59,883 bases of DNA from Marinitoga litoralis (lineage in GTDB: Bacteria > Thermotogota > Thermotogae > Petrotogales > Petrotogaceae): positions 1 to 59,883 of the forward strand of contig NZ_JAFBDI010000011.1 of assembly GCF_016908145.1 (NCBI RefSeq), written 5' to 3'. Each line of letters opens with the position of its first letter. Position 1 is the first letter of the stretch. The notes under the pieces are model-generated. The model was given only the letters and a program-made list of their open reading frames with translations. It searched no databases and was not told the DNA's origin. A program made the translations under genes and the position numbers. Of this stretch, positions 1-59,883 are shown in pieces.

Positions 1-70
1 CGAACCCGACCGTTAAGCATATCTGGGCCGATGGTAGTATGGGAGATCCATGCGAGAGTAGGTAGCGCCC
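1..70 (+). rRNA. rrf: 5S ribosomal RNA, 3' part
   Basis: The first 70 bases read as the 3' two thirds of a bacterial 5S rRNA: the CGAACCCG loop region, the GGGCCGATGGTAGT stretch and the closing GCGAGAGTAGGTAGCGCC. The 5' end lies outside the window, so this is a partial gene and presumably the last gene of an rRNA operon coming from the left. It is followed by an intrinsic terminator. The 3' end is placed by the usual 5S ending and could be off by a few bases. Confidence 0.88.
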
Positions 71-84
71 CTCTTTTTATTTTT

Positions 85-112
85 CCCCCTGTCTATCAGG
101 GGGTTTTGTTTT
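85..112 (+). terminator. Terminator of the rRNA operon
   Basis: CCCCCTG (85-91), a 5-nt loop and CAGGGGG (97-103) form a perfect 7-bp stem followed by TTTTGTTTT. It lies 15 bases after the 5S rRNA and should end the rRNA transcript. It also lies just beyond the end of the convergent mfd gene. Confidence 0.85.
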
Positions 113-147
113 ATTATTAATAAAATAATGAGAGGAGATATATCCTC

Positions 148-3048
148 TCATTTAAATAAATTAAATAACGTTTTTTCTGGATCTATAGAATATATAACAA
201 GTTTGTTTTCTTCGGAAAAATGATTAAACCTTTTTGAGTATTTTTTTAGAGATTTAATATCAATGTCTAATTGTTTATTATATTCAATTATTAAACTATT
301 ATCATATATTTCAATTTTTTTAGCTCCCTTATAATAGGCTACAATTCTTAATTTTGTATAATTTAATAAATTTTCTAATTCTTCAGGGATCTTTCCGAAT
401 CTATCTTCAATATCTTTTTTAATAATATCAATATTTTCTACTTTATTTTCATTAGCAATCGTTCTATATATCCTCATTCTTTCAATAGGATTTTCTATAT
501 AGTTTTCTGGTATAATAATAGGTAATTGTATTCCTTTAATATCTAGATCAATTTTTTCTTTTATTTCACTTATTTCAAATTCTTTTGAATAATATTCAGC
601 AATTGTTCTATTTAATATTTCTTTATACATATGAAGACCTACATTATTAATATGTCCTTTTTGATCTACTCCTAATAAATCCCCAAAGCCTCTTATTTCT
701 AAATCTTGCATAGCAAGTTTTAAACCACTTCCTGGACCTGATATACTTTTTATAGCTTCTAATTTTTTCATTGTTTCTGCTTTGGGTTTGGATTTGTATA
801 AAAAGTATGCAAATGCTCTTTTATTACTTCGTCCAACTCTTCCTCTTAATTGATATAATTGAGATATTCCATAACGTTCAGCGTCATCAACTATTAATGT
901 ATTTGCATTTGGTATATCAATGCCATTTTCTACAATTGTTGTTGAAATTAAGACGTCAATCTCTCCATTATAGAATAATTTTATTATTTTAGATAAATAA
1001 CGTTTTGGCATTCTACCATGAACTGCAACGGTATTTACTTCAGGAACAATATTCCTTACTTGATCTTCTATTTCTTCTAAATCATTTATTCTATTATGTA
1101 CATATAATATTTGTCCTCCTCTAGCCTTCTCTCTTAAAATAGCAGTTCTTATTATTTTATCAGAGTATTTATGTACAAAAGTTTCTACAGGAATTCTTCC
1201 AAAAGGAGGAGTAGCTATAACAGACATATCTCTCAACCCAGTTAATGAAAAGTATAATGTTCTTGGAATTGGAGTTGCACTCATTGTAAGAACATTAATA
1301 CCATGAGATAATTCTTTTAGTTTTTCTTTTTGGAAAACACCAAATCTTTGTTCTTCATCAACAACTAATAATCCCAGTTTTTTAAATTTTATATTTTTAT
1401 TTAATAGAGCATGAGTTCCAATTATTACGTCCAATTTTCCGGAATTAATTTTTTCTATAATTATATCTTTCTCTTTTGGAGTTTTAAATCTATCTATTAA
1501 TTCTACAGTAATTCCTATTTCATCAAACCTATCCTTTACATTATCAAAATATTGTTGGGCTAAAATAGTTGTTGGCACTAATATAGCGGCTTGATACCCT
1601 GAACTAACAGTTCTAACAACAGCTCTAAGTGCAACTTCTGTTTTACCAAAGCCTGCATCTCCAGCAATTAATCTGTCCATAGGTTTTGTAGAAGATAAAT
1701 CATTTAACACTTCTTCTATAGCTTTTTCTTGATCAGGAGTTTCAATATATTCAAAAGTTTTCCTAAATTTCTCTTCAATTTCTTCATCACCATTCAAAGA
1801 AATGCCTGAAATATGTTCTCTTAAAGCATATAACTGAATTAATTCTTTTATTTTGCTTTGAATATTTTCTTTAACTTTTTTCTTTCTTTTTTGCCAAGAA
1901 GACGATCCAATTTTATCTAATTTTACTAAATCATAATCACCAACATATTTTGTTATTTTATCTATTCTATCTATGGGTAAAAAAACTTTTGCATTATTTT
2001 CATATTCAATTTTAATTAATTCTTTTTCACCAAAATGAGTTTTAACTTTTTCTAATCCTTTATATATACCTATACCATAATCTTCATGCACCACTAAATC
2101 ATTTATCTCTAAATCTTCCCATTCAAAAACGGGCAAATCTTCTACCTTTTTTTTAGTAATAACTTTTTTTACGAAGAAATTTTGTTTATTTACCTCTATG
2201 GATTTATATTTAATATTTTCAATACTTTTTCCACTATATAATTTATATAATTCTTTGTGAGTAGAAGAAAATATAAACTCTAAATTTTCTCTTTCCCTTT
2301 CTGAATAAGATTTTAAAGTTTCTTCCTCATTAATTACAAAAATATCATAATCGTCAATATAATCTAATATAGTATTTTTTTCATTATATAATATAGCAGG
2401 TAAAGTATCAAAAGAATTTATATCTATATTAAAATCTTTGATGTTATTGTTTTTTAAAAAAGTTTCTAAATTTACATATAAATTATTTTCGTATTTAAAC
2501 ATAAATTCTGACCCAGGAACAAAAACAAACTCATCGATGTTGTTAATACTTTTTTGTGATAATGAATCAAAAAAAGTTATTCTTGTTATTTCATCATCAA
2601 AAAGTTCTATTCTTATAGGATATTCATATATTGGTATATAAATATCTTTAACAAAACCTTTTTGTGAGAATTCAGATGTTTCATATACATTCCAAACCTT
2701 ATTATATCCATATAGAAAAGGATTAATATTAAAATCATTTGATAAAGTGAATTTAAAAACATTATCTTTAAAAATATTTTTTGGAATTGTATATCTAGTT
2801 AATGCATGGAATGTAGTAAAAATAATAGAATTATTATTTTTTATTAAATTGTATAATGTTTTAATTCTGTGGGCTTTTATTTTATTAGATACTTTTATTG
2901 ATTCAAAGGGAAAAACATCATAGTTGGGGAAATATAATATATTTTCATCAATTAAATTTTCTATATTCCAAGATTCTGGAAAAATTACAATTTTATGCTT
3001 TTTCTTAGATTTTTCTATTATGTTTAGAATTTCTTTAATAGCAATCAC
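148..3048 (-). CDS. mfd: Transcription-repair coupling factor Mfd
   Basis: Mfd is an ATP-driven translocase that removes RNA polymerase stalled at DNA lesions and recruits UvrA. Visible in order: a short degenerate UvrB-like N-terminal region, a CarD-like RNA polymerase interaction domain (DLVVHEDYGIGIYKG, near residue 325), helicase motifs AGDAGFGKTE (Walker A), VVDEEQRFGV (DEEQ), MSATPIPRTLY, VENGIDIPNANT and QLRGRVGRS, and a C-terminal D7-like region. At 966 aa it is shorter than the 1150 aa of enterobacterial Mfd; the N-terminal part is reduced, as in other Thermotogae. The only canonical start is the GTG at 3048, but that GTG is itself part of the best Shine-Dalgarno (GAGGTG), six bases before an in-frame ATT at 3039-3037. 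The true start may therefore be ATT, three codons later. The gene starts 7 bases after the upstream operon's terminator. Confidence 0.95.
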   Translation of the reverse strand: MIAIKEILNIIEKSKKKHKIVIFPESWNIENLIDENILYFPNYDVFPFESIKVSNKIKAHRIKTLYNLIKNNNSIIFTTFHALTRYTIPKNIFKDNVFKFTLSNDFNINPFLYGYNKVWNVYETSEFSQKGFVKDIYIPIYEYPIRIELFDDEITRITFFDSLSQKSINNIDEFVFVPGSEFMFKYENNLYVNLETFLKNNNIKDFNIDINSFDTLPAILYNEKNTILDYIDDYDIFVINEEETLKSYSERERENLEFIFSSTHKELYKLYSGKSIENIKYKSIEVNKQNFFVKKVITKKKVEDLPVFEWEDLEINDLVVHEDYGIGIYKGLEKVKTHFGEKELIKIEYENNAKVFLPIDRIDKITKYVGDYDLVKLDKIGSSSWQKRKKKVKENIQSKIKELIQLYALREHISGISLNGDEEIEEKFRKTFEYIETPDQEKAIEEVLNDLSSTKPMDRLIAGDAGFGKTEVALRAVVRTVSSGYQAAILVPTTILAQQYFDNVKDRFDEIGITVELIDRFKTPKEKDIIIEKINSGKLDVIIGTHALLNKNIKFKKLGLLVVDEEQRFGVFQKEKLKELSHGINVLTMSATPIPRTLYFSLTGLRDMSVIATPPFGRIPVETFVHKYSDKIIRTAILREKARGGQILYVHNRINDLEEIEDQVRNIVPEVNTVAVHGRMPKRYLSKIIKLFYNGEIDVLISTTIVENGIDIPNANTLIVDDAERYGISQLYQLRGRVGRSNKRAFAYFLYKSKPKAETMKKLEAIKSISGPGSGLKLAMQDLEIRGFGDLLGVDQKGHINNVGLHMYKEILNRTIAEYYSKEFEISEIKEKIDLDIKGIQLPIIIPENYIENPIERMRIYRTIANENKVENIDIIKKDIEDRFGKIPEELENLLNYTKLRIVAYYKGAKKIEIYDNSLIIEYNKQLDIDIKSLKKYSKRFNHFSEENKLVIYSIDPEKTLFNLFK

Positions 3049-3054
3049 CTCTAC

Positions 3055-3079
3055 AAAAAAAATACGGACATAAGTCCGT
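3055..3079 (-). terminator. Terminator of the motility operon
   Basis: On the minus strand ACGGAC, loop TTAT and GTCCGT (3079-3064) are followed by ATTTTTTTT. The stem takes in the last base of the TAA stop codon of the 99-aa gene. It ends the long che/flagellar transcript immediately before the mfd Shine-Dalgarno. Confidence 0.8.
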
Positions 3080-3378
3080 TATATTCTAATATCTAAAGAA
3101 TGGCCTCTGTAGTCATCAATGACTATTTTTTCCTTTTTCTTTTCTTTATTCTTTTTACGTTGTTCAGATGAATTTCTTTGTTGATTATCATTGATATTAG
3201 AAGTTTCAGCCTTTTCTTTAGTATTATTTACTTGAGTATTGGCTTCTTCATTCCTTTTAATATGTTCTTCCATATTTGTGCTTTTTGATGCAATCAAAGC
3301 ATTATTTAAATTTTGTATATTATTAGAGGTTTCAACATTAGTAATATAAGAAATAGTGAAATTAATAGGATCTGGCAT
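3079..3378 (-). CDS. Conserved-looking 99-aa protein after fliA, function unknown
   Basis: I do not recognise a named family. The protein has a short N-terminal part (MPDPINFTISYITNVE), a long polar middle rich in Asn, Glu and Lys that is probably disordered or helical, and a compact C-terminal tail (VIDDYRGHSLDIRI). The position, last gene after the motility sigma factor, resembles small flagellar-operon proteins with a charged middle and a hydrophobic-acidic tail. The GTG at 3387 lies inside the Shine-Dalgarno (GGCGGTG), so I place the start at the ATG at 3378, one base after the fliA stop. Translation is probably coupled to fliA. Confidence 0.7.
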   Translation of the reverse strand: MPDPINFTISYITNVETSNNIQNLNNALIASKSTNMEEHIKRNEEANTQVNNTKEKAETSNINDNQQRNSSEQRKKNKEKKKEKIVIDDYRGHSLDIRI

Positions 3379-3379
3379 T

Positions 3380-4069
3380 TTAATCACCGCCTAATAATTT
3401 CTTCAATTTTGTAATAATTGAAGAATGAATTTGCGAAATTCTTGATTCAGAAATATCAAGAATTTTACCAATTTCCTTAAAGGTTAATTCTTTTTCATAA
3501 TATAATGAAAGAATTAATTGCTCCCGCTCATTAAGACTTGATATGGCTTTTATAAGTTCATTTTTTAATAATTCTTTATATGCTAAAATTTCAGGATCAT
3601 TTTCATCATTAATAGAAGCAACATTCATTTCATTATTCGATAATAAGTATGAATCTAAACTTAGTATTTGACTTCTATGAAGTTCTGCTTTTAATTTTTT
3701 TACATCATCTATTGAAATTTCTAATTTTTCGGAAATTTCTTCATCACTAATATTATCGTCTAAACCTTGTTCATCTATAATTTCTTCCATTTTTTTAATT
3801 TTATGTCTTAAATCTTTAGGTAACCAATCTATTTTACGTAGATAATCTAGCATGGCACCTTTTATTCTTTTTACAGCAAAAGAGTAAAAGGTGACACCTT
3901 TTGAAGGATCATATTTATCTAAAGATTGCATCAAACCGATTATCCCTTCCTGTATCAAATCGTCTAATTCTACATTTTTAGGAAGAGTTGATAATAAGTT
4001 TAAAGCAATATATTTTATTTTTGGTAAAAAATTTTTTATTATATCATCTTTATTTATATTTTTTCTCAT
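3380..4069 (-). CDS. fliA: RNA polymerase sigma factor FliA (sigma-28)
   Basis: Sigma factor for late flagellar and chemotaxis promoters. The 229 aa match the usual FliA length of 230-255. Region 2 is seen as DLIQEGIIGLMQSLDKYDP and TFYSFAVKRIKGAMLDYLRK with the FliA-type WLPKDLRHK that follows, region 3 near residues 90-130, and region 4 as LNEREQLILSLYYEKELTFK and EIGKILDISESRISQIHSS, the helix-turn-helix that contacts -35. It starts with an ATG that overlaps the stop of the small membrane protein (TAATG) and has only a weak ribosome binding site, so translation is likely coupled. It sits at the end of the operon whose flagellar export genes must work before sigma-28 targets are switched on. 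Confidence 0.95.
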   Translation of the reverse strand: MRKNINKDDIIKNFLPKIKYIALNLLSTLPKNVELDDLIQEGIIGLMQSLDKYDPSKGVTFYSFAVKRIKGAMLDYLRKIDWLPKDLRHKIKKMEEIIDEQGLDDNISDEEISEKLEISIDDVKKLKAELHRSQILSLDSYLLSNNEMNVASINDENDPEILAYKELLKNELIKAISSLNEREQLILSLYYEKELTFKEIGKILDISESRISQIHSSIITKLKKLLGGD

Positions 4070-4242
4070 TATTTATTTATCACTACCTTTATTGTAGTAT
4101 TTAATATTATTACAACAGCTATACTTATTATTGATCTTAATAGAGAAGTAATAAAAAAGTTTTTTGAAATAAATAAATTAATTAATAAAAATATTAAAAA
4201 AAGAGAAAAATATAAAATTATCTCAATATTTGAAAATTTCAA
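4069..4242 (-). CDS. Small two-helix membrane protein between cheD and fliA
   Basis: A 57-aa hydrophobic protein with two predicted membrane segments (around IEIILYFSLFLIFLLINLFI and LLRSIISIAVVIILNTTI) separated by a short loop. No family recognised. The open frame extends to a TTG at 4260 inside cheD, but GGTGGTG lies just before the TTG at 4242, giving MKFSNIEI as the more likely N-terminus; there is no ATG nearby. It overlaps the cheD 3' end and its stop overlaps the fliA ATG. The tight packing in a conserved motility operon argues that it is real, but the evidence is mostly position and hydrophobicity. Confidence 0.6.
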   Translation of the reverse strand: MKFSNIEIILYFSLFLIFLLINLFISKNFFITSLLRSIISIAVVIILNTTIKVVINK

Positions 4243-4693
4243 CTTTTTCACCACCACCAACCTTTTTCACCATAACTTCACCATTTTCTAAATTAAATTC
4301 AATACTTCGTGCTCTATTTCCTCCAGTATCTTCAGCAATAATTTTAATTCCCAATTTATTTAATTGTTCTTTTACAGATATAATATTTTTATAACCTACA
4401 TCCATAGATGAATTTTTAAACATTGCAGCACCGCCAAATATTTTTGCAGAAAAATTTTTACCACCTAACTTTATTATATCATCTAATAACATTTTAATAC
4501 CTAAATCAGCATATTTTGCAGGTTTTGTGACATTAGTATTAGGTGAATTTGGTAACATAATATGAATTAAACCACCTATTTTATTATTTTTATCCCATAT
4601 ACAGACTCCAACGCAAGATCCTAATCCTAAAGTTACTAATATATCAGGACTTTTAGATGCAGCGTATTCTCCTATTCCAATTATTTTTTTCAT
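4223..4693 (-). CDS. cheD: Chemoreceptor glutamine deamidase CheD
   Basis: CheD deamidates glutamines of methyl-accepting receptors and is bound and controlled by CheC. The catalytic set is visible: Thr21, Cys27 in LGLGSCVGVCIWD and His44 in GGLIHIMLP, at the same positions as in the Thermotoga CheD for which the CheC-CheD structure is known. The length of 156 aa is normal. It lies four bases after the cheC stop, matching the physical partnership. The 3' end overlaps the start of the small membrane gene. Confidence 0.95.
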   Translation of the reverse strand: MKKIIGIGEYAASKSPDILVTLGLGSCVGVCIWDKNNKIGGLIHIMLPNSPNTNVTKPAKYADLGIKMLLDDIIKLGGKNFSAKIFGGAAMFKNSSMDVGYKNIISVKEQLNKLGIKIIAEDTGGNRARSIEFNLENGEVMVKKVGGGEKVEIFKY

Positions 4694-4696
4694 TAT

Positions 4697-5317
4697 TTAA
4701 CCCCCATAGAAGACCTTTTTAACAAATTCAAATAATTTATTTTTATTTTCATCATTCATTAAAAATACTATTTTTCCTTTTATTATATTATCCCAATCTT
4801 CAACTTGAATTTCTGTTTCAGTTAAAATAACTTCATCTTCAAATGTAATGCTCATCACTATTGATTCAGCTATTAAAGAAGCAAATGTATCAACAGCAAC
4901 TTGTGGAGGGTTAACTTGTAAATTTATGTTTAAAAACTGAGATATTGCACTTGTATAAGAACCAAACATTATATTTCCTAATTCCCCTATCATTGAAGAA
5001 GACATTTCATCTAAATCCGTTATATTAGTTATTTCATAACCTACTGTTTCTTTTATTAGTCTTTTTACAGAATCTTTTTCAATTAAAAAAACTAGAGAAG
5101 ATGATAAATCTCCATCCATTTTTACATATGAACATGCATATATTTCATCAGGATCTTCCATATTTAAGAAAATATCTGATAATTTAATAATTTCTAAGTT
5201 AGGAATAGATATATCAACTTTTTTATTAAGCATCATCGATAAAGAACTTACAGCATTACCCATGCCAATATTAGTTATTTCTTTAAAAGCAGACATAAAA
5301 AAATCATTATTATTCAT
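4697..5317 (-). CDS. cheC: CheY-P phosphatase CheC
   Basis: CheC removes phosphate from CheY-P and its activity is raised by CheD. Both active-site motifs of the CheC/FliY/CheX family are present: KEITNIGMGNA near residue 13 and MIGELGNIMFG near residue 110, so this is a two-site CheC. The 206 aa fit the family. A TTG at 5326 extends the frame, but GGAGG lies directly before that TTG and nine bases before the ATG at 5317, so the ATG (MNNNDFFMSAF) is chosen. It overlaps the PilZ gene by a few bases. Confidence 0.94.
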   Translation of the reverse strand: MNNNDFFMSAFKEITNIGMGNAVSSLSMMLNKKVDISIPNLEIIKLSDIFLNMEDPDEIYACSYVKMDGDLSSSLVFLIEKDSVKRLIKETVGYEITNITDLDEMSSSMIGELGNIMFGSYTSAISQFLNINLQVNPPQVAVDTFASLIAESIVMSITFEDEVILTETEIQVEDWDNIIKGKIVFLMNDENKNKLFEFVKKVFYGG

Positions 5318-5954
5318 TATTATCAACCTCCATAGAATTTTTACCTTCTAAAATATTTTCTCCACTAATATATTCAATATATTTTCCAAATAATCCGGTT
5401 GGGTCTTTTATTATTTTAATTTCATATATTATTTTACTTAAATTGAAAAATTCTTGTCTTATTTTAAAAATTGAACCTTCAAAAATAATATTAAATTCTT
5501 CTATTTCTAGTTTTATACTTAAACTTTTTTTTATATCACTAATATATTCGTTTAAAGTTATTACCCCTAAAAAATTATCATTTAAATCCCATAATAATCC
5601 ATTATATTTTTCTTCTATTTTTACAGGAATAGAAATATATAATCTTTCTTTACTTCGTTTATTTTTAATTTTAAAATTACTATTTAATTTCATCATCAAT
5701 AATAATTCATTTGTATCAATTGGGGTTATTCCATCAATAATAAAATTTGCTTCATAATATGCACCTTCAAAAATAGATTCTAGAGTAACAACATCTCCAA
5801 TATTAAACGAAAATTTTGGGGAAATTAAAACAATTTCCTTTCCCTTAAAGCTTTTTATTTTTGCTTTTATGACATTATTATTTGAATATATTCTTATAGA
5901 ATTGCCGGGGAAAAATACTAAAAATATTCGTTTAATAAATTTTTTCTTATCCAT
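5310..5954 (-). CDS. YcgR-like PilZ-domain protein
   Basis: A 214-aa protein with an N-terminal YcgR-like beta domain (residues 10-95) and a C-terminal PilZ domain (about 100-205). PilZ proteins bind c-di-GMP and in motile bacteria act as flagellar brakes. The first binding motif is intact (RSKER, an RxxxR). The second, normally (D/N)xSxxG, reads NDNFLG with Asn in place of Ser, so binding may be weakened. There are two ATGs in a row; the second is spaced better from AGGTG. Thermotoga carries a PilZ gene at the same place, between flhG and cheC. The HD-GYP phosphodiesterase at 20195 would be the opposing c-di-GMP enzyme. Confidence 0.85.
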   Translation of the reverse strand: MDKKKFIKRIFLVFFPGNSIRIYSNNNVIKAKIKSFKGKEIVLISPKFSFNIGDVVTLESIFEGAYYEANFIIDGITPIDTNELLLMMKLNSNFKIKNKRSKERLYISIPVKIEEKYNGLLWDLNDNFLGVITLNEYISDIKKSLSIKLEIEEFNIIFEGSIFKIRQEFFNLSKIIYEIKIIKDPTGLFGKYIEYISGENILEGKNSMEVDNNE

Positions 5955-5961
5955 CATTCAC

Positions 5962-6819
5962 CTATTTGTTATAAAATCCGAATAATACTAATAATTTCTT
6001 TAATAAATTATCATTAGACTTATTATTAGTAAATTCAAAATCTTCAATTTTTTCAGCAATTTTCATTAAATTCTGAGAAACAATAGAGGTTGGTTTAAAA
6101 CTAGAAATTGGAGTTTGAGACTTTACACTATCATGAACTAAATGATCGAAATTTATATAGAAAACGTTTCTTATATCTTTATACAAATACTCTTTTATAG
6201 TTTTTCTAAGTACTTTTTCAGCGGTTTCAGCTTCAGTTTTTTTTCTAACCATATTAATTACTAAATCAACATCACCTTCTACTTCCAGTATAGACAAAGC
6301 TTTTACTACTGTATACGCGTTTACTATAGCTGTTGGTTCTGGAGTAGTAACGATTAAAATTGTATCTGCTGCAATATAAAATGGTCTTAAATTTTCATTA
6401 TATCCTGCACTAACATCAATTATAACATAGTCATGTTCTTTAGCAATATTAAAAAATTCTTCAATAGCATTTCTAGTAAAATTTTTTTGGAATGCAATCC
6501 AATCTTTTATATCAACACCAGTACTAAGCAATTTAATACCGTATGGAGTGTTAATAACACATTCTTCAAGAGATAATTTTTTGTCGAAATAATCTTTAAT
6601 GCTAACAGATGGAGATACTCCTAATAATATTGATGCATTAGCAAAACCAGCATCAGTATCAAAAATTAATATTCTTTTATTTAATTTTGCTAAGTTTACT
6701 GCTATATTTACCGATACAATAGATTTTCCCACTCCACCTTTTCCCCCAGTTACTAAAATAATTTTTGTTTTGTTTTTTGAAAAGTTTTTTCTTAAAATTT
6801 CAGCTTGATCTTTTATCAT
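5962..6819 (-). CDS. flhG: MinD-like ATPase FlhG (FleN/YlxH), flagellar number regulator
   Basis: A ParA/MinD-family ATPase that works with FlhF to set number and place of flagella. Visible: the N-terminal activation helix DQAEILRK that stimulates FlhF, deviant Walker A GGKGGVGKS near residue 26, switch region FDTDAGFAN, and Walker B VIIDVSAG near residue 134. Length 285 aa, normal. The ATG overlaps the flhF stop (ATGA) and GGAG lies upstream, so the pair is translationally coupled, as expected for two proteins that act together at the membrane. Confidence 0.94.
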   Translation of the reverse strand: MIKDQAEILRKNFSKNKTKIILVTGGKGGVGKSIVSVNIAVNLAKLNKRILIFDTDAGFANASILLGVSPSVSIKDYFDKKLSLEECVINTPYGIKLLSTGVDIKDWIAFQKNFTRNAIEEFFNIAKEHDYVIIDVSAGYNENLRPFYIAADTILIVTTPEPTAIVNAYTVVKALSILEVEGDVDLVINMVRKKTEAETAEKVLRKTIKEYLYKDIRNVFYINFDHLVHDSVKSQTPISSFKPTSIVSQNLMKIAEKIEDFEFTNNKSNDNLLKKLLVLFGFYNK

Positions 6820-8186
6820 AATGTCAACTCCTCATAAAAGAGGTTAAAAATTTTTTGAGAATTTGGTATTTCGATATCATTTGGTACAACTTGTCCTGTT
6901 GTAATATAGCTTAATGGTAATTTTGAAATATTTACAATAGATGGAATTTGCCCATATGATGAAGTTTCATCTAATTTTGTTATTATTAGATGAGTAGGTT
7001 TACATATTGAAAATTTATTATATACATCTATCATGTCTTTTAATCTCATATTTGCAGGTAAAGTTAGAAAAATGAAATCTGGCTTACTTGCATCAATATA
7101 CATTTTCAATTCTCCAATATGCATATCATCTTTATGACTTCTTCCGGCAGTATCGATTAACAATACATCAAAATTTTTTAGAGATTCAACAGTTGTTTTT
7201 AATTCAGTTGGAGTATAACAAATAGAAGCTGGTATATCCATAATTTCAGCGTATGTTTTTAATTGTTCAGTAGCCGCAATTCTATATAAATCTATAGTTG
7301 CAATAGCTATTTTTTTTGATTTATTTATTGCAGCTAATTTAGCTAAAGTTGTAGTTTTTCCAACACCAGTAGGACCAATTAGCATTACAGTTCCATGTAT
7401 GTTAGGTACATCAATATTAATGTTATTTCTAAATATATCAAATAATATATTTTTAAATGTATTATCAGACTTCCAGTTCTCTTTATTAACATTATGCGGT
7501 AGATTGTTTAAAATATTTTCTATTAAATTATCAGATAAATCTTGTTTTTTAAAAGATTCAATTAATTCAGATATTAAAGGATTTGAACCATTTAAAGCGA
7601 TTCTTTTTGATAATTTTTCTATTAAATCTTTTATTTCCTTTAAATCCTCATTTGTATTTTTATTATTAGAATTTATTTTGTTTAAATTATTATTATGCGA
7701 ATTATTATATAAAACTTTTTTATATTTTATTTCATTGAAATCATTATTATCATAAAATTTTTCTGCATCTTTGTCCATTAATTTTGATATTTCTCTTTGC
7801 TCTTCGATTAATTTTAAAATATCATTTTTTGCAGATAATTCTAATTTGTCTTTTCCAGGAGCATATTGATCAAAAGAATCTGATTTTTTCATTCTTTTTA
7901 TTCTTTCATCTAATTTTTTATTATTTTCTACAATTTCACGTATTTCATTAATTTTTCCTTGAGAATTATTAGAAAAACCAGAAGGTCTTTTAATGTTTTT
8001 TATAACATCTTCTGGCTCTTCATCAAGAACAGCTGTTACTTCAATGTATTTTTTTCCTCCAATACCTAAAAAACCACCCTTACTTATTCTTTTTGTGTCT
8101 AAAATATAAGCATTTTCACCTAATTCATTTCTTATTTTTTCCATAGCTTCAGGTATTGTAGATACAACATATTTTTTTATTTTCAT
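6816..8186 (-). CDS. flhF: SRP-type GTPase FlhF
   Basis: FlhF is a signal-recognition-type GTPase that directs the site of flagellar assembly. A basic N-terminal domain (MKIKKYVVSTIPEAMEKIR), a low-complexity Asn/Lys linker (about 60-190), and a C-terminal NG domain with G1 GPTGVGKTTT, G3 DTAGRSHKD and G4 TKLDE are visible. The GTG at 8195 and ATG at 8192 fall within or next to the Shine-Dalgarno GAGGTG; the ATG at 8186 gives the family-typical N-terminus and 456 aa. It lies between flhA and flhG, the standard order. Confidence 0.95.
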   Translation of the reverse strand: MKIKKYVVSTIPEAMEKIRNELGENAYILDTKRISKGGFLGIGGKKYIEVTAVLDEEPEDVIKNIKRPSGFSNNSQGKINEIREIVENNKKLDERIKRMKKSDSFDQYAPGKDKLELSAKNDILKLIEEQREISKLMDKDAEKFYDNNDFNEIKYKKVLYNNSHNNNLNKINSNNKNTNEDLKEIKDLIEKLSKRIALNGSNPLISELIESFKKQDLSDNLIENILNNLPHNVNKENWKSDNTFKNILFDIFRNNINIDVPNIHGTVMLIGPTGVGKTTTLAKLAAINKSKKIAIATIDLYRIAATEQLKTYAEIMDIPASICYTPTELKTTVESLKNFDVLLIDTAGRSHKDDMHIGELKMYIDASKPDFIFLTLPANMRLKDMIDVYNKFSICKPTHLIITKLDETSSYGQIPSIVNISKLPLSYITTGQVVPNDIEIPNSQKIFNLFYEELTL

Positions 8187-8215
8187 ATCCATCACCTCAA
8201 TTAATCATTTAATGA

Positions 8216-10330
8216 TTAAATAGATATATTTCCATCAGCAGAAATAGGAATTTCTTGAATTATTTCATTATATGATATAACATTTACATTTGGAATATTA
8301 GATAATAACCATCTTGAAAAATAAAAACGTAACGGAGAACTACATAAAATTACCGGATTGTAATTTTTCATAATTTGATTTTCTAAAGCTTTGCTAATAT
8401 TATTTAATAATTTTTCAGATAATTGTGGAGATAAAGCCAAAGTATAATTACCTCCATATTCGATAGTATAATTATTTAAAGTATTTTCTGTATTTTTATC
8501 TAAAATAATTAAATGTAATACACCATCAGCTGATTTCATGCTTTCACATATTTGTCTAGATAATGCGCTTCTTACTCCTTCTACCAATGATACTGTATCT
8601 TTTATATCATTACTTCCTAACTCTAATAATTTTTCAAAGATAATTGGTAAATTTCTAATAGATATTCTCTCATATAATAATTCTTTCAAAACATTTCTAA
8701 TTTCAAATGTTTTGAAAATAGTTGGAGTAAGTTCATCAACTAAAGCAGTATTTTTAATTCTTAAACCGTCAATAAGCATTTCAGTCTCTTTTGAACCAAG
8801 TATTTCATGTGCATATTTTTTAATAATTTCTGATAGATGAGTAGCAAAAACACTAGGTGAATCAACTACTGTATAACCAAGACTTACTGCTTCATCTTTT
8901 TGATTTTCATCGATCCAATAAGCATCAAGATTAAAAGATGGTTCTTTTGTAAATATGCCAGGAATCTCCTCATTTGCCATTCCAGAATTTATAGCTAATA
9001 ACTTATCTGGAAATAATTCAAATCTTCCTACCTCTACACCTTTTAGCTTAATAATGTATTCATTTGCACTTAATAAAACACTATCTCTTACCCTTATAGG
9101 ACTAATAACAATACCCAATTCATATGCAATTTGTTTTCTAACCATAGTGATTCTTTCTAATAAATCTCCACCTTGTCCCGGATCTGCTAGTGGAATTAAA
9201 CCATATCCAATATCTATTTCCAAAACATCGCTTTGAATAATTTCTGAAACTTCTTCTGCAGAAGTTAAAGGAGGACCGGACGGTCTGGACGATGATTTCC
9301 CAGTTTCTGGTGGGGCAGAAGATGCTTCAAATCCTTCTGCAGGACCTGATGCTGGGATAGCCTTAGTTAAATATCCTTTTGTATTTAAATAAGCTATTGT
9401 TAGTAATCCTCCACCTAATAATAATGCTGGTAATATTGGTAAAGGAGTAACTAATCCTAAAGTTAAAATTACACCACCAGTCATATATAACACTCTTTTT
9501 TCTGAAGATAATTCTTTTAATAAGTCTGTACCTAAATTTTCATTTGAAGCAGCACGAGATACAACAATACCTGTAGCTGTAGATATTAACAATGCTGGAA
9601 TTTGTGCAACTAATCCGTCACCAACAGTAAAAAGTGTATATAGTTGTGCAGCTTCAGAAATAGAAAGTCCTTGTTGTAAAACACCTATAATTAAACCACC
9701 TAATATATTAATTAAAGTTATAATTATACCTGCAATAGCATCTCCTCTTACGAATTTTGAAGCACCGTCCATTGCGCCGTAAAAATCGGCTTCTCTTCTA
9801 ATATCTTCACGTTTTTTTCTCGCTTCTTCTTCAGTAATTATACCTGCACTCAAATCAGCATCTATACTCATTTGTTTACCAGGCATAGCATCTAAGGTAA
9901 ACCTAGCTGCAACTTCAGCAATTCTTTCAGACCCTCTAGTAATAACTACAAATTGAATTATAACTAGAATTAAAAATATTACAATACCAACAACATAATT
10001 ACCTCCCACAACAAAATCACCAAAAGCTCTAATAACTTTTCCTTGAAAATTTCTTCCCTGTAATAGAATTAATCTTGTAGAAGAAACATTTAAAGATAAT
10101 CTAAAAAGAGTAGTTACTAATAATAGAGTAGGAAAAGATGAAATTTCAAGAGCATTTCTAATATACATAGAAACTAAAAGCAATACAATGGCTAAAGAAA
10201 TATTAGCCATTTGTAAAAAATCTAATAAAAATGGTGGTATTGGTATAACCATTAATATAACAACACTAACTATTAATATAGGTATTATAATATCTGATTG
10301 CTTTAAAAATCTATTTAAAAAATCAGCCAA
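8216..10330 (-). CDS. flhA: Flagellar type III export protein FlhA
   Basis: Integral membrane component of the flagellar export gate. Eight hydrophobic segments in the N-terminal half surround the conserved cytoplasmic loop (RGSERIAEVAARFTLDAMPG, then KQMSIDADLSAG), and the C-terminal half is the cytoplasmic domain that docks chaperones and substrates. A linker rich in Ser, Pro and Gly (SSAPPETGKSSSRPSGPP) joins them. About 704 aa, normal. The frame is open to a GTG at 10339, but that GTG is inside GAGGTG; the TTG at 10330 six bases later gives MADFLNRF and is the more likely start. Confidence 0.96.
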   Translation of the reverse strand: MADFLNRFLKQSDIIIPILIVSVVILMVIPIPPFLLDFLQMANISLAIVLLLVSMYIRNALEISSFPTLLLVTTLFRLSLNVSSTRLILLQGRNFQGKVIRAFGDFVVGGNYVVGIVIFLILVIIQFVVITRGSERIAEVAARFTLDAMPGKQMSIDADLSAGIITEEEARKKREDIRREADFYGAMDGASKFVRGDAIAGIIITLINILGGLIIGVLQQGLSISEAAQLYTLFTVGDGLVAQIPALLISTATGIVVSRAASNENLGTDLLKELSSEKRVLYMTGGVILTLGLVTPLPILPALLLGGGLLTIAYLNTKGYLTKAIPASGPAEGFEASSAPPETGKSSSRPSGPPLTSAEEVSEIIQSDVLEIDIGYGLIPLADPGQGGDLLERITMVRKQIAYELGIVISPIRVRDSVLLSANEYIIKLKGVEVGRFELFPDKLLAINSGMANEEIPGIFTKEPSFNLDAYWIDENQKDEAVSLGYTVVDSPSVFATHLSEIIKKYAHEILGSKETEMLIDGLRIKNTALVDELTPTIFKTFEIRNVLKELLYERISIRNLPIIFEKLLELGSNDIKDTVSLVEGVRSALSRQICESMKSADGVLHLIILDKNTENTLNNYTIEYGGNYTLALSPQLSEKLLNNISKALENQIMKNYNPVILCSSPLRFYFSRWLLSNIPNVNVISYNEIIQEIPISADGNISI

Positions 10331-10335
10331 TAAAA

Positions 10336-11421
10336 TCACCTCGTGGTTTTCATAACAGAAGCTAGAATTTTTGCAACAATTTGATACATGTCTTCAGGAA
10401 TTTCTTCGTTAATTTCAACTCTTTCATATAATTGTCTTGCTACAGGAGGGTTTCGTAAAATTGGTACATGGTTTTCACGAGCAATTTCCCTTATTCTAAA
10501 AGCAATTTCATCATGTCCTTTAGCGACAACTATAGGAGCACTTGTTTCGTTTTCATCATATTTTATTGCAACTGCATAATGCGTAGGGTTAGTAACAACG
10601 ACAGTAGCCTTAGGAACTTCTTTCATCATATTTTGCATAACTATTTGTCTTAATCTTCTCATTCTAGCAGATTTTATTTGAGGGTCTCCTTCAATGTCTT
10701 TCATTTCTTGTTTTACTTCTTGCTTTGTCATTCTAAGGTTTTTCTTATATTCACGTCTTTGATACCAGTAATCAAATAATCCAAGTAATAACATTAAAAG
10801 ACCCAATTTGAAAAATATTTCTATAACAATAGAGTATAAAAAAGCTAACGCTGCGGATGAATCTTTATATGGTAATGATATAATATCATTCCAATGAGAC
10901 GTAATAATCGAATATGATATATATCCAACTAAAAATAATTTAATTATTGATTTTAATAATTCGAATAAAGTTTTCAAAGAAAAAATTCTTTTCAAACCTT
11001 TTAACGGATTAATTTTTCCCAAATCAAATTTTACAGATTTTGGAGCAAAAAGGAATTTTGTTTGCAACATGCCTAATATTAAACTTAAAATAGCTGCAGA
11101 TAAGAGAAAAACAGAGATGATAATAAAAAGATTTTGTTGTTGTAAAATAACACTTAACAATGCGTTCTCATCAATAAATTCCGTATCTAAAGATAAATAT
11201 CTGATAAATGCACTTTTTAAATTCTCAAATAAATAAGTTGCCATTACAAAAAAAACTGCACTTACACCTAAAAAGGAAAAAGCTGTTAATAGTTCCTTTG
11301 AAACAGGAACATTACCTTCTTCCCTAGCTTGTTGCAAACGCCTAGGAGTAGGTTCTTCAGTTTTACTTGGATCAGCAAATAATTGAAGATTTATATTAGA
11401 TTTAATAAGGAATTTATCCAT
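10336..11421 (-). CDS. flhB: Flagellar export switch protein FlhB
   Basis: FlhB sets substrate specificity of the flagellar secretion apparatus by self-cleavage. Four membrane segments are followed by a cytoplasmic domain with the autocleavage site N278-P279-T280-H281 in VVVTNPTHYAVAIKY. The 361 aa are typical. The N-terminus has the usual SKTEEPTPRRLQQAREEG stretch, preceded by an extra 20 residues that overlap the 3' end of fliR by 31 bases; an ATG with GGAG upstream supports this start. Confidence 0.96.
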   Translation of the reverse strand: MDKFLIKSNINLQLFADPSKTEEPTPRRLQQAREEGNVPVSKELLTAFSFLGVSAVFFVMATYLFENLKSAFIRYLSLDTEFIDENALLSVILQQQNLFIIISVFLLSAAILSLILGMLQTKFLFAPKSVKFDLGKINPLKGLKRIFSLKTLFELLKSIIKLFLVGYISYSIITSHWNDIISLPYKDSSAALAFLYSIVIEIFFKLGLLMLLLGLFDYWYQRREYKKNLRMTKQEVKQEMKDIEGDPQIKSARMRRLRQIVMQNMMKEVPKATVVVTNPTHYAVAIKYDENETSAPIVVAKGHDEIAFRIREIARENHVPILRNPPVARQLYERVEINEEIPEDMYQIVAKILASVMKTTR

Positions 11422-12158
11422 TTTATAATCTCCATCATATTAATATGGAATATTTCAACCCAAACTCCAATAATACTTAATAAAATTAAAGTACCTACTA
11501 AAATATTTAATGGTAGCCCAACAATAAAAACATTTATTTGAGGAATCATTCTAGATACAATACCCAAACTAACATTTACAGATAACATAAAAGCACTCAT
11601 TGGTATTGCCAATTGAGCCCCTATTTCGAAAATTTTTCCAAAAGTCGAAAGGATTTCAGGGAAAAATTGCATTTTAAAAGAAAAAATTAATGGTATTGTA
11701 TCAAATGAGTTTATTATTACTTGAAATAGCATAATATGCAATTTCATACTTAAAAATACAAATATACCAATTAAAAAAGATAATTGTCCAATAACTGGTG
11801 ATTCTTCACCACTTATTGGATCAAATACTCCAGCCATAGCAAATCCCATTTGAAAAGCGAAAAATTGTCCAGCAAATTGAATAGCAGCAACTGGAATATA
11901 TGAAATCAATCCAATTAAAACTCCTAATAAAAAATTAAGTATCATTAATGTAATTAAATAAAAAACAGGTAAATCTGGAATTGATAGATTCACTAATGGT
12001 AAAGAAATCCAAGATATAAAAACTGAGAATAATATCTTTAATGATCTAGGAATCGACCTAGATCCAATAATAGGAGCTGAAACAGTTAACCCTGCTATTC
12101 TAAAAAAAATAAATGCCCAAACCCAAAATTTTGTTTCTAAAAACAAAATTACGTCCAT
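11391..12158 (-). CDS. fliR: Flagellar export protein FliR
   Basis: Membrane component of the export gate, acting with FliP and FliQ. The 255 aa contain six hydrophobic segments and the family-typical WVWAFIFFRIAGLTVSAPII start and GSRSIPRSLKILFS region. It starts directly after the fliQ stop with no gap and overlaps flhB at the other end, so fliQ-fliR-flhB are tightly coupled. Confidence 0.95.
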   Translation of the reverse strand: MDVILFLETKFWVWAFIFFRIAGLTVSAPIIGSRSIPRSLKILFSVFISWISLPLVNLSIPDLPVFYLITLMILNFLLGVLIGLISYIPVAAIQFAGQFFAFQMGFAMAGVFDPISGEESPVIGQLSFLIGIFVFLSMKLHIMLFQVIINSFDTIPLIFSFKMQFFPEILSTFGKIFEIGAQLAIPMSAFMLSVNVSLGIVSRMIPQINVFIVGLPLNILVGTLILLSIIGVWVEIFHINMMEIIKWINSLLNLI

Positions 12159-12425
12159 TTATATCATTCCAAAAAAAGTAGTTAAAATTTGATAAGTATA
12201 ATCTATAAGCTTTTGAGCAATCCAACCAAATAATATTCCAACAACTAAAAAAGTAATAATAATCTTTGGAGCAAAAGTTAAAGTTTGCTCGTTTATGGAA
12301 GTTATTGTTTGAAATATACTTATTATTAAACCTACACCAAGACTTACTAAAAGTACAGGTGTAATGATTGTTAAAAATACAGAAATTCCATCTCTAAAAA
12401 CGTCTATAAAAACTTCTAAAGTCAT
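12159..12425 (-). CDS. fliQ: Flagellar export protein FliQ
   Basis: A small two-helix membrane protein of the export gate, 88 aa as usual. MTLEVFIDVFRDGISVFLTI opens the first helix, and TSINEQTLTFAPKI between the helices is the FliQ signature. The frame stays open about 19 codons further upstream, but AGGAGG sits before the ATG at 12425, which also shares a base with the fliP stop (TAATG). Confidence 0.95.
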   Translation of the reverse strand: MTLEVFIDVFRDGISVFLTIITPVLLVSLGVGLIISIFQTITSINEQTLTFAPKIIITFLVVGILFGWIAQKLIDYTYQILTTFFGMI

Positions 12426-13204
12426 TATAATCCTCCTGAAATTTGGAAACTTCTTATTAATCCACCAATTAAAAGATCCCAACCATTCACAAGAATAATA
12501 AGTAGTAATTTAAATGGCATTGATATCATAACAGGCGGAATCATCATCATACCCATTGATAATAATATACTAGCAACAACCATATCAACTATTATAAATG
12601 GTATATATATTAATACCCCCATTTTAAATGAAATTTCCAATTCGCTCAAAGCAAATGCGGGAATAAGAATTTCTGGTGGAGTATCATTTATATTATTTAT
12701 TTCACGTTTTACACTTGATGCGAGCATAAAAATATTATCTTGATTTTTATGAGCTACTATTTCGCTAATCATAAATCTTTTTATAGGATTCCAGGTATTT
12801 TCAAACATTTGTGTATAGGAAATTTTTTCTTCTGTATAAGGTATTATAGCATTTTGATAAATATCGTTAAAAACGGGAGACATTATCAAAAAAGTTAGTA
12901 TTAAAGATATACCTATTAAAACTTGATTTGGAGGAGCTTGCCGACTTCCTAATGCTGTTCTTAAAAAGGATAGCACAATTACAATTCTCATAAAAGAAGT
13001 AAACATCATAATAAAAGATGGTGCTAAAGATAATACTGCTATTAATAGCAAAATTTCTAAAGTTGGTATTAAAGTATCAGGGCTAGGTATGTCTCCACCA
13101 ATATTAATTGATATTTCAGGTATTGGTACAGGTTCTTGCGCTGATATAGTTGTGAATAAAAATAAAGAAATCATTATTAAAATTATTATTTTATTCAATT
13201 TCAT
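12425..13204 (-). CDS. fliP: Flagellar export protein FliP
   Basis: Core subunit of the flagellar export gate. It has a cleavable signal peptide (IIILIMISLFLFTTISA) and then four membrane segments with the signatures FTSFMRIVIVLSFLRTALG and PFIIVDMVVASILLSMGMMM. 259 aa, normal length. A TTG directly before the ATG also lies in frame; I use the ATG. It overlaps the 3' end of fliO by a few codons. Confidence 0.96.
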   Translation of the reverse strand: MKLNKIIILIMISLFLFTTISAQEPVPIPEISINIGGDIPSPDTLIPTLEILLLIAVLSLAPSFIMMFTSFMRIVIVLSFLRTALGSRQAPPNQVLIGISLILTFLIMSPVFNDIYQNAIIPYTEEKISYTQMFENTWNPIKRFMISEIVAHKNQDNIFMLASSVKREINNINDTPPEILIPAFALSELEISFKMGVLIYIPFIIVDMVVASILLSMGMMMIPPVMISMPFKLLLIILVNGWDLLIGGLIRSFQISGGL

Positions 13205-13574
13205 CAATATTCTTCTCCCTTTTTAAAGCTCCAATAAATGTATCAAAAAATTCTTTCTTTCCCTTCAATAGTTCAGAAAGATCATCATAATCTATTTTAT
13301 CTAAAAAAGAAATTGAATTATTATTCGTTAGAACTAAATAATAATTATCAAGAACTTTAATTATATTTAAAGTTAAATTTCTGTCTATATAAAACTTTTT
13401 AACTATTCTCACAGAAGCAGTATTTAAAATTCCTTTATTGATTAACTTTTTTTGAATAAAAAGAAGCAAAATTATAAAAAGAATGAAGAAAATTAATAAA
13501 ATAAAAGCCCATATAGTCCAACTAGTTAAAAAATTAGTTTGAGTTGATGATAAAGTAGGGGGCGTAAAAATCAC
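13191..13574 (-). CDS. fliO: FliO-like flagellar biosynthesis protein
   Basis: A 127-aa single-pass protein: a membrane helix (WTIWAFILLIFFILFIILLL) then a small beta-rich cytoplasmic domain (SVRIVKKFYIDRNLTLNIIK) typical of FliO/FliZ, which helps assemble FliP. Position directly before fliP supports this. The only canonical start is GTG at 13574, which overlaps the cheY stop (GTGA) and lies inside the Shine-Dalgarno-like GGGGGTG. An in-frame stop lies just upstream, so the N-terminus cannot begin earlier. Confidence 0.82.
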   Translation of the reverse strand: MIFTPPTLSSTQTNFLTSWTIWAFILLIFFILFIILLLFIQKKLINKGILNTASVRIVKKFYIDRNLTLNIIKVLDNYYLVLTNNNSISFLDKIDYDDLSELLKGKKEFFDTFIGALKREKNIDEIE

Positions 13575-13936
13575 CCCCTAGATACTTTTTGTATAGCCTC
13601 TATAACTCTATTTGCTTGGAAAGGCTTAACTATAAAATCTTTTGCTCCAGCTTGAATAGCTTCAATAACCATTGCTTGTTGTCCCATAGCGCTACATACA
13701 ATAACCTTTGCAGCAGGATCAATTTTTTTAATTTCTTTTATAGCTTGAATTCCATCCATTACAGGCATAGTTATATCCATTGTAACAATATCAGGTTTTA
13801 ATTCTTGATATTTTTGAACAGCCTCTTCACCATTACCAGCTTCGCCAACAACTTCCATTCCAGCTTTTGTTACTATATCTTTTAATAACATTCTCATGAA
13901 AGCAGCGTCATCAACTATTAAAACTTTAATCGCCAT
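13571..13936 (-). CDS. cheY: Chemotaxis response regulator CheY
   Basis: Single receiver domain, 121 aa, that carries the signal from CheA to the flagellar motor. Acidic pocket Asp9/Asp10, phosphoacceptor Asp54 in DIVTMDITMP, Ser/Thr switch in VCSAMGQQ and conserved Lys in FIVKPF are all present. It looks almost the same as the Thermotoga CheY. A frame extension to 13951 exists but GGAGGTG lies before the ATG at 13936. It is encoded with its kinase (CheA), coupling protein (CheW) and phosphatase (CheC). Confidence 0.97.
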   Translation of the reverse strand: MAIKVLIVDDAAFMRMLLKDIVTKAGMEVVGEAGNGEEAVQKYQELKPDIVTMDITMPVMDGIQAIKEIKKIDPAAKVIVCSAMGQQAMVIEAIQAGAKDFIVKPFQANRVIEAIQKVSRG

Positions 13937-13957
13937 TAAAAGCACCTCCAATATATA

Positions 13958-14383
13958 TTATATTTCTATTGTTTCAAATAATTTTTCTAAATTTAAATAA
14001 ACAATAAGCCTATTATCTATTTTTAATATACCATTAGATATTCCAATGAATTTACTATTTTTAGAAGGAAGAATATCTAATTGTTCATCATTAAAAGATA
14101 TTACATTATTAACCTTATTAACTAAAATGCCAACTTCTTCTTTATCTATTTTTAAAATAATTATACTATCAAAGACAATTTCATTTGTAGAATCTAAATT
14201 TAATATTTTAAACAAGTTAAATACAGGTACAATTCTCCCTCTTAAATTCACAACACCTTCGATGAAATCTTTGGTATTTGGTATTGGAGTTATTTCTTCT
14301 TTCTCAATAACCATTTCTACAAAATCAACATCAATACCAAATTCTTGTTCTGAAATTTCAAAAGATATAATTTCTTTTTGCAT
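13958..14383 (-). CDS. cheW: Chemotaxis coupling protein CheW
   Basis: CheW links receptors to CheA. A single CheW domain of 141 aa: EIISFEISEQEFGIDVDFV at the start, then PNTKDFIEGVVNLRGRIVPV, the typical region of the second subdomain. It follows cheA by nine bases with a good GAGGTG ribosome binding site. Confidence 0.95.
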   Translation of the reverse strand: MQKEIISFEISEQEFGIDVDFVEMVIEKEEITPIPNTKDFIEGVVNLRGRIVPVFNLFKILNLDSTNEIVFDSIIILKIDKEEVGILVNKVNNVISFNDEQLDILPSKNSKFIGISNGILKIDNRLIVYLNLEKLFETIEI

Positions 14384-14392
14384 AATATCACC

Positions 14393-16411
14393 TCATCCTA
14401 ATTCGTTTAGATAAGTAACATCCAAAATTAAAGCTATTCTACCATCTCCTAAAATCGAACCACCGCTAAATTCTTTAACATTATTTAAATACTTTCCTAA
14501 AGATTTTATAACGATATCATCTTGACCTAAAAGGTTATCAACAACTACACCAATCTTTTTATTAGCTGTTTTTACAATAACAACTTTTTCAGAACTTTCA
14601 TTTTCATTTTGAGGCATATGGAATAATTCTCTTAGCCTAATTAAAGGAATAACTTCTCCTCTTAAAACAAATACTTCATTTCCTTGTACGATTTTTATAT
14701 CTCCATCAGTGATTTTTTGAGTTGTATCTATATTAGCAATAGGTATTGCATATACATACTTATCAACTGTAATTAAAAGAACCTGAATTATAGAAAGAGT
14801 AAGAGGTAATCTAATAATTATTTTAGTACCTATATCTTTTTTTGAAGAAATTGATACAGAACCATTTAATGATTCAACAACAGTTTTTACTACATCCATT
14901 CCTACCCCACGTCCTGATAAATCTGTTGCTTCTTTTTTTGTTGAAAAACCTGGTAAAAAAATGAATGAAAATACTTCTTCGTCGCTCATTGTTGAAATAA
15001 CTGAAGGATCTACCAATCCTTTTTCAATAGCTTTATTAGCAATTATATCTCTATCTAAACCCTTTCCATCATCTTCGACACTAATAACAACACCATCGCC
15101 TTCATGCCATGCAGATAATTTAATAGTTCCAATTTTAGGTTTTCCTTTTTTTATTCTTTCTTCAACTGGTTCTATACCGTGATCAATGGAATTTCTAATT
15201 AAATGAATTAAAGGATCACCAATTTCATCAACAACTGTTCTATCTAATTCAGTATCTTCACCTTCAATAATTAAATTTACTTCTTTATTTAATTTTTTTG
15301 CAGTATCTCTAACAACTCTAGGGAATCTATTAAATACAAAAGCTATAGGGATCATTCTAATTTTCATAACTATATTTTGTAGATCCAAAGTTATTCTACT
15401 TAAATTTGCTAAACTTTCATCAACATCTTTTATTTCGTATTTTCTTAATGTCTCAGTAATTCTACTTCTTGAAATAACTAATTCTGCCATTAAATTCATT
15501 AATTGATCTAACTTTTCAATATCAACTCTAACAGATTGGAGTTGAATTTTTTTATGGGATTTATTATCTTCGTTATTTTCGATATCATTTTGTTTTCCAT
15601 TATTAGTATTCATAATTTGATCATCATTTTTATCAAAATCAAAAATTTCAAATTCATTTACAGCAACACTTTCAATTTCAGATATACTTAAAATAGATTC
15701 TCTAATTTTTTCGGCTTCAATACCAATTATTACACCTAAATCAAAATCTAAATCAAATTTTTCATCTTCAATATCTTGAGAAGAAGGATTGGTATATACA
15801 ACTTCACCACCAAGGTCATTTATCTTATGCAAAACCATAAATGCTCTTGCAGCTTTTAACTGAACATCTTTATTGAATTTAATATTAATCAAATAAAAAT
15901 TTAAATTTTTTTCTTTAGCTATATTGTATAAATTCCTTAAAGAATCTCTGGTAATATCATCTAAGTGAGATAATCTATCAGATGAATTTACTTCTTTTTC
16001 ATCTAAGTTATTTTTGGCTTCGGTTTTTTCACTTTTAATATTTTCTAAAATTGATATTAATTTGTCTAATGAAGAAATATCACCTTTTCCGCCATTAGAA
16101 ATATCGGCAATACTTTCTGTTAAAGTATCTAATGTCTTAAAAAGAAGGTCAATTAGATTTGAATCAACTGTGGTTTCGCCCTTCCTAATTTTATCCAAAA
16201 TACTTTCCATCTTATGAGTTAACTTAGCAATTTTGTCAAATCCCATAGTACCAGCCATACCTTTAAATGTGTGCATAACTCTAAAAATTTCATTAACTTT
16301 TTCCAAATTTTCTGGATTGTTTTCTAAATCCAATAATTCTTCATTCAATCGTTGCAAGTTTTCATTTGCTTCTTCAATAAAAACATTTAAATAAAGGTCC
16401 ATTTCGCCCAT
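14393..16411 (-). CDS. cheA: Chemotaxis histidine kinase CheA
   Basis: Receptor-controlled kinase for CheY. Domains in order: P1 phosphotransfer (His47 in [12 protein letters not shown]), P2 response-regulator docking (about 145-250), an Asn/Asp-rich linker, P3 dimerisation helices (about 285-350), P4 ATPase with N box [15 protein letters not shown]1 VEDDGKGLD and G2 [10 protein letters not shown], and P5 CheW-like domain to the end. 672 aa, normal. Clear AGGAGG before the ATG. First chemotaxis gene of the operon, 26 bases after cinA. Confidence 0.97.
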
Positions 16412-16437
16412 AATAATACCTCCTATAAATCATTTAT

Positions 16438-17634
16438 TCAGTAAAATATTTTTAATAATCGTATCAATGAATAATAAGCAGCTTTTTCTCTTATTAAATT
16501 TCTGTTTCCGGAAAATATTTTTTTTTCTACTATTATTTTATCATAATTTTTATAAAAAAAAGCAAAAAATATAGTTCCCACAGGTTTTTCTTTTGTACCG
16601 CCGTCAGGTCCTGCGATTCCGCTTATAGCAATAGAAAAATTAGTGTTATATAATAAAGAACCATTTTTTGCCATTATTTTTACTGTTTCTTCACTTACAG
16701 CTCCATATTTTTCTAATATAGAAATATCGACATTAAGTAATATGTTTTTTATTTCATTTGAATAAGCTATTATACCGCCTTTATATATTTTGGAAGAACC
16801 AGGAATATCTGTAATTAATTTTCCAACGAGTCCGCCAGTACAAGATTCAAATGTTGATATGGATAAATTTTCTTTTGACAGCTTTTTTACTAGAAAATGT
16901 ATTGGATTATTAGGTATAATATAATCTTTGTATTTATCATTTATATATTCTACAATATTATTTATTTTATTTAGACTATCTTTAAAAATAATAGATGGAC
17001 CTATTGGAATTTCTATTTTTGTAGAATAATTTATATTTGATAATTTTTCTTCCAATCCTTCCATTAATTTGGATTCGGTTATATTATAAAATTGTATTTT
17101 TTTTATATTAGGTTTGTTTAAATTGAATTTATTAAAAATATAAATATTGTCTTCTATAATTTTTAATGCTTCATTTGGAGGTCCGGGTAATAATATATAA
17201 TGTTTATTATTTTTATTAATATACATACCTGGAGCGCTTCCATATTTATTTTCTAGAATAGTTGCACCTTCAATTACATAAGCTTGTTTTTTTATAATAT
17301 TATTCATGACAAAATTATATTTCCTATATCTATCTAAAATATTATTATAAATATTTTCGTTGAAAATTAATTTTTCATTCAAAAAATTAGCAACAGATTC
17401 TCTAGTAATATCATCTTGAGTTGAACCAAGTCCCCCGGTAATAATGATCATATCATTATTATTAGATAAAAATACTAAGGAAGATATTATATCTTCTTTA
17501 TTATCTCTAACATTTATATGTTTTGTAACTTCAAACCCTAAAGAATATAGAAAATTAGAAATTTCTTTAGCTGTTATGTTGTATATGCTGCCCTCAATTA
17601 ATTCGTCTCCTGTACTTAAAATAGCTACTTTAAT
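16438..17634 (-). CDS. cinA: CinA family protein with ATT start
   Basis: CinA/nicotinamide-nucleotide amidase family: N-terminal molybdopterin-binding-like domain and C-terminal amidase domain (STFESCTGGLVGKLITDIPG; SIAISGIAGPDGG). The first ATG in frame is at 17451 (MIIITGGLGST), in the middle of the N-terminal domain. Upstream the same frame stays open and encodes the missing family N-terminus (KVAILSTGDELIEG and on), but contains no ATG, GTG or TTG before the TGA that closes the frame. The reading starts best at the ATT at 17634-17632, five bases after GAGGTG, giving 398 aa, the normal CinA length. So an ATT start is proposed. It lies between glgX and cheA in the operon; C-terminal deamidation of NMN in pyridine nucleotide salvage is the known role of the family. 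Confidence 0.9.
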   Translation of the reverse strand: MKVAILSTGDELIEGSIYNITAKEISNFLYSLGFEVTKHINVRDNKEDIISSLVFLSNNNDMIIITGGLGSTQDDITRESVANFLNEKLIFNENIYNNILDRYRKYNFVMNNIIKKQAYVIEGATILENKYGSAPGMYINKNNKHYILLPGPPNEALKIIEDNIYIFNKFNLNKPNIKKIQFYNITESKLMEGLEEKLSNINYSTKIEIPIGPSIIFKDSLNKINNIVEYINDKYKDYIIPNNPIHFLVKKLSKENLSISTFESCTGGLVGKLITDIPGSSKIYKGGIIAYSNEIKNILLNVDISILEKYGAVSEETVKIMAKNGSLLYNTNFSIAISGIAGPDGGTKEKPVGTIFFAFFYKNYDKIIVEKKIFSGNRNLIREKAAYYSLIRLLKIFY

Positions 17635-17649
17635 ATTATCACCTCAAGA

Positions 17650-19806
17650 TCATTTTGAAATTAATACTATAATACTTTTTGATTTAACCTTATAATTATT
17701 ATAGACTCTTTGAGGGAAATCTAAAAAATCATTTGGACTTTCAAAAAAAGTATCTATAACTCTATACCAATTTCTTTCTTTAGGCAATTCAAAAATTAAA
17801 TCTTCTTCAAAAAAATTCATTGCTACATATATATCATTATCAGGAGAATAAGTTTGGTCTGCAAAATCTATTCCGCTTATCATAAATGCTAATGATTTTG
17901 AATTATATGAAAAATCAGGATTATTTAATTTTACTCCATGCCAAGTAATATCGGGAATACCATCACCTGTATAGTCTTTCCCTGTAAAAAAATGATCTCT
18001 TCTTAATGTATGATGTTTTTTTCTGAAATCAATTAATTTTTTTACAAATAAAAATATATCATTAAATTTGTTTAATCTATTCCAATCTACCCAGTTTTTA
18101 ATAGTGTCTTGGCAGTATGCATTATTATTTCCATGTTGAGTTCTGCAAAATTCATCTCCCATATAAATCATAGGGGTTCCTTGTGAAATCATTAGTATGG
18201 TAAAGAAATTTTTTATTTGTTTTTTTCGAATTTTTAAAATTTCTTCGTCATCCGTTTCTCCTTCTATACCATAATTAAAGCTATAATTATCATTTGCACC
18301 ATCATTATTGTTTTCTCCATTTTCTTCATTATGCTTTTCATTGTAAGAAACTAAGTCCCACATAGTAAAACCATCATGAGATGTAACGAAATTTACGCTA
18401 GCAATAGGGGATTTATTTCCATATAAATCTTCACTTCCAGCAATTCTACATGCAATTTCTCCAACTAATCCTTCGTCACCCTTTACAAATTTTCTAACAG
18501 CATCTCTAAATTTTCCATTCCACTCTGCCCAACCTTCTGGGAACGCTCCTAAAAAATATCCTCCCGCAGCATCCCATCCTTCTGCTATTAATTTAGAACC
18601 TGATATTATAGGGTCTTCGGCTATATCTTTTAATAATGATAAATCTCCTATCCAATTTCCTTTAGGATCTCTACCTAAAATAGAAGCTAAATCAAATCTA
18701 AAACCATCAACATGCATTTCTGTGACCCAATATCTTAAACTATCAATTATAAGATTTTTAACAACAGTGTGATTGCAATTGAAAGTGTTTCCAGTTCCTG
18801 AATAATTTTCATAATATCGTTTGTTTTCGCTTAATATATAATATATTGGATTATCAATACCCCTAAAAGATAATGTAGGACCTAATTCATTTCCTTCACC
18901 AGTATGATTATACACAACATCTAAAATAACTTCAAAGCCTTCTTTATGCAACGTTTTGACAAAATCTTTAAATAAATATACTTGTTCTCCTATTTTTAAA
19001 CCGTTTGAATAATTTCCAGTTACAGCAAAAAAAACCAAAGGATTATATCCCCAAACGTCTTTTAATTTCTCTCCAGTAACTGGGTTTGTGCGAATTATAG
19101 AATCCGGATTGAATTCAAAAATAGGCATTAATTCTATAGCGTTAACTCCTAAATCTTTTAAGTGATATAATTTTTCTAATAATCCTTCAAAAGTACCTCT
19201 GGAATTAACTTTTGAATTAGGGTTCATAGTAAATAATCTAACATTTAATTCATATATAATTAGATCTTTAAATGGGATTCTAGGATGTACATCATTTTCC
19301 CAATCGTATATAGAGTCATCAATTACAATTGATTTTGTTGGACTTATAGCAGAATCAATTTTAGAAAAAGATAAATCTAAAAGATCTGAGTGCTTGTCAT
19401 ATCCATATACAGCATCATCATCCCAATTATATGAACCAGATATAGCTTTTGCATAAGGGTCAGAAAGTAATTTATATTTATTAAATCTAAGACCGTTAAT
19501 TGGATCATATATACCGTCGACTCTCCAACCATAGAATTGACCATGTTTAATATTATGTATATAAATATGCCAAACATTTCCTGTTTTATTTTTTACAGGA
19601 TCTAATTCAAAAATATGTGAAGGTTTGTCATCATAAAAATTTTGATACAATTCTAGCCAAACTTTTTTTCCATTTTTTGTAAAAAGAGCAAAATTAACCC
19701 CTTCAGAGTCAACAGTAGCTCCTAATTTAGGATATCCCTTTTCAGTTTTTAATAATGTTTCGCTTCCAGGGTTTTCATAATAGAAAAAATTATTATTTTT
19801 ATTCAC
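17650..19806 (-). CDS. glgX: Glycogen debranching enzyme GlgX-type (GH13, CBM48)
   Basis: Hydrolyses alpha-1,6 branch points in glycogen or limit dextrins. N-terminal CBM48-like domain (GATVDSEGVNFALFTKNGKK), then the GH13 barrel: DVVYNHTGEG (region I), DGFRFDLAS with the nucleophile Asp (II), LIAEGWDAAG with the acid/base Glu (III), and NFVTSHDGFT (IV). 718 aa is normal for GlgX/isoamylase. It has a GTG start with only an A-rich upstream region; the start overlaps the end of the DUF3783 gene, so translation is probably coupled. No signal peptide, hence cytoplasmic. Confidence 0.92.
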   Translation of the reverse strand: MNKNNNFFYYENPGSETLLKTEKGYPKLGATVDSEGVNFALFTKNGKKVWLELYQNFYDDKPSHIFELDPVKNKTGNVWHIYIHNIKHGQFYGWRVDGIYDPINGLRFNKYKLLSDPYAKAISGSYNWDDDAVYGYDKHSDLLDLSFSKIDSAISPTKSIVIDDSIYDWENDVHPRIPFKDLIIYELNVRLFTMNPNSKVNSRGTFEGLLEKLYHLKDLGVNAIELMPIFEFNPDSIIRTNPVTGEKLKDVWGYNPLVFFAVTGNYSNGLKIGEQVYLFKDFVKTLHKEGFEVILDVVYNHTGEGNELGPTLSFRGIDNPIYYILSENKRYYENYSGTGNTFNCNHTVVKNLIIDSLRYWVTEMHVDGFRFDLASILGRDPKGNWIGDLSLLKDIAEDPIISGSKLIAEGWDAAGGYFLGAFPEGWAEWNGKFRDAVRKFVKGDEGLVGEIACRIAGSEDLYGNKSPIASVNFVTSHDGFTMWDLVSYNEKHNEENGENNNDGANDNYSFNYGIEGETDDEEILKIRKKQIKNFFTILMISQGTPMIYMGDEFCRTQHGNNNAYCQDTIKNWVDWNRLNKFNDIFLFVKKLIDFRKKHHTLRRDHFFTGKDYTGDGIPDITWHGVKLNNPDFSYNSKSLAFMISGIDFADQTYSPDNDIYVAMNFFEEDLIFELPKERNWYRVIDTFFESPNDFLDFPQRVYNNYKVKSKSIIVLISK

Positions 19807-20035
19807 TCTTTTTTTCTAAAGCCTCTCTTAAAGCTTTTTTTACTTCAGCATCCTCTTGTTTTAATTCTTTTATTAAATCACCTATTTTCCATTCAACATT
19901 TGTTTTTGTTGTTGTGGCAAAAATAATTCTTGGTAAACCTTCAACATTTTTTATAGCTTTCATTAATTTATTTATTTGATCACTATCAAAACCATTTAAT
20001 ATTATAACAGGTGTATCCTTTATTTCATCAAACAT
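19799..20035 (-). CDS. DUF3783-type small protein, first gene of the motility operon
   Basis: A 78-aa protein with the pattern PVIILNGFDSDQINKLM, then IIFATTTKTNVEWKIGDLIK and a charged helical tail. I recall this pattern from DUF3783, a family without known function. GGAGGG lies before the ATG at 20035. It is the first gene after an extended -10 promoter and overlaps the start of glgX. Confidence 0.7.
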   Translation of the reverse strand: MFDEIKDTPVIILNGFDSDQINKLMKAIKNVEGLPRIIFATTTKTNVEWKIGDLIKELKQEDAEVKKALREALEKKSE

Positions 20036-20073
20036 ATTATCCCTCCGTATTTTTATATTGAATCTTTTATTAT

Positions 20074-20102
20074 ATTATACCATATATTGACAATGAATAA
20101 AA
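20074..20102 (-). promoter_or_regulatory. Promoter of the glgX-cinA-che-fli operon
   Basis: On the minus strand TGGTATAAT (20082-20074) is an extended -10 element about 39 bases before the ATG at 20035. The -35 position (20102-20097, TTTTAT) is weak. No other promoter as good was seen up to cheA, so this one probably drives the 17-kb operon, though internal promoters cannot be excluded. It overlaps the divergent promoter at 20087-20115. Confidence 0.6.
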
Positions 20103-20115
20103 GAAATAGTATAAT
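20087..20115 (+). promoter_or_regulatory. Promoter of the HD-GYP response regulator gene
   Basis: TTGACA (20087-20092), 17-bp spacer, TATAAT (20110-20115): a consensus sigma-70 promoter about 80 bases before the ATG. Its -35 lies within the spacer of the opposite promoter for the motility operon, so RNA polymerase could not occupy both at once. Confidence 0.8.
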
Positions 20116-20194
20116 TTAATTGTAATTTAAGGGATGTTAAAAAAACATTAATTTTATATTTTTTTAATTTTGATTTTTATTAGGGGATGTAGAA

Positions 20195-21574
20195 ATGAAT
20201 AAATGGAAAATATTATTAGTAGATGATGATAAATTAGTACATTTATTTATTGAATCAGCTTTAAAAAATTTAGAGTTTGAAAACAAATCTATTGAACTTT
20301 ATCATGCTTATAATTTAAAACAAGCGAAAGAGTTTTTAGATATTAATACAGATACTGCTGTATTAATATCTGATTTGGTTATGGAAAAGGATTTAGCTGG
20401 TTTAGAATTGATAGATTATGTTAGAAATATTATTAAAAACAGAAATGTTAGAATTATTTTGGAAACGGCAAGGCCAGAAAAAGCCCCTGAAGATGTTACT
20501 GTAGCCTCATATGATATCAATTTATACTTAGATAAAAAGGATTTAAATGAAGTGAAATTGAGAACGGCAGTGTTAACATCATTAAGATCATATAGAGATA
20601 TTATTTTACTTGAAAGAGGAGTAAAAGGACTTGAAAAAATAATAAAAGAACCTCATGAGTTACTGTTTTTAGAAGATATATATGCTTTTTTGGAAGAATG
20701 GTATGAAAAAGTAAAAATGTTTATAAAATACTATTCAATTGTTGGTGAGTATAAAGTAGGAATAAAATATAAGAATTTTGTAATAGGAGAATTAAGTGAA
20801 GAAGAATATGGGGAGTCTAATGGTAATTTAATAAAAAAGGAATTTGAATACAAAGATGATAAAGGTTTATTTATTGTTAAATTTAAATATGATATAAATC
20901 CTATTGAAAAAGGCATAATAACAACATTTATAGAAAATATATACCTTAGCTTTATATCAAGTAATTATTTTATAGATATGCATAAGTCACATAAAGAAAT
21001 TATTTATAAACTTTCAGATATTATTGAAGCAAGATCAGGTGAAACTGGATTTCATGTAAGAAGTGTTGCTGAAATTGCATATATAATAGGAGAATCCTAT
21101 GGTTTGGATCAAAAGAGATTAGATGTTTTAAAGTTAGCAGCCCCTTTACATGATATAGGTAAAATAGGTATTTCTGATACTATATTAAATAAACCAGAAA
21201 AACTTACTGATGAAGAATTTGAAATAATGAAAGAACATCCTATAATAGGACATAATATATTAAAAAATTCAAAGTGGGAAGTTTTTGATATTGCAGCTAA
21301 AATATCTCTTCAACATCATGAAAAATGGAATGGAAAAGGATATCCTTTTGGTTTAAAAGAAGACAATATTATTTTAGAAGCTAGAATTGTTTCTATTGCA
21401 GATGTTTTTGATGCATTAACTCAGGATAGGGTGTATAGAAAAGCATGGCCTATTGATCAAGCAGTAAATTATATATCTTCATTAAAAGGCATTGCTTTTG
21501 ATCCAGTTTTAGTAGATATATTTTTAGATAATATTGAAAAAATAAAGAAGTTAAAAAGTGAATTACAATTTTAA
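20195..21574 (+). CDS. Response regulator with DUF3369 and HD-GYP domains (c-di-GMP phosphodiesterase)
   Basis: 459 aa. Receiver domain at 1-125 (acidic pocket Asp10-12, phosphoacceptor Asp60, Lys near 114), a middle region that fits DUF3369 (about 140-260), and an HD-GYP domain (265-450) with the metal pair His319-Asp320 in APLHDIGKIGI, HHEKWNGKGYPFG carrying the GYP motif (382-384), and the later conserved DVFDALTQDRVYR. The known activity of such proteins is hydrolysis of c-di-GMP. It is transcribed away from the che/fli operon, which contains a PilZ protein, so a role in motility control is likely by inference. A 77-base leader separates the promoter from AGGGGATG. No partner kinase is adjacent. 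Confidence 0.9.
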   Translation: MNKWKILLVDDDKLVHLFIESALKNLEFENKSIELYHAYNLKQAKEFLDINTDTAVLISDLVMEKDLAGLELIDYVRNIIKNRNVRIILETARPEKAPEDVTVASYDINLYLDKKDLNEVKLRTAVLTSLRSYRDIILLERGVKGLEKIIKEPHELLFLEDIYAFLEEWYEKVKMFIKYYSIVGEYKVGIKYKNFVIGELSEEEYGESNGNLIKKEFEYKDDKGLFIVKFKYDINPIEKGIITTFIENIYLSFISSNYFIDMHKSHKEIIYKLSDIIEARSGETGFHVRSVAEIAYIIGESYGLDQKRLDVLKLAAPLHDIGKIGISDTILNKPEKLTDEEFEIMKEHPIIGHNILKNSKWEVFDIAAKISLQHHEKWNGKGYPFGLKEDNIILEARIVSIADVFDALTQDRVYRKAWPIDQAVNYISSLKGIAFDPVLVDIFLDNIEKIKKLKSELQF

Positions 21575-21579
21575 TAAAA

Positions 21580-21606
21580 AATAATGCTGCACTAAGCAGC
21601 ATTATT
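21580..21606. terminator. Bidirectional terminator between HD-GYP gene and pyk
   Basis: AATAATGCTGC (21580-21590), loop ACTAA and GCAGCATTATT (21596-21606) form an 11-bp perfect stem with A and T runs on both sides. It serves the plus-strand gene and the convergent pfkA-pyk operon; the pyk stop codon lies inside the stem. Confidence 0.85.
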
Positions 21607-23020
21607 TTATTTCAGCAATATGTAAGAAATTTGTTTTACTAGAGAACCCATAAGGAATACCAGCAGTGAAAATAATTTTTTCACCAGACTTAACTAAATC
21701 TTCATTTTTTAAAGTTTGTTTTACAATATACAACATAGTATCAGTACTTACAAATTCGTTTACAATTATAGGAATTACTCCCCAAACAAGGGCTAATCTA
21801 TTAAATGTTTTTTCTGAATGAGTTACTGCAATAATATTTACATTTTCTCTATATCTTGAAACAGCTTTAGCAGTATAACCTTTATCAGTAACAGCTACAA
21901 TTGTCTTTATTCCAGATGATATAGCTATTTCATTTGCAGCTTTTGATATCGCAGCTGTTGTTGAATCTTCTTCATCAAAATCAATGAATAAAGATCCATA
22001 TAAATTCATATAAGGTTCAGTCTCTCTAGCTACTCTATCCATTACTCTAACTGCTTCTAATGGGTGTTTACCTATTGATGTTTCGCCAGATAACATAACT
22101 GCATCTGTTCCATCTAAAATTGCGTTTGCAATATCTGTTGTTTCTGCTCTTGTAGGGACGGGATTTTCTACCATTGTTTCTAACATTTGAGTAGCGGTTA
22201 TAACAGGTTTAGCTTTCTTATTTGCAATACTAATAATTCTTTTTTGTAATACAGGTATTTTTTCTGCCTCCACTTCTACTCCTAAATCTCCTCTGGCAAC
22301 CATTACAGCATCTGATAATTCAATTATTTTTTCTAAATCATTATCTATAGCTTGTTTTGTTTCTATTTTACTAATAATTTGAGCATCAGATGCATTCAAA
22401 GAGTTTAAAATTTCTCTCATTTCAATAACATCTTCAGGTTTTCTAACAAAAGATAGTGCAAAATAATCAACACCATTTTCAATACCAAATTCTATATACT
22501 TTTTGTCTTTTTCTGTTAATGCAGGGATTTTAATATCTGCACCAGGTGCATTAATTCCTCTTCTATGAGTTATAGTAGAAGTATTTTTTACAATAGTTTT
22601 AATATTAACGTCATCAGATTCAACAACTTCTAATTTTAACTTACCATCATTAACTAAAATTAAATCTCCAGGTTTTACATCATTTGGAAGCCCTTTATAA
22701 TTTATTGAAACTTTAGTTTCATCACCAATAACTTCCTCTGTTGTTAAGATGAATTCATTTCCTTCTTCCAATGTCACTTCATCTTTATAAAAATTCCCAG
22801 TTCTGATTTTTGGACCAGCAAGATCTAATAAAATCGCAACTGGTTTATTAAATTCTTTTCTTACTTTTTTTATTATATTAATACGTCTTTCATGAACTTC
22901 AGGTGATTCATGAGAAGTATTTAATCTTAATACGTCTGCACCAGCTTTTATTAATTCTCTTACCATTTCTTCTGATTCTGTAGCTGGGCCAATTGTAGCA
23001 ACAATTCTTGTTTTTCTCAT
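21602..23020 (-). CDS. pyk: Pyruvate kinase
   Basis: Last step of glycolysis, phosphoenolpyruvate + ADP to pyruvate + ATP. 472 aa. Visible: TRIVATIGPATES at the N-terminus, ILLDLAGPKIRTG, the K+/Mg2+ site region IISKIETKQAIDN, VMVARGDLGVEV, KPVITATQMLETM and AETTDIANAILDGTDAVMLS. The C-terminal regulatory domain is present but short; there is no added phosphohistidine domain. AGGAG precedes the ATG. It follows pfkA by 11 bases, forming a two-gene glycolytic operon. Confidence 0.97.
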   Translation of the reverse strand: MRKTRIVATIGPATESEEMVRELIKAGADVLRLNTSHESPEVHERRINIIKKVRKEFNKPVAILLDLAGPKIRTGNFYKDEVTLEEGNEFILTTEEVIGDETKVSINYKGLPNDVKPGDLILVNDGKLKLEVVESDDVNIKTIVKNTSTITHRRGINAPGADIKIPALTEKDKKYIEFGIENGVDYFALSFVRKPEDVIEMREILNSLNASDAQIISKIETKQAIDNDLEKIIELSDAVMVARGDLGVEVEAEKIPVLQKRIISIANKKAKPVITATQMLETMVENPVPTRAETTDIANAILDGTDAVMLSGETSIGKHPLEAVRVMDRVARETEPYMNLYGSLFIDFDEEDSTTAAISKAANEIAISSGIKTIVAVTDKGYTAKAVSRYRENVNIIAVTHSEKTFNRLALVWGVIPIIVNEFVSTDTMLYIVKQTLKNEDLVKSGEKIIFTAGIPYGFSSKTNFLHIAEIK

Positions 23021-23031
23021 ATAACCACTCC

Positions 23032-24000
23032 TTAAGATAATGTGTTTACTAATTCTATTAAACTTGGATCTAATACTTTCTTTTCACTTAAAACTTTTTC
23101 TAATGGTACAGTAACAGTTTTTCCTTTTTCTAAAGCTACCATTGTACCAAATTTACCTTCTATTAAGAAATTAACTGCTGAGTATCCCATTCTTGAAGCT
23201 AATATTCTATCAAATGCTGTTGGAGATCCACCTCTTTGAATATGACCTAAAATTGTAATTCTAGTTTCATATCCAATTTTATTTTCAAAATGTCTTGCAA
23301 CAGAATATGCACTTGCAGCGCCTTCTGCAACAACAACAATACAATTTATTTTTCCTCTTTTTCTTTCTTGCCAAATTCTATCTGTTAATTCGTTATAATC
23401 TACAGGAACTTCAGGTATAATAACTGCTTCAGCTCCTACAGATAATCCAGACATTAATGCAATGTACCCAGAACCTCTTCCCATAACTTCAACGATAAAT
23501 GCTCTTTCATGTGAAGAAGCTGTGTCTTTTAATTTTTGCATTGCATCAACAGCTGTGTTTAAACATGTATCAACACCTATTGCCATGTCTGTGTGTGGGA
23601 TATCATTATCTATAGAAGCTGGAATTCCAATAACAGGTACATTGTGTTCTTCGTATAATAATTTTGCACCTGTTAAACTTCCTTCACCACCAATAACTAC
23701 TAATCCGTCTACTCCTAATTCTTTTAAATTGTTTGCAGCAACCTTTCTAATTTCTGGATTTTTAAATTCTGGAACTCTTGCAGTTCTTAAAATTGTTCCA
23801 CCTTTTTCCATTATTCCGCCAACTGAAGAATATGTTAATTGAGCAAAATCTTTATCTAATATACCAGCATATCCCTTATAAAAACCTAATACTTCTATTC
23901 CTTTTGATGCTGCAGTTCTTGTTACGGCTCGCACTGCTGCATTCATTCCAGGTGCGTCTCCACCACTGGTAATAATTCCAATCCTTTTAATTTCTGACAT
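23032..24000 (-). CDS. pfkA: ATP-dependent 6-phosphofructokinase
   Basis: Phosphorylates fructose 6-phosphate at the committed step of glycolysis. 322 aa, the bacterial PfkA length. Visible: [19 protein letters not shown] (ATP loop), [24 protein letters not shown] with the catalytic Asp131, and [13 protein letters not shown]. The Gly in GGEG at residue 107 points to ATP rather than pyrophosphate as donor (PPi enzymes have Asp there). The residue before it is Glu106 instead of the usual Asp, and the TIDND motif reads SIDND. ATG with a strong AGGAGGG. First gene of the pfkA-pyk operon. Confidence 0.95.
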
Positions 24001-24079
24001 GATTCTCTCCCTCCTTTTTTATTAAACGCGAAAATCTACGAATATATGAAATTTTTTTCATTTATTACCGATTATTCTT

Positions 24080-24088
24080 ATTATACCA
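24080..24088 (-). promoter_or_regulatory. Extended -10 promoter of pfkA-pyk
   Basis: On the minus strand TGGTATAAT, about 80 bases before the pfkA ATG, with no recognisable -35. The same nine bases occur before the DUF3783 gene and the lipoprotein gene. The pfkA leader of roughly 70 bases contains no obvious structure. Confidence 0.6.
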
Positions 24089-24111
24089 TGTTTTTTATAA
24101 AATTTCTTTTC

Positions 24112-24140
24112 TTTATAAATACAAATTTTAGATGTATAAT
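24112..24140 (+). promoter_or_regulatory. Promoter of the glycine cleavage operon
   Basis: TTTATA (24112-24117), 17-bp spacer, TATAAT (24135-24140), 23 bases before the ATG of the DUF2007 gene. No glycine riboswitch is visible: the leader would be only about 15 bases long. Confidence 0.6.
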
Positions 24141-24163
24141 ACAATAGGGAGAGAGGTGATAAT

Positions 24164-24379
24164 ATGTGGAAAGAATTGAAAAGTTATGTTAATGATTTTG
24201 AAGCACAAATGATAAAACAACTTTTAGAGGTAGAAGGAATAAATGTTTTAATTAGATCTCCAAAAGAAATAGGTGTGGGGAGAGAATTTTTTGGTAATGG
24301 AACAATAATGAATATTTATGTTGATGAAGAAGATTTTGAAAAAGCAATAGAAATTTTAAATAACAAGGAGGCTGAGTAA
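24164..24379 (+). CDS. DUF2007-type small protein
   Basis: 71 aa. The pattern fits the DUF2007 'putative signal transducing protein' family: an opening strand (WKELKSYVNDFEAQMIKQLL), a second strand around INVLIRSP, and a C-terminal IYVDEEDFEKAIEIL that resembles the usual V..ED...A..IL ending. The biochemical role is unknown. It is the first gene of the glycine cleavage operon and its stop overlaps the gcvT ATG (TAATGG), so it is co-translated with it. GAGAGGTG precedes the ATG. Confidence 0.8.
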   Translation: MWKELKSYVNDFEAQMIKQLLEVEGINVLIRSPKEIGVGREFFGNGTIMNIYVDEEDFEKAIEILNNKEAE

Positions 24380-25485
24380 TGGAAAACTTAAAAAAAACCC
24401 CACTATTTGAAGAACACGTTAGATTAGGTGCTAAAATGGTACCTTTTGGTGGTTGGGAAATGCCAGTATGGTATTCAAATTTAAAAGAAGAGCATCATAC
24501 AGTAAGAAATAATGTTGGTATATTTGATGTTTCTCATATGGGAGAAATTGATATTAGAGGAAATGATGCAGTTAAATTTGTTAATTATTTAATTACTAAC
24601 AATGTTGAAAAAATTAAACCTGGAGAAATAGTATATTCTCCAATGTTAAATGAAAATGGAGGAATAATTGACGATCTATTGGCTTATAAATATTCAGATG
24701 AACATGTGTTATTAGTTGTTAATGCTTCAAATATAGAAAAAGATTATAATTGGATTATAAAACAAGCTGAAAATTTTGATGTTGAAGTAAAAAATATATC
24801 TGATGAAACAGCACAAATTGCTGTTCAAGGACCTAAAGCAGAAGAAATGTTACAAGAAATTTCAGGGGTTGATTTGAAAGAAATTTCATATTATAATTTT
24901 ACAGAAGGAAGAATTAATGGTATTCAATGTTTAATATCTAGAACTGGTTATACTGGTGAAGATGGTTTTGAAATTTATTTTGATAGAGAAGCTGCTGTTC
25001 CAATGTGGAGAAAATTAATTGAATTACTAGGGAAATATGATGGAAAACCTTCAGGATTAGGAGCTAGAGATACATTAAGATTAGAAGCTACATATTTATT
25101 ATATGGTAATGACATGACAGATGATATAACACCATTTGAAGCAGGAATAAAATGGGCTGTTGATATGGAAAAAGATTTTATTGGTAAAGAACCATTATTA
25201 AAAGAAAAAGAAACTGGCATTAGAAGAAGATTAAAGGGTATAGAAATGTTAGAAAAAGGTATTCCAAGACATGGTTATAAGGTTTTTGTTGGTGATGAAG
25301 AAGTAGGGTTTATTACAAGTGGTACTGTTTCGCCAACATTAGATAAACCTATAGCGTTAGCAATGTTAAATAAACCTTATTATAAAAAAGATACAGAAAT
25401 TGAAGTTGAAATTAGAGGAAAAAGAGTAAAGGCTAAAGTAATAAAAACACCATTTTATAGAGGTAGTGTAAAAAACAGAAAATAA
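24379..25485 (+). CDS. gcvT: Aminomethyltransferase, glycine cleavage T protein
   Basis: Takes the methylene group from the aminomethyl-lipoyl H protein to tetrahydrofolate and releases ammonia. 368 aa. Family features: KTPLFEEHVRLGAKMVPFGG at the start, VGIFDVSHMGEIDI, ISRTGYTGEDGFEIYF, GLGARDTLRLEATYLLYGND (with the catalytic-region Asp) and the C-terminal barrel with GFITSGTVSPTL. AGGAGG before ATG. Order gcvT-gcvH-gcvPA-gcvPB is the usual one in Thermotogae and Firmicutes. Confidence 0.97.
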   Translation: MENLKKTPLFEEHVRLGAKMVPFGGWEMPVWYSNLKEEHHTVRNNVGIFDVSHMGEIDIRGNDAVKFVNYLITNNVEKIKPGEIVYSPMLNENGGIIDDLLAYKYSDEHVLLVVNASNIEKDYNWIIKQAENFDVEVKNISDETAQIAVQGPKAEEMLQEISGVDLKEISYYNFTEGRINGIQCLISRTGYTGEDGFEIYFDREAAVPMWRKLIELLGKYDGKPSGLGARDTLRLEATYLLYGNDMTDDITPFEAGIKWAVDMEKDFIGKEPLLKEKETGIRRRLKGIEMLEKGIPRHGYKVFVGDEEVGFITSGTVSPTLDKPIALAMLNKPYYKKDTEIEVEIRGKRVKAKVIKTPFYRGSVKNRK

Positions 25486-25502
25486 CTTAGGAGGGTATGA
25501 GA

Positions 25503-25862
25503 ATGAGAAAATTCACAAAAACACACGAATGGGTAGAAGTAGAAGGTAATGTTGCTACAATAGGAATTACAGCTCATGCTGCTGAAGAATTAGGTGATGT
25601 AACATTTGTTGAATTGCCAGAAGAAGGTAAAGAAGTAAAAAAAGGTGATGCTCTTTGTGCTGTAGAATCAGTTAAATCAGCAAGTGATGTTTACTCTCCA
25701 GTATCGGGTAAAGTTATTGAAGTTAATACAGAATTAGATGCAAATCCAGAAATTATTAATGAAGATGCAGAAGGAAAAGGTTGGATTGTTAAATTAGAGA
25801 TTTCAGATGAAAGTGAATTAAACGATTTATTAACAGAAGAAGAATATAAAAGCTCATTATAA
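25503..25862 (+). CDS. gcvH: Glycine cleavage H protein (lipoyl carrier)
   Basis: Shuttles the aminomethyl group on a lipoyl arm between P, T and L proteins. 119-120 aa, normal. Lipoyl lysine Lys58 lies in VESVKSASDVYSPVSG; KFTKTHEWVEVEG is the usual start. Two ATGs are in frame; GGAGG is only two bases from the first (25497) and eight from the second (25503), so the second is used. A lipoate ligase or the L protein is not in the window. Confidence 0.97.
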   Translation: MRKFTKTHEWVEVEGNVATIGITAHAAEELGDVTFVELPEEGKEVKKGDALCAVESVKSASDVYSPVSGKVIEVNTELDANPEIINEDAEGKGWIVKLEISDESELNDLLTEEEYKSSL

Positions 25863-25866
25863 TCAT

Positions 25867-25888
25867 AGGCCCGGTGTTCCGGGTCTTT
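25867..25888 (+). other. Intercistronic hairpin between gcvH and gcvPA
   Basis: AGGCCCGG, loop TGTT and CCGGGTCT form an eight-pair stem (one G-U pair) followed by only three Ts. The tail is too short for an efficient terminator. It more likely lowers read-through partially or protects the gcvT-gcvH message. Confidence 0.5.
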
Positions 25889-25914
25889 GAAATTTTAAGA
25901 GTGAGGTGAAATAG

Positions 25915-27273
25915 GTGAAAAGATTTCCATATATTCCACATACAGAAGAAGATATTAAAGAAATGATGAATGTAATTGGAATTAATGATATAAAAGAATT
26001 ATATAAAGATGTTCCTAAGTTATTTGAAGGTGATTTGAATATACCAGAATCAAAATCAGAAATAGAAGTAAAGAGAGAATTAAAAGAATTAGCAGGCAGA
26101 AATATAGATTTAGATGAATATGCAATGTTTAGAGGAGCTGGAATTTATAAACACTATATTCCATCTGCAGTGTATCAATTGGCAACAAAAAGAAATTTCA
26201 TAACTGCATATACACCATATCAAGCAGAAGTTTCTCAAGGTACATTGCAAGCTTTATATGAATTTCAAACTGCTATATGTGAATTAACAGGAATGGAAGT
26301 AGCAAATTCTTCTATGTATGATGGTGGCACTGCAGTTGCTGAAGCAATATTAATGGCATCAAGGGTTAACAAAAAGCATAAATCATTAGTAGCAAAATCA
26401 TTACACCCAGAATATATAGAAGTCTCAAGAACATATACAGAATCTCAAGGATTAGAAATAGAATTAATTAATTATGATGAAAAAACAGGAAGAATAGATT
26501 TAGAAGAGCTAAAAAACAAAATAGATGAAAATACAAGTTCTGTAGTTATTTCTTATCCTAATTTCTTTGGAGTAGTTGAAAATATAAAACAAATAAAAGA
26601 GATTTTACCAGAAAATGTATTATTAATTGTTAATGCTTATCCTTTATCTTTAGGTTTATTAGAAGCACCTGGTAAATTAGGTGCTGATATAGTTGTAGGA
26701 GAAGGTCAATCATTAGGTAATCATATGTCTTTTGGAGGACCAACATTTGGATTCTTTGCTTCAAAACAAAAATATATAAGACAAATGCCTGGAAGAATTA
26801 TAGGTGAAACAGTTGATGAAGAAGGAAAAAGAGGTTTCGTAATGGTTTTACAAACAAGAGAACAACATATTAGAAGAGCAAAAGCAACTTCTAATATATG
26901 TTCTAACCATGCTTTAATGGCAGTTGTTGCATCTGTATATTTAAGTATTGTAGGAAGAGAAGGATTAAGAGAAATATCATATCAAAATTATCAAAAAGCG
27001 CATTATTTAGCAAAAAAATTAATTGAAACAGAAAAATTTGAACCAGTATTTGAAGGCGAATTTTTTAATGAATTTGTTGTAAAACCTAAATTTGATTTAA
27101 ATAAATTCAATGAAAATTTATTTGAAGAGAAATTTATAGGTCCGTTAAATTTAGGAAAGTTTTGTGATAAGTTAGAAAATCATGCATTATTCTGTGCAAC
27201 AGAATTAAACACCAAAGAAGAAATTGATTATTTGGTTTCTAAGGTAGGTGAAATAGATGAAATTACTTTATGA
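25915..27273 (+). CDS. gcvPA: Glycine dehydrogenase (decarboxylating) subunit 1, P-protein alpha
   Basis: The N-terminal half of the PLP-dependent glycine decarboxylase, encoded separately as in many thermophiles. 452 aa. [15 protein letters not shown] opens the protein; [39 protein letters not shown] and [11 protein letters not shown] are family motifs. The start is GTG, six bases after GAGGTGA. Its 3' end overlaps gcvPB by 17 bases, consistent with coupled synthesis of the two halves of one enzyme. Confidence 0.96.
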
Positions 27274-28684
27274 AAAATCAAAAAACGGTAGAACAGCATT
27301 TTCATTACCAAAATTAGATGTTCCAGAAATTAAAATTGAATTAGAAGAAGAATTAATAAGAAAAGAAGAACCAAACTTACCTCAAGTAAGTGAGTTGGAA
27401 GTTGTTAGACATTATAATGAATTAGAAAGAAAAAATCATTCGGTAGATAGTGGTTTTTATCCTCTAGGATCATGTACAATGAAATATAATCCTATGTTAA
27501 ATGAAGAAACAGCATCAATGTTTAATAATATACATCCATATTTAGATGAAGAACATATACAAGGTGCTTTAGAATTAATGTATAATTTGCAAAAATACCT
27601 TGGCGAAATCACAGGAATGGATGCAGTAACATTACAACCAGCTGCAGGAGCTCATGGTGAATTAACAGGTATGCTTATTGTAAGAAAATATATTGAAGAT
27701 AATGGTTTTACAAATAAAACAAAGGTTATATTACCAGATTCTGCTCATGGAACAAATCCTGCATCAGCAAAAATGGCAGGGTTTGATGTAGTAGAAGTAA
27801 AATCTGGCCCAGACGGAAGAGTAGATTTAGAAGAATTTAAAAAAGTTATGGATGACTCTGTTGCAGCAATTATGCTTACAAACCCAAATACATTAGGTTT
27901 ATTTGAAAAAGATATTTTAGAAATAGCAAAAATTGCTCATGAACATAATGCATTATTATATTATGATGGAGCAAATTTAAATGCTATTATGGGTAAAGTA
28001 AGGCCAGGAGATATGGGTTTTGATATAGTACATATTAATTTACATAAAACATTCTCTACTCCACATGGTATGGGAGGTCCTGGAAGCGGGCCTGTTGGTG
28101 TAAAAGCTAAATTAAAAGATTACTTACCTAAACCAGTAGTTGATATAAACGATGAAGGAAAATATGTTCTTAATTATAATATTCCAAAAAGTTGTGGAAG
28201 ATTAAGAACATTTTATGGTAATTTCAGTGTAATGGTTAGAGCTTATACATATATTTTAATGATGGGAAAAGAAGGATTAAAATTCGCAAGTGAAATGGCA
28301 GTTTTAAATGCAAATTATTTAAGAAAGAAATTAGAAAAAGAATTTGATATAGCATTTGATGATGTATGTAAACATGAATTTGTTATAGATGGATCTTTCT
28401 TAAAAGAATATGGAGTGAAAACACTTGATTTTGCTAAAAGATTATTGGATTATGGAATTCATCCACCAACAATTTATTTTCCATTGATTGTACATGAAGC
28501 TATGATGATAGAACCAACGGAAACAGAATCAAAAGAAGAATTAGATAGATTTGTAGAAGTAATGCATAAAATATTAGAAGAAGCAAAAACAGATCCCGAA
28601 ATATTAAAAGGTGCTCCAAGAAATACACCAGTAAGAAGATTGAATGAAACAATAGCTAATAAACAATTGAAATTGAGAGGATAA
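27257..28684 (+). CDS. gcvPB: Glycine dehydrogenase (decarboxylating) subunit 2, P-protein beta
   Basis: The half of P protein that carries the cofactor. 475 aa. PLP lysine Lys264 in [28 protein letters not shown] and [17 protein letters not shown] are family motifs. It starts with ATG inside the end of gcvPA, preceded by AGGTGAA. With gcvT, gcvH and gcvPA this gives all dedicated parts of the glycine cleavage system except the shared lipoamide dehydrogenase. Confidence 0.97.
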
Positions 28685-28685
28685 T

Positions 28686-28988
28686 ATGAGACAGTTTATT
28701 TATATATTAAAATTAATACCTAAATATATGGATGAAAAAAATTGGACAGAGGAAACAAATGAAATAATAAGCAAACATTTTTTTAGACTTAAAGAATATA
28801 CAGAAAAAGGTAAAGTTATTTTAGCAGGTAGAGTTCCAGATGAATCAGATCCTGAATCATTTGGTATTGTAATATTTGAAGAAGAAAATGCAGAAAAAGC
28901 AAATGAATTTATGAATAATGATCCTGCTGTTAAAGAAGGAATTATGACTGCAAAACTATTTCCATTTAAGGTTGCTTTAATTAGATAG
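28686..28988 (+). CDS. YciI-like protein
   Basis: A 100-aa protein with a YCII-domain pattern: a first strand (QFIYILKLIP), a helix ending HFFRLKEYTEKGKVILAGR, a strand GIVIFE and the motif MNNDPAVKEGIMTAKLFPF close to the end. YciI proteins are dimeric alpha-beta proteins of uncertain function, often with a conserved His; one His (HFFRL) is present at the expected helix. It starts one base after gcvPB and its TAG stop is inside the operon terminator, so it is the last gene of the glycine cleavage operon. Confidence 0.85.
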   Translation: MRQFIYILKLIPKYMDEKNWTEETNEIISKHFFRLKEYTEKGKVILAGRVPDESDPESFGIVIFEEENAEKANEFMNNDPAVKEGIMTAKLFPFKVALIR

Positions 28989-29012
28989 CGGCTTTGCCGC
29001 TATCTTTGTTTT
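28984..29012 (+). terminator. Terminator of the glycine cleavage operon
   Basis: GATAGCGGC (28984-28992), loop TTT and GCCGCTATC (28996-29004), a nine-pair perfect stem, then TTTGTTTT. It includes the stop codon of the YciI gene. The ABC exporter gene starts 14 bases further on, so it either has read-through or its own promoter inside the upstream gene. Confidence 0.85.
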
Positions 29013-29025
29013 ACGAGGTGATTTT

Positions 29026-30750
29026 ATGATTAAAAGATTTATTAAGTATTATAGGCCACATTTGAAACTATTTTTTGTAGATTTATTATCAGCATTTACA
29101 TTATCAGTTTTAGGGTTGGCATATCCTATGATAACAAGAGAGATAATTAATGTAGGAATAAAAGATAAGAATATGGAGTTATTGATAAGTTATAGTATTT
29201 TATTGTTAATAATATTTATTGCAATGTATTTTTTAGAATATGTTGTTACATATTGGGGACATGTATTAGGCTTGAGAATTCAATATGATATGAGAAGGGA
29301 TTTATTTTCACATTTACAAAAATTATCTTTTAATTTTTTTGATAATTCAAAAATAGGTCATTTAATGTCAAGGATAATTAATGATTTATTTGAAATTTCT
29401 GAATTAGCTCATCATGGACCAGAAGATTTATTTATATCATTAATAAAAGTAGTAGGTGCTTTTATTATTTTAATGTTTATAAATATAAAACTAACTCTAA
29501 TATCATTTTCTATTATTCCAATAATGGTTTATTTTATGATTTATTATAATAACAAGTTAGAAATGGCATTTAAAAAGGCAAAAGAAAAAATAGCTGATGT
29601 AAATTCTAGAATTGAAGAGTCATTAGCTGGTATTAGAGTTGTAAAATCATTTACAAATGAAGAATATGAAATAGAAAGATTTAATTATGGAAATGAATTA
29701 TTTAAAAATGTTAGAGCAGAAGCATTTAAATATCTTGGTACCTTTTATCCTACAATTAATTTTTTGGGAAATATGGCCATTCTTATAATGATTTTTGTTG
29801 GAGGAATTTTTGTATATAATGGTGATATTAATGTAGGAGACTTTATTGCATATAATTTGTTTGTTGGTCAATTTTTGCAACCATTAAAAGTATTACTTCG
29901 TTTCGTTGAAATGTATCAACAAGGAGCTGCTGGGTTTAGAAGGTTTTTAGAGATTATGGATACTGAAGCAGAAATTATTGATAAGGAAAATGCGATTGAA
30001 TTAAAAAATGTAAAAGGTGAAATTGTTTTTGAAAATGTAGGTTTTTCATATGATGAGGGTAAAAAAGTTTTGCATAATATAAACTTGCATGTATCTGCAG
30101 GTGAAACAATTGCAATTGTAGGACCATCTGGTGGTGGAAAAACAACATTATGTAGCTTAATACCAAGGTTTTATGATATTACTGAAGGAAGTATAAAAAT
30201 TGATGGAATAGATATAAGAGATATAAAAATAAAATCATTAAGACGAAATATTGGATTAGTACAACAAGATGTATTTCTATTTTCTGGTACAATTAGAGAT
30301 AATATAAGATATGGAAGAATGGATGCAACAGATGAAGAAATAATTGAAGCAGCCAAAGCTGCAAATGCCCATGAATTTATTTTAGAATTATCTGATGGTT
30401 ATGACACTTTAATAGGAGAAAGAGGAATAAAATTATCAGGAGGTCAAAAACAAAGAATTGCAATAGCTAGAATGTTTTTAAAAAATCCTCCTATACTGAT
30501 TCTTGATGAAGCGACATCTTCTTTAGATAATCAAAGTGAAGCAATAATTCAAAAATCTATAGAAAAATTATCAAAAAACAGAACAACATTTATTATCGCA
30601 CACAGACTTGCAACTGTAAAACATGCAAAAAGAATTATTGTTTTAACAGAGAATGGTATTGTTGAAGAAGGAACACATGAAGAATTAATGGATAAAAAGG
30701 GTGAATATTATAAACTATATAATGCTCAATTCGAATCATTATTAATATAA
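29026..30750 (+). CDS. ABC exporter, fused membrane and ATPase domains
   Basis: 574-aa half-transporter of the MsbA/LmrA type. Six membrane segments at about 15-300 (ABC_membrane domain with EESLAGIRVVKSF), then the ATPase: Walker A GPSGGGKTTL, Q loop VQQDVFLF, signature LSGGQKQRIA, Walker B ILILDEATSSLD and switch IAHRLATV. It probably acts as a homodimer; the substrate cannot be deduced. In the signature P-loop, Gly-Gly replaces the more usual Ser-Gly-Ser/Cys-Gly, which is a conservative variant. ATG with GAGGTG. No second half-transporter is adjacent. A terminator follows. Confidence 0.92.
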   Translation: MIKRFIKYYRPHLKLFFVDLLSAFTLSVLGLAYPMITREIINVGIKDKNMELLISYSILLLIIFIAMYFLEYVVTYWGHVLGLRIQYDMRRDLFSHLQKLSFNFFDNSKIGHLMSRIINDLFEISELAHHGPEDLFISLIKVVGAFIILMFINIKLTLISFSIIPIMVYFMIYYNNKLEMAFKKAKEKIADVNSRIEESLAGIRVVKSFTNEEYEIERFNYGNELFKNVRAEAFKYLGTFYPTINFLGNMAILIMIFVGGIFVYNGDINVGDFIAYNLFVGQFLQPLKVLLRFVEMYQQGAAGFRRFLEIMDTEAEIIDKENAIELKNVKGEIVFENVGFSYDEGKKVLHNINLHVSAGETIAIVGPSGGGKTTLCSLIPRFYDITEGSIKIDGIDIRDIKIKSLRRNIGLVQQDVFLFSGTIRDNIRYGRMDATDEEIIEAAKAANAHEFILELSDGYDTLIGERGIKLSGGQKQRIAIARMFLKNPPILILDEATSSLDNQSEAIIQKSIEKLSKNRTTFIIAHRLATVKHAKRIIVLTENGIVEEGTHEELMDKKGEYYKLYNAQFESLLI

Positions 30751-30765
30751 TAATATTACTATAAA

Positions 30766-30795
30766 AATAATCCGGTTCTGCCGGATTATTTTTAT
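30766..30795 (+). terminator. Terminator of the ABC exporter gene
   Basis: AATAATCCGG (30766-30775), loop TTCTG and CCGGATTATT (30781-30790) followed by TTTTTA. Ten-pair perfect stem 15 bases after the stop codon. Confidence 0.87.
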
Positions 30796-30808
30796 ATTAT
30801 ATGCGACA

Positions 30809-30845
30809 CCTTAAAAAAATTAAACTCTTCCTTAAAAAAATTAAA
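30809..30845 (+). repeat. Two 16-bp direct repeats at 21-bp period upstream of a promoter
   Basis: CCTTAAAAAAATTAAA occurs at 30809-30824 and again at 30830-30845, exactly 21 bases (two helical turns) apart, ending six bases before a consensus -35. A weaker third copy (CATTAAAAAAAG) lies inside the promoter spacer near 30860. They could be A-tract UP elements or operator half-sites for a regulator of the downstream genes. Confidence 0.7.
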
Positions 30846-30851
30846 GTTCAC

Positions 30852-30880
30852 TTGACAATCATTAAAAAAAGTGATATACT
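30852..30880 (+). promoter_or_regulatory. Strong sigma-70 promoter of the small ORF/MFS unit
   Basis: TTGACA (30852-30857), 17-bp spacer, TATACT (30875-30880). The transcript would begin near 30887 and have a leader of about 70 bases before the 39-codon ORF. Confidence 0.85.
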
Positions 30881-30956
30881 ACTAATAGATATTTAAAATT
30901 ATCTAATTATACATTAAAAATATTGAAGTTTGATTTTAAATTAAGGGGGTGTGGAA

Positions 30957-31076
30957 ATGCTTAATAATAAAAAGTCAAATAAGAAAAATAAAAGAATCAA
31001 TTCATATTATGAAGGATTTGAACAAATAGAAGAATTGAAAGATGTATTAATAGAAATGAAAAGATATCAATTCTAA
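30957..31076 (+). CDS. 39-aa basic small ORF before the MFS gene
   Basis: ATG with AAGGGGGTG seven bases upstream, then 39 codons and TAA; the MFS ATG follows 12 bases later with its own GGAAGTG. The N-terminal half is very basic (KKSNKKNKRIN), the C-terminal half is an acidic amphipathic helix (EQIEELKDVLIEMKRYQF). No family recognised. The good ribosome binding site and strong promoter argue that it is translated. It could be a small protein in its own right or a leader peptide controlling the exporter gene; the sequence alone does not decide. Confidence 0.6.
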   Translation: MLNNKKSNKKNKRINSYYEGFEQIEELKDVLIEMKRYQF

Positions 31077-31088
31077 GGAAGTGATATA

Positions 31089-32348
31089 ATGAACAAAATT
31101 CAAAAATACAATTTTTTACTTTTTGTTATTGGTAGAATAGTATCGTTATTGGGTAGTGGTATTCAAATGGTAGCAATGCCATTGTTTATATTGGATTTAA
31201 CAGGTTCAGGAACAAAAATGTGATTATTTGCTATGATAAGTATGATTCCTGCTCTTTTAATGGCTCCATTTGCAGGTGTTTTAGGAGATAGATTTAACAG
31301 AAGGAATATTATGGTTATTATGGATTATGCAAGAGGTTTATTAATACTATTTTTAGCCTATTTAACCTTTACAAATAATATAACTTTAAGTATTTTATTT
31401 GGAATGCAAGTTATTATTTCATTATTAGATAGTTTATTTGGTGCGGCGACCAGTGCAATGATACCAGATCTTGTTCCAGAAAAAGATTTGATGAAGGCTG
31501 TATCAACTACAGAAAGTGCAAGTAGTGCAGCTATGATAGTGGGTCCTGTCTTAGGTGGAGTTATATATGGTTTGTTAGGTATGAAATGGGTATTTTTATT
31601 AAATGGAATTTCTTTTATTTTATCGGGGTTTAGTGAGATGTTTATTAAATATAATAAAACTAGCAAATTAGATTCAAAAATAAATACCAAAATAATATTT
31701 GAAGATATTAAAGATTCTATCAAATATATTTTTGAAAATGATGTATTAAGAAATTTAATGATAATGGCTATATTTTTAAATTTCCTATTTAATCCAATGT
31801 TTGTTGTATTATTTCCATATACTTTTCGAGAAGTAATTGGTTTTTCTCCTCAACAATATGGATTATTAGAAACAATGTGGACTTTAGGAATAATGATAGG
31901 AAATATAATTTTAGGTGTGTTCTTTTCAAATAGTGAAAATAAAAAATTGATGAAAAATGGAATATATGGAATGGTTGGTATGAATTTATTACTATCTATA
32001 TTTTTAGTACCACAAATTAGAAATAATTTTACTATATGGAAAATATTTTTAATAGTAGGTACAATAATAATTATTATGGGATTAACGAATGCATTTGTAA
32101 ATACTCCTATATCTGTATTTTTTCAAAGAATTATTCCTAATGAAAAAAGGTCAAAAATATTCTCTGTAATAGGAGTGTTGTTTCAAGCGGCAACACCTAT
32201 TGGAATGGCATTAATGGGATTTTTAGTAGATAGGTATGAAGTGCATATTCTGTTTATTATATTAGCGATATTGGTATTATTAGATGTATTGATTTTTTCA
32301 AAAAAATTGGATAATATAGATTTTAATCCTTCCCTTGAAAATGAATAA
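31089..32348 (+). pseudogene. MFS transporter (DHA3-like) with in-frame TGA at codon 45
   Basis: A major facilitator of the drug/macrolide exporter type: first helix after NKIQKYNFLLFVIGRIVS, then VAMPLFILDLTGSGTKM, the motif-A loop GVLGDRFNRR, and in all about 12 hydrophobic segments over 419 codons. Translation from the ATG at 31089 (GGAAGTG upstream) meets TGA at 31221-31223, after which the same frame continues without any other stop to 32348. Family members have Gly or another small residue there, so a GGA to TGA change is likely. The next ATG is at 31233, but starting there removes the first membrane helix and part of the second. The gene is thus probably inactive unless the TGA is read through or is a sequencing error. 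TGA is used as a normal stop elsewhere here (cheY, glgX). Confidence 0.8.
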
Positions 32349-32354
32349 AAATAA

Positions 32355-32386
32355 CCCCATCTTTTAAGTTCAAGATGGGGTTTTTA
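32355..32386. terminator. Bidirectional terminator between MFS gene and GH3 gene
   Basis: CCCCATCTT (32355-32363), an 8-nt loop and AAGATGGGG (32372-32380) followed by TTTTTATTAT, with a short A-rich stretch on the other side. It serves the MFS unit on the plus strand and the end of the glucan operon on the minus strand. Confidence 0.82.
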
Positions 32387-34486
32387 TTATAATATAATTT
32401 TATTTATTAATCTAATATCTCTAGAAGATGCACCAACTCTTATTTCATATTTTCCTTTATCTAATCTCCAACCATCACAATAATAACTAGATAAATCTTT
32501 AATATTAATAGATATTTTAATATTCTCCACTTCTCCTGGATTAAGTAATTTTGTTTTTTCAAATCCTTTTAATTCTTGGAATGGTTTGTCTATAGAACCT
32601 TTTGGTGCTCTTACATATACTTGAGCAATTTCCTTTCCAGGTAAATTTCCTATATTTTTTACATCAAAGGAAATATATAGTTTTTCTTCATCATTTTCTA
32701 TTTTTAAATTAGAATATTCAAAGTTAGTATATGATAATCCATATCCAAATTCATATAAAGGTTCTTTTTTAAATGTATCAAAATATCTATAACCTACATA
32801 TATGCCTTCATCATATACTACTTCTTCTCCATCTACAGGGAATGGTAATGAAGGTAAATCTTCATATTTTTTTGCTATTGTCAATGCTAATTTTCCAGAA
32901 GGAGAATGATTTCCTTTTACAATATCAGCTATAGCTCTTCCGGTTTCTTGTCCAGCTTGCCATACAAGCATTGTACCATCAACTAAATTTTCCCAGCTTG
33001 CCATTTCTATAGGAGATCCAATATTTAAAAGAACAGCAACTTTTTTATTTCTCTTTTTAAATTCTTTTGAAACCTCTTTCAATAATTTTATTTCATCTTC
33101 ATATAAATAGAAATCTTTAATATTAATATCAAAAAATTCTCCAGAAATTCTACTAATTACTATTATTGCTAAATCATTATTTTCAGCATAATGAGAAATA
33201 TTTTCTATGATATCTTGAGGTAATCTAGGATATAATGTATGTCCTAAATCGTTATGGTATGGTTTATATTTTTCTTTTCTTAATTCCTCAATTTTATTTT
33301 TATAAATAGAATATAATTCTTCATCAAAATTAATACCTTTTTCTTTAAATCCATCAATTATATTAATCACATATTTTGGGTGAGTATCTCCGCTACCTAA
33401 ACCGCCTTTTATTGTTTCAATTTGAGCTGTACCAAATACAGCAACTTTTTGATTTTTCACAGGGAATACATCATTATTTTTCAATAATACTATCCCTTCA
33501 AGTGCAGCTTCATATGCTATTTTTGCATGTTTTTCAAGATCAGGTTTATTAGAATAATTATAATTATTGTATTTTGGTGTTTTAATTACTAATTTCAATA
33601 AATTTCTTACAGCTTCATCTATATCTTTCTCAGTTAAGATACCTTCTTCAAGTCCATTTTTGATTTCTTCTCTTTCATCTATCCTATAATCCAATACCTG
33701 ATAAGATTTACCAGGCATTATTAAATCATTTCCTGCCTTCACTTGATGAGCTCCCGAATCGCCTGCAAACCAATCACTCATTACTAAACCATCAAAACCC
33801 CATTCTTCTCTCAAAATCTTTGTTATTAAATGCTCGCTTTGAGAACAGTAATATCCATTTACCTTATTATATGCAGTCATCACAGTCCAAGGATTTGCTT
33901 TTAATGCTATTTCAAATCCTTTTAAATATATTTCTCTTAATGCTCTTTCTGAAACTATAGTATCAATTTTCATTCTATTTGTTTCTTGGTTATTAGCAAC
34001 AAAATGTTTTATCGATGTTCCAACACCTTTAGATTGAACTCCTTCAACAAAACTTGCAGCCATTTCACCTGATACTAAAGGATCTTCAGAATAATATTCA
34101 AAGTTTCTACCCCCTAAAGGATTTCTTTGAATATTTAATGCAGGAGCTAATAATACGTCAACTCCGTATTCTTTAGTTTCTTCTCCCATTGCTTCTCCAA
34201 CTTTTTTTAATATTTCTCTATTCCAAGTAGAGGCTAACATTGATTCAATAGGGAATGATGTTGCATAATACTTATTTTCATCATTTGGTCTATCTGGAAA
34301 AATTCTTAATCCTGCTGGGCCATCTGCTAAATAAATATCGGGTAATCCTTTAACTCCTCTAATAATACCTACAGTACCTCTAACCTCAACATCATCATTA
34401 CCAAATTGACCAGGTAATCCAGGACCGACAATAAAATCTAATTTTTCATCTAATGTCATATCTTTAATCATTTGATCTATATCCAT
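32387..34486 (-). CDS. bglB: GH3 beta-glucosidase
   Basis: Family 3 glycoside hydrolase of 699 aa that cleaves glucose from the non-reducing end of beta-gluco-oligosaccharides. Barrel domain with YLADGPAGLRIF, LAPALNIQRNPLGGRNFEYY, KHFVANNQETNR and the nucleophile Asp238 in GLVMSDWFAG; then the alpha/beta sandwich domain with the acid/base region, and a C-terminal fibronectin III-like domain (GKEIAQVYVRAPKGSI). No signal peptide, so it acts inside the cell on imported sugars. It is the last gene of the glucan operon, two bases after lacI. The gene symbol is by analogy with the Thermotoga enzyme. Confidence 0.92.
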   Translation of the reverse strand: MDIDQMIKDMTLDEKLDFIVGPGLPGQFGNDDVEVRGTVGIIRGVKGLPDIYLADGPAGLRIFPDRPNDENKYYATSFPIESMLASTWNREILKKVGEAMGEETKEYGVDVLLAPALNIQRNPLGGRNFEYYSEDPLVSGEMAASFVEGVQSKGVGTSIKHFVANNQETNRMKIDTIVSERALREIYLKGFEIALKANPWTVMTAYNKVNGYYCSQSEHLITKILREEWGFDGLVMSDWFAGDSGAHQVKAGNDLIMPGKSYQVLDYRIDEREEIKNGLEEGILTEKDIDEAVRNLLKLVIKTPKYNNYNYSNKPDLEKHAKIAYEAALEGIVLLKNNDVFPVKNQKVAVFGTAQIETIKGGLGSGDTHPKYVINIIDGFKEKGINFDEELYSIYKNKIEELRKEKYKPYHNDLGHTLYPRLPQDIIENISHYAENNDLAIIVISRISGEFFDINIKDFYLYEDEIKLLKEVSKEFKKRNKKVAVLLNIGSPIEMASWENLVDGTMLVWQAGQETGRAIADIVKGNHSPSGKLALTIAKKYEDLPSLPFPVDGEEVVYDEGIYVGYRYFDTFKKEPLYEFGYGLSYTNFEYSNLKIENDEEKLYISFDVKNIGNLPGKEIAQVYVRAPKGSIDKPFQELKGFEKTKLLNPGEVENIKISINIKDLSSYYCDGWRLDKGKYEIRVGASSRDIRLINKIIL

Positions 34487-34488
34487 TA

Positions 34489-35484
34489 TTATATCCTCCT
34501 TACACTATTTCTTTCTATTAAAGTTGTTGGAAGAACTACATTTTTTGGCAATCTATTTCTTTTATTAGTTATTCTATCTATTAATATTTCTGTTGCTGTA
34601 TAACCCATTTCCTCTCTAGGTTGTCTAATAGTAGTTAGTTTTGGATTAACGAATTCTGCAAATGGTGAATCATCAAAACCAATAATAGAAACATTGTCAG
34701 GTATTTTGTATCCGCTGTTTTTTAAAGCGTCCATTGCGCCAATAGCAGTCCAATCATTTACTGCAAAAACTGCTGTAAAATTTAAAGGATTTTTTGCTAA
34801 ATGTGCATATATAGCATCACTACCATCATTAGGATTATATCCAGCAGTTTCAGAGAAAATTATATTTATATCAGATTTTTTGTACATAAATTTTTGAACA
34901 CCCTTTAGTCGTTCTTTTGCAGCAGGCGAATCTTCTGGCCCCCTTATAACAAATATATCCCTATGACCATTTTTATATAAATATTCAATAGCTTTATAAG
35001 CTCCACCTTCATTATCCACATTAACAACATCAAAGTTTATTTCTTCAACATTAAAATCCATAACTACAACAGGCACTCCACTATTTATAAACTTATCAAT
35101 TAAAGTTGTGTCTCCATAAAATTCAGCTAATATTATTCCATCAACTTTTCTTTTAAAATATTGATCTAGAATATTTTTTTCGTTTAATGGATCATTTTTC
35201 GGAATAGCTAACATAATGTCAAATCCTTTTTCATATGCAAAACTTTCAATAGCCATAACAATATCACTATAATGATATCCTCTTATATCAGGCACTAAAA
35301 CACCTATAGTTTTAAATAAAATATTATTACTAAAAGAAGGTTTTGGTTTGTAATTTAATTTTTTAATAGCTTTTAATACTCTTTTTCTTGTTTCAGGTGA
35401 TACATTATCACTACCATTTAATACACGTGAAACAGTAGCAACAGAAACATTTGAAAGTTTAGCAACATCTTTTATATTTGCCAT
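34489..35484 (-). CDS. LacI-family transcriptional repressor
   Basis: 331 aa. N-terminal helix-turn-helix and hinge (IKDVAKLSNVSVATVSRVLN) followed by a sugar-binding domain of periplasmic-binding-protein type (IGVLVPDIRGYHYSDIVMAI; FDVVNVDNEGGAYKAIEYL; VSIIGFDDSPFAEFVNPKLT). It lies between the laminarinase and the beta-glucosidase genes and so most likely controls this locus. The likely operator is the 16-bp palindrome at 48334-48349 in the promoter of the first gene. The inducer would be a glucose or laminari-oligosaccharide by context. Confidence 0.93.
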   Translation of the reverse strand: MANIKDVAKLSNVSVATVSRVLNGSDNVSPETRKRVLKAIKKLNYKPKPSFSNNILFKTIGVLVPDIRGYHYSDIVMAIESFAYEKGFDIMLAIPKNDPLNEKNILDQYFKRKVDGIILAEFYGDTTLIDKFINSGVPVVVMDFNVEEINFDVVNVDNEGGAYKAIEYLYKNGHRDIFVIRGPEDSPAAKERLKGVQKFMYKKSDINIIFSETAGYNPNDGSDAIYAHLAKNPLNFTAVFAVNDWTAIGAMDALKNSGYKIPDNVSIIGFDDSPFAEFVNPKLTTIRQPREEMGYTATEILIDRITNKRNRLPKNVVLPTTLIERNSVRRI

Positions 35485-35499
35485 GTTATCACCTCGAGT

Positions 35500-36327
35500 T
35501 TACTTCTCTTTTTTCTGCCAAACTTTTATATAATCAACATACATTTTTGCAGGAAACTTTGTCCTATAATCTGGATAACCTGGCCAATTACCCCCAACAG
35601 CAAGGTTAACAATTAAAAAGAAATTATTATCAAAAACCCATGATAAACCTCTCTTTTTTAATATTCCTTTTTTTACTGTTGAATATACATTTCCGTCTAC
35701 TAAAAAAGATATTTGATTTTCATCCCATTCTATACCAAAAGTATGAAAATTATCCACAAAATTATTATCAAAATCTGTATATTTTCTAGAAATGCCTTTT
35801 GAACCAGAATATCCAGGACCATGAACTGTACCGTATACAGAGTATTTATCATGACCTAAAAATTCAACAATATCTATTTCTCCACATAATGGCCATCCAA
35901 CGTAAGTAATGTTACTACCCAATAACCAAATAGCTGGCCATAATCCTCTACCAAATGGGAATTTTGCCCTAACTTCAACTTTACCGTATTTAAATTTAAA
36001 ATTATTTTGTGTTTTTATTCTACTTGAGGTGTAATTATATGAACCAAATGAATCATATTTTTTTTCTTTTTTAGCTTCTATTACTAAATATCCATTCTCT
36101 ATATATGCATTATCTTCAGTATAATATTGCAATTCATTATTTCCCCACCCAGGATTTCTAGGATGCCCATTACCAATTTCAAATTTCCATATGTCTGTAT
36201 TAATTTCGTTAAAATTGTCTTCAAAAACTAATTGCCAGTCTTCCATAGAATCATCTCCATATATAAATCTATTAGTATAATTAAATAATGGTAAAATGAT
36301 AATTAATAATAATATTAATTTTTTCAT
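35500..36327 (-). CDS. GH16 laminarinase (endo-beta-1,3-glucanase), secreted
   Basis: 275 aa with a signal peptide (LILLLIIILPLFNYTN). GH16 catalytic motif GEIDIVEFLGH with nucleophile Glu150, Asp152 and acid/base Glu155; the extra residue in ExDxxE is typical of beta-1,3-glucanases (laminarinases), not lichenases. WPAIWLLGSNI, GTVHGPGYSGS and NLAVGGNWPG are further GH16 laminarinase features. It would cut laminarin or similar beta-1,3-glucan outside the cell into oligosaccharides for the transporters encoded upstream. No added carbohydrate-binding module, unlike the larger Thermotoga laminarinase. Confidence 0.93.
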   Translation of the reverse strand: MKKLILLLIIILPLFNYTNRFIYGDDSMEDWQLVFEDNFNEINTDIWKFEIGNGHPRNPGWGNNELQYYTEDNAYIENGYLVIEAKKEKKYDSFGSYNYTSSRIKTQNNFKFKYGKVEVRAKFPFGRGLWPAIWLLGSNITYVGWPLCGEIDIVEFLGHDKYSVYGTVHGPGYSGSKGISRKYTDFDNNFVDNFHTFGIEWDENQISFLVDGNVYSTVKKGILKKRGLSWVFDNNFFLIVNLAVGGNWPGYPDYRTKFPAKMYVDYIKVWQKKEK

Positions 36328-36331
36328 AATA

Positions 36332-37234
36332 TCACTCTCCTGTAATTCCCGCTTTTTCTATACTTTCAATAAACTGTCTTTGTAAGAATAAATAAGTAAT
36401 TAATAGCGGAAGTATAGTAATTAATGTTGCTGCCATTCTAATACCTTCATTTAATCTGTTTGTAGAGTTACCAATTTGCGATGGGAACATTTCTGCATAT
36501 TTTGCAACAAAGTCTCTTAATGCAAGTGGCAATGTCTTTAATGTATTTCCCACTAATAATCCTGATAATAATGTTTCATTCCAATACCAAACCAAAGAAA
36601 AAATAAACGTTGTAACGATAGCTGGAATTGACAATGGCAACATTATTTTCCAAAATATTTGCATTTGTGTAGCACCATCAATCTCAGCAGCTTCGTCTAA
36701 TGCTCTTGGTAACATACTAAAGAAATTATAATATAACAATATGAATATTGTACTTTTAATACCTTGACCAAATAATGTAGGTAAAAAAGACGCTAATGGT
36801 GTACCTGCAATTTTTAATCTGCTAAATAACATATATTTAGTAACTAATGTTGTTTGTGTCGGAATTAAAAATGTTAGTAATACTAATACAAAGAAAAGTT
36901 TTTTTAATGGGAATTCAAATCTCGCTAAGCCATATGCAATTATTGCAGTACTTAATGTTTGTAAAATGGATGGTACTAAAGATAAATATACACTATTGAA
37001 AAATGTTTTAGTCACTTCAAGAACATCAAAAGCTAGTCTAAAATTTCTTAAAGAAGGGTGTACTGGTAACCATCTAATCGTTGGGTTAATTAAATCTTCA
37101 GCGCTCATAAAACTAGTAGAAATCATATACAACATAGGATATAAATATGCGTATCCAACACCAATTAAAATAATATAAATCAATATTTTTGTGTTTATAT
37201 ATCTTTTTGGATTTAAATACTTATTATATTTCAT
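36332..37234 (-). CDS. Sugar ABC transporter permease (MalG-like), pair 2
   Basis: 300 aa, six hydrophobic segments, BPD_transp_1 domain with the EAA loop DEAAEIDGATQMQIFWKIML that contacts the ATPase. Carbohydrate (CUT1) type, partner of the permease encoded just upstream, whose stop overlaps its ATG (ATGA). No ATPase gene is in the locus, so a shared MsmX/MalK-type ATPase elsewhere is expected. This is the second of two permease pairs in the operon. Confidence 0.93.
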   Translation of the reverse strand: MKYNKYLNPKRYINTKILIYIILIGVGYAYLYPMLYMISTSFMSAEDLINPTIRWLPVHPSLRNFRLAFDVLEVTKTFFNSVYLSLVPSILQTLSTAIIAYGLARFEFPLKKLFFVLVLLTFLIPTQTTLVTKYMLFSRLKIAGTPLASFLPTLFGQGIKSTIFILLYYNFFSMLPRALDEAAEIDGATQMQIFWKIMLPLSIPAIVTTFIFSLVWYWNETLLSGLLVGNTLKTLPLALRDFVAKYAEMFPSQIGNSTNRLNEGIRMAATLITILPLLITYLFLQRQFIESIEKAGITGE

Positions 37235-38076
37235 ACTCTGCGCCTCTCTTTTAATAAAAGATATGTGATTGCAATAATAATAGCAATTGAAATAAAGTAT
37301 ATCCAGGATAATGCTGATGAATATGAATATGGTTTATCAATATCAAACATATGCATTGTTATAACACCATTAATAGAATTATTAGCAAACGAAGCTAATT
37401 CCATTATAGTATATATAGCATTTACAAGTATAAATGGTCTGATCAAAGGTAATGTAATTTTCCAGAAAATAATCCAAGAATTAGCTCCATCTATTTTAGC
37501 AGCTTCATATACGCTAGAATTTATTTTTTGCAATCCAGCTAAAAAGAATATTATTTGAACACCAGAGAACCATAGTATCAATACTAAATTATCAAACATG
37601 TATAAAAAAGGGAAACTAATTCTATCTGGTAATGTAGTAAAAAATTTGTAAATAAAATATTTTCCAGGATCTACAATTCTTGCTGCATTATTTGAAACTA
37701 ATTCTGAAACTACAGGACCACTAATAATTACAACTGGTAAGAAATATAATAATCTAAAAAAAGCTCGTGCTTTGATTTGTGAATTTAAGAGTATTGCTAT
37801 AATTAATGAAAAAATCAATATTAGAGGGACTGATAATATAATATTTATCAATGTATCAGTTAGAGCTAATGGAAAATTTACATCCCCTCTAAAAGCATAA
37901 ATATAATGTTTTAAACCAACAAAAGTTGATTCAATTCCTGTGGATTTAAATCTGACATTGAAAAAACTTAAATATAGTGAATAAAAGAATGGATAGGCTG
38001 TAAAAAATATGAATCCAATAATCCAAGGTGAAAAAAACAAATATCCAAAAAAAGCTTTTTTAGTTTTCATTTTCAT
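37231..38076 (-). CDS. Sugar ABC transporter permease (MalF-like), pair 2
   Basis: 281 aa with six membrane segments (FGYLFFSPWIIGFIFFTAYP at the start) and an EAA loop YEAAKIDGANSWIIFWKITL. CUT1 sugar importer, pairs with the following gene. The frame is open to a GTG-type start at 38118, but AGGGG lies nine bases before the ATG at 38076. It overlaps the DUF5696 gene by 17 bases, which ties that protein to this permease pair. Confidence 0.92.
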   Translation of the reverse strand: MKMKTKKAFFGYLFFSPWIIGFIFFTAYPFFYSLYLSFFNVRFKSTGIESTFVGLKHYIYAFRGDVNFPLALTDTLINIILSVPLILIFSLIIAILLNSQIKARAFFRLLYFLPVVIISGPVVSELVSNNAARIVDPGKYFIYKFFTTLPDRISFPFLYMFDNLVLILWFSGVQIIFFLAGLQKINSSVYEAAKIDGANSWIIFWKITLPLIRPFILVNAIYTIMELASFANNSINGVITMHMFDIDKPYSYSSALSWIYFISIAIIIAITYLLLKERRRV

Positions 38077-40270
38077 AATTATTAGCCCCTTCGTTAATAA
38101 TTTTCCAAGATTCTGCACTTATTAATACATTATTATATGCATAGTCTTTACTAGTATAGTTTATTATTATAGATTTTCCATTATTATATGTATTTTTGAC
38201 TACTCCATCTGCAAGTACAGTTCTATTAATTAGTGAATATCCTATAAATGGACTTAAAGCGGAATTTATTTCATTATATATATTAATTATAGTATCTTTC
38301 CAATCATCATATTTAGTAGAAGGGTAATCTGCTAATACAGTATTTCTTAAAAGATAATTATCAATTTCTGTAATAATGAATGATGGGTATGCTCCAAAGT
38401 CTATGGTTTTTAAAACATCTAATCTAGAAAAAAATCCTACATTCATATATGGTGTAAAATATTCAATATAACCACTTAAAACTATTTGTAAGAAAGGAAC
38501 TGTATCTGTTTCATATATATATTGACTATTGTTCATAGGTATGTCTAAAAAACCTTTTGTATATTTCCATAGATAATCATTCGGAGAATAGAAAAATATA
38601 TTATTATTAGAATATTTTTCAATAGTATTAATGATTAAATTTTTTGCTTCATCTCTAAAAATCTTCTCATCTACATGCAAATTTCCATATAATTTATTTC
38701 CAAAATATTTAATTGCGAAATTATTTATTCCATTTTTATTTAGTAATTCAAATTTTTCACTCAAATACTTATTTGCCAATTTAATATTTGTATAATAGGT
38801 TCTATAGTACCACAATTGTTTGTTATCTCTATCTTCATATATAGGATATTGAGATAAATTGATACCAGCTTCTTGACGTTTGTTTATTTGTAAATCATTA
38901 ACTTTAGTCACATTGTTTACAAAGAAAATATTTTTATTGTTTTTGGTATAATCTAGTATTTCATCATATACTTTATTTTGTTTTATTTTATTTCCGTGGG
39001 CACCACCTTTTTGCCATCCGTCAATTAAAATATACTTATTATCAATGTTTAATTCACTTAATGAATTTAAAAATTCTAAGGAAGAAACTTTTAAATTCGA
39101 AAAACCTAATAATTTTTTTTCTATATCATTTAAAACGACTTCTAATGCTAAAGGAATATTTTCTTTTATATCTTTTTTTATTTTTGTTTTAAATATTAAT
39201 TCTCTATATTTTTTTGCCATACCAACGTAATTTGCATTTTCATCTGTTAAAAAGTATAAACTTATATTTGCATCAAACTTATTTCTATCTTTTTGTGCAA
39301 TTTGAACACCATTTCCACTTCTACTTGTTGGTTGTAAATATTTTTGCCTGTATATAAACTTAACTGCTGCCCAGTTATATCCGCTTAATGCTCCACTGGG
39401 ATATGCAACAATAGAAGAATATTCAGCTCCTGAGTTTATCACACCAAAAAAAGCATTTTGATTTATTCCATGAACTATTCCATATACAGGTACATGGATT
39501 ATAGGTTCTTCTTTTAAAAAATCATTTGGTCTATTTACATTTAAATTATTTGCATATGCTAAATTCTCTATACCATAATCTTTTCCATATACTCTTTTTT
39601 CAAACCAATTAGAGTAATTTTTTTCTTTAGAAAATCTTATTAAAGCACCAGCACCATCAGGTAAAAATAGATATCCAGGTATTTCATCTTCATTTACTGC
39701 ACCTAAAAAAGGCATAATGTATACAGACCCTAATTTGTAATCTTTTTCTTCTACTATAGAATCTTGAGGTAAATAAAATTCTATATGGTCACTTTTTAGG
39801 TATAAATATATATTGAATTTAAAACCCAGTTCTTCTGAAAAAGCTTCCCATTTAATTCCATTTTTTATTATTTCTTCTTTAGTATCAATTCCCGATATAT
39901 AGCTTAAAGATTTATCATCAAAATATTCAATACCTACAACTGAAGATGCGATATTTGACCATATTTTATTTAATCCTCTCAAATTATCAGGATTGCCCCA
40001 TATATAACCACTTTTTTTATTTCTTATTCTAATATCTTTTCCATTAGTATATATTTCAAAATAATCATTTTCTAAAGCTAACGAATAATTTTCTAAACTC
40101 AAAGTATTATCTACTTTAGATAAATCATCAACTTTAGTATATCTATTTGAAGAATATACTTCTGAAAATGAAATAATTGAAATTAATATTATTAATAATA
40201 CAATTATTTTAGATATAAATGTTTTAGATATAAATATTTTAGATATAAATATTTTATTTTTAACGAGCAT
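38060..40270 (-). CDS. DUF5696-like exported protein
   Basis: 736 aa with an N-terminal signal or anchor sequence preceded by three copies of a KIFIS-like pentapeptide. A beta-rich N-terminal region (YSLALENDYFEIYTNGKDIR; IRNKKSGYIWGNPDNLRG) precedes a central part that looks like an alpha/beta barrel (KYILIDGWQKGGAHGNK; NGINNFAIKYFGNKLYG) and a C-terminal region. I recall this arrangement as DUF5696, found in operons with sugar permeases and Yip1-domain proteins; the barrel look suggests a glycosidase-like fold, but no catalytic residue assignment is made. ATG with AGGAGG nine bases upstream. It overlaps both neighbours slightly, so it is co-translated. Confidence 0.72.
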   Translation of the reverse strand: MLVKNKIFISKIFISKTFISKIIVLLIILISIISFSEVYSSNRYTKVDDLSKVDNTLSLENYSLALENDYFEIYTNGKDIRIRNKKSGYIWGNPDNLRGLNKIWSNIASSVVGIEYFDDKSLSYISGIDTKEEIIKNGIKWEAFSEELGFKFNIYLYLKSDHIEFYLPQDSIVEEKDYKLGSVYIMPFLGAVNEDEIPGYLFLPDGAGALIRFSKEKNYSNWFEKRVYGKDYGIENLAYANNLNVNRPNDFLKEEPIIHVPVYGIVHGINQNAFFGVINSGAEYSSIVAYPSGALSGYNWAAVKFIYRQKYLQPTSRSGNGVQIAQKDRNKFDANISLYFLTDENANYVGMAKKYRELIFKTKIKKDIKENIPLALEVVLNDIEKKLLGFSNLKVSSLEFLNSLSELNIDNKYILIDGWQKGGAHGNKIKQNKVYDEILDYTKNNKNIFFVNNVTKVNDLQINKRQEAGINLSQYPIYEDRDNKQLWYYRTYYTNIKLANKYLSEKFELLNKNGINNFAIKYFGNKLYGNLHVDEKIFRDEAKNLIINTIEKYSNNNIFFYSPNDYLWKYTKGFLDIPMNNSQYIYETDTVPFLQIVLSGYIEYFTPYMNVGFFSRLDVLKTIDFGAYPSFIITEIDNYLLRNTVLADYPSTKYDDWKDTIINIYNEINSALSPFIGYSLINRTVLADGVVKNTYNNGKSIIINYTSKDYAYNNVLISAESWKIINEGANNYENEN
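40207..40251 (-). repeat. Three tandem 15-bp repeats in the DUF5696 signal region
   Basis: Three back-to-back copies of TTTTAGATATAAATA (plus-strand reading; one base differs in the first copy) encode the KIFIS/TFIS pentapeptides just before the hydrophobic core of the signal sequence. Because 15 is a multiple of three, gain or loss of a unit changes only the length of the N-terminus. Confidence 0.85.
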
Positions 40271-42236
40271 GGTATAAAACCTCCTGAACTATGCTGTATA
40301 TGGTTTCAAATATTTGATCCCATAGCATATAAACTATTGAATATATTAGAATAATAACTAATATCCAAACGAGAGATAATAATATACTTTTTATAGTTCC
40401 ACCAGCACTATAATGATGAGTTTCTTGAATACCTAAAAATAATACAATAAATGTCCAAACGATTATGAATAATGAAGAGAATTCAATTAAGAAACTTTCA
40501 TTGAATGTTAGACCATATGATAATAAAATGACAAAAGGTTGTAAAAGGATATATGGTGCTGCTGAATATGCTGTGAAAATATATATATTCTTTAATGTAC
40601 CTTTACCATCATTAATAGAACTTACTAAATAATTTGAGAAAACAAATAATAATGTAGGAGCTAGAGCAACAAACATTACGTAAAACACAGATCTTTCAGA
40701 TGTATTTAAGTTAAATATAAAACTTCTTCCCATATAATCAAATACTACAACTAATGCAAAAATGAAATAAATTATTGTTGCGGATAAAATACTACCATGT
40801 GTACCTTTTTTTAGATAGTAAAAGCAATCTATTGGATGTTTTAATAGATTTTTTAAATATAAAATATCGTTTATTAGTCTTGATCTTATCTTTAGCTTTT
40901 TAAATTTCAATATTTTGAATTCCATTAAAACATATATTAAAATAACTATTACTAATATATGAGGAATATATTTTTGTAAAAAAGCATTTCTTATTTCCCA
41001 AAAAGCTTCAGAATATCCTTCCCTATTAAAAGCAATTTTAAAATGTTTAGCAGCTAATTCATAATTCTTTTCTTGGAAATAAGCTTTGGCTATACCATTA
41101 TGTGCAATATTAATATATCCGTCATATTTTAATACATTTTGCCAGATTTCTTTACTTTCTAAATATTTACCTTGCACATAATAATCTAAAGCTTCATGTA
41201 CTAATTTTGCATATATTGAAGGATTGTATACGTGTACTAATCCACTGTCTCTGTCTAATACATATAAATTATTATTTTCATCTACACTAATTGCAGTTGC
41301 AACAGAAATTAATCCATTTTTTTCAGATGAAATAGCTCTTCCACCAAAGGAAAAAATCAATCTTCCTTCAGAATCATATTCATATATTAATCCAGTTTCG
41401 GTTAATGCATATATTCTTCCAGAACTATCAACTGCTATATCTACAAAGTTTTTTTCATCTATCATACCGTTTTTTCTTGAAAGGTATAATATATTATTTC
41501 CTACGGTATTATGTTTTTTTATAGCATCTCCACCAGATTTCCTTGTTATAGTATAAACTAACCCTTTCTTATCAATTGTTAAATTATTATATGGCCTTGG
41601 AATTCTGCTTAATAACTTTGATTTTTGTTCTTCTGAATAAAATATATCTAATACTTTATCTAAGAAACCCATATATGTTTTATTTGAGCCAAAAAATCCT
41701 AAAAATTCCCCATTTTTATCAAGTTGAATAATCCCATCAGATGAACCTTCACTAACAATATATATATTACCTCTTTTATCTACAACTAATTTTTTTGGTT
41801 TAAATTTATTGTTTTTTCCAAATAATATACTGTTTGGTCTTCCAATTCTCTTTACTTCTTCACCATAATGATCAAATATAATTACTTCTGAAGTTCCGGG
41901 ATCAGCCACATATATATATTCATCCGTAACAAATACCCCAGAAGGTGTAAAAAGTGACCATGCACCTATTTCCTCATATTCTTTTGTTTTCATATCATAT
42001 ACTAAAATTCTAGCATTACCGCTATCGGCTATATACATTTTATTATTATAAATATACATGTCTTGAGGATAATATAAGTCTAAATCACCAAATAATACTT
42101 CACTTACAACATATGCATCTTGAGTAACTTTCCATTGATTGTTTTTACTCAAAGTGTAAGTTAAAAAAGTATTATTTCCTGAGAAGGATAATATAGTTAA
42201 TATTATTATTAAATTGAGCAGTATAAGTCTTTTCAC
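40260..42236 (-). CDS. NHL-repeat/TPR/Yip1-domain membrane protein
   Basis: 658 aa. N-terminal signal/anchor (LILLNLIIILTILSFSG), then NHL-type beta-propeller repeats outside the membrane (PQDMYIYNNKMYIADSGNAR; VDKRGNIYIVSEGSSDGI; ISVDENNNLYVLDRDSG; residues 40-340), a TPR-like pair of helices (LVHEALDYYVQGKYLESKEI; AKAYFQEKNYELAAKHFKIA; about 345-420), a membrane helix, and a C-terminal Yip1-type domain with five to six membrane segments. I recall 'YIP1 family' proteins of this layout next to DUF5696 and sugar permease genes. The propeller could bind a sugar or protein; function unknown. GTG start five bases after AGGAGGAG. Confidence 0.78.
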   Translation of the reverse strand: MKRLILLNLIIILTILSFSGNNTFLTYTLSKNNQWKVTQDAYVVSEVLFGDLDLYYPQDMYIYNNKMYIADSGNARILVYDMKTKEYEEIGAWSLFTPSGVFVTDEYIYVADPGTSEVIIFDHYGEEVKRIGRPNSILFGKNNKFKPKKLVVDKRGNIYIVSEGSSDGIIQLDKNGEFLGFFGSNKTYMGFLDKVLDIFYSEEQKSKLLSRIPRPYNNLTIDKKGLVYTITRKSGGDAIKKHNTVGNNILYLSRKNGMIDEKNFVDIAVDSSGRIYALTETGLIYEYDSEGRLIFSFGGRAISSEKNGLISVATAISVDENNNLYVLDRDSGLVHVYNPSIYAKLVHEALDYYVQGKYLESKEIWQNVLKYDGYINIAHNGIAKAYFQEKNYELAAKHFKIAFNREGYSEAFWEIRNAFLQKYIPHILVIVILIYVLMEFKILKFKKLKIRSRLINDILYLKNLLKHPIDCFYYLKKGTHGSILSATIIYFIFALVVVFDYMGRSFIFNLNTSERSVFYVMFVALAPTLLFVFSNYLVSSINDGKGTLKNIYIFTAYSAAPYILLQPFVILLSYGLTFNESFLIEFSSLFIIVWTFIVLFLGIQETHHYSAGGTIKSILLSLVWILVIILIYSIVYMLWDQIFETIYSIVQEVLYHAR

Positions 42237-42247
42237 ATAAACTCCTC

Positions 42248-43114
42248 CTATTTCAATCCACTATGAGCCATAGTGTTCATAACTTTGGATTGCATGAAGA
42301 TAAATAGAATTAAATTAGGAACAAACATTATTAAACTAGCCGCTGCTGCAATTCCTTGTCCTGCAACAGTATTACCAGTTACTGCTGTTAAATTAGTTAC
42401 ATAGAACGCAAAAGTCTTTAAGTTTTCATTATTAATATAATAAATAGATGCTTCTGCACTATTCCATGCAGCTTGGAAAGCTAATATACCAACCGTTGCA
42501 ATAGCTGGTCTAAGCAATGGAATAATAATATTAAATATAATATTCAAATCAGAAGCACCATCAATATATGCAGCTTCTATTAATGCATCAGGAATTTGAT
42601 CAATAAATTGTTTTATTAAAAATACTCCAATAGGCATGGCTAATAATGATAATATATTTATCCAAAATGTATCAATTAATCCCAATTTTTGAATAATTAA
42701 GTACCTAGGAATAATAACGGCAGTAGGAACAAACATCAAAGCTAAATTATTTAAAGAAAATATTAATTTTTTTGATTTAAATTTCTTTTTTGAAAGACCA
42801 TATCCAGCTAAAACAGAAATTATAATAGTTAAAATAACTGTTGCAATAGCGGTTAATATACTGTTTATTAAATATCTACTAATAGGTATTGATGAACCTT
42901 GAGTCATTCTAAAAAGTTCAAAGAAATTATCTAAAGTAGGTCTTCTAACTAAAAATCTAGGAGGATATAAGTATAATTCATCCATAGGTTTGAATGCTTG
43001 TGAGAAAATAAATATTATTGGTAATAACATAACAAAAGAAATAGGTATTAAAATTAAATGATACTTTATTTGACTCTTATGAAATGATTGTGGATTATTT
43101 TTAGCTTTTATCAT
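42248..43114 (-). CDS. Sugar ABC transporter permease (MalG-like), pair 1
   Basis: 288 aa, six membrane segments; EAA loop [23 protein letters not shown]1 sugar permease. The track of open frame reaches 43150, but GGAGG lies seven bases before the ATG at 43114 (MIKAKNNPQ), giving the usual length. Partner of the permease encoded immediately upstream, so the locus has two complete permease pairs. Confidence 0.93.
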
Positions 43115-43125
43115 AAAATTACCTC

Positions 43126-44001
43126 CTACTCTTCTCCGAACAGCTTCCAAGATATTCTAGAGAAAATATAAATTATTATTAAAAGAGCTACAGAAACAGC
43201 TGATGCATAACCCATTTCATATCTTAAAAATCCATAATCTTCAATATGATTTACTATTAATTGCCCAGCATACTGAGGAGTAGGATTAGTACCAGAAAGA
43301 GCAACACCAATTCCTGCTGATGTAAATGTATAAACTATTGACATAACTGCGCCAAATAACATTTGAGGTTTCATAGCAGGAATAGTAATATATATAATTT
43401 CTTGGAATCTATTCTTTAATCCATCAATATATGCAGCTTCATATAATGATTCATCAATATTTAAAATACCAGCTAGCATAGCTAAAAAACCTACACCCAT
43501 ACTACTCCAAAGAGAAACTATAATCATTATTGTTAATAAGTGATCAGGGGATTGTAGCCATTGAACAGGTTTATCAATTAATCCAAGACTCAAAAGTAAA
43601 GCATTTAAATATCCTTGTTGATCCCCGTTAAATAAAACTCTCCAAAGAACAGACATTGTAACACCTGCTGTTAAAGAAGGCGAATACAATATCAAAGCAT
43701 AAATTGTTCTAGGAACTTTAGGCAATTGTGCAATTAACCAGGCTAAAATAAAAGACAACATATATCCACCTGGACCTACTATTAAGGAGAATTTAATAGT
43801 ATTTGGTAAAACTTTTTGCATAAATATTTCATCTCTAGTTAGTAGTGTAATATAATTTTGGAATCCAATAATTTTAGGTGGTTGAATAGTATTAAAATAT
43901 GTAAATGATAGGAATATTGCTACAATAATTGGTAATAATATAAATGCAAAGAATAATATTAAATATGGTGATAGTATTATCCAATGATTCTTTTTATTCA
44001 T
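43126..44001 (-). CDS. Sugar ABC transporter permease (MalF-like), pair 1
   Basis: 291 aa with six membrane segments ([20 protein letters not shown]) and EAA loop [20 protein letters not shown]. The ATG at 44001 follows GAGAGGTGG and overlaps the end of the large binding-protein gene, so the binding protein and this permease are likely one system. Confidence 0.93.
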
Positions 44002-46840
44002 TATTCCACCTCTCAAGTAAATCAAAAATAGAGTCATACATTGTATATTCTTTTATTACCTTGCCATCTTTCATATATCCAAATTCTGTAAGTTTTCTTT
44101 CAAGTTCTCTGTTAATTAATATTTCAGATCTATCGATAGAAGGTCTTAATTCCTTTCCCTCAATAACTACCATATTCCATATATTACTTACTTCTCTTTC
44201 TGTCATATATCCACCAGGATGTCTTTGTACTTCTTTTATCCATTTCCATTGTTCGATAATAGTTTGTTTGTGTTTTTCAGGGAAAAAGTCTAATTCTTTA
44301 AATGCAGAAATGTTTGCTGTATTCCACATATATTCAGGGCCGTATCTATTTACTAACGTTTTTGCATATTTTACTTGTGTATCTTTTGAAAGCCACCATT
44401 TTAAAAATAGCCATGCTTGTTCTTTTTTGTTAGATGATTCAAATATCACATCAGCTCTATCACTTGAAACTTGGTATCTATATACCTTATCTCCCATTTT
44501 AACTCCAGGAGAAGGTGCTATATCCCATAATCCATATATTTCCTCAGCAGCATTTGTAAGCAAGTTATAATTATTAAATTCTGATATACCTATAGGTATT
44601 CTTCCATATCTAAATTCATTATAGAAACTTGCAACTTGTTCAGGAAGACCATATATAGAATATAATTCAGTCATTAATTCAAACCCTTTTACTGAATTCA
44701 CATCACTAATTGCAGCTTTTAATCCATCTTTAGAATATATTCTTCCTTTGTTTTGGAAAATAAATGGAGCTGTAGTATTAAAGAATTTAGTTGTTTGTTC
44801 TGATAATGGAATGAAGAAGTTCATACCTCTTCTTTGTAATTCTGGTAAAATCTTTTTTACATCGTCCCATGTATTAGGTACGGGGATATTTAGTTTATCT
44901 AAAATATCCTTTCTATACATTAATACATAAAAGTTCTGTGTTTCAGTAACTCCATAAATTTTATCTTCTATAACCATAGGCAATAGAGTTTCTAAGTTAT
45001 AATCATTTTCTAAAGTAGATAAAAAGTCATTAAAATTAGATAATGGATATAGAGCACCTCTTATAGCAAGTTCAAAAGGTATCCAACTACTAATGCTTAA
45101 AGCAACATCAGGAGAATTACCAGCAGCACTTGCTAAAATTAATTTTTGTTCGTTTTGCATTATAGATAGTTTTACGTTTATTCCATATTTTTTTGTAAAA
45201 TCAGAATCTATTAAATATTGTAATGTCTCAACATATTGTACAGGTCTGTTTACCCAAACATTTAATGTATTTTCTTCTACCTCTTCATATACAGAATAAC
45301 TTTCATTTTTATTTAATAAGGACAAATATAATTTATATAATTCCTCATAAGCAGATATCAATTTGCTATTATAATTTAATTCTGGGAATTTAGTAAAAAT
45401 ATAAACCTTATCCAATCCCATAGGTTGTTCTTTAAGTTTTAAAGCTAAATTAGATAATCTTTGTGCCATGGATGCAGAACCTTCGCTTATAACATCTAAA
45501 TAAAAAGGTATTCTTTCAGGTTCCTTTAATATATCTTTTATTAATTCTGCAGATACCATTAAATCTGAAATAGAAGATCTACTATTTTCACCTAATAGAT
45601 TAATTAATTCATTATATTTTTCTTCTAATTCTTTTGATAAGTTTGATAAATCATCAACAATAGTAGGCATATATTTAACTATATCCCAAGTTCTATTTGG
45701 ATCGAAATTATTTCCAATTAACTTTCTGATGTCTAATCCTAAGTTTTGCAAATATTTTACTTTTTCTGTTAGGAAAGATATATATTCTTCATATGGACCA
45801 GTTACAACTTCCATAGAAATGACATGTTTTCCCTTTTCCAAATAAAAATAGAATGGATTTTCATCACCTAATATCTCATCTTTCCAATTATAACCAGTAT
45901 ATTTAAATGGATATTGTTTTAATTCTTTAAATAATACTTCCCCATCAATATAAATTTTTCTAAATGCTGGAATTCCTTTATTTGTAGTTTGAATATACCT
46001 AAATCCGATATTGTATAATCCGCTTTCTTGAATATTTAAAATCCAATAAACTGTTTGCCCCGAAAGTGAAAAAGAAGGTTCTAATATATGATTTAATTTT
46101 TTCTTTTTTATTTCAAAAGGAGTAATTTGAGAAGTTTGTAAATTACCTATACTTACTAAAGAATCTGATTTTAAAGCTAATTCTTCAGCTTCAAGTATTG
46201 CTGTATAATCATGAATTGGTTTGTCTTTATACTCTTTTATATAATCTTCATATGAGATTATATCTTTTTTTTCTTTTAAAAATATTCTTTTTATTTGAAT
46301 AGGTGCTTTTAAATTTCTAATTGTTAAAGCGTTATTTTTTTGAAAATTAAAATATAGGTTATTCTTTATTCTTTTTGCATCTTTTAATATGGAAATATTA
46401 TTTTTTAATTGAACTTGATTCGGAACAATTTCATTACCATATCTATCTAAATCAATATTTTTTTCATAGTAAGAGTAGTTATCTATTGTAGATAAATAAT
46501 ATTCACTATTATTTATCTTTATTTCTAAAGACCCATTATTTGATGTATTATTTAAATATGAATACTCTAAAACCAATTCATACTCGCCATCATTATCGAC
46601 ATTTATATTAATTGTTTTTTCTTCATCTGTATTGATAATAATATCCCCATCAAAAACTTTTATTATGCCTTTTGGCATAATACTAGTAATTTTTTCTAAC
46701 CTTTCATTGTTAGAAATAATATATTTTTCTACAGAATTAATAAAATCATTGTAATTATTTCTTCCTATATAGAATAAGAAGATAGAAACAATAAGAAAAA
46801 TAGAAAAAAACACGCCTATATATATTATTGTTTTTTTCAC
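43994..46840 (-). CDS. Large membrane-anchored sugar-binding protein with N-terminal beta-sandwich modules
   Basis: 948 aa, about twice the size of a normal ABC sugar-binding protein. An N-terminal membrane helix ([20 protein letters not shown]) without lipobox Cys probably anchors it. Residues 50-200 and 205-360 look like two beta-sandwich, carbohydrate-binding-module-like domains (for example [20 protein letters not shown] and [14 protein letters not shown]). A helical region (370-515) follows, and from about 525 a family-1 extracellular solute-binding domain ([52 protein letters not shown]). GTG start eight bases after AGGAGG. The adjoining permease pair is its likely partner; a separate, ordinary binding protein precedes it. 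Confidence 0.85.
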
Positions 46841-46863
46841 AAAGCTACCTCCTATTATGTAAT

Positions 46864-46881
46864 CCCCCCAATTTTGGGGGG
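46864..46881 (-). other. Intercistronic hairpin between the two binding-protein genes
   Basis: CCCCCCAA and TTGGGGGG face each other around two or four bases; there is no T run behind it on the minus strand. As in malE-malF-type operons it probably stabilises the highly expressed binding-protein message or reduces downstream expression. Confidence 0.65.
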
Positions 46882-46895
46882 AGATAATATTAAAT

Positions 46896-48272
46896 TTATT
46901 TTTTGCTATTAAAATCGTTTAAAAATTCATTTAAATTCTTTTCGAAATCTATCCAAGCTTTTTGAATTATTTCATTAGCTTTTTCTTCTGTTTCAGCAGC
47001 TACTGCTTCAGGTTCAACTTCTCCTGCTCTTATCTTTTCATTTACAGGGAATATTACATCCCAAATAGCGCCCCACCAACCAGGAACGATTTTCCATAAA
47101 TCAACTTGAACAGTTCTATCTAATCTTTTTAACATGTATTTTACACCTTCTGGAATGAAATCTACACTATCAAAGTATTTTATAACTTCTGGATGCATTG
47201 TTGCAGGAATGAACCAATCTTTTGTTAATTTACCTTCTACATCTTTGTTTGTAGTTAATATTCTTAATCTTTCTTTTACTCCATTTGGATCATATGTTAA
47301 ATATTTTAAGAATAAGAAAGCTTCTTTTGGGTGTTTTGTTGTTGATGTCATAAAAGCATAATTAACATGTGTTGGTATTCTTAAACCATATTTTGGATCA
47401 TTTGGAACAGGATACATATCATAATTCCATGATAATTCTTTTAAATTGTTTTCATACCATGCCCATGTTCCTCTGAATCCCATTAGAATTTTTCCTTCCA
47501 TAAATGCATCAGCATCTCTACCAAATTTCTTTTGATAATCATCTAATTCGCCATTGTCTCTAGTTTCTTGATTAAATAAGTCACCAGCAACTAAACCAGG
47601 AACTGATTTTAATTGTTTTTGTAAAGTAATAGCTGGTATCCAACCACCATTTTGTAAATCGAATTTCCAATTTTGTAAATCAAAACTCCAGAAACTAGTA
47701 TGGTCTGTTAAAACAGCTGCCATGAATGTATCAAATTCCCATAAATTATCAATACCAGAATATTCTCTTGTAGTTCCTCTTCTTGCTAATGTTCTAAATT
47801 GATTTATATCCCATAAATAAGATGGTTTTTTAAGATTTAATTTTTCTAATAAGTCTAAATTAAGAATTATAGTATTAAAGTGTAATCTTTCAGGTAAAGC
47901 AAATAATGTACCGTTATAAGAGTAAGCGTTTTGGAGTTGTTTTGGTACGAATGCGAAGTCAGGATCATTTTCTACAAATTCATTTAAAGGATAAACCCAA
48001 CCTTGAGATACAGGATAGTATAATTCCATCCATGATTGTGCTACAACATCTGGTAACTCTTCACCAGCAGCACTTTTTGCTGTTAAAAATCCATTTACAT
48101 CTGGTTCGTTAACAACAATTTCTACTTTAATATCAGGGTATTCTTTGTTAAAGCTTTCAACTATTTTTTTATATAATTCAACATCCCAAGACCAAACAGC
48201 TACTTTAATGGTAGTTTCAGCAAAAATAGCTATGCTTACTAATAAGATGAAAAAAACTAAAAACTTTTTCAT
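46896..48272 (-). CDS. Extracellular sugar-binding protein (ABC family 1), first gene of the glucan operon
   Basis: 458 aa with a signal peptide (FLVFFILLVSIAIFA/ETT) and no lipobox Cys. Solute-binding family 1 features: IKVAVWSWDVELYKKIVESF, GEELPDVVAQSWMELYYPVS, GKILMGFRGTWAWYENNLKE and KHPKEAFLFLKYLTYDPNG. Being first, behind a strong promoter and followed by a hairpin, it should be the most abundant product of the operon. The genes further down (laminarinase, GH3) point to beta-1,3-gluco-oligosaccharides as ligand, by inference. Confidence 0.93.
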   Translation of the reverse strand: MKKFLVFFILLVSIAIFAETTIKVAVWSWDVELYKKIVESFNKEYPDIKVEIVVNEPDVNGFLTAKSAAGEELPDVVAQSWMELYYPVSQGWVYPLNEFVENDPDFAFVPKQLQNAYSYNGTLFALPERLHFNTIILNLDLLEKLNLKKPSYLWDINQFRTLARRGTTREYSGIDNLWEFDTFMAAVLTDHTSFWSFDLQNWKFDLQNGGWIPAITLQKQLKSVPGLVAGDLFNQETRDNGELDDYQKKFGRDADAFMEGKILMGFRGTWAWYENNLKELSWNYDMYPVPNDPKYGLRIPTHVNYAFMTSTTKHPKEAFLFLKYLTYDPNGVKERLRILTTNKDVEGKLTKDWFIPATMHPEVIKYFDSVDFIPEGVKYMLKRLDRTVQVDLWKIVPGWWGAIWDVIFPVNEKIRAGEVEPEAVAAETEEKANEIIQKAWIDFEKNLNEFLNDFNSKK

Positions 48273-48324
48273 AATCCACCTCCGATTTTAATATATTGTT
48301 TTCTAAAATTCCCTCTCCCAGTTT

Positions 48325-48354
48325 ATTATAACAATGTAATATATTACATGACAA
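48325..48354 (-). promoter_or_regulatory. Promoter and palindromic operator of the glucan operon
   Basis: On the minus strand TTGTCA (48354-48349), 18-bp spacer and TATAAT (48330-48325). The spacer is filled by ATGTAATATATTACAT (48334-48349), a perfect 16-bp palindrome with TGTAA/TTACA half-sites. A repressor bound there would block RNA polymerase directly. The LacI-family protein encoded in the operon (34489-35484) is the natural candidate, although the classical central CG of LacI sites is absent. Confidence 0.75.
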
Positions 48355-48403
48355 ATAGCATTTGTGCTGATTAAATGAGATTATATAAGATATATTATTA
48401 TAT

Positions 48404-48433
48404 AAAAAAAAATGCCGGTATTCCGGCATTTTT
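48404..48433 (-). terminator. Strong terminator, probably the original thrS terminator
   Basis: AAAAATGCCGG (48408-48418), loop TATT and CCGGCATTTTT (48423-48433), with a run of nine or more T on the minus strand. It lies 28 bases beyond the stop codon of the truncated thrS copy and thus looks like the terminator that ended thrS before the insertion at this site. Confidence 0.85.
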
Positions 48434-48454
48434 GTATTTTTTTAAATGTAATTT

Positions 48455-48816
48455 TAAAGATTAATAACTTAATTTTAAGCTTCTGTTTTTAATTTCTTCT
48501 TTAATTGTTTTAATGAAGTCTTCAAGTTCTAAATCTTCAACGGTATTTCCTTCTCTAGTTCTTACATTGTATTTTTTAGTTTCAATTTCTTTTTCACCAA
48601 TGACAATCATATAAGGTATTTTTAACATTTGAGCATTTCTTATTTTATAACCTACCGTTGCGTTAGAATCATCTAATTTAACTCTTAATCCTTCAGAATC
48701 TAATTTTTCATATAATTCTTTTGCGGCATCAACATATTTATCAGAAACAGGAATAACAGCTACTTGTTCTGGAGATAACCATGTTGGGAATGCGCCAGCA
48801 AAGTTTTCTATTAATA
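48455..48816. repeat. Direct repeat copy A (thrS 3' end), 362 bp
   Basis: Identical to 53033-53394 except for three bases, no gaps, with a constant offset of 4578. It covers the last 118 codons of thrS plus six bases after the stop. Outside these limits the two sequences are unrelated. The pair flanks the lipoprotein gene. Confidence 0.97.
48461..48816 (-). pseudogene. thrS: Truncated thrS 3' fragment
   Basis: Encodes the last 118 residues of threonyl-tRNA synthetase (from the end of the catalytic domain, [11 protein letters not shown], through the anticodon-binding domain to the stop). Upstream of the break the frame runs a few codons (LLL, SYK...) to a TAA with no start codon, so it cannot be translated on its own. 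It differs from the full gene by three synonymous third-position changes (AAC/AAT, ACG/ACA, GCC/GCA), i.e. the protein sequence is unchanged. Confidence 0.95.
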
Positions 48817-48912
48817 ATAATGAATATTTGTGATAATAAGTAATTTAATTTTTTAGAATGGTAAATATTCTATTAATTAAATGTTATTTTTTATAATAAA
48901 AAGCTGTTTTTA

Positions 48913-48921
48913 TGGTATAAT
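48913..48921 (+). promoter_or_regulatory. Extended -10 promoter of the lipoprotein gene
   Basis: TGGTATAAT, 36 bases before the ATG, without a clear -35. The region 48817-48956 between the thrS fragment and the gene is otherwise AT-rich with no visible gene. Confidence 0.6.
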
Positions 48922-48956
48922 TTTTTAAACAATAAATTTATTAAGGGGGTTGTTGT

Positions 48957-51900
48957 ATGTTTTATAAATTTCATAAGAAAACTATCTTTTATATTTTATT
49001 CTTACTTTTATTTGTATTTAATTCATGTATGAGGTTTAATAATCCTCCTGTAAAACCTTATGATTTGAAGCCTATTGATGGTAAAAAAGATGTTTTTATT
49101 TATTTAACTTTAGAATGGAATAGTTATGATAAAGATGGTGACGATATATATTATTCTATTTATCTTGGTGAAAATAAAGATAATTTAAAACTATTAAAGA
49201 GCAATATTAAAGATAATAAATATTATGTTGGACCTTTAGACTATAGTAAAAAATATTATTGGAAAATTAAAGCAGTAGATTCTAAAGGTGGATATTCATA
49301 TAGTGATATACAAAGTTTTATTACTATAAATAATAGTGCTCCAAGAATAGAAAATATATATATTGATTCACTTATTAATGTAGAATTAAATCCACAAATT
49401 AGTTGGGAAGCAACAGATAATGAAGGAGATCAAATTTTATATAATATATATTTAAATAATGAATTAAAGGTGGAAAATTATGAAAAAACAACATATAAAT
49501 TAATTAATTTAAATCCAGGAAAAACGTATAAGTTAAAAATAGAAGCTGTAGATGATTATGGTGGGAAAAGTGATAAAATCATAGAATTTAAGACAACAGA
49601 GGCCCCGAAAATAATATATATGAGTCCTAGAAATGATACAATAACTTTAAATGGGGAAATGAAATTAAGCTGGGAAGCAACTGATTTTAATAACGATGAA
49701 ATATTATACGATGTTTATATTGAAAAAATAGACATTGATGGAGAAAAAGTAAATCCATCTAGAAAAATATTTGAAAACATTAAAGAGAATGAAGTTAAAA
49801 TATTTTTAAATGAAGTAGGGAAATATTATTGGAAAGTAATAGTTAAAGATGAAAGAGGAGCAATAAATGAATCTGAAGTTAGAAATTTTGTATATAAAAA
49901 AAATAATATTCCTGAAGTAAATATTATTTATCCCGAAGATAATTCTGTTCTAAATAATAAAAATGTTTCTTTAGCCTGGGAAGGATTTGATAAAGATGGA
50001 GATAAATTAATTTATAATGTTTACCTAGATAAAAATATTATTCCAACAACTATAATTGCTACTAAAATAAATAATAATATTTTAGAATTTTCTCTTAAAG
50101 AAACTGGAAAATATTATTGGAGAGTAGAAGTTATTGATGAAAATAAAGAAAAATCATTTAGTAATATATATAAATTTATTTTTAATAACATTCCAACAGA
50201 AATAGAATTAAAAGAACCAAAAGAAGGTGAATATATAACAGGTACAAAGGTAAAACTTAGTTGGGAAGCGACGGATGTAGATGGAGATAAATTAATGTAC
50301 GACATATACTTTGGGAAAGAACCATTTCCATCATTATATAAAGAAAATTATGAAGGTAATTATATATACATAGAAAACATAGAATCAAACAAAACATATT
50401 ATTGGAAGATAATAGCAAAAGACGGGAAAGGCGGAAAGTTAGAAAGTTCTATAATGAGTTTTAAAACTAACACAGCGCCAACAGAAATAGAATTAAAAGA
50501 ACCAAAAGAAGGTGAATATATAACAGGTACAAAGGTAAAACTTAGTTGGGAAGCGACGGATGTAGATGGAGATAAATTAATGTACGACATATACTTTGGG
50601 AAAGAACCATTTCCATCATTATATAAAGAAAATTATGAAGGTAATTATATATACATAGAAAACATAGAATCAAACAAAACATATTATTGGAAGATAATAG
50701 CAAAAGATGGAAAAGGTGAAAAGTTAGAAAGTTCTATAATGATTTTTAAAACTAACACAGCGCCAACAGAAATAGAATTAAAAGAACCAAAAGAAGGTGA
50801 ATATATAACAGATACAAAGGTGAAGCTTAGTTGGGAAGCGACGGATGTAGATGGAGATAAATTAATGTACGACATATGCTTTGGGAAAGAACCAAATCCT
50901 GCTCTATATAAAAAGGATTATGAAAGTAATTATATATACATAGAAAACATAGAATCAAACAAAACATATTATTGGAAGATAATAGCAAAAGATGGAAAAG
51001 GTGGAAAACTAGAAAGTTCTATAATGAGTTTTAATACAAATACAGCACCGACAAATATTTACACACAATTTGATGCTACTAGAATCACTTTAGAGCCCAC
51101 CATAATAATTAATTGGAGTGCAATAGATATAGATGGAGACAAAATAAAATATGATGTATATTTTGGCGAAAGTGAAATACCACAATTATATTTAGAAAAT
51201 ATTGAATTTGATAATTTGGAATTGTCAAATTTGAAAATAAAAACCACATATTATTGGAAAATTGTAGCGAAAGATGGAAAAGGCGGAATAAGTGAAGGAC
51301 CTATTTGGAGCTTTACTACAAACAGCAAACCAGAAATAATTAATGTCTATCCAAAAGATAATAGTTTTGTTCAAGGAAACAGACCTGAATATCTATGGGG
51401 GGATCTTCCTAAAACTTCAGTAAAATTAACTTGGGAGGCAACGGATATAGATAATGATGAAATTTATTATGATGTTTATTTTAATGGAGAATTATATAAA
51501 GAAAATATTAAAGATAACTATATAATTCTCGATGAATTATCACATAATATAGAATATAATTGGAAGTTAATTGTAAAGGATCAATATGGTGCAATTACAG
51601 AATCATCTATCCAAAAGTTTGTTATAAATACACCACCAATGCTTGGTCAAATCTATCCAAAAAATAATGACATCTTATATCAAAATGAAATTACATTATA
51701 TTATTATGCATATGACTCAGATAACTACAATTCTTATATGAAATATTATATATATTTTAGTGAAGATTCTTCTCCAAATATATACAAAGAAGACAATAAA
51801 GGTGGGAATATTAAAATATCAAATTTAAAAGAAAATACTGATTATTATTATAGAGTTATTGTTGAAGATGATAGAGGTGGAAAGGATGATACTGGTATAA

Positions 51901-52964
51901 TGAAAATAAAAATTGGAGAAAATAAGATAAAAAATAAAATATCAGTTTCCTACCAAATATCTTCAAAAGTTATTGTGACTGATTCAAATATTTATTTTTC
52001 ATCAAATACAAATAATAGCAATATTTTTTATTCACTAGATAATTTTGGTAATTTTAAATGGTCTAAATATCTTAATGGATACGTGTATGATATGTTGATA
52101 GATGATACAAATGATAAGATATTTGTATATACATATGATTATTCATCTGGAGGAAAAATATATGCTTTATCTACTCTTGATGGAAAAATTTCATGGGAAT
52201 ATTCTTTAGGAGAAAGTGGATATTATTCATCAAAGAAATTAAAATTGAATAAAAATGATTCTATTTTATATATTAGTGGTAGGTATTCAATATATGCTTT
52301 AGATATTTCTAATGGAACAAAAAAATGGAGTTTTAAAACATCAAGTGAAATAAGAAATGAATTTTATATCGACGAAATAAATGATTTATTAATATTTACA
52401 ACATCATATTATCTATATGCATTAAATTTATCAGACGGAAGTGCTGTATGGAATATATATACTGGCAGTTCAAATAGTATTAATGGAATATTTGTTGAAA
52501 ATTCCAAAATTTATTATACTATAGGAAAATATTTGTATATTGCTGATTCGGCAAATGGGAATATTCTTTTACAAAAGGACATAAATTCATATGGCGGTAA
52601 AATGATTATTATTGACGATTACATATATGTATCAGGATATAGTGATCAAAACAGTTGTTCATCTAGAAAGTTATTAATACTAAATAAAGAAGGAGAAAAA
52701 ATAAATGAAACTTCTTGGATTTCAACTTCGGAGCCTATTTATGTATCAGAAGATTTATTATTAATAAATGGATATGACTCAAATACATTTTATTATGAAA
52801 TGGAAGGAATGGGATATATTTATGCAATAACTAAAGAAGGAAATATTATATGGAAAATTTTTACCGGGAATTATATATGTTTTGGAAATAATACTTTAAA
52901 CAATTATCTGAATAATTACTATTTTATTGACGGAAAAGATATATATATTTTAGATTTTCAATAA
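48957..52964 (+). CDS. Large surface lipoprotein with ten Ig/FnIII-like repeats and a PQQ-like beta-propeller
   Basis: 1335 aa. N-terminal hydrophobic segment ending in a lipobox-like FNSC (Cys24). Then about ten modules of roughly 95 residues, each with a variant of SWEATDxDGDxxxYDxYxG and YYWKIxAKDxxG, which looks like a fibronectin III or Ig-like fold; three consecutive modules (about residues 413-697) are nearly identical. From about residue 1005 the protein changes to short repeats with Trp (GTKKWSFKTS; GSAVWNIYTG; NIIWKIFTG) typical of PQQ-type beta-propellers. It is probably displayed on the outer envelope and may bind sugar, protein or neighbouring cells; no enzyme motif seen. RBS AAGGGGGT. 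The gene lies alone between two thrS 3' ends. Confidence 0.85.
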   Translation: MFYKFHKKTIFYILFLLLFVFNSCMRFNNPPVKPYDLKPIDGKKDVFIYLTLEWNSYDKDGDDIYYSIYLGENKDNLKLLKSNIKDNKYYVGPLDYSKKYYWKIKAVDSKGGYSYSDIQSFITINNSAPRIENIYIDSLINVELNPQISWEATDNEGDQILYNIYLNNELKVENYEKTTYKLINLNPGKTYKLKIEAVDDYGGKSDKIIEFKTTEAPKIIYMSPRNDTITLNGEMKLSWEATDFNNDEILYDVYIEKIDIDGEKVNPSRKIFENIKENEVKIFLNEVGKYYWKVIVKDERGAINESEVRNFVYKKNNIPEVNIIYPEDNSVLNNKNVSLAWEGFDKDGDKLIYNVYLDKNIIPTTIIATKINNNILEFSLKETGKYYWRVEVIDENKEKSFSNIYKFIFNNIPTEIELKEPKEGEYITGTKVKLSWEATDVDGDKLMYDIYFGKEPFPSLYKENYEGNYIYIENIESNKTYYWKIIAKDGKGGKLESSIMSFKTNTAPTEIELKEPKEGEYITGTKVKLSWEATDVDGDKLMYDIYFGKEPFPSLYKENYEGNYIYIENIESNKTYYWKIIAKDGKGEKLESSIMIFKTNTAPTEIELKEPKEGEYITDTKVKLSWEATDVDGDKLMYDICFGKEPNPALYKKDYESNYIYIENIESNKTYYWKIIAKDGKGGKLESSIMSFNTNTAPTNIYTQFDATRITLEPTIIINWSAIDIDGDKIKYDVYFGESEIPQLYLENIEFDNLELSNLKIKTTYYWKIVAKDGKGGISEGPIWSFTTNSKPEIINVYPKDNSFVQGNRPEYLWGDLPKTSVKLTWEATDIDNDEIYYDVYFNGELYKENIKDNYIILDELSHNIEYNWKLIVKDQYGAITESSIQKFVINTPPMLGQIYPKNNDILYQNEITLYYYAYDSDNYNSYMKYYIYFSEDSSPNIYKEDNKGGNIKISNLKENTDYYYRVIVEDDRGGKDDTGIMKIKIGENKIKNKISVSYQISSKVIVTDSNIYFSSNTNNSNIFYSLDNFGNFKWSKYLNGYVYDMLIDDTNDKIFVYTYDYSSGGKIYALSTLDGKISWEYSLGESGYYSSKKLKLNKNDSILYISGRYSIYALDISNGTKKWSFKTSSEIRNEFYIDEINDLLIFTTSYYLYALNLSDGSAVWNIYTGSSNSINGIFVENSKIYYTIGKYLYIADSANGNILLQKDINSYGGKMIIIDDYIYVSGYSDQNSCSSRKLLILNKEGEKINETSWISTSEPIYVSEDLLLINGYDSNTFYYEMEGMGYIYAITKEGNIIWKIFTGNYICFGNNTLNNYLNNYYFIDGKDIYILDFQ
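50193..51047 (+). repeat. Three tandem 285-bp repeats inside the lipoprotein gene
   Basis: Units begin at 50193, 50478 and 50763, each 285 bp (95 codons). Units 1 and 2 are identical over the first 200 or more bases and differ only near the end (GGCGGA versus GGTGAA; AGT versus ATT); unit 3 has diverged in its middle (PSLYKENYEGN to PALYKKDYESN). The period equals one Ig-like module, so the array can grow or shrink by recombination without loss of frame. Confidence 0.95.
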
Positions 52965-52977
52965 TAACTTTCATGTA

Positions 52978-53012
52978 AAAACCCTTCTTGGATTTTATTC
53001 AAGAAGGGTTTT
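52978..53012. terminator. Bidirectional terminator between lipoprotein gene and thrS
   Basis: AAAACCCTTCTTG (52978-52990), loop of nine and CAAGAAGGGTTTT (53000-53012) form a 13-pair stem with T runs on both strands. It ends the lipoprotein transcript and, on the minus strand, full-length thrS. It is unlike the terminator behind the thrS fragment. Confidence 0.85.
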
Positions 53013-53032
53013 CTATTAAGTTAATGATTATA

Positions 53033-53394
53033 TAAAGATTAATAACTTAATTTTAAGCTTCTGTTTTTAATTTCTTCTTTAATTGTTTTAATGAAGTCTT
53101 CAAGTTCTAAATCTTCAACGGTATTTCCTTCTCTAGTTCTTACATTGTATTTTTTAGTTTCAATTTCTTTTTCACCAATGACAATCATATAAGGTATTTT
53201 TAACATTTGAGCATTTCTTATTTTATAACCTACTGTTGCATTAGAATCATCTAATTTAACTCTTAATCCTTCAGAATCTAATTTTTCATATAATTCTTTT
53301 GCTGCATCAACATATTTATCAGAAACAGGAATAACAGCTACTTGTTCTGGAGATAACCATGTTGGGAATGCGCCAGCAAAGTTTTCTATTAATA
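53033..53394. repeat. Direct repeat copy B (inside intact thrS), 362 bp
   Basis: The partner of 48455-48816; forms the 3' end of the intact thrS. Same orientation as copy A. Homologous recombination between the two would excise 4578 bp containing the lipoprotein gene and leave one intact thrS. Confidence 0.97.
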
Positions 53395-54955
53395 TTCCAA
53401 AGAATCTTTCTATTGAACCATATATTGCCCTATGAATCATAACAGGTCTTTGTAACTCATTATTATGATCTACATAATGTATATCAAATCTTTCTGGCAT
53501 TTGGAAATCCAATTGAATTGTAGCACATTGCCATTTTCTACCTAAAGAATCTCTAATGTGGAAATCGATTTTTGGTCCATAGAATGCCCCGTCGCCTTCA
53601 CTTACCTTATAATTAATTCCAGATTTTTCTAAAGCTTTTCTTAAAGCTTCTGTAGCAATTTCCCAAGTTTTCTCATCCCCCATATGATCTTCAGGCATTG
53701 TACTTAAATCTGCTTCATATTCGAAACCAAATGCGCTATATAATTCATTTGTAAAGTCCATAACTTTAATGATTTCATCTTCGATTTGATCTTTTGTACA
53801 ATAAATATGAGCATCATCTTGTGTAAATGATCTTACTCTGAATAATCCATGTACAACTCCACTTCTTTCATATCTGTGTACTTTACCAAATTCAGACAAT
53901 CTAACCGGTAAATCTTTGTAACTATAAACCTTTGACTTATATATTAATATATGACCAGGACAATTCATAGGTTTAACTGCATATTGAGTTTCATCTTTTT
54001 CTGTAAAATACATATTTTCTTGATAATGATCCCAATGTCCTGATTGATGCCATAATTTAATATTCATTATTAATGGAGTCAAAACTTCTTGATATCCATA
54101 TTTTTTGTGTAATTCTCTAGAAAATTCTAAAAGTCCATTAATAATTTGAGCACCTCTAGGTAAGAAAAATGGCATAGCTGGTGCTAATTCATTATCAAAC
54201 ATAAATAAATCTAATTTAGGACCTATTTTTCTATGATCTCTTTTTTTAGCTTCTTCTAACATTTTTAAATATTCATCTAATTGATCTTTTTTAGCAAATG
54301 CTGTTCCATATATTCTTTGTAACATTTTATTTTTTTCATTACCTCTCCAATAAGCGCCAGAAACAGATAATAATTTAATATGTTTAATTTTTCCAGTAGA
54401 AGGTAAATGAGGACCTCTACATAAATCAAAAAATTCTCCTTGTTTATAATATGTTACAGTATCATCCTCTATTTCTTCTAATAATTCTAATTTATATGGT
54501 TGATCTTTAAATAATTCTTTAGCTTCATCTTTTGAAATTTCAAATCTCTCAATAGGTAAATCTTCTTTTATAATTTTCTTCATTTCATCTTCAATTTTAC
54601 CTAAATCATCTTCTGATATTTTATCTTCTAAATCAAAATCATAATAGAAACCATTTTCAATTACTGGTCCAATAGCTAATTTCACATCATTACCATATAA
54701 TCTAACTACAGCTTGTGCCATAATATGTGCAATAGTATGTCTGAAAATTACAGGAGCTTCTTGATCTTTATCAGTAATTATTTTTACAGTAGAATCTTTT
54801 TCAATTGGTCTTGTGAGATCATATAATTCTCCATTAACTAATGCGCCTAAAGCTTTTCTGAATAATCCTTCAGAAATTCCCTTTGCAATATCAGCTGCGG
54901 AAACACCTTTTTCATATTCTTTTTCTGAACCATCTGGAAGAACTATTTTTATCAT
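53039..54955 (-). CDS. thrS: Threonyl-tRNA synthetase
   Basis: Charges tRNA-Thr. 638 aa. Domains in order: TGS ([15 protein letters not shown], 1-60), editing domain with HTIAHIMAQ (HxxxH) and [20 protein letters not shown], class II catalytic domain with zinc Cys in [13 protein letters not shown] and motif 2 [20 protein letters not shown], and the anticodon-binding domain ([17 protein letters not shown]) to the end. AGGGGTG precedes the ATG at 54955; an in-frame GTG at 54964 lies within that ribosome binding site. No T-box is visible in the short gap upstream. Its last 118 codons are duplicated at 48461. Confidence 0.97.
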
Positions 54956-54976
54956 ATATATCACCCCTTAAAAATC

Positions 54977-55774
54977 TTATTTTTTTGCAATACAAGAAAC
55001 TTCAACATCTACACCTTTTGGAAGTTTTGATACTTCAACTACAAATCTAGCAGGATATGGTTTTTTGAAATATGTTTCATAAATTGTATTAAATTCATTG
55101 AATTTAGACATATCTGTTATAAATACACTAACTTGTACAATATCTTTAAATGAAAACCCAGAGGCATTTAATATATTTTTTAAATTTTCCATTACTTGTT
55201 TAGATTGTTCTACAAAAGATTCAGGAATTTCACCTGTTTCAAAATTTATAGGTATTTGCCCTGAAACATATAATTCATTATCTTTTTTTAATGCTGGTGA
55301 ATAAGGACCTACAGCAGAAACTCCATTTGGTATAATAGATTTTTTATTACTAAATAATCTAATATGTATTTGAGTATCAAAAAAGTCAAAGTAATTTAAG
55401 TTTAGATTTTTTAATAATGAGTATAAATAATCTTTATCTTCAAAATGTTTAAAGTAATTGTTTAAAATAAAAGATAACATTAGATTATATATAATAAAAT
55501 AAACTACAAAAGAAATAACATTTAATTTTATTAATGAAACGGAAATTAGAAAGGACATGGAAATTAAAATTATACTAAAATAATGTATTAAAACTTTTAA
55601 ACCATCTTTTTCTTTTGAAAATAAATAAGTTCCTATTAATTGAGTTAATGTTGTAATAGTAAAGAAAAAAAGAAAAAATACATTAACTTTTTGTGTAGTA
55701 GCTACTGACGAAAAACCAGTAAGAACAGTTAAAATCCACGACAACTTATAAAACATGTCAAAATAAATTTTCAT
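54977..55774 (-). CDS. Membrane protein fused to a RidA domain
   Basis: 265 aa. Residues 1-130 hold four membrane segments (for example FYKLSWILTVLTGF, VNVFFLFFFTITTLTQLIGT, LIHYFSIILISMSFLISVSL, VISFVVYFIIYNLMLSFIL). Residues about 140-265 form a complete RidA/YjgF domain: IIPNGVSAVGPYSPALKKDN, LYVSGQIPINFETGEI, VFITDMSKFNEFNTIYETYF and PARFVVEVSKLPKGVDVEVS with the active-site Arg and the final Glu kept. RidA hydrolyses reactive enamines and imines such as 2-aminoacrylate. There is no Met at the usual RidA start, so the domain is really fused. The ATG at 55774 has GGGGGG upstream. Between prfA and thrS. Confidence 0.85.
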   Translation of the reverse strand: MKIYFDMFYKLSWILTVLTGFSSVATTQKVNVFFLFFFTITTLTQLIGTYLFSKEKDGLKVLIHYFSIILISMSFLISVSLIKLNVISFVVYFIIYNLMLSFILNNYFKHFEDKDYLYSLLKNLNLNYFDFFDTQIHIRLFSNKKSIIPNGVSAVGPYSPALKKDNELYVSGQIPINFETGEIPESFVEQSKQVMENLKNILNASGFSFKDIVQVSVFITDMSKFNEFNTIYETYFKKPYPARFVVEVSKLPKGVDVEVSCIAKK

Positions 55775-55784
55775 GTAATCCCCC

Positions 55785-56855
55785 CTATATCTCAAGATTT
55801 TCTAGTTTTTCACCAAGATCCCATTCTACTAATTTATCTATTATTTCATCTAAATCTCCTTCAAGTATAAAATTAAGTCTATATGAAGTAAAACCTATTC
55901 TGTGATCAGTTACTCTATTTTGTGGGAAATTGTATGTTCTTATCTTTTCGCTTCTTTCTCCAGTACCAATTTGTGAACGCCTTTGTGATACCAATTTTTC
56001 TTGTTGTTTTCTTAAAGCTTCTTCGTATAATTTGGCTCTTAAAATTGACATTGCAGCTTCTTTATTTTGATGTTGTGATCTTTCATTTTGACATGTAACA
56101 ACTATACCAGTAGGTTCATGTACTATTCTAACTGCAGATTCAGTTTTATTAACATGTTGTCCTCCGGCACCTCCTGCTCTATATGTGTCTATTCTCAAAT
56201 CTTTTGGATCAATCTTTACATCTACATCTGTTGCTTCTGGTAAAACAGCTACTGTTGCAGTAGAAGTATGTATTCTACCACCAGATTCTGTAACTGGTAC
56301 TCTTTGGACTCTGTGAACACCGCTTTCATATTTTAATCTTCCGAAAACACCTTTACCTTTAATTTTAATAACAGCATTTTTTGTTCCTCCAATACCAGTA
56401 TCACTAAGTTCTAATACTTCATGTTTCCAACCGTTATTTTCTGCATATTTTAAATACATTCTCATTAAATCAGAAGCAAATAACGCAGCTTCTTCTCCAC
56501 CGGTTCCAGCTCTTATTTCCATGATGATATTTCTTTCATTTATTTCATTTCCTGGTATTAATAAGCTTAAAATATCAATATTTAATTTCTTTATGGTCTT
56601 TTCAGCTTCCTCTAACATTTTATTATATTCTTCTTCATCTATAGCTTCTTCTTGTTTTAATAAATGTATAGTTTCTTTATCTTCTAAAGCTCTTTCTAAT
56701 TCGATGAATAAATCTCTAAGAGTAGATAATCTATTGTGTTCTTTACCTAAATTTTGTAATAATTCTAAATCAGAGGTTACTTCGCTATCTGAAAGTTTTA
56801 CTTCTACCTCTTTTAATTTATCTAAAATCTTATCTTTAAACGATAAAATATCCAT
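55785..56855 (-). CDS. prfA: Peptide chain release factor 1
   Basis: Recognises UAA and UAG. 356 aa. The codon-recognition motif is P187-V188-T189 in [13 protein letters not shown] (RF1 type, where RF2 has SPF), and the catalytic GGQ is at 231-233 in [22 protein letters not shown] precedes the ATG. First gene of a prfA-RidA fusion-thrS operon. Confidence 0.97.
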
Positions 56856-56882
56856 ACAAACACTCCTTATTCTTTTTTTGGT

Positions 56883-56891
56883 ATTATATCA
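56883..56891 (-). promoter_or_regulatory. Extended -10 promoter of prfA
   Basis: On the minus strand TGATATAAT (TGnTATAAT form) 28 bases before the prfA ATG, at the end of the upstream permease gene. Confidence 0.55.
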
Positions 56892-56907
56892 TATTTTCAT
56901 AATATCT

Positions 56908-58446
56908 TCAATTTTCTTTGTTTAAAAAATTAGAAATATTAAATATTATAAATATTATTAGAATAGTTAAAGATGCTAAAGCTTGGCTTTCTAAATAATA
57001 TCTAGCATTTGATAATGAATAATTAATATTTGAAATTAATGGGAAATAATCCATAGATTGCATGGTATATGAAATAGTAAATTCCCCAAATATTATTGCG
57101 AATATTTGCAAAAATACTGCAATCAATGTATTTCTTAATATCGGAAACTCTATGTATATAAATAATTTTAAAGTGTTAGCCCCATCAATTTTTGCGGCTT
57201 CTAAAATTGAATAATCAAAAGATAAAACTCTTTGTTGTAAAAAGGTATAAGCTAAAGGTACTGAAATAATAATATACCCTATTGCTAAAAGAATATAATA
57301 AGGTATAGAATAATTAATATTTAGATATAATAATCCCATAGCTAAAAATGCTGAAGAAATGCCCATAGAAGAAATTATTGAAATATTAGAGATTATCACA
57401 TCTTTATGATTTCTAATGTTTCTTAAAATTATATAAGTTAATGTTACTACTAATAAACTTACTATAGTAGATATTAATATTGTATTGTAAAATGATTTAA
57501 TAATAGGATAATATGAATTTATTTCTTTTGAGAAAAGATTTATAAACCCTTTTAAAGTAAATCTATTATTTATAAAATCATAAAATCCGGAAAATGTTCC
57601 TGTAAAGACAATTGAATATTCGAATATTAGATAAAAAATAGAAAAAACATATACAAAAATGTTGTTTTTTTCTGTATATTTTTCCTCTATAGTCATTTCG
57701 TATATCTTTGGTATTGATATGATATAATTCATTATTAGTAAAATGATAAATTGTATGATAGCATAAGTTAAAGCTTTTGAAAAGTCTAAAGAACTTCTTA
57801 AAGTAGTAAAAATAGCAACTTCAAAAGTAGAATATTTTATACCTCCTAAAGAAAGTACAATTGCAAAACTTACAAAGGAGTATGTAAAAACTAAAAAGGA
57901 TGCTTTTAAAATAGCTGGTAAAATTATGGGTAATTTAATTGTTTTGAAAATATTCCATTTATTAGAGCCATCTATAATAGCATTTTCTATATAATTTTTC
58001 GGAATAGCCTTTAATGAATCAGATATGTATTTAACGAAAATAGGTGAATTGTAAAAAGAATGTGCTAAAATAATAGCTATTAAAGAGTATAATATATTTA
58101 TATTAATTATTTTGCTTATAATTCCATTTGATCCATATACTAGTGAAAAAGCTATGATGGTTGGAATAGGCGGAAAGAAAAATGGAATAAAAAATGAGTT
58201 TTCTAATATTTTACTTAAATAATTATTATTATTTGCCACATATAATGATGGGAATAATGCTATAATAAAAGAAATAATAACTGATAATGTTGATTGCAAT
58301 AAAGTGTATTTTAAGATTCTTAAAGTTCTACTTTTAAAAAGTATTTCCATTAAATCTTTAAAATCAAAATAATTTATAATTAATTCTCCTATTGGAATTA
58401 GCCATAATGCTAAAAAAATAATAATAAAAAAATATAATTTTCTCAT
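56908..58446 (-). CDS. Two-domain ABC permease (ThiP/FbpB-like)
   Basis: 512 aa with about twelve membrane segments and two BPD_transp_1 units, each with an EAA-type loop: IENAIIDGSNKWNIFKTIKL in the first and LEAAKIDGANTLKLFIYIEF in the second. Such fused permeases serve importers for thiamine, ferric iron, or small anions (ThiP, FbpB type). No binding protein or ATPase gene is adjacent in the window, so the substrate is not known. ATG with AGGAGG. The start is only 29 bases from the divergent phosphatase gene. Confidence 0.85.
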   Translation of the reverse strand: MRKLYFFIIIFLALWLIPIGELIINYFDFKDLMEILFKSRTLRILKYTLLQSTLSVIISFIIALFPSLYVANNNNYLSKILENSFFIPFFFPPIPTIIAFSLVYGSNGIISKIININILYSLIAIILAHSFYNSPIFVKYISDSLKAIPKNYIENAIIDGSNKWNIFKTIKLPIILPAILKASFLVFTYSFVSFAIVLSLGGIKYSTFEVAIFTTLRSSLDFSKALTYAIIQFIILLIMNYIISIPKIYEMTIEEKYTEKNNIFVYVFSIFYLIFEYSIVFTGTFSGFYDFINNRFTLKGFINLFSKEINSYYPIIKSFYNTILISTIVSLLVVTLTYIILRNIRNHKDVIISNISIISSMGISSAFLAMGLLYLNINYSIPYYILLAIGYIIISVPLAYTFLQQRVLSFDYSILEAAKIDGANTLKLFIYIEFPILRNTLIAVFLQIFAIIFGEFTISYTMQSMDYFPLISNINYSLSNARYYLESQALASLTILIIFIIFNISNFLNKEN

Positions 58447-58475
58447 AGTATCCTCCTAAAGAAAGGGGTAAAAAA

Positions 58476-59600
58476 ATGAAAAAGGTATTAATATTTTATA
58501 TGGTCTTAATAAGTAGTATGTTGTTGGCAAAATTTATTTGGCCACCATACTTAACTAATCAAGGTGAAACTTATGCTACTATTAATTTTAAAACATTAGA
58601 TGAAAATATTCAAGTAAATTTATATGAAAATGATGTTTTATTTAAATCAATTGATAATTTATCTCCTGGATTAGTTCATGTTAAATTCAATGATTTAAAA
58701 CCAGCAACAAAGTATTATTTCGAAGTAAAAACAAATGATGACTATTATAAAGGGTATTTTTATACTAAGGATAATACAAAAACTTTAAGATTTATTGTAT
58801 ATGGTGATACAAGATATTATGATAAACAACATAAAATGATAGTTGATAAAATAATTGAAGAAAAGCCGGAATTTGTTTTAAATGTGGGAGATTTAGTTGA
58901 AAATGGTAATGAATTAAGATATTGGAATAATTTTTTTAATATAATTAAAGGCCTTAATGCTTTTTATTATCCAGTATTAGGAAATCATGAAAGAAATTCA
59001 AAAAATTATTATGAAGCTTTTGATTTACCAGAAGGTGGAGGAGATTATGGGAAAAGATGGTATAGTTTCTCATACGGTAATAATCATTTTATTATTTTAG
59101 ATACAACAAATATTTCAACTGATTCCGATTTATTTTATGAACAAACAAATTGGATGATAAATGAGTTTGAAAATAATAAGGAAAAAAATTTTTTTGTTTT
59201 TTATCATTATCCATTTTGGAATAACTCTTCAGTTTCATGGAGAAGGCAATTTGATAAGTTAGAAAATGCATGGAGACCTATTTTTGAAAAATACAATGTA
59301 AAACTTGTTTTTAATGGTCATATTCATGCATATGAAAGATTTGAAAAAAATGGAATAACTTATATTACAACAGGTGGAGGCGGAGCACCATTTGATCCGG
59401 GAGCAAAAAAAGATATATTACCTCATACAAAAAAATATGTATATGGAGTTTTAGAATATGTTTTAGTTGAAGTAAGTGCAGAAAAAATAAGAGTAATAGT
59501 TAAAGGGGTTGGAGAATCAAAAGACTTTGATGTTAGAAAAGCTGAAAAAATAGATAGAATGTTGGATTATATAGAGATACCTTTGAATAAAGGTTATTAA
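58476..59600 (+). CDS. Secreted metallophosphoesterase with N-terminal FnIII-like domain (purple acid phosphatase-like)
   Basis: 374 aa. Signal peptide (VLIFYMVLISSMLLA), a short fibronectin III-like domain (about 25-100: ATINFKTLDENIQVNLYEND; LKPATKYYFEVKTNDDYYKG) and a calcineurin-like phosphoesterase domain with the metal motifs YGDTRYY, VGDLVENG, GNHE, YHYPFW and GHIHAYER. The arrangement matches bacterial purple-acid-phosphatase-like enzymes that remove phosphate from organic monoesters outside the cytoplasm. GGGG precedes the ATG. A TATAAT at 58433-58438 inside the divergent permease gene may be its -10. Confidence 0.88.
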   Translation: MKKVLIFYMVLISSMLLAKFIWPPYLTNQGETYATINFKTLDENIQVNLYENDVLFKSIDNLSPGLVHVKFNDLKPATKYYFEVKTNDDYYKGYFYTKDNTKTLRFIVYGDTRYYDKQHKMIVDKIIEEKPEFVLNVGDLVENGNELRYWNNFFNIIKGLNAFYYPVLGNHERNSKNYYEAFDLPEGGGDYGKRWYSFSYGNNHFIILDTTNISTDSDLFYEQTNWMINEFENNKEKNFFVFYHYPFWNNSSVSWRRQFDKLENAWRPIFEKYNVKLVFNGHIHAYERFEKNGITYITTGGGGAPFDPGAKKDILPHTKKYVYGVLEYVLVEVSAEKIRVIVKGVGESKDFDVRKAEKIDRMLDYIEIPLNKGY

Positions 59601-59621
59601 AATAATTTAAAAATAGATACA

Positions 59622-59649
59622 TTGATATTTAACATAAACTGTATATAAT
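59622..59649 (+). promoter_or_regulatory. Promoter of the tRNA-Ala gene
   Basis: TTGATA (59622-59627), 16-bp spacer and TATAAT (59644-59649), 13 bases before the tRNA 5' end. Confidence 0.7.
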
Positions 59650-59662
59650 ATTTTTACGGTTT

Positions 59663-59738
59663 GGGGTCGTGGCGCAGCTGGGAGCGCGCTACCATGGCAC
59701 GGTAGAGGTCGTGGGTTCAAGTCCCATCGACTCCACCA
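59663..59738 (+). tRNA. tRNA-Ala (anticodon GGC)
   Basis: A full cloverleaf of 76 bases: acceptor GGGGTCG/CGACTCC with one G-U pair, D arm GCGC/GCGC, anticodon stem CTACC/GGTAG around ATGGCAC with anticodon GGC, T arm GTGGG/CCCAT with TTCAAGT loop, and encoded CCA end (59736-59738). GGC reads GCC and GCU alanine codons. Confidence 0.97.
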
Positions 59739-59745
59739 TAAAAAA

Positions 59746-59815
59746 TAGCCTTGGTTCAAGGCTACAGATTGTAGACAAACCCCATCCCGGTATAGCCAAG
59801 GATGGGGTATTTTTT
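59746..59815 (+). terminator. Double hairpin and terminator after tRNA-Ala
   Basis: TAGCCTTG (59746-59753), loop GTT and CAAGGCTA (59757-59764) form a perfect eight-pair hairpin. Further on CCCCATCC (59780-59787), a 12-base loop and GGATGGGG (59800-59807) are followed by TATTTTTTT, an intrinsic terminator. Between them CTAC and GTAG can pair as an alternative. The remaining bases to 59883 are AT-rich with no gene seen. Confidence 0.7.
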
Positions 59816-59883
59816 TGAGAAATATTGGAAATTTTTAAGTATTTTTATGAATTTTTTCATAAAATAATGCAATATTGGAGAAA

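Follow-up and report, generated by a model that had tools for sequence, protein, structure and literature searches.

The cinA gene of Marinitoga litoralis very probably begins with AUU. In the window (the whole stretch of 59,883 nucleotides that was analysed), the codon lies at positions 17634-17632 of the minus strand, and we hold with high confidence that cinA would be translated from it by the ordinary initiator tRNA, held in place by a Shine-Dalgarno (SD) sequence, in a manner that is predicted to be weak and probably sensitive to IF3. Support for the start site is strong, and its regulation we infer from infC and pcnB of Escherichia coli and from cvfC1 and ccpN of Staphylococcus aureus. 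The relevant features are as follows:

16438..17634, minus strand: coding sequence of cinA, from ATT to a TGA stop (398 aa; from translation, with matches to PF00994, PF02464 and TIGR00200 and PDB homologues)
17632..17634, minus strand: predicted ATT (AUU) start codon of cinA (from conservation in the genus and alignment with TTG starts of sister genera)
17638..17645, minus strand: Shine-Dalgarno sequence GAGGTGAT of cinA (8 contiguous base pairs to the 16S tail; a gap of 3 nt separates it from the ATT)
17644..17646, minus strand: in-frame TGA that opens the cinA frame
17449..17451, minus strand: first in-frame ATG of cinA (codon 62), rejected as start
17650..19806, minus strand: glgX-like glycogen debranching enzyme gene, upstream of cinA (stop TGA at 17652-17650)

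The reading frame of cinA and its first 61 codons

The cinA product is made of an N-terminal MoCF-like domain and a C-terminal nicotinamide-nucleotide amidase domain. From the opening TGA, the frame reads GGT GAT AAT ATT AAA GTA GCT ATT TTA AGT ACA GGA GAC GAA, and the canonical codons that follow the ATT are ATG at codon 62 (17451), TTG at codon 85 and ATG at codon 110. A sequence-only reading of this DNA had stated that ATG, GTG and TTG are absent between the opening TGA and 17451, and that an ATT stands behind a Shine-Dalgarno sequence. Reading of the frame bears out both statements, the SD being GAGGTGAT and the ATT that at 17634-17632. Two further claims, namely that a start at 17451 would lose 61 conserved N-terminal residues and that the frame upstream of it encodes the N-terminus of the family, agree with the profile searches and with the codon comparison described below.

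The ATT-started protein scores 245.0 against TIGR00200, while a protein started at the ATG (17451) scores 198.4. The curated NCBIfam cut-off is 243.15, and only the ATT-started form passes it. Pfam scores are also above cut-off (95.2 for PF00994 and 160.2 for PF02464), and position 1 of the PF00994 profile aligns at CinA residue 4, which places the start of the MoCF-like domain at the N-terminus of the protein. The solved CinA chains 6mr3 and 4ct8 (PDB) align from their residues 2 and 5, respectively. When the 61 codons that precede the ATG were compared with those of the nearest relative (G006), 5, 2 and 26 differences were found at first, second and third codon positions, respectively. Such a bias towards the third position is the mark of a translated frame, and indicates that the codons before the first ATG are under protein-level selection.

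Translation from the ATG at 17451, yielding a CinA protein without its first 61 residues, is therefore very improbable. This ATG is the first canonical codon and the default pick of an automatic gene finder; however, its use would cost the MoCF-like domain its conserved first part, the resulting protein misses the TIGR00200 cut-off, the frame upstream is under coding selection, and the ATG is not conserved, as the next canonical codons of relatives are found at 6, 32, 42, 101 or 139.

Conservation of the start position and its upstream neighbourhood

The cinA gene, whole or partial, was present in all 60 relatives searched. The genus set comprised seven genomes, our own and six sister species, and the start position is occupied by ATT in six of them and by ATA in the remaining one (five and one, respectively, among the sister genomes). 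ATG, GTG or TTG was found there in none of the seven. The start codon of sister species had been proposed as a check by the sequence-only reading, which considered an ATG revealed by resequencing as a refutation. With ATT or ATA in all six sister genomes and ATG in none, that refutation is removed, and initiation at 17451 becomes very unlikely. An error of sequencing or assembly that conceals a true ATG is hardly conceivable: ATG is one base change away and our assembly is an 87-contig draft, but ATG is missing at this place in every one of the seven genomes, including two that are assembled into one or two contigs.

Where other family genera have a full-length cinA, its start is mostly a TTG at or beside the aligned place, often after a GGAGTGA-type SD. 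One other family genus (G007) has ATG, and order-level relatives have either TTG or ATG. As TTG is found in most family genera and AUU or AUA in the genus, weak starts are common for cinA in the family and turned into AUU or AUA here. Internal Ile codons of the cinA alignment interchange freely among ATT, ATA and ATC. Among 15 columns with invariant Ile, a single one shows ATT in six or more of the seven genomes and none shows it in all seven; all-ATT columns number 0 of 15 in a PhoU-like gene and 1 of 10 in infC. The cinA start column is more fixed as ATT than the internal Ile columns, in a comparison that involves few columns per gene and related genomes.

The SD duplex of cinA amounts to -12.9 kcal/mol in our genome, stronger than 75% of ATG starts. 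Across genomes it ranges from -10.4 to -13.1 kcal/mol, which corresponds to percentiles 38 to 79 of ATG starts, with four relatives at the 38th to 42nd percentile. The strength of this SD is only moderate, that is, ordinary. Five genus genomes have GGAGTGAT or GGAGTGGT as their SD, and its GTG falls in the frame of cinA, three codons before the ATT or ATA (pattern GGA GTG RTW NAT ATT/ATA); two of these five carry an additional ATG two codons further upstream. Use of AUU is thus not forced in those five genomes. In our genome and in G006, the SD GAGGTGAT shifts the GTG out of frame with the ATT still present, and no in-frame ATG, GTG or TTG exists from the opening stop to the cinA start.

These observations admit another explanation: the GTG might be the start throughout the genus, and AUU a recent accident in our genome and G006. 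The in-frame GTG of five genomes and the ATG of two of them speak in its favour. This explanation seems, however, improbable, as the GTG always lies within the SD GGAGTGAT and is itself preceded by no SD, and the TTG of sister genera aligns with the ATT and not with the GTG. The higher fixation of ATT relative to internal Ile codons is also against it, as are infC (in several genomes) and folK, which do without a nearby upstream in-frame canonical codon.

The gene order glgX-cinA-cheA is common to all seven genus genomes. In five relatives, the spacer between glgX and cinA contains TTTTGTGGTAAAATATA, an extended -10-like promoter block located about 20-45 bases upstream of cinA, and a similar form is found upstream of cinA in sister genera. 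This promoter-like spacer is gone in our genome and in G006. Its loss leaves cinA 15 bases behind the glgX stop (counted to the ATT in our genome), probably relying on glgX transcription, and the two genes are probably co-transcribed in these two genomes. In our genome they also share a frame, with TGA TCT TGA between them, which invites the idea of a single GlgX-CinA polypeptide made by readthrough of two TGA codons. Such an arrangement is exceedingly improbable, as the frame relation is off by one base in G006 and five relatives have the promoter-like spacer between the genes. A four-codon open reading frame across the glgX stop (ATG ATC TTG AGG TGA) was considered as a leader peptide and rejected: G006 keeps neither its frame nor its sequence.

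A separate observation in the window concerns thrS. An orphan 127-residue C-terminal piece that looks like a threonyl-tRNA synthetase anticodon-binding domain is found at 48461-48844 (minus strand), and is 97% identical to the C-terminus of a complete thrS nearby (53042 upward, minus strand). Between them lies one 1335-residue repeat-protein open reading frame (48957-52964, plus strand). The arrangement looks as if a segment had been inserted at the thrS 3' end together with a replacement 3' end.

Other genes with candidate AUU and AUA starts

At least five or six genes of the genus, cinA among them, have a predicted AUU or AUA start. A survey was carried out on 781 kb of the genome G003 and 454 kb of our own, with about 1,035 open reading frames, by selecting coding frames that lack a canonical start codon close to where coding begins and then those with an SD followed by ATT or ATA. 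Hits dropped were a transposase fragment, weak-coding frames without SD plus ATT, and cases in which an ATG stood within three codons of the ATT. The affected share of the sampled genes is up to about 1%, a rough estimate from a sample.

The gene infC served as internal positive control. It had been cited in the sequence-only reading as the parallel for an ATT start, and the parallel holds within the genus itself: infC begins with ATT in all seven genomes and, in several of them, has no canonical in-frame codon upstream near the start position. A PhoU-like/DUF47 gene has ATT in the seven genomes, against ATG in G007 and G011, two sister genera; its SD contains an in-frame GTG, as in five of the cinA cases. 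An unnamed small membrane-protein gene near infC, without Pfam match, has ATT in 7/7 genomes, and in our genome no ATG, GTG or TTG occurs in frame over its length. The folK gene starts with ATA in four and with ATT in one of five genus genomes. This codon comes right after an in-frame TAA, which leaves no room for a canonical start close to the N-terminus of the family. Variable cases are a HAD hydrolase gene (ATT in four genomes, ATG in two) and an MBL-fold gene (ATT in our genome only, ATG in four others). At the PhoU-like, HAD, MBL and membrane-protein sites, SD strength reaches percentiles 96 to 100 of ATG starts.

A further candidate lies in the window:

3037..3039, minus strand: ATT, probably the start codon of mfd and the second such start of the window (behind the SD GTAGAGGTGATTGCT; the alternative is a GTG inside the SD)

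The start of mfd is ATT or ATA in some genus genomes, and the assignment is ambiguous because of the GTG within the SD. The hairpin CGGACTTATGTCCG, which has a T run and resembles a terminator, lies immediately upstream of this site (about 40 bases) and is kept in the genus. Single candidate AUA, AUU or CUG starts were seen in the sister genera G017, G009 and G007 (a scpA-like gene in G017, a mutS2-like gene and an S4-domain protein).

Gene finders as a rule take only ATG, GTG and TTG as starts. Because of this limit, annotations of the genus are likely to mis-start or truncate CinA, FolK, the PhoU-like protein and other products.

One may ask whether the AUU start of cinA, even if real, has any regulatory meaning. 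ATG or TTG could have drifted to ATT or ATA in a genus of 26-27% G+C with good SDs, a view that opposes only the functional half of our explanation and to which we give somewhat less than an even chance. In agreement with drift, several unrelated functions are affected, low G+C content is favourable, and the MBL-fold gene (ATT in a single genome) and the HAD gene (mixed ATT and ATG) behave as drift would have it. On the other side, cinA, infC, the PhoU-like gene and the membrane-protein gene keep their state in seven of seven species with ATG one mutation away, and most family relatives likewise have cinA on a weak start (TTG). A rather doubtful speculation is that infC, cinA, folK, the PhoU-like, membrane-protein and HAD genes, and perhaps mfd, might form an IF3-responsive translational regulon, with translation of all its members following the supply of IF3. 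The mixture of genes fixed in seven species and genes that vary with ATG fits a blend of an IF3 set and drift.

Initiation at cinA and comparison with known systems

An unusual decoding apparatus was sought in the initiator tRNA, the 16S tail and the IF3 sequence, and none was seen. In a genus member, the initiator tRNA has a normal GGG/CCC anticodon stem and a CAU anticodon, and the 16S tail is normal (GGATCACCTCCTTTCT); IF3 of the genus is of full length and ordinary-looking sequence. IF3 of the genus reads VMFLGRD, with Leu before GR; a basic residue is known at this place from other bacteria, and the difference might relax the discrimination of start codons. No infC gene was found in the sampled stretches of other genera. 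Since initiator tRNA, 16S tail and IF3 are normal, the simplest account would be ordinary near-cognate initiation stabilised by the SD. The mRNA SD GAGGUGAU would pair with the 16S tail and set the AUU of cinA in the P site, and the ordinary initiator tRNA (CAU) would start on it despite a mismatch at the third position. Such initiation would be weak and presumably IF3-sensitive, so that the level of CinA would be kept low. The low dosage of CinA may be the selected benefit.

The debate on selection of weak starts usually rests on infC and pcnB alone. The genus offers a natural test of whether weak starts have been favoured because they bring low dosage and control by IF3, or are simply tolerated, and the variable genes, with ATT in some species and ATG in others, provide the comparison for such a test. 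Our literature searches found no paper on the start codons of cinA or of Marinitoga.

The AUU start of infC, which encodes IF3, is known in E. coli and many other bacteria, and permits autoregulation by its own product. Like infC, cinA has AUU after a good SD, conserved across species. Unlike cinA, the infC start serves autoregulation by IF3. No role in initiation is known for CinA; hence, any effect of IF3 on cinA would be control in trans.

In E. coli, the expression of pcnB is limited by its AUU start (Binns and Masters 2002, cited in PMC13009471). Like cinA, pcnB is a chromosomal gene other than infC with a natural AUU start; it is, however, a single gene, while here several genes are concerned, AUA starts are included and the genus belongs to another phylum. 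In S. aureus, AUU and AUA starts have been described by ribosome profiling and reporters for cvfC1 (AUU) and for ccpN, citZ and infC (AUA), with extended SDs and, in poor medium, about 10% of the expression obtained from AUG (PMC13009471). The S. aureus set and the genus set have in common the AUU and AUA codons, conservation of some of them among relatives, and extended SD complementarity near the start. The PhoU-like, HAD, MBL and membrane-protein sites are those that resemble the conserved S. aureus starts with extended SDs. In contrast, the genes and the phylum are other ones here, and the predicted AUU start of cinA has an ordinary SD.

In Streptomyces, the non-canonical GTC start of sigR is repressed by IF3, an effect that was measured (PMC5472188). 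The sigR gene would resemble cinA in that a weak non-canonical start holds down protein dosage; however, the codon is different, and the IF3 effect measured for sigR is predicted for cinA. On the precedents of S. aureus and sigR, low dosage and IF3 sensitivity would be expected for cinA. The gene shows the features of a natural AUU-started gene: no usable canonical start (in our genome and G006), a conserved codon and a properly spaced SD. It may thus be added to the known AUU-started genes, and its interest is raised by the number of AUU and AUA genes kept in one genus.
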